Virus record (IMG/VR): IMGVR_UViG_3300009183_000391
Coordinates: 1 to 22,465 of that record
From: a virus
Reading direction: 5' to 3' (one strand)
Length of the DNA: 22,465 nt
Position numbers and translations under genes: made by a program
Part shown: piece by piece, positions 1 to 22,465 of the stretch
Layout of the letters: each line of letters begins with the position of its first letter
Position numbering within the stretch: the first letter of the stretch is position 1
The notes under the pieces: generated by a model
What the model was told of the DNA's origin: nothing
What the model saw: the letters and a program-made list of their open reading frames with translations, nothing else
Database searches by the model: none

Positions 1-1
1 A

Positions 2-655
2 GATGTATCTTCTGCGGTTCCATCAGGCCCTTACGTCACTGACACCAACCAATGGGTCGACCTTGGCTTGAAGCGTGCATTGATGGAGGCTGCAAAAGGC
101 GGTTATGATAAGCTGGTTTGGACGCCGGGTAACGAGCAAGCAAAAAGATATGATCTTAGCAGAAAATTAAGCGCCGTTCATTGGTCTCCAGATTCAAATC
201 ATTTGCATGCATTAGATCATGATGGCTATGCGGTATTTAATCAGAAAGTTGATCAAAAGGATCTTCCTGATGTAATTGGAAAAGACCTTGCCAATAAGCT
301 TGTTTCTACCAAGCCATTGCCTAATACGCAGAATGTTGAGGGCGATACGGTGCATTCATTAATCGGCGGCGATCTACAAGTCGGCGGCGAAGGAATGAAA
401 TCCTTCTATGATAAGCTTTTGCCGCAGCGTCTCAGCAAGCTTGTTTCGCAATATGATAAAGATGCAAAAGTTGCTCCGCATTCTCATTCACTAAAAGGAG
501 AGGATGGCGAAGTAAAAGCCCACTCCATCGAGATCACCCCCAAGCTGCGTGCCGCAATCCTCAAAGGGCTGCCCGCGTTTAAATCTGGCGGCGATGTTGG
601 CGAAAGCCCTATAATTGATCACGCCTTTAAGGTATTATCGAAACTTCCGCGATAA
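2..655 (+). CDS. C-terminal part of a large phage polyvalent-type protein (5' partial)
   Basis: The frame is open from base 2 to the TAA at 653-655, so the gene begins upstream; the TTG at 68 is not a convincing start because the reading continues before it with family-like sequence (VTDTNQWVDLGLKRAL). Segments I recognise from very large phage and plasmid proteins that carry many fused domains are the WVDLGLKRALMEAA helix, KLVWTPGNEQAKRYDLS, GGEGMKSFYDKLLPQRL and the tail ITPKLRAAILKGLPAF. In those proteins this block sits at the extreme C-terminus, after methylase, helicase, protease or peptidoglycan-cleaving domains, and the whole is thought to travel in the virion or be injected. No catalytic residue can be assigned here. 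The last 25 residues (FKSGGDVG and following) form a short basic tail that recalls the Lys-Gly-Gly motifs of the next gene. The 3' third is visibly richer in G and C than the rest. Confidence 0.72.
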   Translation, partial: DVSSAVPSGPYVTDTNQWVDLGLKRALMEAAKGGYDKLVWTPGNEQAKRYDLSRKLSAVHWSPDSNHLHALDHDGYAVFNQKVDQKDLPDVIGKDLANKLVSTKPLPNTQNVEGDTVHSLIGGDLQVGGEGMKSFYDKLLPQRLSKLVSQYDKDAKVAPHSHSLKGEDGEVKAHSIEITPKLRAAILKGLPAFKSGGDVGESPIIDHAFKVLSKLPR

Positions 656-696
656 AGCGGACACGGGGACGCCCGTAAATCTGGCCGGAGAATGAA

Positions 697-2061
697 ATGT
701 CTGAATATTCTGCGAAAACACTTAGGGAGAAGGCGAAAGCAAAAGCTCGCGCGCTTGCCAATCCTGGTAACTATGCCAAAGACCAAGAAGTCTCGAGCGC
801 AGACTGGTCGCCAGCGCCTCCTCTCAGGACAGAGATGAAGACCGGCGCGCGTCCAATTATGAAGCCATCGGCGAAGGGCACAGGCGAGTCATACGCTGCC
901 CGCGACACGAAAGCGGCCATTGGCAAGGACATGAAGCGCGGCGCATTCAAGGCCGGCGGCGCTGTAAAGCGTAAAGACGGCGGCTCGGTTCCTTCCGCTG
1001 CTGAAACAGAAGACACCAAAGCGCGACTTGGCTCGATGAAGATTAAGCCTGTTCGTGGCGCTGCCCAGCACTACAAGAAGGGCGGCAAGATCAAGAAAGC
1101 CGGCGGTGGAACGCTTGATGATAGTAGATATGGGGCTTTGCAAAAAGTTTTAGGTCCTTCTAACGTTGGCAATAGAAAAATTGCAGATTTTAGACAAGCT
1201 GCAGATATTGCAAGAGGAATGGGGCCGTCGTCATCTGAAAATGAGCCAATGCCGGCAGAGGGAAGCCTTTATAAAAAAGGTGGAAAAATAAAACGAGCGG
1301 CTGGCGGCAAGATCAAGAAAGCCGGCGGTGGCAGCTTCCTCGAGAAGATGGTTGGCGGTTCGGAGAGAGAGAAACAAGCTCGATCCATGCGCGATGTCGG
1401 CAAGTCAGGAACAGCGAATTATACGCAGGAAGATAAAGGCGCTCTTAATCGCGCTCTTAGGGGCGACGATGCGCTTCCCGCAGCTGGTGAGGCTGCTGAA
1501 CGTTCTGGCAAGTATCAAAACTACAAGAAGGGCGGCCGCACGGCTAAAGCGACCGGTGGCGGCTTATTTGGCGCGTTGAAGGGCGCAGCCAAGAAAGTAT
1601 CCAAGAAGGGCGGCAAGACAGACATTAACATTGTCATCAATGCTGGCAAGTCTGAGCCGCGTCATCCTGAAGCAGCAATGCGTCGTCCGGCTCCAGACAT
1701 GGTTCCTCCTCCTCCTCCAATGGATGTTGGCGCTGCTGCGCCTGCTATGCCTCCTATGGGCCCTCCTGGTGCTGGTCCTATGCTGCCTCCAGGTCTGCCA
1801 ATTGGTCGCAAGGCTGGTGGTCGAATCACCAAGGTTGCAAAGTCCTATAAGGACATGCAGGCTGGCTCTGGAAGCGGCGAGGGCCGTTTGCAAAAGACGG
1901 ATATTGCCAAGCTTCATAAAGACGCACCTGCTCGCAAAGCGGGCGGTCGGATCAGCAGGGTTGCCAAATCATATAAAGATATGACAGCTGGCGCTGCTTC
2001 TGGCGAAGGTCGTTTGCAGAAAGAAGATATCGCGAAAGCGAAAAAAGGTCGCGGAAGGTAA
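697..2061 (+). CDS. Lys/Gly-rich repeat protein, possible internal virion protein
   Basis: A strongly basic, low-complexity protein of 454 aa with no enzymatic motif. The GGAG at 687-690 lies 6 bases before the ATG. It holds repeated Lys-Gly-Gly elements: AFKAGGAVKRKDGG, YKKGGKIKKAGGG, a second YKKGGKIKRAAGG that runs into KIKKAGGG, and YKKGGRTAKATGGG. A proline-rich stretch follows near residues 330-368. The C-terminus has two tandem 35-residue units of the form RKAGGRIxxVAKSYKDM, then AGxxSGEGRLQKxDIAK. Similar Lys-Gly-Gly and SYKDM elements are familiar to me from unannotated aquatic phage proteins, where the function is unknown. Charge, disorder and position after a large polyvalent protein would fit a nucleic-acid-binding or injected virion protein, but this is inference. 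A 222-bp segment with different codon usage lies between exact direct repeats. Confidence 0.8.
   Translation: MSEYSAKTLREKAKAKARALANPGNYAKDQEVSSADWSPAPPLRTEMKTGARPIMKPSAKGTGESYAARDTKAAIGKDMKRGAFKAGGAVKRKDGGSVPSAAETEDTKARLGSMKIKPVRGAAQHYKKGGKIKKAGGGTLDDSRYGALQKVLGPSNVGNRKIADFRQAADIARGMGPSSSENEPMPAEGSLYKKGGKIKRAAGGKIKKAGGGSFLEKMVGGSEREKQARSMRDVGKSGTANYTQEDKGALNRALRGDDALPAAGEAAERSGKYQNYKKGGRTAKATGGGLFGALKGAAKKVSKKGGKTDINIVINAGKSEPRHPEAAMRRPAPDMVPPPPPMDVGAAAPAMPPMGPPGAGPMLPPGLPIGRKAGGRITKVAKSYKDMQAGSGSGEGRLQKTDIAKLHKDAPARKAGGRISRVAKSYKDMTAGAASGEGRLQKEDIAKAKKGRGR
1081..1331 (+). repeat. 29-bp direct repeats bounding a codon-divergent segment
   Basis: Bases 1081-1109 and 1303-1331 are identical over 29 bp and encode GGKIKKAGG in the same frame. 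The 222-bp period is exactly 74 codons. The bases between are more A+T rich and contain a third coding of the same peptide (YKKGGKIKRA at about 1270-1300) written with AAA lysines and GGT/GGA glycines, while the flanks use AAG and GGC. Confidence 0.85.
1807..2037 (+). repeat. Two 105-bp imperfect tandem units encoding SYKDM repeats
   Basis: Units at 1807-1911 and 1933-2037 (period 126 bp) encode two 35-residue copies, each starting RKAGGRI, carrying SYKDM and ending in GRLQK(T/E)DIAK. The DNA has drifted far more at synonymous sites than the peptides, so the repeat unit is being kept at protein level. Confidence 0.85.
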
Positions 2062-2072
2062 CTGAAGCGATA

Positions 2073-2110
2073 GGGGGTGGCTGTCCCCTTCTCTAAGGCC
2101 ACCCCCGTTA
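2073..2110 (+). terminator. Hairpin terminator after the Lys/Gly-rich gene
   Basis: GGGGGTGGC (2073-2081) pairs perfectly with GCCACCCCC (2098-2106) across a 16-base loop, 12 bases after the stop codon. The following GTTATTAC is only a weak T-tract, so termination may be partial. Confidence 0.55.
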
Positions 2111-2146
2111 TTACATAGAGAAGGCCAGTTAGAAGGGGCTGGATAT

Positions 2147-2353
2147 ATGGCGCTTACAACAGTGCAAGCATACCAACGCGAGTTGGAAATTATTATTGCG
2201 ATTGAGATTGAAAGATTGATTGAGCCAATGGCCAACGGTTTCATCGAAACGCATGAAGAATATAAGAGTCAATCTGGCAAGATTGCCGGATTAAAAGCTG
2301 CGCTCGATTTGATGCGAGAAGCAGATCGTGTTTGTGCAGAGAAGTATCGATAA
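2147..2353 (+). CDS. Small helical protein of unknown function
   Basis: A 68-aa protein that I do not recognise. The strong Shine-Dalgarno AGAAGGGG (2131-2138) ends 8 bases before the ATG, which supports both the gene and its start. The sequence looks almost wholly alpha-helical and amphipathic, with an alternating Ile/Glu stretch (ELEIIIAIEIERLIEP) and a second helix (AGLKAALDLMREADRVC). It has no signal peptide, membrane span or cysteine motif. It opens the group that leads into the co-chaperonin and scaffold genes, with 13 bases between its stop and the next start, so it is probably co-transcribed with head-assembly genes. A small assembly or portal-associated factor is possible but not shown. 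Confidence 0.72.
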   Translation: MALTTVQAYQRELEIIIAIEIERLIEPMANGFIETHEEYKSQSGKIAGLKAALDLMREADRVCAEKYR

Positions 2354-2366
2354 GAAGGGGAAAATA

Positions 2367-2759
2367 ATGCCACCAATGATTATGGAACATGAGTCAGATC
2401 CAAAGCAAAAACTGCTTGCTGACATAGGTGATTTGTCAGATGTTGAGATCTTTAATAATCAGATCTTGGTTGCGGTCTATATTAGACCAACAAAAACCAA
2501 GAGCGGTTTGTATCTAACCGACAAATATGCCGACGAAGATCGATATCAGGGCAAAGTTGGCCTGCTTGTAAAGATGGGGCCTGCTGCATTTCAAGATGAC
2601 AGCGGCCAATGGTTCAACAACGAGAGCTTTAGTTTGCATGATTGGCTTGTTTTCAGGCCTTCTGACGGCTGGAGCATCACGGTGAACGGTGTTTTGTGCC
2701 GCATGCTGTCGGATACGCAGATTAAAATGCGCATTCAGTCTCCAGATGCTGCATGGTAA
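2367..2759 (+). CDS. Phage GroES-like co-chaperonin
   Basis: A 130-aa protein with a GroES/Cpn10-type beta-barrel pattern. Residues 28-40 (IFNNQILVAVYIR) match the first strand, KTKSGLYLTDKY (43-54) matches the mobile-loop region with its Gly-hydrophobic-x-hydrophobic element, DRYQGKVGLLVKMGP matches the strand after the loop, and SLHDWLVFRPSDG followed by NGVLCRML matches the late strands. In the family, T4 gp31 replaces host GroES so that GroEL can fold the major capsid protein. No GroEL gene is seen, so host GroEL would be the partner. I start at ATG 2367, behind AAGAAGGGG, rather than at upstream in-frame codons. The gene stands just before the scaffold and capsid genes, as a folding role for the capsid would predict. 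The N-terminal 25 residues are an extension relative to bacterial GroES. Confidence 0.82.
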   Translation: MPPMIMEHESDPKQKLLADIGDLSDVEIFNNQILVAVYIRPTKTKSGLYLTDKYADEDRYQGKVGLLVKMGPAAFQDDSGQWFNNESFSLHDWLVFRPSDGWSITVNGVLCRMLSDTQIKMRIQSPDAAW

Positions 2760-2770
2760 GGAGAAACCCA

Positions 2771-3691
2771 ATGGCTGATGATGAAAATGGTATTGATGTT
2801 GTGCTTGAAGAGACGAAAAAAGCTGATGATAGCGCACCTGAAATAGAAATCGTTGATGAAAAAGTAGAAAAACATGCAAAGAAAGAGGAAAAGCCAGAGG
2901 TTTCCCCTGAAGAAGGCATTCTTGAGCTTAAAAAGAACCTTGAACGCGAGAAAACAGCGCGATTAGAGGCGGAAAAGCGAGCCCAGGAAGCATATTATCA
3001 AGCGCATCAGGCGAATGCAGATAAAACCGAGTCTGATTATCAGCTGGTCGTCAATGCAATTGAAACGGTAAACACTAGAAATGAGCAATTAAAGAATGCT
3101 TATGCGGATGCAATGTCTGCGCAGGATTATTCTCGAGCTGCAGAAGTTCAATTAGCTCTTAGCGCCAATGCGCAGCAGCTATCTGAGCTGAAGAAGGGCG
3201 AGAAAGCCATGAAGGCGCAGAAAGAGGCTGCCGAAAAGGCTCCTCCGCCTGCACAACAAGGCGATCTTATCGATCAGCTCTTGCCAGATGTTTCTGCCCG
3301 GTCTGCTGCTTGGTTAAAAGAGACAAGAGAGCATTTTAGAAACGCGAAAGATATTCGTAAAATGTTTCGCGCCCATGAAGATGCGATCGATGATGGCATT
3401 CGTGCTGATTCGGATGAATATTTTGAGTATATCGAGACGCGTCTTGGCATACGCAAAAATATGGATGAGCGCGAAACGCATACGTCTGCAGAAAGCCCGA
3501 TGTCTGCAGCTGCGGCTCCTAAGAGAGCTGTGCAACCATCGCCTGCGCCTGTCTCTCGTGGATCTTCCAGGCCTAACGTCATGCGGCTATCTGCAGCCGA
3601 GGCCGAAACGGCTTCTGCTCTTGGCATGACGCCGGAAGAATACGCGAAGAACAAGTCTCTGCTCCAGAAAGAAGGCCGCTACGGTCATTAA
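2771..3691 (+). CDS. Probable capsid scaffolding protein
   Basis: A 306-aa, highly charged protein. The first 50 residues are acidic. Residues of about 50-160 form a long coiled coil rich in Glu, Lys, Ala and Gln (ELKKNLEREKTARLEAEKRA onward). A shorter ordered segment follows (DLIDQLLPDVSARSAAWLKE), then a Pro/Ala/Ser linker, and the protein ends with a small helical tail (MTPEEYAKNKSLLQKEGRYG). This build, and the position before the capsid, fit an HK97-type scaffold whose C-terminal tail contacts capsid subunits; tails of the MTxEEYAK type recur in such proteins. AAGGAG at 2758-2763 overlaps the previous stop and lies 7 bases before the ATG, fixing the start. No protease motif is visible, so removal from the prohead would need exit or a protease coded elsewhere. 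Confidence 0.72.
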   Translation: MADDENGIDVVLEETKKADDSAPEIEIVDEKVEKHAKKEEKPEVSPEEGILELKKNLEREKTARLEAEKRAQEAYYQAHQANADKTESDYQLVVNAIETVNTRNEQLKNAYADAMSAQDYSRAAEVQLALSANAQQLSELKKGEKAMKAQKEAAEKAPPPAQQGDLIDQLLPDVSARSAAWLKETREHFRNAKDIRKMFRAHEDAIDDGIRADSDEYFEYIETRLGIRKNMDERETHTSAESPMSAAAAPKRAVQPSPAPVSRGSSRPNVMRLSAAEAETASALGMTPEEYAKNKSLLQKEGRYGH

Positions 3692-3700
3692 GGATTGACA

Positions 3701-4267
3701 ATGGAACCTATCAATACAAGCCGCCGGGGCGGTAAATTTACAAATGCAGCCAAGAGCATCGAAGCTGTAGAAGAAGCGCCATTGCGGCCTCAGCTACGTG
3801 AAGAAGATTCACGCGCAACGGCTGCCAAGCGCGCAGCCCAGCTGCGTGAGCATCTTGGCGACGTGGTAGACGCGCAAGATGATTTCTACATCCCGCTGGA
3901 TGAAATCCCTGATGGCTGGACGTATGAATGGAAGCGGCACACCATTTACGGCCAGGAAGATCCTGCATATCAGATCCAGCTGGCTCGAGCTGGCTGGGAG
4001 CCTGTGCCTGTCGCGCGCCATCCCTGGATGATGCCAAACAATACATCGACGCAGACGATTTTGCGTAAAGGCATGATCCTGATGCAATGCCCGACGGAGA
4101 TTATTGATGAGCGCCGCGCGTCTGACTTACGCAAAGCACGCATGCAGGTAAGGGCAAAAGAGCAGCAAATTGCTGGCACGCCTGACGGCACGATGACCCG
4201 TGACGACGCTCGCGTTAAGCCAAACATTAAGAAATCATATGAAGCTATGCCGATCCCTGAGAAGTAA
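3701..4267 (+). CDS. Conserved phage protein of unknown function, pre-capsid
   Basis: 188 aa. The start is ATG 3701, with TTAAGGA ending 6 bases upstream; the in-frame TTG at 3695 is too close to that site. The N-terminus is short and basic (NTSRRGGKF). The core reads YIPLDEIPDGWTYEWKRHTI, then GQEDPAYQIQLARAGWEPVP and HPWMMP. It ends in a charged helix (DERRASDLRKARMQVRAKEQ). I recognise this core as a recurrent unannotated protein beside capsid genes in aquatic phages but know no assigned role. The gene follows the scaffold after 9 bases and is the last before a strong terminator, so it belongs to the scaffold transcript rather than the capsid transcript. A head-assembly or minor head role is inferred from position only. 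Confidence 0.75.
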   Translation: MEPINTSRRGGKFTNAAKSIEAVEEAPLRPQLREEDSRATAAKRAAQLREHLGDVVDAQDDFYIPLDEIPDGWTYEWKRHTIYGQEDPAYQIQLARAGWEPVPVARHPWMMPNNTSTQTILRKGMILMQCPTEIIDERRASDLRKARMQVRAKEQQIAGTPDGTMTRDDARVKPNIKKSYEAMPIPEK

Positions 4268-4291
4268 TTTCTCTATAAATAAATGCGTTTC

Positions 4292-4322
4292 AAGGGGTCG
4301 GTTTGCCGGCCCCTTTACTTTT
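4292..4322 (+). terminator. Rho-independent terminator before the capsid genes
   Basis: AAGGGGTCGG (4292-4301) pairs with CCGGCCCCTT (4306-4315) as a 10-bp stem with a single G-U wobble, with a TTTG tetraloop, followed by TACTTTT. It stands 25 bases after the stop of the preceding gene. Confidence 0.82.
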
Positions 4323-4342
4323 GTGCCTTGTCAAGCGATAAT
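4314..4342 (+). promoter_or_regulatory. Possible sigma-70-type promoter for the capsid genes
   Basis: TTTACT (4314-4319) and GATAAT (4337-4342) are separated by 17 bases, and the second differs from TATAAT at one position. The -35 part overlaps the 3' arm of the terminator. A new start here would explain a 188-base leader-sized gap before a gene pair needed in high amounts. The match is modest and a phage-specific promoter cannot be excluded. Confidence 0.3.
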
Positions 4343-4432
4343 ATACATAAGCTTTTAATAGCTCGAGCTCCCCCGGCGTGGAGCATTAACAATCTTCCGG
4401 TTCTAAATTCGCCCCGGCGCGCGATGATGAGC

Positions 4433-4458
4433 CTCCTATATAAGGAGAACCCGTCATG
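4433..4458 (+). promoter_or_regulatory. Shine-Dalgarno sequestering hairpin at a head protein start
   Basis: CTCCT (4433-4437) is complementary to AGGAG (4443-4447), which is the ribosome binding site of the gene starting at 4456; the loop is ATATA. The stem is only 5 bp, so it may tune rather than block initiation. Confidence 0.4.
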
Positions 4459-5040
4459 GCGAATACGTTTGCGCCTTTCGGTTTTCGTCAGTATAGCGGG
4501 AACGGTTCTGCCCCGACCTACGAACAGGTCGAGATGCTTATCGCTTCTAACTATACGACGCCTATTTTCTACGGTGATGCCGTCCTTCAGGACACCAATG
4601 GCACGATCACACGCGCGGGTGACGCGCCGACGACGCAGCTTGCCGGTGTTTTCCAGGGCTGCAAATATCTTTCAGTCGCCCAGAAGCGAACTGTTTGGTC
4701 GAACTTTTGGCCAGGTTCAGACAACAATGGCGTTGTCTATGCCTACGTCGTAAACGATCCAAACGCTCGTTTTCTTGTCCAAGCTGGTAGCACCACTAAC
4801 GTGACGCAAACTGGCGTTGGCGCTTCGATCTCGCTTGCTGGCGGGTCAAGCGGCAATACTTCAAACGGCATCTCTGGCATGTATGTTGAAACGCTTGGAA
4901 CGTCTTCGACGGCTCCTTTCCGCGTCATCAGTCTTGTCACTGATCCACCAGGCTCGAATGGCACTGATACGGCCTCGAACGCCAACTACGTTATCGTTGG
5001 CTTCTTGAACGTCTCAACCAAGACGCTTGTCACAATCTAA
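4456..5040 (+). CDS. Probable head decoration or minor structural protein
   Basis: 194 aa. The opening MANTFAPFGFRQYSGNGSAP, followed by a segment with an alternating strand pattern (TPIFYGDAVLQDTNGTITRA), is a pattern I associate with phage structural proteins encoded directly before a major capsid gene. The sequence is rich in Gly, Ser, Thr and Asn with alternating strands and no long helix, typical of a beta-barrel virion surface protein. AAGGAG (4442-4447) lies 8 bases before the ATG. Only 13 bases separate it from the capsid gene, and a terminator stands on each side of the pair, so the two are likely made together in quantity. Decoration of the capsid is inferred from this pairing; a second capsid-like or fibre-like structural role is possible. 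Confidence 0.68.
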   Translation: MANTFAPFGFRQYSGNGSAPTYEQVEMLIASNYTTPIFYGDAVLQDTNGTITRAGDAPTTQLAGVFQGCKYLSVAQKRTVWSNFWPGSDNNGVVYAYVVNDPNARFLVQAGSTTNVTQTGVGASISLAGGSSGNTSNGISGMYVETLGTSSTAPFRVISLVTDPPGSNGTDTASNANYVIVGFLNVSTKTLVTI

Positions 5041-5053
5041 GGAGTAAGGACCA

Positions 5054-5965
5054 ATGGCTGTTAATCTCTCTGCCATCAAAGACCTTCTCCTCCCCGGTCT
5101 CCGCGGGATTGAAGGCAAGTATGAGATGATCCCATCTCAATACGACAAGATCTTCACGAAACACGATTCCAAAATGGCGCTCGAGCGCACTGCGGAAATG
5201 CGTTTCTTGGGTCTTGCTCAGTTAAAGACCGAAGGTGCGCAGACGGCGTTTGATAACGCTGCCGGCGAGCGTTACGTTTATAACCAAGAGCATACTGAAA
5301 TTGCTCTCGGCTATTCGATTACGCGCAAGGCAATCGACGACAATCTGTATAAATCACAGTTTATGCCGTCAAACCTTGGCCTGATTGAGTCTTTCCAGCA
5401 GACGAAAGAAATCTACGGCGCGAACGTGTTGAACACGGCCACGACGTATAATGCTTCTGTCGGCGGTGACGGCGTTGCTCTTATTGCAACGAACCATCCG
5501 ATCGATGGCGGCACGATTGCAAATCGTCCTGCAGTGGATGTTGACCTCAACGAAAGCACGCTGCTCAACGCAATGATTTCGATCAGAACAAACTTCAAAG
5601 ACCAAGCAGGTCTGAAGGTGTTTGCTCGCGGTCGTCGTCTTGTTGTTCCGCCTGCTCTCGAGCCAACTGCAATTCGTCTGACGAAGACCGAATTGCGCCC
5701 AGGCACTGCGGATAATGACGTCAATGCTATCATGATGACTGCTGGCGGCTTGCCAGAAGGCTACATGGTCAACGATTATCTGACGTCTGCTTCTGCTTGG
5801 TTCTTGCTGACGAACATTGACGGTCTCTCCTACATGGAGCGCGTTAAGTTCGAGAGCGATATGCAAGTCGATTTCGTAACCGATAACCTCCTTGTTAAAG
5901 GTTATGAACGCTACAGCTTCGGGTACTATAACTGGAGATCAATCTTCGGTTCGTTCCCAACATAA
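5054..5965 (+). CDS. Major capsid protein, HK97-like fold expected
   Basis: 303 aa. Its length, position after scaffold and structural genes, and sequence character fit a major capsid protein. The N-terminal part has a flexible arm and helices (LLLPGLRGIEGKYEMIPSQY). The middle holds the self-assembly-like strand (YNQEHTEIALGYSITRKAID) and a long helix region (FQQTKEIYGANVLNTATTY). LIATNHPIDGG and the segment GLKVFARGRRLVVPPALEP suit the peripheral and axial domains. It ends with LVKGYERYSFGYYNWRSIFG, the aromatic-rich C-terminal strand seen in Mu gpT-like and related capsids. No N-terminal propeptide is evident. Two ribosome-binding candidates precede the ATG (AAGGAG 5039-5044 and AAGGA 5046-5050). 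A strong terminator follows. Confidence 0.85.
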   Translation: MAVNLSAIKDLLLPGLRGIEGKYEMIPSQYDKIFTKHDSKMALERTAEMRFLGLAQLKTEGAQTAFDNAAGERYVYNQEHTEIALGYSITRKAIDDNLYKSQFMPSNLGLIESFQQTKEIYGANVLNTATTYNASVGGDGVALIATNHPIDGGTIANRPAVDVDLNESTLLNAMISIRTNFKDQAGLKVFARGRRLVVPPALEPTAIRLTKTELRPGTADNDVNAIMMTAGGLPEGYMVNDYLTSASAWFLLTNIDGLSYMERVKFESDMQVDFVTDNLLVKGYERYSFGYYNWRSIFGSFPT

Positions 5966-5974
5966 AATAGCAAT

Positions 5975-6006
5975 GAAAAGCGGGCTCAATAGCGAGTCCG
6001 CTTTTC
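5975..6006 (+). terminator. Terminator after the major capsid gene
   Basis: GAAAAGCGGGCTC (5975-5987) pairs with GAGTCCGCTTTTC (5994-6006), a 13-bp stem with one G-U pair and a 6-base loop. The A-run and T-run at the stem base mean it could act in both directions. It starts 9 bases after the capsid stop. Confidence 0.8.
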
Positions 6007-6091
6007 ACCTTGGAACATCATTTACGTCGACCGGCCAAGCGGACGCTGCACAGACGACGTAATTAAACCTTGTGCAGAAGGAGTAATTTAA

Positions 6092-6547
6092 ATGGGAATT
6101 ACAACTTTTACCGGCCCAATAAAGGCCGGCAATGTTCTCAATACGACTGGCACAACTGCCGGAACGGTTAAGAATGTTGGTTTCGTCGCGATGGCTCAAA
6201 CCGCTCCTATTACACAGGCTGGCAGTTTGACTGCGTATAAAACGAGCATCGTCATTCCAGCGTATAGCCATATCCTTAACATTCAATTTTTGGTTACGAC
6301 TGGATGGGCTGCAACTGCAACGATCAGCATTGGAACGTCTGCAACGGCGACTGAGCTTGTCGTTGGCCAAAGCCTTGCAACGGTTGGTCAGGTTTCTGCC
6401 GGTCCGGGAACAGATGCGACACGCACAGCCAATTGGTCGAATGTTGGCGCGTCTGATGTGATCATTTACGCCTTGTCTGCTGCCAGTGGCGCACCTGTTG
6501 GCGTTGGCGATCTTATCGTCCGTTATATTCAAGCTGAAAACGCCTAA
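6092..6547 (+). CDS. Small virion structural protein, beta-rich
   Basis: 151 aa, almost without charged residues, rich in Thr, Ala, Gly and Val in alternating patterns (TSIVIPAYSHILNIQFLVTT; WAATATISIGTSATA). The opening MGITTFTGPIKAGNVLNTTG and the IVIPAYSHI strand are familiar to me from unannotated structural proteins that lie just after capsid genes in aquatic phages. AGAAGGAG (6077-6084) precedes the ATG by 7 bases. The 85 bases upstream hold the second half of a terminator hairpin and no convincing promoter. A role as a head fibre, decoration or connector-associated protein is plausible; the sequence does not distinguish these. Confidence 0.72.
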   Translation: MGITTFTGPIKAGNVLNTTGTTAGTVKNVGFVAMAQTAPITQAGSLTAYKTSIVIPAYSHILNIQFLVTTGWAATATISIGTSATATELVVGQSLATVGQVSAGPGTDATRTANWSNVGASDVIIYALSAASGAPVGVGDLIVRYIQAENA

Positions 6548-6559
6548 TAGGAGGCCATG

Positions 6560-6808
6560 ATGGGTGCTTACACAAGAACTGATAGTAAAAAAGTAGAAGG
6601 TGCTAAGATTTCTTCACGCAAATCTGGCACTGAAGAAGATACTTTTGACGCGAAAGACGGCTTCAAAAAAGGCGGCGGCTGCATGAAAAAAGGCGGAAAA
6701 GTAATGTCGTCTGCTGCTGCTGGCAAGAAGCCTGCTCGCGCTTCTGGCGGCGGCGTATTTTCGTCAGCAAAACCTGGCACGCCACGCGGTAAGGCATCTC
6801 ACTACTGA
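6560..6808 (+). CDS. Small basic Lys-Gly-Gly protein
   Basis: 82 aa. Two adjacent ATGs exist at 6557 and 6560. AGGAGG (6549-6554) is only 2 bases from the first and 5 from the second, so I choose the second. The protein is very basic and low in complexity, with FKKGGGCMKKGGKV in the middle and a GKKPARASGGG stretch near the end. These elements match the Lys-Gly-Gly motifs of the 454-aa protein at 697-2061. No enzymatic or membrane feature is seen. It lies 12 bases after the previous structural gene and a hairpin follows it. Packaging with DNA in the head, or a minor virion role, would fit its charge, but this is only inference. Confidence 0.7.
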   Translation: MGAYTRTDSKKVEGAKISSRKSGTEEDTFDAKDGFKKGGGCMKKGGKVMSSAAAGKKPARASGGGVFSSAKPGTPRGKASHY

Positions 6809-6825
6809 GTTGTCCGTTATAAAGT

Positions 6826-6857
6826 CGACGGGATTGAAAAAGTCCCGTCGGTTTCTC
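6826..6857 (+). terminator. Hairpin, probable weak terminator
   Basis: CGACGGGA (6826-6833) pairs perfectly with TCCCGTCG (6843-6850) across a 9-base loop, then GTTTCTC. The T-tract is short and interrupted, and the next gene's binding site begins immediately after, so read-through is likely. Confidence 0.55.
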
Positions 6858-6868
6858 GGAGAAGAGAT

Positions 6869-7138
6869 ATGGCGAAAACACCCGCTTGGCAGCGATCAGA
6901 AGGCAAAAGCAAATCTGGTGGCCTTAATGCCAAAGGTAGGGCGTCCGCCAAGGCTGAAGGTCACAACCTGAAGCCGCCGGTTTCTAAAGAGCAGGCAGCC
7001 AAAAGCGATAAATCCGCTTCGCGTCGCTCTTCATTTTGCGCTAGAATGACTGGGGCTAAAAAGAAATTAACAGGCGCTGCCGCAGCAGCTGACCCAAATA
7101 GCCGAATAAATAAAGCGTTGAGAAAGTGGGATTGCTGA
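6869..7138 (+). CDS. Small basic phage protein, DUF6321-like
   Basis: 89 aa. The opening MAKTPAWQRSEGKSKSGGLN, the GGLNAKGRAS element, LKPPV and the sequence RRSSFCARMTGAKKK, ending in ALRKWDC, are the landmarks of a small phage family that I recall as DUF6321. Function is unknown in the family, and the name is from memory. The protein is strongly basic with two cysteines (in SFCARM and at the end, KWDC). GGAGAAGAG just before the ATG serves as binding site and lies partly in the loop of a small TCTC/GAGA hairpin. Its TGA overlaps the ATG of the next gene (TGATG), so the two are probably translationally coupled. Confidence 0.75.
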   Translation: MAKTPAWQRSEGKSKSGGLNAKGRASAKAEGHNLKPPVSKEQAAKSDKSASRRSSFCARMTGAKKKLTGAAAAADPNSRINKALRKWDC

Positions 7139-7311
7139 TGAGCAAGCCATTTTGGGAAAAAGATGCACCTAAAGATGCAAAGAGCAAAGCTCTTAGCGCA
7201 AAGGGTGTTAAGGTGGCCAAGGCTAAAGCACGGGCCGCAGGGCGCCCTTATCCAAATTTAGTAGATAACGTGGCTGCTGCTAGAGCCGGCCATACAAAAG
7301 GAAAACGATAA
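7138..7311 (+). CDS. 57-aa basic protein with PYPNLVDN motif
   Basis: The start is ATG 7138, overlapping the previous stop as TGATG; the upstream in-frame GTG lies inside the preceding gene and has no ribosome binding site. The N-terminus is KPFWEKDAPK and the C-terminal half has AKAKARAAGRPYPNLVDN, a motif I know from small proteins of tailed phages, often next to or fused with the DUF6321-type protein encoded just before. About a quarter of residues are Lys or Arg. The stop overlaps the next start as TAATG. Function unknown; with its two basic neighbours it forms a coupled set between head and tail genes. Confidence 0.75.
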   Translation: MSKPFWEKDAPKDAKSKALSAKGVKVAKAKARAAGRPYPNLVDNVAAARAGHTKGKR

Positions 7312-7967
7312 TGCAGCCTATTACCGTTACTGTTGGCCCTCTTGCTTCTGCCTCTGCAAATAATATTGCTTTAAGTCAGACGACAGCCGGTGCGGCGAAT
7401 CTTACCTTAAATGGCTCTCTTGTATCAGGCGGCGTTGCTACTCTTGATAAGCCGCGCCAGATTTTAATTACGAATGTCGGTAATGATAGCGCAGTCACAT
7501 TTACCGTTTACGGAACTTGGTTTAATGGGCAGACGATTTCTGAAACTGTCCAAGGCACAAGCGGCAGTTCAGTTGCAACAACATTGGACTTTTCAACTGT
7601 TACGCGCGTTGCAACAAGCGCCGCGACAAGCGTGAGTGGCGTTACCGTAGGCACAAATGGCGTTGCTGGATCTCGCTGGGTTCGCTTTGATGACTTCGCT
7701 CCTGGTCAAATCACTGTTCAAGGTGATGTGACAGGCACTGTAAATTATAGTGTGCAGACGACGTTGGAAGATCCAAATGATCCTTTCAATCCTGTTGCGA
7801 TTGGATCTGTGACTTGGCTTGATGCATTGGATGCAAATCTTGTTTCAGAATCAACGGCAAAATCTGGTTATATTGCTTACGCGCCAGCATATGCGCGCGT
7901 CTTGCTGAATAGCGGATCTGGTTCTGCTTCTGTAATCTTCTTACAATCAAGCAATGGCCCAATCTAA
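7311..7967 (+). CDS. Beta-sandwich virion structural protein
   Basis: 218 aa, starting within the previous stop (TAATG) and so translationally coupled. It is rich in Val, Thr, Ser and Gly with few charges. The opening MQPITVTVGPLASASANNIA, DKPRQILITNVGNDSAVTFT and the TTLDFSTVTRVA strand form a pattern familiar from structural proteins placed just before the head-tail adaptor gene in short-tailed phages. Repeated strand-turn-strand units and the absence of helices suggest one or two jelly-roll or immunoglobulin-like domains. It has no signal peptide. A head-tail interface or short-tail component is inferred from position; no specific function can be read. Confidence 0.72.
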   Translation: MQPITVTVGPLASASANNIALSQTTAGAANLTLNGSLVSGGVATLDKPRQILITNVGNDSAVTFTVYGTWFNGQTISETVQGTSGSSVATTLDFSTVTRVATSAATSVSGVTVGTNGVAGSRWVRFDDFAPGQITVQGDVTGTVNYSVQTTLEDPNDPFNPVAIGSVTWLDALDANLVSESTAKSGYIAYAPAYARVLLNSGSGSASVIFLQSSNGPI

Positions 7968-7988
7968 TTTGCCGGATAAGGAGACCGC

Positions 7989-8669
7989 ATGGCTACGTCC
8001 GGCACATATACCTTCAACCCATCGCTGGGCGAGCTTACGGTTTATGCTTATCAGCTGATTGGCGTTCGCCCGACTGCTCTTTTGCAAGAGCATATGGATG
8101 CCGCTCGCACAGCGACAAACATGATGTTTACGCGTTGGAGCAATCAAGGCGTAAATCTTTGGCAAGTTGATCTTACTACCGTTCCGCTTGTTGCTGGAAC
8201 ATCGTTTTATTCAGTAGATGCAAGTAATGTTGTTATATTGGACGCATATATTTCATATGGATCTCCAGCGATTGATCGTATTATTCTGCCAATTAGTAGA
8301 ACTGAATATGCATCTTATCCAAATAAAACGCAGCAAGGTTTCCCAACTACTTTCTGGTTTGATAGAACGTTAAACCCTGGTCTTTATTTGTGGCCAGTGC
8401 CAGACGGGACGCAAACATCGCTAAAATATTACTCTGTTTTGCGTCTTCAAGACGCCAATATGAACGGCAATGAAGAAGTCGATGTGCCGCCAATTTGGCT
8501 TGAAGCAATGGTTTACGGGCTTGCTGAACGCCTTGCAATGATATGGGCGCCAGATAAGGTCGCCATTATGAAGCCAATGGCTGATGAAGCTTATCAAATT
8601 GCCGCATCGCAGAATATCGAGACGGCACAGCAATACATCTCACCTCAAATTAGTGGTTATTTTAGATGA
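7989..8669 (+). CDS. Head-tail adaptor, P22 gp4-like tail accessory factor
   Basis: 226 aa. AAGGAG ends 5 bases before the ATG. The N-terminal helix (LGELTVYAYQLIGVRPTALL), the MDAARTATNMMFTRWSNQGVNLW helix pair (about residues 36-58), the strand pair through VPLVAGTSFYSVD, and the C-terminal helices (PPIWLEAMVYGLAERLAMIW) are the layout of connector proteins that attach below the portal and close the packaged head, as P22 gp4 or T7 gp11 do. The ISRTEYASYPNKTQQGFPTT segment is conserved in the version I recall from aquatic phages. It would act in the virion neck, after DNA packaging. The stop overlaps the next start (ATGA). The assignment to the gp4/gp11 functional class is strong; exact family membership needs a profile search. 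Confidence 0.8.
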   Translation: MATSGTYTFNPSLGELTVYAYQLIGVRPTALLQEHMDAARTATNMMFTRWSNQGVNLWQVDLTTVPLVAGTSFYSVDASNVVILDAYISYGSPAIDRIILPISRTEYASYPNKTQQGFPTTFWFDRTLNPGLYLWPVPDGTQTSLKYYSVLRLQDANMNGNEEVDVPPIWLEAMVYGLAERLAMIWAPDKVAIMKPMADEAYQIAASQNIETAQQYISPQISGYFR

Positions 8670-9412
8670 GGCCACACGGTCGCGCCAAAGTCAGTTCGCG
8701 TAATCCGCGAGCATTTGGTATCTGCGATCGATGCGGATTTCTATATAATCATGTCAATTTACAGTGGCAGTTTGATTGGGCTGGCGCTTCTCTAATCAAT
8801 AAACGTATTTTAGTTTGTGATGAGTGCAATGATGTGCCTCAATCACAGTTGCGCGCTATTGTCGTTCCGGCAGATCCAGTGCCAATTCTGAATCCACGCA
8901 TCCAAGACTATAATACGGCTGAATCTGACTATCGTATTACGCAAGGCAATACGACCAATACGCAGACAGGCATACCTGTTCCTGGCGGCGATACGCGTAT
9001 TACACAAAACAGCAATACGCGCGTGACGCAGCAAGTTGGCGGAACAAGAGCCGATCGCAGTCAGCAACCAGGTCTTGATCAAAATGCTGTTATGCCTCTT
9101 CAAGGAACAACTGCATATTATGTAACATTGCCGCTTGTTTCTGTTAGTTCCAATGGCGCAGGTCTAGCGACTGTTACTTGTTCTTCCGCTCATGGCCTTG
9201 CAACTGGAGATCAAATCTCTGTTGAAGGCTTATCAACGGCGACCGCAAATGGCTTTTATACTGTCACGGTTACGACAGCTACAGCTTTCACATACCAATT
9301 AAATCCTGTATTATCGGCGGGATCTTTACTGACCGGAACGACTAAGATGGTTACGACGAATGTCGGCCTTCCATACGATACCGATCAGATACCGCAGACG
9401 GGGCCGCTATAA
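8666..9412 (+). CDS. Zinc-ribbon structural protein at the head-tail junction
   Basis: 248 aa, starting in an ATGA overlap with the adaptor gene. Cys20, Cys23, Cys51 and Cys54 form two CxxC knuckles (ICDRCGF and VCDECND) spaced as in a zinc ribbon, and the aromatic residues between them (NLQWQFDW) pack such a fold. Residues of about 55-75 (VPQSQLRAIVVPADPVPILN) are a conserved follow-on in this phage family. A low-complexity Thr/Gln/Asn-rich linker with several RITQ or RVTQ repeats spans about 88-128. The C-terminal part (SAHGLATGDQISVEGLSTAT and following) is a small beta-barrel of the kind called FCCH-like in phage proteins. Coupling to the adaptor argues for a role at the neck or fibre base. 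The zinc is inferred from the cysteines. Confidence 0.75.
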   Translation: MRPHGRAKVSSRNPRAFGICDRCGFLYNHVNLQWQFDWAGASLINKRILVCDECNDVPQSQLRAIVVPADPVPILNPRIQDYNTAESDYRITQGNTTNTQTGIPVPGGDTRITQNSNTRVTQQVGGTRADRSQQPGLDQNAVMPLQGTTAYYVTLPLVSVSSNGAGLATVTCSSAHGLATGDQISVEGLSTATANGFYTVTVTTATAFTYQLNPVLSAGSLLTGTTKMVTTNVGLPYDTDQIPQTGPL

Positions 9413-11332
<1,920 letters not shown>

Positions 11333-11333
11333 T

Positions 11334-11819
11334 ATGCCCGTTACATTAAACTCATCAGGCGGCGGATCAGTAACGCTTACAACGCCGTCTACTGCTTCGA
11401 CGTTTACGGCAACGCTTCCTGCTGTAACGGGAACTTTATTGACGTCTTCGTCTCCCGCAATTACCAATCCAACAATAACGAATTACGTTGAAACTTATTT
11501 TACGGTTACGGGTTTTACATCTACTGTCACGCTTAACTTGGCAAACGGCACTGTTCAAAGCTTGACGCTGGTTTCTGCAACCGCGCTAACCATTACACTT
11601 CCTACGGCATCTACGCCGTCTCAGTCTTTTATTTTGATGATCAGACAGCCTGCATCTGGAACTGCAACGACTGCAACTTTTGCCGCGTCCCCTCCTGTAA
11701 AATGGCCCGGAGGAACAGCCCCAACAATTACGGCGACACTTGGCAGAATGGATATCATCACATTTGTTTCCGACGGAACAAATTGGTATGCCTCATTTGT
11801 GCAGAACTTCACGCCGTAA
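11334..11819 (+). CDS. Short fibre-associated beta protein
   Basis: 161 aa, beginning one base after the previous stop. It opens PVTLNSSGGGSVTLTTPSTA and contains ATLPAVTGTLLTSSSP, a pattern common at the shaft or tip of phage fibres. It ends with MDIITFVSDGTNWYASFVQN, an element I recognise at the C-terminus of many phage fibre proteins, where it forms a knob-like end. There are nearly no charged residues and no helix. It is best read as a separate small fibre or a detachable tip of the collagen-like fibre, since it follows with no gap. Coupling by re-initiation is likely because no clear ribosome binding site precedes it. Confidence 0.72.
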   Translation: MPVTLNSSGGGSVTLTTPSTASTFTATLPAVTGTLLTSSSPAITNPTITNYVETYFTVTGFTSTVTLNLANGTVQSLTLVSATALTITLPTASTPSQSFILMIRQPASGTATTATFAASPPVKWPGGTAPTITATLGRMDIITFVSDGTNWYASFVQNFTP

Positions 11820-11833
11820 AGGGGATACGCGCA

Positions 11834-13456
11834 GTGTTTTCAGCCCTTAATTTCTTCCTTGCTGGCGGCAAGCAATATACAATTATTGAAAATTTTATCG
11901 CTACAGGTTCTGGCTCTTGGGTCGCGCCTACAGGCGTGACGCAGATTGATAGTTACCTTATCGTTGCTGGTGGTGGTGGCGGTGGTGGAGCTTCTGGCGC
12001 TGGCGGTGGTCGCGGTGGTGGCGGCGCAGGCGGATATATAACTGGCACAAATTTAGCGGTTACAGCTGGAACTTCATACACGGTAACAGTTGGTGGAGGA
12101 GGCGCAGGCGGCGCAGCAAGTGAACAAAACGGCGTTCAAGGAAGCCCTAGTTCATTCCCCGGCGCGACGACCGCTGTAGGCGGTGGTTTTGGTAACGGCT
12201 ATGTTGCCCCTTATACTGGCGGTTCTGGTGGTTCAGGTGGTGGCTCTAGCCAAGGCAATACGTCATCGGGTGGCCCTGCATCTCCGTCGGGGCAAGGTAA
12301 TAACGGCGGCGCGGGGAACTCCAATGTTGGCGGAGGCGGGGGCGGTGCGGGTGGTGTAGGAGCAACAGGCTCTGGAAATAATGGCGGCAATGGCGGCACG
12401 GCAACATCTAATTCTATTTCTGGAACCTCTACGTATTACGCAGGAGGCGGCGGTTCGGCAGGATATGCTGGCGGCACAAACGGATTAGGCGGCGGAACCG
12501 CGACTGTCGCCAACAAAGGCGGCGGCGCTGATGGTCGTCAAGGTTCTGGCACTGGAAATGCTGGCACAGCAAACACCGGCGGCGGCGGTGGTGGCGGGGC
12601 GCAAGGTTCTTCTGGAGGAACTGGCGGTTCTGGCATTGTCATTCTTTCCTACAAAATTAATTCAGGCACATCTGTAACATTTAAATCCACGGCCACAGTA
12701 ACAATCCCAACCGGCTGCACAACAATTGACTATCTTGTTGTTGCTGGCGGCGGTGGCGGTGGTGGGATTAACAGCGGCTCATATGCAGATGGCGGTGGTG
12801 GTGGTGCCGGAGGCTATTTAACTGGCACTGCATCAGTTACAGCCGGAACCTCATATACTGTTACTATTGGTGGTGGTGGCCCGGGTGGAAATAACAACGC
12901 AGCATCTGCTTTAATTGGCGGTAATTCGTCTATAGCTTTAACTGCTTCTCCTTTTACTGCTTTAGTTACATCTACCGGCGGCGGTGGTGGAGGATTTCGC
13001 GATAACACCAACAACAACGGTGGAAATGGCGGTTCTGGTGGTGGCGCTGCAATTAACGCGGCTGGTAATTTATCTGGAACTGTTGGGGCGGGAACTGCGC
13101 CACAAGGAAACAATGGCGGTTTAGCGGGTAACGCAGTTGGCCCTGCATTTGGCGGTGGTGGCGGTGGCGGTGCTTTTGCGATGGGTAGCGCTGGGTCAAG
13201 TACTTCTGGCGGCGGCGCTGGCGGCGCTGGATCTAATTCATTTAATGGAACTTATTACGCAGGTGGCGGCGGCGGTGCCGCTCGTAACGGCCCTGTTGGT
13301 TCTGGAGGTAATGGCGGCGGCGGTGCAGGCGGAGTTATGACCACAGGCACTGCGGGAACAGCTAATACTGGTGGCGGCGGTGGTGGTTCGACATCATCAG
13401 GAACAGGAACTGGCGGCGCTGGCGGTTCTGGTATCGTAATCATCAAGTTCAACTAA
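11834..13456 (+). CDS. Glycine-rich adhesin with duplicated domain
   Basis: 540 aa. I start at GTG 11834, with AAGGGG (11819-11824) 9 bases upstream; an upstream in-frame start would run through the preceding gene. After a short N-terminus (FSALNFFLAGG) come two copies of the same domain. Copy 1 (about 17-275) begins SWVAPTGVTQIDSYLIVAGG and ends GGSGIVILSY; copy 2 (about 276-540) begins TVTIPTGCTTIDYLVVAGGG and ends GGSGIVIIKF. Each holds a GGYxTGT...VTAGTSYTV(T)(V/I)GGGG element and many Gly runs. This widespread Gly-rich phage domain may form packed polyglycine helices, as in the S16-type Gp38 adhesin tip, which binds host receptors. A receptor-binding role is therefore likely but inferred. 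Confidence 0.8.
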   Translation: MFSALNFFLAGGKQYTIIENFIATGSGSWVAPTGVTQIDSYLIVAGGGGGGGASGAGGGRGGGGAGGYITGTNLAVTAGTSYTVTVGGGGAGGAASEQNGVQGSPSSFPGATTAVGGGFGNGYVAPYTGGSGGSGGGSSQGNTSSGGPASPSGQGNNGGAGNSNVGGGGGGAGGVGATGSGNNGGNGGTATSNSISGTSTYYAGGGGSAGYAGGTNGLGGGTATVANKGGGADGRQGSGTGNAGTANTGGGGGGGAQGSSGGTGGSGIVILSYKINSGTSVTFKSTATVTIPTGCTTIDYLVVAGGGGGGGINSGSYADGGGGGAGGYLTGTASVTAGTSYTVTIGGGGPGGNNNAASALIGGNSSIALTASPFTALVTSTGGGGGGFRDNTNNNGGNGGSGGGAAINAAGNLSGTVGAGTAPQGNNGGLAGNAVGPAFGGGGGGGAFAMGSAGSSTSGGGAGGAGSNSFNGTYYAGGGGGAARNGPVGSGGNGGGGAGGVMTTGTAGTANTGGGGGGSTSSGTGTGGAGGSGIVIIKFN

Positions 13457-13478
13457 TGAGAAGAAGGGGCTCATTATG
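13454..13478 (+). promoter_or_regulatory. Hairpin with ribosome binding site in the loop
   Basis: TAATGAG (13454-13460) pairs with CTCATTA (13470-13476). The 9-base loop AAGAAGGGG is the Shine-Dalgarno of the following gene. The 5' arm begins with the stop codon of the previous gene and the 3' arm ends with the A of the next ATG. Confidence 0.5.
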
Positions 13479-13742
13479 GATAAGCAGACGAAAATATACA
13501 GGCTAATGGGTATTGATACGGCAATGCATTTATTGCGCCCCGGCGCTGCTTGGGAAATCAGCAACAATCAATTCACGCGCTGGGAAGACGAGCGCCCATG
13601 TCCAACAATTGAAGAAGTCTACGAGACGATCGACAAGATCAAAGCGTTTGAGGATAGCATCAAGACGATCTACACGTCCAAGCAGCTTGAAGAAATGGGC
13701 GTAAAGCAGCAGGAATTAGAGGAGGCTCTTGGTGATAATTGA
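13476..13742 (+). CDS. Small protein of the fibre cassette, function unknown
   Basis: 88 aa. The binding site AAGAAGGGG lies in the loop of a hairpin that ends at the ATG. The N-terminal half contains MHLLRPGAAWEISNNQFTRW, a pattern seen in short phage proteins next to tail fibres, followed by ERPCPTIEEVYETIDKIKAF. The C-terminal half is a charged helix or coiled coil (YTSKQLEEMGVKQQELEEAL). It has no membrane span or catalytic motif. Its end overlaps the oxygenase gene by 11 bases, so the two are co-expressed. A fibre-assembly helper is a reasonable guess from size and position, not a demonstrated function. Confidence 0.75.
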   Translation: MDKQTKIYRLMGIDTAMHLLRPGAAWEISNNQFTRWEDERPCPTIEEVYETIDKIKAFEDSIKTIYTSKQLEEMGVKQQELEEALGDN

Positions 13743-14337
13743 GAACCTTTATCCAATTCCGATTGGCTTTTTTAAGCATGAAGAAGGCATAACGGAAAAT
13801 CAAACGACGTTTATGGTTGAGCAAGAGCAGCGGCCTAATGACGGCAATACAAGCAGCGTCAATAGATATTTGATGAAAGAAAAGAAGCTCGCAAGTCTCA
13901 CTACATTTATTGAGAAATGCGCGCATGAATATCTGATGGCGACGATCTGCCCAAAAAATGATGTTAGGCTTCGAATTACGCAATCTTGGCTAAACTGGAC
14001 CAAGCCCGGGCAGTTTCATCATAAACATGCACATCCAAACAGTCTCATCTCTGGCTGCTATTATGTCAAAGCCAACAAGGAAACTGATAAGATATTTTTC
14101 TACAAAGATGGATATCAGCAGATTAAGTTCCCGCCTGTAGAATGGAATGCTTACAATTCGGAGAGTTGGTGGTATCCTGTCGGAACCGGCGATCTGGTGT
14201 TTTTCCCGTCTCATTTGACCCATATGGTTCAGCCAGTGGGCGGCGATGACACAAGGATCAGCATAGCTTTTAACACCTTCCCCGTCGGGCATGTCGGGGA
14301 TGAAGACGAATTAACCGCATTATATTTGGGGAAATAA
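13732..14337 (+). CDS. 2-oxoglutarate/Fe(II)-dependent oxygenase (phage TIGR02466-like)
   Basis: 201 aa. I choose GTG 13732 because AGGAGG (13720-13725) is 6 bases before it; the in-frame TTG at 13729 is too close. The family signature is present: SWLNWTKPGQFHHKHAHPNS (85-104), then LISGCYYVKA, then GDLVFFPSHLTHMVQPVGG (153-171) and RISIAFN (175-181). His99 or His101 and His164 are likely iron ligands and Arg175 likely binds 2-oxoglutarate. The classic HxD acidic ligand is not obvious, since the position two after His99 is His101, as in the family as I recall it. These enzymes hydroxylate protein or other substrates. The gene sits among tail-fibre genes, so hydroxylation of a virion protein is a fair guess; the substrate is unknown. 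Confidence 0.85.
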   Translation: MIIENLYPIPIGFFKHEEGITENQTTFMVEQEQRPNDGNTSSVNRYLMKEKKLASLTTFIEKCAHEYLMATICPKNDVRLRITQSWLNWTKPGQFHHKHAHPNSLISGCYYVKANKETDKIFFYKDGYQQIKFPPVEWNAYNSESWWYPVGTGDLVFFPSHLTHMVQPVGGDDTRISIAFNTFPVGHVGDEDELTALYLGK

Positions 14338-14338
14338 A

Positions 14339-14701
14339 TTGGCCCACTTCGCTGAATTAGACGAAAACAATGTGGTTCTCCGCGTTATCGTTGTATCAAA
14401 TGCCGATACATCGACGCCGGATGGCACAGAAGTAGAAAGCATTGGCATTGCTTTTTGCCAAAGGCTTTTTGGCGGAAACTGGAAAAAGACCAGCTATAAC
14501 GGCAATCTTCGCAAGAGATATGCTGGAATCGGCTATACCTATGACGCCGCTTTAGATGCTTTTATTGCGCCAAGACCCTTTCCTAGCTGGACTTTAAACG
14601 CCCAGACTACTGACTGGGAGCCTCCAATAGTGTATCCTACGGATGGCAAAGTATATCGATGGGATGAGACGACGACGTCTTGGGTCTCAGTAGAGGGTTG
14701 A
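14339..14701 (+). CDS. Conserved phage protein of fibre region, TTG start
   Basis: 120 aa, beginning at TTG 14339, one base after the previous stop. The N-terminus MAHFAELDENNVVLRVIVVS matches the start of a protein very common in cyanophages and other aquatic phages, so the TTG is well supported despite being a weak codon. Further landmarks are the FCQRLFGGNWKKTSYN segment, RKRYAGIGYTYDAALDAFIA and PFPSWTL. The end DGKVYRWDETTTSWVSVE is a strand-turn-strand seen on many fibre-associated proteins. No enzymatic motif is visible. It lies between the oxygenase and a fibre, and its homologs as I recall them also sit near tail genes. Function unknown; a minor fibre or assembly component is plausible. 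Confidence 0.78.
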   Translation: MAHFAELDENNVVLRVIVVSNADTSTPDGTEVESIGIAFCQRLFGGNWKKTSYNGNLRKRYAGIGYTYDAALDAFIAPRPFPSWTLNAQTTDWEPPIVYPTDGKVYRWDETTTSWVSVEG

Positions 14702-14704
14702 TAG

Positions 14705-15820
14705 ATGGCTGCGACCATAAAATGCGACACACTTCAAAACACATCTAGCGCAACTGCCAATGTCACGCTGGACGGCTCTGGCAATGCGACCGTTGGCAAC
14801 AATCTGACGATCACTGGGCAGACCATACCGTCGAGCAGCTTTAAGCGGAATAGAATTATTAATGGAAATATGCAGGTTTGGCAGAGGGCAACGACATATA
14901 CAGGGACGCCAAGTAGCGCCACTTATACAACTGTGGATAGATGGGCTTGTTATTGTGCAGCAAGCACGACGTATAGCCAATCAACAAGTGTTCCTACAAC
15001 TGCTGGGTCTTTGTTCCAATATAGCTTAAAAGCTCAACGTCCTGCTGCTGCTGTGACGACTAATCCAATATTTGTTGTTCAAGCAATAGAAAGCATTAAT
15101 TGCTATGATCTTGCAAGCTCATCGGTCACATATTCTTTTTGGTTAAAAGCGGGGGCTAATTTTTCTGGAGGAACTGTATCTACTTATGTGAATACTGGGA
15201 CAGCTGCCGATCAAGGAGTATCTGGCGCTATTCTTGGAACATGGACCGGCGTTACTAGTCCTGTTGTTTCAACAATTACTCCGACAACAACTTGGACAAA
15301 ATATACTGCAACGGGAACATTTGGCTCTGGTGTATTAGAAGCGGCACTTTTGTTTTATTTTACGCCTTCTGGACCCGCAGGCGCAGACGATAGCATCTAC
15401 ATCACCGGCGTCCAGCTAGAAGTGGGCAGCGCCGCCACTCCGTATGAGCGGCAGATCTATTCCGATCAGCTGGCGCAGTGTCAGAGGTATTATTACAAAA
15501 TGCTTCCCGGAGGCGCCTTTGTTCCATTTGGCGTCGGCTATTGCACTGCAACGACATCCGCAACAAGTATCACAATATTTCCTGTAACTCTTCGCGTTGC
15601 TCCTACAGCATTGGAGCAATCCGGAACTGCTAGTGACTATCGAGTTTATACAAACGCTGGAACGACATGTAGTTCTGTCCCTGCTATAGCGTCTGGATCT
15701 GGCTCTGTGTTTTCTGTCTCGACAGTATTCACCGTCGTATCCGGTCTTACAGCGGGCGATGGGTCATACAATCAATCCTTAACGTCAGCAGCCTATCTTG
15801 CGTGGAGTGCTGAACTATGA
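14705..15820 (+). CDS. Tail fibre with carbohydrate-binding-like domain
   Basis: 371 aa. The N-terminal MAATIKCDTLQNTSSATANV and VGNNLTITG form a shaft or attachment module found on many phage fibres. Residues of about 46-250 form a jelly-roll domain with marks of a carbohydrate-binding type: NRIINGNMQVWQRATTY at its start, a TVDRWACY strand, SFWLKAGANFSGGT in the middle and the closing ITGVQLEVGSAATPYERQIY. This is followed by YSDQLAQCQRYYYKM, a conserved linker, and a C-terminal Ser/Thr-rich beta domain (about 265-371). The likely role is recognition of host surface sugars at the tail tip. The stop overlaps the next start (ATGA). Confidence 0.8.
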   Translation: MAATIKCDTLQNTSSATANVTLDGSGNATVGNNLTITGQTIPSSSFKRNRIINGNMQVWQRATTYTGTPSSATYTTVDRWACYCAASTTYSQSTSVPTTAGSLFQYSLKAQRPAAAVTTNPIFVVQAIESINCYDLASSSVTYSFWLKAGANFSGGTVSTYVNTGTAADQGVSGAILGTWTGVTSPVVSTITPTTTWTKYTATGTFGSGVLEAALLFYFTPSGPAGADDSIYITGVQLEVGSAATPYERQIYSDQLAQCQRYYYKMLPGGAFVPFGVGYCTATTSATSITIFPVTLRVAPTALEQSGTASDYRVYTNAGTTCSSVPAIASGSGSVFSVSTVFTVVSGLTAGDGSYNQSLTSAAYLAWSAEL

Positions 15821-16068
15821 AATATCAATTTACTGACAGCACTAATACGGTTGTTTTTAAATTCGATGATGATGGGCTTGCTCGTGTTTCGTTTCTTGTC
15901 GATGCTGATGGCCCACACCAAGACGAATACAAGGCTTGGCTTGCTGAAGGCAACGCGCCAAATCCTTACGTCCCGCCTCCCGCACCTCCAGAGCCAACGA
16001 TTGATGAGAAGCTGGCGTCTGTGGGGCTAACGCTTGACGACCTCAAAACTGCTTTAGGGATTAAGTAA
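15817..16068 (+). CDS. Small fibre-linked protein, possible fibre chaperone
   Basis: 83 aa, coupled by an ATGA overlap to the preceding fibre gene. The N-terminal half (MKYQFTDSTNTVVFKFDDDG) is a short beta segment, a Pro-rich linker follows (PYVPPPAPPEPT) and the protein ends in a small helix (IDEKLASVGLTLDDLKTALG). The end is a recurrent tail on short phage proteins next to fibres, where related proteins act as tail-fibre assembly chaperones. That role is suggested here by size, coupling and layout only. Its next neighbour starts directly after the stop. Confidence 0.72.
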   Translation: MKYQFTDSTNTVVFKFDDDGLARVSFLVDADGPHQDEYKAWLAEGNAPNPYVPPPAPPEPTIDEKLASVGLTLDDLKTALGIK

Positions 16069-16608
16069 ATGGCCATTACAATCTCAGGCTCAAACGGTGT
16101 TTCTGGTGTGGACGGAACGGCTGGAACGCCTACCTTTGAAGGCGCGACATCAACTGCTGGCGTATTCTATCCCGCGACTAACGCCGTTAGCGTTTCGACA
16201 GCAAGCACAGAGCGGTTCCGCGTTGATAGCAGCGGCAATGTGAATATCGGCACAACTGGCGTATCTGCGCAATTGTATGTCGCAAAGAACTCTGCTTCTG
16301 CGATTATCGGCCTGACGGACGCCGCGACGATTGCGGTTGATATGTCACTTGGCAATAATTTCTCCGTTACGCTTGGCGGCAATAGAACGCTTGGCAATCC
16401 GACTAACCTGACAGCAGGTCAAAGCGGCATTATCTTTTTAACACAGGATGCGACGGGAAGCAGGACGCTTGCCTATAGCAGCTTCTGGAAATTTCCTAAT
16501 GGCGTAGCGCCAGTATTGACGACGACCGCAAGCGCGGTTGACGCGATTATCTACACAGTGCGTTCCACAACCAGCATCACCTGCAACTATGCTCTTAATA
16601 TAGGCTGA
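16069..16608 (+). CDS. Short tail fibre protein
   Basis: 179 aa, starting immediately after the previous TAA. The opening MAITISGSNGVSGVDGTAGT, the phrase RFRVDSSGNVNIGTTG (about 48-63), and VDMSLGNNFSVTLGGNRTLG are standard shaft elements of phage tail fibres, in which short beta hairpins stack in a trimer. The last third (GIIFLTQDATGSRTLAYSSF and ASAVDAIIYTVRS) is a small tip domain present at the end of many fibres. It has almost no helix and no signal peptide. It may form its own short fibre or a part of the same appendage as its neighbours. Confidence 0.75.
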   Translation: MAITISGSNGVSGVDGTAGTPTFEGATSTAGVFYPATNAVSVSTASTERFRVDSSGNVNIGTTGVSAQLYVAKNSASAIIGLTDAATIAVDMSLGNNFSVTLGGNRTLGNPTNLTAGQSGIIFLTQDATGSRTLAYSSFWKFPNGVAPVLTTTASAVDAIIYTVRSTTSITCNYALNIG

Positions 16609-16612
16609 TCGA

Positions 16613-19303
16613 ATGGCGCTTCCCGTTGAAGTCAATCCGCTCTTTTTGGAAAACCAATACGCCATTCAGCGGTCGTTGAGACTTCGTCAAGGCAATAGCA
16701 ATAATGCGTATTTGAATAGGACGCCAGCTAGTAGTGGTAATAGAAAAACTTGGACTTGGAGCGCTTGGCTTAAAAGAGGAACTCTTGGCGCAAACCAAAT
16801 ATTGTTTGATTGCGATAATGGAACAACAGATGCAACTTTTGGCTCAATTGGGTTTCTTTCTGGGGATACTTTAGCATTCGGCGCATACAATCAAGCGTGG
16901 CGAATAACAACACAAGTATTTAGAGACCCAAGCGCGTTTTATCATTTTGTCGTAGCATTTGACACTACTCAAGCGACACCAATAAACAGAGTAAAAATTT
17001 ATGTGAATGGCGTTCAGATTTTTAATTTTGGCACATCTAATGACCCAACGCAAAATACTGACTATGCTATAAACCAAAACGCTGTTCATAACATAGCTAA
17101 AACATATGGTGCATATGGATACTTCGACGGCTACCTAGCCGAAGTAAATTTTATAGATACGCCTATTATGGTTGGCTCAACAAATAGCACAACCACAATT
17201 ACTTTAACATCTGGAACAACTTCAGGATTACAAGTCGGGTGGAATGTTGGCGGCACAAATATCCCAGCAGGAGCAACGATTAGCAGTATTACAGATAGCA
17301 CACACTTTGTTATCTCATCCGCTGCTACTGGAACAGGTTCGTCAATATCGTTTGGCGCTACGCCTCCGCTATCTGCCTTCGGCCAATACAACGAGTTTGG
17401 CGTCTGGTCCCCGCGCAAGTATGGCGGTTCCTATGGGACCAATGGGTTTTATTTGCCGTTTAATGATCCAACGTCTGCAACAACGCTTTGCTACGACAGG
17501 CAGCTTGGATACACAGATACATCAAAGAATAATTGGACGCCCAACAACATCAGCACAACCCCCGGCCCCACCTACGACGCAATGACGGACGTCCCGCCGC
17601 CAAGCACAATACAGAATGTCGCGGCGGGGAATTATGCGGTTATTAGTCCTTTAGACATTAGTGCCTCAAATTCACAACGCCCTACAGATGGCAACTTAAC
17701 TTATCCTGTCACAGGCGCATTTCAATACAGCGCAAGAGGCACAATATTTGTCACAAGCGGAAAATGGTATGCAGAATTTACTATGTCGTCCAGTGCAGCA
17801 ATCGTTGCAGTAGTAAATTCAAGCGCAATTCTTTCTGGATATAACGCAGTAAACGGAATTTTTACATCAACCACATCAATATATAATAATGGAACACAAG
17901 TGCAATCTGGATTAGCTGCATTTTCAGCTAATGACGTTATCGGCGTAGCTTTTGATGCGGATGCTAACACTGTTCAGTTTTATAGGAATGGTTCAACATA
18001 TGGAACCGCTGTAACTATATCTGCTTTTTCTGGCCCGTTTACTTTTCAAACAGGCGCAAACGGCGCTACCTGCACAATTAACGCCAACTTTGGCCAGCAA
18101 CCATTTCGCGGAATGTATGTCTCCGGCTCTGGCTCATCTTTTGTCGGAACAGGCGCTCCACCATCCGGCTTCCGCCCACTAAATACCAATAATCTCCCGT
18201 CGCCCACGATCCCGAATGGGGCGAGGGTGATGGCGGCGGTGACGTGGAATGGTGACAATGCGTCTCCGCGTTCATTAGTTCCATCGTCAACTAACAGTGG
18301 CAATAATCCGTTAGGCACGACATTCCAGCCAGATTTCGTATGGGTAAAAAATAGAACTAGCGGGCTTTACTGGAACGTATTGTTTGACAGCGTTCGCGGC
18401 GCTGGAAATCAGCTTTCGTCAAATCAAACAGATGCAGAGTTAGCAAGCGCATCAAACATAGCGGGTAAGGTATCCGCGTTTAACGCTGATGGCTTTTCGG
18501 TTCTTTCCGGCTCATCCGGTATTTTAAGTGTCAATGGAACAAGCAATAGTTATGTTGGCTGGCAATGGAAAGCTGGCGGCTCCACGCCAACGACAGGCAC
18601 AGGCACTGGCGGTATAACAAATGTGCAATACAGCGCAAATGTTTCGGCTGGTTTCTCTATTGTAACTTATACTGGATCTGGGGCTAATGGCACTGTAACA
18701 CACGGTCTTGGCGCTACGCCAGCATTCATTATGATTAAGGACAGGGGTAGCTCCTCAAACGGCGGCGTTGTATATCACACTAGCCTTGGCGCTACGCAAT
18801 ATTTGCAATTGTTTATTACAACTACTGGCAGCAATGGTTATGCATCAGACAATACTATGTTTAATGGCGGATCTCCAACTTTCAATTCGTCAGTATTTTC
18901 TGTTGGCACAAATGTAAGAACAAATACAACTGATAATTATATAGCCTACTGCTGGGCCCCTGTCAGCGGGTATTCGGCGATGGGGAGTTATACGGCAAAT
19001 GCAAGCACGGACGGACCTATGGTCTTTCTTAATTTTAGACCTAGATTTATTTTACTTAAAAATACAACTCGTGTTCTGGATTGGATTATTTATGACAGTT
19101 CTAGAGATTTATATAATACAGAAACGCAACAGCTATACCCAAATTTGAGCAGCTCCGAAGCTAGTGGGGCAAACATAGACTTTTTGTCTAACGGTTTTAA
19201 AATTCGTGCAGGCAGCGGTTCCGGCATCAATAATACATCTGGTGATGTCTACATCTATGCCGCCTTCGCGGAAAATCCATTTCGCATGGCGCTCGCCCGT
19301 TAG
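16613..19303 (+). CDS. Large modular fibre: split LamG, SPRY-like and triple C-terminal repeat
   Basis: 896 aa, the largest complete gene here. Residues of about 14-183 plus 254-300 form one concanavalin/LamG-type domain (RKTWTWSAWLKRG; DGYLAEVNFIDTP; FGVWSPRKYGGSYGTNGFYL), interrupted at about 185-251 by a separate beta module. Residues of about 380-495 look SPRY-like (GKWYAEFTM; GVAFDADANTVQFYRNGSTY; INANFGQQPF). The C-terminal part holds three copies of a repeat that I recall as DUF7483-type: about 568-660 (PDFVWVKNRTSGLYWNVLFD), 677-790 (GLGATPAFIMIKDRGSSSNG) and 792-896 (RPRFILLKNTTRVLDWIIYD, ending YAAFAENPF). All three fold types bind sugars or proteins, so this is a probable receptor-binding virion protein. 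A catalytic centre is not seen. Domain names are from memory. Confidence 0.8.
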   Translation: MALPVEVNPLFLENQYAIQRSLRLRQGNSNNAYLNRTPASSGNRKTWTWSAWLKRGTLGANQILFDCDNGTTDATFGSIGFLSGDTLAFGAYNQAWRITTQVFRDPSAFYHFVVAFDTTQATPINRVKIYVNGVQIFNFGTSNDPTQNTDYAINQNAVHNIAKTYGAYGYFDGYLAEVNFIDTPIMVGSTNSTTTITLTSGTTSGLQVGWNVGGTNIPAGATISSITDSTHFVISSAATGTGSSISFGATPPLSAFGQYNEFGVWSPRKYGGSYGTNGFYLPFNDPTSATTLCYDRQLGYTDTSKNNWTPNNISTTPGPTYDAMTDVPPPSTIQNVAAGNYAVISPLDISASNSQRPTDGNLTYPVTGAFQYSARGTIFVTSGKWYAEFTMSSSAAIVAVVNSSAILSGYNAVNGIFTSTTSIYNNGTQVQSGLAAFSANDVIGVAFDADANTVQFYRNGSTYGTAVTISAFSGPFTFQTGANGATCTINANFGQQPFRGMYVSGSGSSFVGTGAPPSGFRPLNTNNLPSPTIPNGARVMAAVTWNGDNASPRSLVPSSTNSGNNPLGTTFQPDFVWVKNRTSGLYWNVLFDSVRGAGNQLSSNQTDAELASASNIAGKVSAFNADGFSVLSGSSGILSVNGTSNSYVGWQWKAGGSTPTTGTGTGGITNVQYSANVSAGFSIVTYTGSGANGTVTHGLGATPAFIMIKDRGSSSNGGVVYHTSLGATQYLQLFITTTGSNGYASDNTMFNGGSPTFNSSVFSVGTNVRTNTTDNYIAYCWAPVSGYSAMGSYTANASTDGPMVFLNFRPRFILLKNTTRVLDWIIYDSSRDLYNTETQQLYPNLSSSEASGANIDFLSNGFKIRAGSGSGINNTSGDVYIYAAFAENPFRMALAR
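17158..17365 (+). repeat. In-frame inserted module bounded by 7-bp direct repeats
   Basis: TACGCCT occurs at 17158-17164 and at 17359-17365; the offset of 201 bp is exactly 67 codons. Removing one copy and the intervening DNA would join FIDTP to PLSAFG, restoring the usual FID-x(n)-SxFG run of LamG-type phage proteins. The inserted peptide (GSTNSTTTITLTSGTTSGLQ and NIPAGATISSI) resembles a free-standing beta module found in other phage proteins. Confidence 0.6.
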
Positions 19304-19312
19304 GAGAACAAC

Positions 19313-19855
19313 GTGTTTATTCTCGACAACAAAATCCTCCCGCTCGACACACAGTTCACTGTCGATGGAATTTTATACCCGCCAAATTGGCTACGTCTGG
19401 CAAGCCCAGAGGATCGCGCGCGTATTGGCATTACTGAGGTGCCAGACTATCCGCGTCCAGATGATCGCTTTTACTGGGTTACGCAAAACGCAGACTTTAC
19501 ATGGAATGCTATTCCAAAAGATTTGGATATGCTGAAAAAGTCTTGGTCGTCGCAGTTTAAGCAAATTGCTTACACATCGCTTTTGCAATCTGATTGGATG
19601 GTCGTTCGCAAGACAGAGGCAGGAACAGAAATCCCCGCCGATTGGTCAAGCTACCGCGAGGCGGTTCGCACAACATGCGCGCTGGCGATAACTGATATGG
19701 AAGCGACGACAGACATTGACGCATTCATTGCGTCTGTTAATGCAGTTCAGTGGCCTGTGTCACCAGATCAGCAAGCTATGTTTCCTGCGCCTGTAACGCC
19801 AGAACCTATTGAGCCTGCGCCTGTAGATCCTGCGCCAACAGGACCGACGGGATAA
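19313..19855 (+). CDS. Tail-assembly-chaperone-like protein with Pro-rich tail
   Basis: 180 aa from GTG 19313, with AGGAG (19303-19307) 5 bases upstream. The N-terminus (FILDNKILPLDTQFTVDGIL, YPPNWLRLASPEDRARIGIT, DDRFYWV) is typical of short proteins encoded after fibres. Residues of about 82-125 (QFKQIAYTSLLQSDWMVVRK and WSSYREAVRT) match the pattern of the phage tail assembly chaperone family (PF16778 by recollection), with a Leu-x-x-Ser/Thr-Asp-Trp and a Tyr-Arg-x-x-x-Arg element. The C-terminus is a proline-rich tail that ends PAPTGPTG, echoing the collagen-like fibre. The likely job is folding or assembly of the preceding 896-aa fibre. No enzymatic residue is seen. Confidence 0.72.
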   Translation: MFILDNKILPLDTQFTVDGILYPPNWLRLASPEDRARIGITEVPDYPRPDDRFYWVTQNADFTWNAIPKDLDMLKKSWSSQFKQIAYTSLLQSDWMVVRKTEAGTEIPADWSSYREAVRTTCALAITDMEATTDIDAFIASVNAVQWPVSPDQQAMFPAPVTPEPIEPAPVDPAPTGPTG

Positions 19856-19861
19856 TATTTA

Positions 19862-19886
19862 ACATTCTCAGAAGGGGGAGAATGTG
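19862..19886 (+). promoter_or_regulatory. Hairpin over the glycosyltransferase start, binding site in loop
   Basis: ACATTCTC (19862-19869) pairs perfectly with GAGAATGT (19878-19885), and the loop AGAAGGGG carries the Shine-Dalgarno. The G and U of the GTG start codon (19884-19886) are within the stem, so the fold could limit initiation until melted. Confidence 0.5.
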
Positions 19887-21620
19887 CTTCCAATCGTCAC
19901 TTGCACAGTGGACGGAAAATGTCTGCCCGTTCTACAGGCAAGCATCAAAGCATACGCGCCTGATGTCCCACATCTAATCTACAGTCCAAAGCAAGAGACA
20001 TCCGCCAAGTCATATGACGTCGCGCTAAAAATAGCTTTTCAAGAATATGATGAAGTAATCGTCTGCGCTGATGATCTGGTTTTAACGCCTGATAGCTATC
20101 GCCTGTTATGCGAAGACATCAACAATCTAAAAGCAATACACGGCGATAAGCTTGGCATTGTCGCGGCGCATACGGACTTCACGCGCTACACGCAAAACAT
20201 ACGCTATCAGCAAGCGCCAACTGATAAATTGGAATATGGCAAATGGTCTTGGGAGCATGAGTGCCGCCCCGTCAAAAGACTAAGCCCAATCTTCCATTAT
20301 CTCTCAAAGAAAATGTATGAGGATACATTTTTGCCGCCAATTGAGTGGTATAGCGACGACGTCATGTGCGAGGATTTAAATGCGAAAGGATACACGCATT
20401 ATATTTCTCGCGCTTATGTGCATCATGCTGGCTCGCAGACATTAGGACAAAACACGCAAAAGTTGCATGACGACGCCATGCCGTGGCTGATAAAGAACCG
20501 CCCACAATATTTGGATCTATTTTTTGGAGAAGGGGCCAGAAAAAAGATGGAAAAAAAATTAAAGATCGCAGTCTATACGATCACGAAAAACGAAGAGCAA
20601 TTTATTGAGCGTTGGGCGCAATCGGCCAAAGACGCAGACTTGCTTCTCATTGCCGATACTGGCTCAACAGACGACACGGTCAAAATTGCAAAAGAAAATG
20701 GAGTAACCGTTCATGATATTTGCGTAACGCCTTGGCGCTTTGATCACGCTAGAAACTCCTCCCTCATGCTTATCCCAAAAGATTATGACGTCTGCATTTG
20801 TCTTGACGCAGATGAGGTTATGGAGCCCGGCTGGCGTGAAGAAATAGAGCGCGTCTGGGTTCCGGGAGAAACGACGCACTTACGCTATAAGTTCGATTGG
20901 AGCTTGGGTATCGTTTTCTATTCAGAAAAGATCCACGCGCGCCACGGCTATTATTGGTGGCACAGCTGCCACGAGCACATACGCGCCGACTTGCGGATCA
21001 CGGAGGTGTGGGCCCACACAGACTTTTTGCTCATAACCCACCATCCTGACCCGACAAAAAGCCGGGGGCATTACATGGAGACGCTGGAGCTATCGGTCAA
21101 AGAAGACCCGCATTGCCCCAGAAACGCCTTCTACTACGCGCGTGAGCTTTATTTCCATAACCGCTACGAAGAGGCAATAACGGCGCTTGATCGCTACCTT
21201 AAAATGCCGGAAGCGGTTTGGGTCAACGATCGATGCTACGCCATGCGCGTTTTGGGTCAATGCTATGCGGCGCTTGGCGATCAAATTGCCGCAGAGGCTT
21301 GGTATCACAAGGCGGCAGCTGAAGCGCCGCATACGCGCGAGCCTTGGGTGGCATTGGCAAAATTATATTATGAGCAACATAAATGGGCAGAAAGTTATGG
21401 TGCCGCAACGCGCGCCCTATCTATTAAAAATAAGGAATTAGTTTATACTACCGAAGCGGCTTCTTGGGGGTCTCTCCCGCACGATCATGCCGCGATTGCG
21501 GCGTATCGTCTTGGGATGACGGAAGTAGCGATTGAACAGGGCAAGCTCGCCTGTGAGCTTGATCCAGACGATAAGCGACTACAGGAAAACCTCCTGTGGT
21601 ATACGGGCGAGAAAACATGA
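19884..21620 (+). CDS. Double glycosyltransferase with C-terminal TPR repeats
   Basis: 578 aa from GTG 19884. Domain 1 (about 1-215) looks like a GT-A-type domain: PIVTCTVDG at the start, VIVCADDLVLTPD with the acidic pair Asp63-Asp64, EWYSDDVMCEDL (154-165) and a later AYVHHAGS. Domain 2 (about 222-405) is a clear family-2-like glycosyltransferase: YTITKNEEQFIERW, ADTGSTDDTVKIA (257-269), WRFDHARN (284-291) and the metal-binding DAD motif at 308-310 (CLDADEVMEPGW). Residues of about 410-575 form TPR-type helical repeats (YYARELYFHNRYEEAITALD). Cytoplasmic sugar transfer from nucleotide sugars to a protein or surface glycan is expected. Position after the fibres suggests virion glycosylation; a host-surface target is equally possible. 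A binding-site-like sequence, ATG and slippery A-runs lie at the junction of the two domains. Confidence 0.83.
   Translation: MLPIVTCTVDGKCLPVLQASIKAYAPDVPHLIYSPKQETSAKSYDVALKIAFQEYDEVIVCADDLVLTPDSYRLLCEDINNLKAIHGDKLGIVAAHTDFTRYTQNIRYQQAPTDKLEYGKWSWEHECRPVKRLSPIFHYLSKKMYEDTFLPPIEWYSDDVMCEDLNAKGYTHYISRAYVHHAGSQTLGQNTQKLHDDAMPWLIKNRPQYLDLFFGEGARKKMEKKLKIAVYTITKNEEQFIERWAQSAKDADLLLIADTGSTDDTVKIAKENGVTVHDICVTPWRFDHARNSSLMLIPKDYDVCICLDADEVMEPGWREEIERVWVPGETTHLRYKFDWSLGIVFYSEKIHARHGYYWWHSCHEHIRADLRITEVWAHTDFLLITHHPDPTKSRGHYMETLELSVKEDPHCPRNAFYYARELYFHNRYEEAITALDRYLKMPEAVWVNDRCYAMRVLGQCYAALGDQIAAEAWYHKAAAEAPHTREPWVALAKLYYEQHKWAESYGAATRALSIKNKELVYTTEAASWGSLPHDHAAIAAYRLGMTEVAIEQGKLACELDPDDKRLQENLLWYTGEKT
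20526..20558 (+). other. Slippery heptamers with upstream SD-like sequence
   Basis: GGAGAAGGGG (20526-20535) precedes A AAA AAG (20540-20546), which is in the zero-frame phase needed for -1 frameshifting. The ATG at 20547 and an A8 run (20551-20558), itself containing an in-phase A AAA AAA, follow. A -1 shift would give about 20 new codons and then TGA, releasing domain 1 alone. No strong downstream stem is seen. The same elements would also serve internal initiation at ATG 20547. Confidence 0.4.
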
Positions 21621-21853
21621 TGGACTTCCAAACCATACTCAATTTCGGCCTTGGCGTGGCTGTAGCGGTTTTTGGCTGGTTTGCAAGAGAACTTTGGGTA
21701 GCTGTTAAGGATTTAAAGGAAGACATCCACAAGATCGAAGTTGAGCTCCCAAGTCATTATCTCCGCAAGGATGAGTTTGCCGAAGCCATGAAAGAAGTCA
21801 AAGAAATGCTCGGCAAGATATTCGACAAGTTAGACGATAAGGCCGATAAATGA
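21617..21853 (+). CDS. Lysis-cassette membrane protein with coiled coil
   Basis: 78 aa. ATG 21617 overlaps the previous stop (ATGA); a second ATG follows directly at 21620. Residues of about 6-26 (TILNFGLGVAVAVFGWFARE) form one membrane helix near the N-terminus. The rest is a charged helix likely to form a coiled coil (AVKDLKEDIHKIEVELPSHY, then KEVKEMLGKIFDKLDD). The phrase RKDEFAEAMKEVKEMLGKIF is a familiar ending for small proteins placed directly before phage endolysins. It could be an inner-membrane spanin-like, XhlA-like or holin-related component. The stop overlaps the endolysin start. Which of these functions applies cannot be decided from sequence alone. Confidence 0.77.
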   Translation: MMDFQTILNFGLGVAVAVFGWFARELWVAVKDLKEDIHKIEVELPSHYLRKDEFAEAMKEVKEMLGKIFDKLDDKADK

Positions 21854-22353
21854 AGGAAAATTATCCGCAAGCTCTTAGGCAAGTCTTAAAATATGAAGGC
21901 GGCTACGTTGATCATCCAAAAGATCCGGGCGGCCCGACGAATAAGGGCGTTACGCAAGCAGTCTATGATGCTTGGCAAAAGAAAAACGGACTCCCAACCC
22001 AAAGCGTTCGCAATATCAGCGATGCTGCTGTGGCGGCAATTTATAAACAGCAATACTGGGATGCTATTTCTGGAGATGATCTGCCCTCTGGCGTTGATTT
22101 TGCTGTGTTCGATTATGCAGTAAACAGCGGCGTTTCTCGCGCAGCCAAAACTCTTCAAGGTATTGTAGGCGTTACGCAGGATGGGCAAATCGGCCCTGCA
22201 ACTATACAGGCCACCAAGACCTATATCGCCATGACCGTTACCAATAAGCGCCTAGCGTTTATGCAAAGCCTGTCCATTTGGTCTACTTTTGGCAGAGGCT
22301 GGTCTGCGCGAATCGCTGATGTAAAGAATCAAATTTTGGCTTTAACGAAATAG
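21850..22353 (+). CDS. GH108 endolysin (N-acetylmuramidase)
   Basis: 167 aa, ATGA-coupled to the membrane protein. The family landmark is complete: VLKYEGGYVDHPKDPGGPTN (12-31) with the catalytic Glu16 of the EGGY motif, followed by KGVTQAVYDAW, YKQQYWDAISGDDLPSGVDF and FDYAVNSGVSRAA. The C-terminal half (TLQGIVGVTQDGQIGPATIQ) is the peptidoglycan-binding type 3 region usual in this family, so the protein is full length. It cleaves the glycan backbone of the host cell wall at the end of infection. There is no signal peptide or membrane anchor, so release needs a holin, probably one of the small membrane proteins beside it. Confidence 0.92.
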   Translation: MKENYPQALRQVLKYEGGYVDHPKDPGGPTNKGVTQAVYDAWQKKNGLPTQSVRNISDAAVAAIYKQQYWDAISGDDLPSGVDFAVFDYAVNSGVSRAAKTLQGIVGVTQDGQIGPATIQATKTYIAMTVTNKRLAFMQSLSIWSTFGRGWSARIADVKNQILALTK

Positions 22354-22362
22354 GGGAATCAA

Positions 22363-22465
22363 ATGGGTATTTTCAAAAATCTTCTGACAACTATTCCTGG
22401 CATTCTCACACTGATCACGGTTGGCATTCAAGCTTGGCAAACTAAAACCATTGATTGGCCAACTC
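22363..22465 (+). CDS. Hydrophobic small protein, possible holin (3' partial)
   Basis: The frame opens at ATG 22363, with AGGGG 5 bases upstream, and runs to the window end without a stop (34 codons). MGIFKNLLTTIPGILTLITV is a hydrophobic, helix-prone N-terminus followed by GIQAWQTKTIDWPT. Position right after the endolysin suggests a holin or another lysis membrane protein. The missing C-terminus prevents counting its membrane spans. Confidence 0.6.
   Translation, partial: MGIFKNLLTTIPGILTLITVGIQAWQTKTIDWPT

Follow-up and report, generated by a model that had tools for sequence, protein, structure and literature searches.

The window, by which we mean the whole stretch of DNA analysed here, is an entire IMG/VR record of 22,465 bases. 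Judging from the capsid, tail-fibre-like and lysis genes recognized with PHROGs, it is apparently a piece of a tailed-phage genome, and the only near match it has among 50,697 deposited phages covers 2% of the window length, over the lysozyme. The genes that matter for the following discussion are:

9413–11332, + strand: collagen-like protein, candidate acceptor (PF01391, over the cut-off)
13729–14337, + strand: 2OG-Fe(II) oxygenase (PF13759; PHROGs and Pfam)
16613–19303, + strand: tail-fibre-like or virion structural protein, upstream of the fused gene (PHROGs)
19884–21620, + strand: fused D1-D2-TPR glycosyltransferase gene (578 residues, GTG start, reading frame open throughout)
21850–22353, + strand: endolysin, downstream of the fused glycosyltransferase (phrog_315)

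The fused gene itself can be divided into the following elements, with residue numbers counted from its GTG start:

19872–19880, + strand: ribosome-binding site, purine-rich AAGGGGGAG, read from the sequence
19884–20546, + strand: D1, residues 1–221, predicted GT-A fold domain without a Pfam match (AlphaFold, VIA, Foldseek)
20070–20075, + strand: acidic pair D63-D64 of D1, candidate DxD-type metal/nucleotide-sugar site
20352–20360, + strand: S157-D158-D159 of D1 (WYSDD), candidate catalytic-base region
20421–20426, + strand: H180-H181 of D1, candidate C-terminal metal-binding His
20526–20533, + strand: RBS-like GGAGAAGG, within the codons for the end of D1 (GEG), not specially conserved
20547–20549, + strand: internal in-frame ATG (Met222), former start codon of D2
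20559–21071, + strand: D2, GT2-type GT-A domain, residues about 226–396 (PF00535; phrog_13126; HMM boundaries)
20805–20813, + strand: DAD motif of D2, D308-D310, read from the sequence
21072–21617, + strand: TPR array, residues 397–578 (Pfam TPR families; helical pairs in the model; boundaries)

The original prediction, that two different glycosyltransferase domains and a TPR region are joined in one phage protein, is borne out by the reading frame, the Pfam matches and the AlphaFold model. The motifs on which it was based are also where they were said to be: the acidic pair D63-D64 and the WYSDDV stretch (155–160) in D1, and TITKNEE (232–238), DTGSTDD (258–264) and DAD (308–310) in D2. The full-length model has a pLDDT of 90.4 and a pTM of 0.61, and at this pTM the placing of the predicted domains relative to each other is uncertain.

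D2 and the TPR array belong to a recognizable type of enzyme. Pfam places Glycos_transf_2 (PF00535) at residues 230–321 (2.2e-8) and several TPR families across about 390–575, while the whole unit corresponds to phrog_13126, annotated as a beta-1,4-glycosyltransferase (1.3e-104, covering D2 residues 6–355 of 357). A D2 profile run against the PDB matched, besides TPR proteins, GmaR (7.5e-7), the ThuS-type structure 7msk (1.4e-5) and SunS (1.9e-4). With the full model as the query, Foldseek put SunS and ThuS on top (1.9e-15), and VIA-align put ThuS first (Z 18.7, 5.7 Å, 274 residues). The nearest solved relatives of D2 are the peptide and protein glycosyltransferases SunS, ThuS and GmaR, and D2 has both the GT2-type GT-A domain with a DxD motif and the C-terminal TPRs of SgtA/SunS/GmaR-type enzymes. 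It is not a SunS equivalog (TIGR04195), scoring 26 bits against a curated cut-off of 350. Nor does D1 look like a second copy of D2: a profile comparison gave a probability of 0.2% and no detectable sequence relationship between the two domains, so that a tandem duplication is ruled out at the sequence level.

D1 of the window has no Pfam or NCBIfam match and no usable PHROGs match, and a search of the 50,697 deposited phage records found nothing for it with E values up to 1. Its relatives number only four among 84,980 species genomes, all in metagenome-assembled or uncultured bins, and at least 585 in IMG/VR, which makes it a member of a large family, predicted to be of the GT-A type. For the alignment, 33 D1 sequences were used, 40–91% identical to the D1 of the window. 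Pfam searches over these 33 touched 13 families with one member apiece, one of them Glycos_transf_2 at 0.091, and PHROGs gave a single family, the phrog_3692 glycosyltransferase, for 3 of the 33 members (best 0.0023). Two profile searches of the PDB returned only an AI-designed TIM barrel, gp120/gp160, Hsp70 and the like; these matches are weak or compositional and were taken as chance. Six residues (D63, D64, S157, D158, H180 and H181) are invariant in all 33 sequences and D159 is nearly so, an arrangement which we take to be the layout of a GT-A enzyme, with a DxD-like site, an acidic base region and a C-terminal His.

Whether D1 takes a GT-A fold was one of two checks that could have refuted the original prediction, and the fold is predicted with high confidence. 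The AlphaFold model of D1 (pLDDT 91.8, pTM 0.88) matched majastridin best among PDB entries in Foldseek (1.2e-8); among predicted viral structures the top matches were mostly phage proteins named glycosyltransferases, at about 1e-8. In VIA-align the best fold matches were of family GT13, at Z 15–16 and 16–21% identity: GnT-I (1foa; Z 16.1, 3.0 Å over 178 residues) and POMGnT1 (5ggf; Z 15.2, 2.8 Å over 164 residues). The model is thus clear in its predicted GT-A fold with a candidate acidic metal site. GT13 is one candidate family: other GT-A folds score within about 1–2 Z of it (majastridin and STIV A197 at 15.1, GalNAc-T2 at 15.0 and the GalNAc-transferases at about 15), and none of the 33 D1 sequences gave a GT13 Pfam match when E values up to 1 were allowed. 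As a general point, a fold match does not settle which reaction is catalysed.

How the two domains came together can be followed in the relatives. A search with the whole protein gave 22 loci, of which 18 span the D1-D2 junction and four do not; D1 and D2 are fused in 17 of the 18, the exception being the split locus L021, and one further fused case is the record L034/L040; this recurrence speaks against a chance arrangement. With wider searches, D1 and D2 were found as separate reading frames of one locus in 13 IMG/VR records (L021, L041, L042, L043, L046, L047, L070, L106, L109–L112 and L121), which are the split versions in related phages that the original prediction called for. Their arrangements vary. 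The two genes overlap by 4 nt (ATGA) in L070 and are 12 nt apart in L121, a methyltransferase (PF13578) lies between them in L041–43, and in L109 the order is a methyltransferase-like frame, D1, another GT-like frame and D2, where the methyltransferase-like and GT-like assignments were judged by eye.

The linkers of the fused proteins carry the clearest trace of this history. When METLELTAEEITPEKKRLK (L040) and MQTIDLTAIEVAPEPKKLK (L012) are compared with the N-termini of the stand-alone D2 proteins MEILELTATEILPEKKPLK (L041) and METIELTATEIIPEKKKLK (L109), 10 to 15 of 19 positions are alike, and for one such pair an identity this high did not arise in any of 20,000 shuffles. As the fused linkers match both the leader and the start Met of a stand-alone D2, the proposal that two adjacent genes have fused has direct support, with Met222 as the old start codon of D2; the linker of the window group reads as the old D2 leader, shortened. 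The original prediction had also seen in the linker what looked like a leftover ribosome-binding site and an in-frame ATG. Both elements are present, and the ATG, which is retained in all 10 fused sequences compared, is meaningful because it is the old D2 start. The RBS-like stretch, for its part, is coding sequence of D1 and gives no sign of having been kept as a ribosome-binding site. The 13 nt between GGAGAAGG and the ATG at 20547 is a long spacing for such a site. The FGEG codons show 3 extra codon variants over 10 sequences and are not among the most conserved of the 61 runs scored. This stretch was therefore ruled out as evidence for internal initiation, and it is a relic at most, since its GGAG is broken in one sequence (L040) and its codons are conserved no more than their neighbours. 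Here, then, a gene fusion can be seen alongside its split relatives, with the old start codon and leader still legible in the linker, and we consider the structure, the fusion and the fusion history to be well supported.

Several known systems can be compared with the fused protein. SunS and ThuS, the peptide S-glycosyltransferases, offer the closest solved fold for D2, but D2 falls far under the SunS cut-off given above and SunS and ThuS have no D1; SunS modifies a bacteriocin peptide. The K4 chondroitin polymerase, which has two glycosyltransferase domains in one chain, is among the Foldseek matches of the full model and resembles it in the tandem GT-A domains; it makes a polysaccharide, however, and no TPR array is named in the Foldseek match. 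The strongest precedent is SgtA of Clostridioides difficile, described (PMC7157674) as a protein of 358 residues with a GT-A domain and four C-terminal TPRs, encoded just upstream of bclA3 and able to add beta-O-GlcNAc in vitro to Thr of Gly-Pro-Thr collagen-repeat peptides. Compared by architecture, D2 has the same order of domains and, at 357 residues, nearly the same length, and SgtA also has its gene beside a Gly-Pro-Thr collagen-like gene; it differs in being a bacterial spore-coat enzyme that has no D1. GmaR of Listeria, a flagellin GlcNAc transferase with an N-terminal GT2 domain followed by TPRs (PMC9638930), shares this order, acts on a filament protein and is the best PDB sequence match of the D2 glycosyltransferase domain, but has an extra antirepressor domain and no second glycosyltransferase. 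FlmG of Caulobacter is likewise a modular cytoplasmic O-glycosyltransferase of a filament protein, although its flagellin-binding domain is N-terminal, in the reverse order (PMC7591256). The best reading of the fused protein is that it is of this GT-A-plus-TPR, protein glycosyltransferase type, the novelty being two glycosyltransferases in one chain.

The original prediction left the acceptor unnamed; the surroundings point to a collagen-like virion protein, and a candidate is found in the same record. Threonine occupies the Y position in 65 of the 77 Gly-X-Y triplets of the collagen-like protein; for bacterial collagens PMC8968730 gives 31.6% on average, and Thr at Y, being so widespread among them, weakens the pointer to this protein. 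The association was followed in 51 D2 or fused-clade records, hand-picked mainly by length (49 of about 88 with D2, and two of the fused clade cut before D2), and in 43 of the 65 loci with D1 only. Collagen repeats (PF01391) are present in 33 of the 51 (10 of the 15 fused-clade records) vs 3 of the 43. The remaining 18 of the 51 have no collagen repeat, and several methyltransferase-D2 records over 23 kb are among them. A second set was chosen independently of D2, by the major capsid protein: 26 records from 33 loci of 10 kb or more, seven short records being omitted, among them L265, which has a short collagen-like frame by pattern and no D2 on the fragment. Here collagen repeats occur in 6 of 6 records with D2 vs 4 of 20 without (Fisher p 0.0009, not corrected for kinship, so that such values overstate independence because the records are related to each other). 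L267 (G096), with a collagen-like frame by pattern and no PF01391 match, was counted as negative, and the five records of 52–91 kb without D2 (G099, G102, G110, G112, G115) all lack a collagen repeat. A control centred on the endolysin found no collagen frame in the flanks of 80 loci, including 17 with D2 or its TPR part, but it is blind to the collagen gene, which lies beyond those flanks. The linkage expected of a collagen-glycosylating system is thus seen in the capsid-chosen set, though it is not universal. Deposited phages give a mixed picture. The closest deposited phage relative of D2, in Actinomycetia phage DSL-LC01, has two collagen genes with Gly-X-Thr a few genes upstream, and at the next, a gut contig, a collagen-like Gly-X-Thr frame ends about 70 nt before the match; in PaBG, HRDY3 and Lu11, the other three of the five named or deposited phages examined, there is no collagen repeat within 6 kb. 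Given the D2 records and deposited phages in which no such repeat is seen, D2 cannot always act on collagen.

Our leading reading, to which we would give a probability of about 0.4, is that the phage glycosylates its own collagen-like fibre, D2 starting an O-glycan on Thr and D1 extending it. The TPR array of D2 would grip a virion protein of the phage, the likeliest target being the Gly-X-Thr repeats, rich in Thr, of the 9413–11332 fibre, and D2 would put the first sugar on Thr, as SgtA of C. difficile does on BclA3. D1 would then add the next sugar to the residue modified by D2, the fusion holding the second enzyme beside the fresh product. From this successive action we infer a disaccharide, and the outcome would be a sugar-coated fibre that is stiffer or less recognisable. 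The part of extender is given to D1 because its nearest shapes include GnT-I and POMGnT1, both of which extend protein-linked glycans. D1 does not need the product of D2 everywhere, however, as in the HMM table D2 is missing from most of the loci that have a D1 relative, namely 65 of the 80 retained from the IMG/VR search. The locus presents a phage family of GT-TPR enzymes that tracks collagen-like fibre genes and has a bacterial precedent matched in architecture; in the published literature that was searched, mostly without subscription journals, glycosylation of a phage collagen-like protein was not found described.

The nearest rival keeps the two-step protein glycosyltransferase and changes the acceptor to a different virion protein, such as the tail-fibre-like one of 16613–19303 or the capsid, with the collagen gene a mere frequent neighbour. 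The fused gene does lie directly between the tail-fibre-like and lysis genes, while the collagen gene is 8.5 kb off and not adjoining, and the D2 relatives of PaBG, HRDY3 and Lu11 mentioned above lie near DNA ligase genes and, in PaBG and HRDY3, also near head-protease genes. Yet D2 and collagen repeats occur together even in the records picked by the independent capsid gene, and for five D2 sequences (L078, L082, L100, L058, L086) out of 58 distinct ones, representing four lineages on the D2 tree, the two genes are direct neighbours, lying within 120 bp of each other. We regard a different virion acceptor as somewhat unlikely. Less probable still is that the pair modifies an envelope glycan of the host, such as O-antigen or lipooligosaccharide, thereby blocking superinfection. 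Host glycans are the usual assignment of phage glycosyltransferases (PMC7029224, PMC10202952), and the PaBG relative is annotated as a LOS glucosyltransferase; but the TPR array and the nearest solved relatives belong to peptide and protein enzymes, the record is a block of virion and lysis genes, and D2 tracks a virion gene. It is worth pointing out that, with phage glycosyltransferases usually assigned to the glycosylation of DNA or of the host surface, this locus provides a testable alternative.

A further explanation would leave D1 and D2 with different acceptors and treat the fusion as a neutral consequence of a stop codon being lost where genes are crowded. D2 indeed has other N-terminal partners in other lineages: in 18 of the 58 distinct D2 sequences the fusion partner is a SAM methyltransferase, with a GT32-type domain in between in one of them (L064), and in L087 the partner is just a GT32-type domain. 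The histories of the two domains also disagree. On a tree of the 58 sequences (of a quick type, no bootstrap) L041 and L049 fall among the fused rows, whereas the aligned fused D1s form one close group, 83–91% identical to the window as against 46–52% for the split D1s; from these comparisons D1 and D2 have been re-sorted relative to each other. The four changes counted for the fused state on the D2 tree are too many, because L019 and L020 carry the label 'alone' only through cut contigs. Given the other partners and the discordant histories, the fusion here may be loose. On the other hand, the fused form and its named motifs have survived a D1 divergence of at least 17%, and we find a neutral fusion distinctly unlikely. 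Glycosylation of modified bases in the phage DNA by the pair, a known role of some phage glycosyltransferases according to PMC12619734, is very improbable, as the solved proteins closest to D2 have peptides or proteins as their substrates and the window proteins examined showed no sign of a base-hypermodification gene (eight scanned vs PHROGs, from an incomplete record).

The exceptional locus L021 suggests how a fusion can be undone. Its D1 is 94% identical to that of the window and is followed by an HNH-type frame (PF13392) and then by D2 as a gene of its own. Over roughly its first 160 residues this D2 shares about 90% identity with the split locus L047 and 57–72% with L004; past a short stretch common to all, the remainder is 94–100% identical to L004 and 65–78% to L047. 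The endonuclease and the adjoining glycosyltransferase domain appear to have come in together, breaking the fusion, so that one lineage would have been re-split by a homing-type endonuclease.

Returning to glycosylation of the collagen-like fibre as the preferred reading, it can be widened into a proposal that is possible, though doubtful as a whole, namely that these phages have their own pathway for modifying collagen. The 2OG-Fe(II) oxygenase would hydroxylate, and an O-glycan of two or more sugars would be built on the triple helix, rich in Thr, of a tail fibre, either by the fused pair or, among sister phages, by an operon encoding glycosyltransferases, methyltransferases and sugar enzymes. 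This would parallel the processing of animal collagen and of the spore collagens of Clostridium and Bacillus, with gene fusion, homing endonucleases and module exchange reshuffling the cassette. A prolyl hydroxylase role for the oxygenase of the window is speculation, for which a B. anthracis enzyme (PMC8968730) is the only encouragement. The PF13759 oxygenase itself is found in 12 of the 15 fused-clade records (11 over the cut-off), in 9 of the 36 other D2 records and in 2 of the 43 with D1 only.

D1, the N-terminal domain predicted to take a GT-A fold, and D2, the GT2 domain that precedes the TPR array, are also found with other partners. At locus L113 (4001-5248, 415 residues), a different domain is joined to the C-terminus of D1; this is a second D1 fusion, independent of the one with D2. 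The new partner resembles, as judged by eye, an ORF adjoining D2 at another locus, L049 (1491-4216). The D2 of L049 comes from the group of the fused clade, in which D1, D2 and the TPR array share one ORF, but it is without D1 and adjoins two other ORFs that look by eye like glycosyltransferases, and thus its partner seems to have been swapped.

Other D2 relatives are built into larger ORFs. A single phage ORF of 739 residues (L064, 2344-4563) is a triple fusion of a SAM methyltransferase, a GT32-type domain and a GT2-TPR unit, and a Gly-X-Thr collagen-like gene lies about 600 bp before it. Methyltransferase-D2-TPR ORFs of 782-787 residues with an extra C-terminal stretch are present at L058 (1961-4312), L069, L074 and L094; at L058 this stretch is a GT32-type domain (PF04488).

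Collagen genes also occur near D1 or D2 relatives elsewhere. In phage DSL-LC01 (L180, 4448-7092), two of them lie upstream of a gene annotated as tryptophan halogenase, which overlaps the D2 relative. On a contig from an Opitutae genome bin (L176, 3233-5603), a D1 relative (46%) is preceded by a Gly-X-Thr collagen-like ORF with Thr in 26 of 29 triplets.

Where D2-TPR is a stand-alone gene, an HNH-type endonuclease ORF recurs directly 5' of it and overlapping it:

HNH-type endonuclease ORFs directly 5' of, and overlapping, stand-alone D2
L021, 445-945
L046, 1628-2128
L055, 1267-1767
L072, 80-574
L051, 3777-4007

At L047, the C-terminal remnant alone is left of this ORF.

Within the window, a 454-residue protein (697-2061) with spaced Lys/Gly-rich repeats of the KKGGKIKKAGG type had no match in a PHROG search, and the collagen-like gene is followed by a very Gly-rich ORF of 584 residues (11702-13456).
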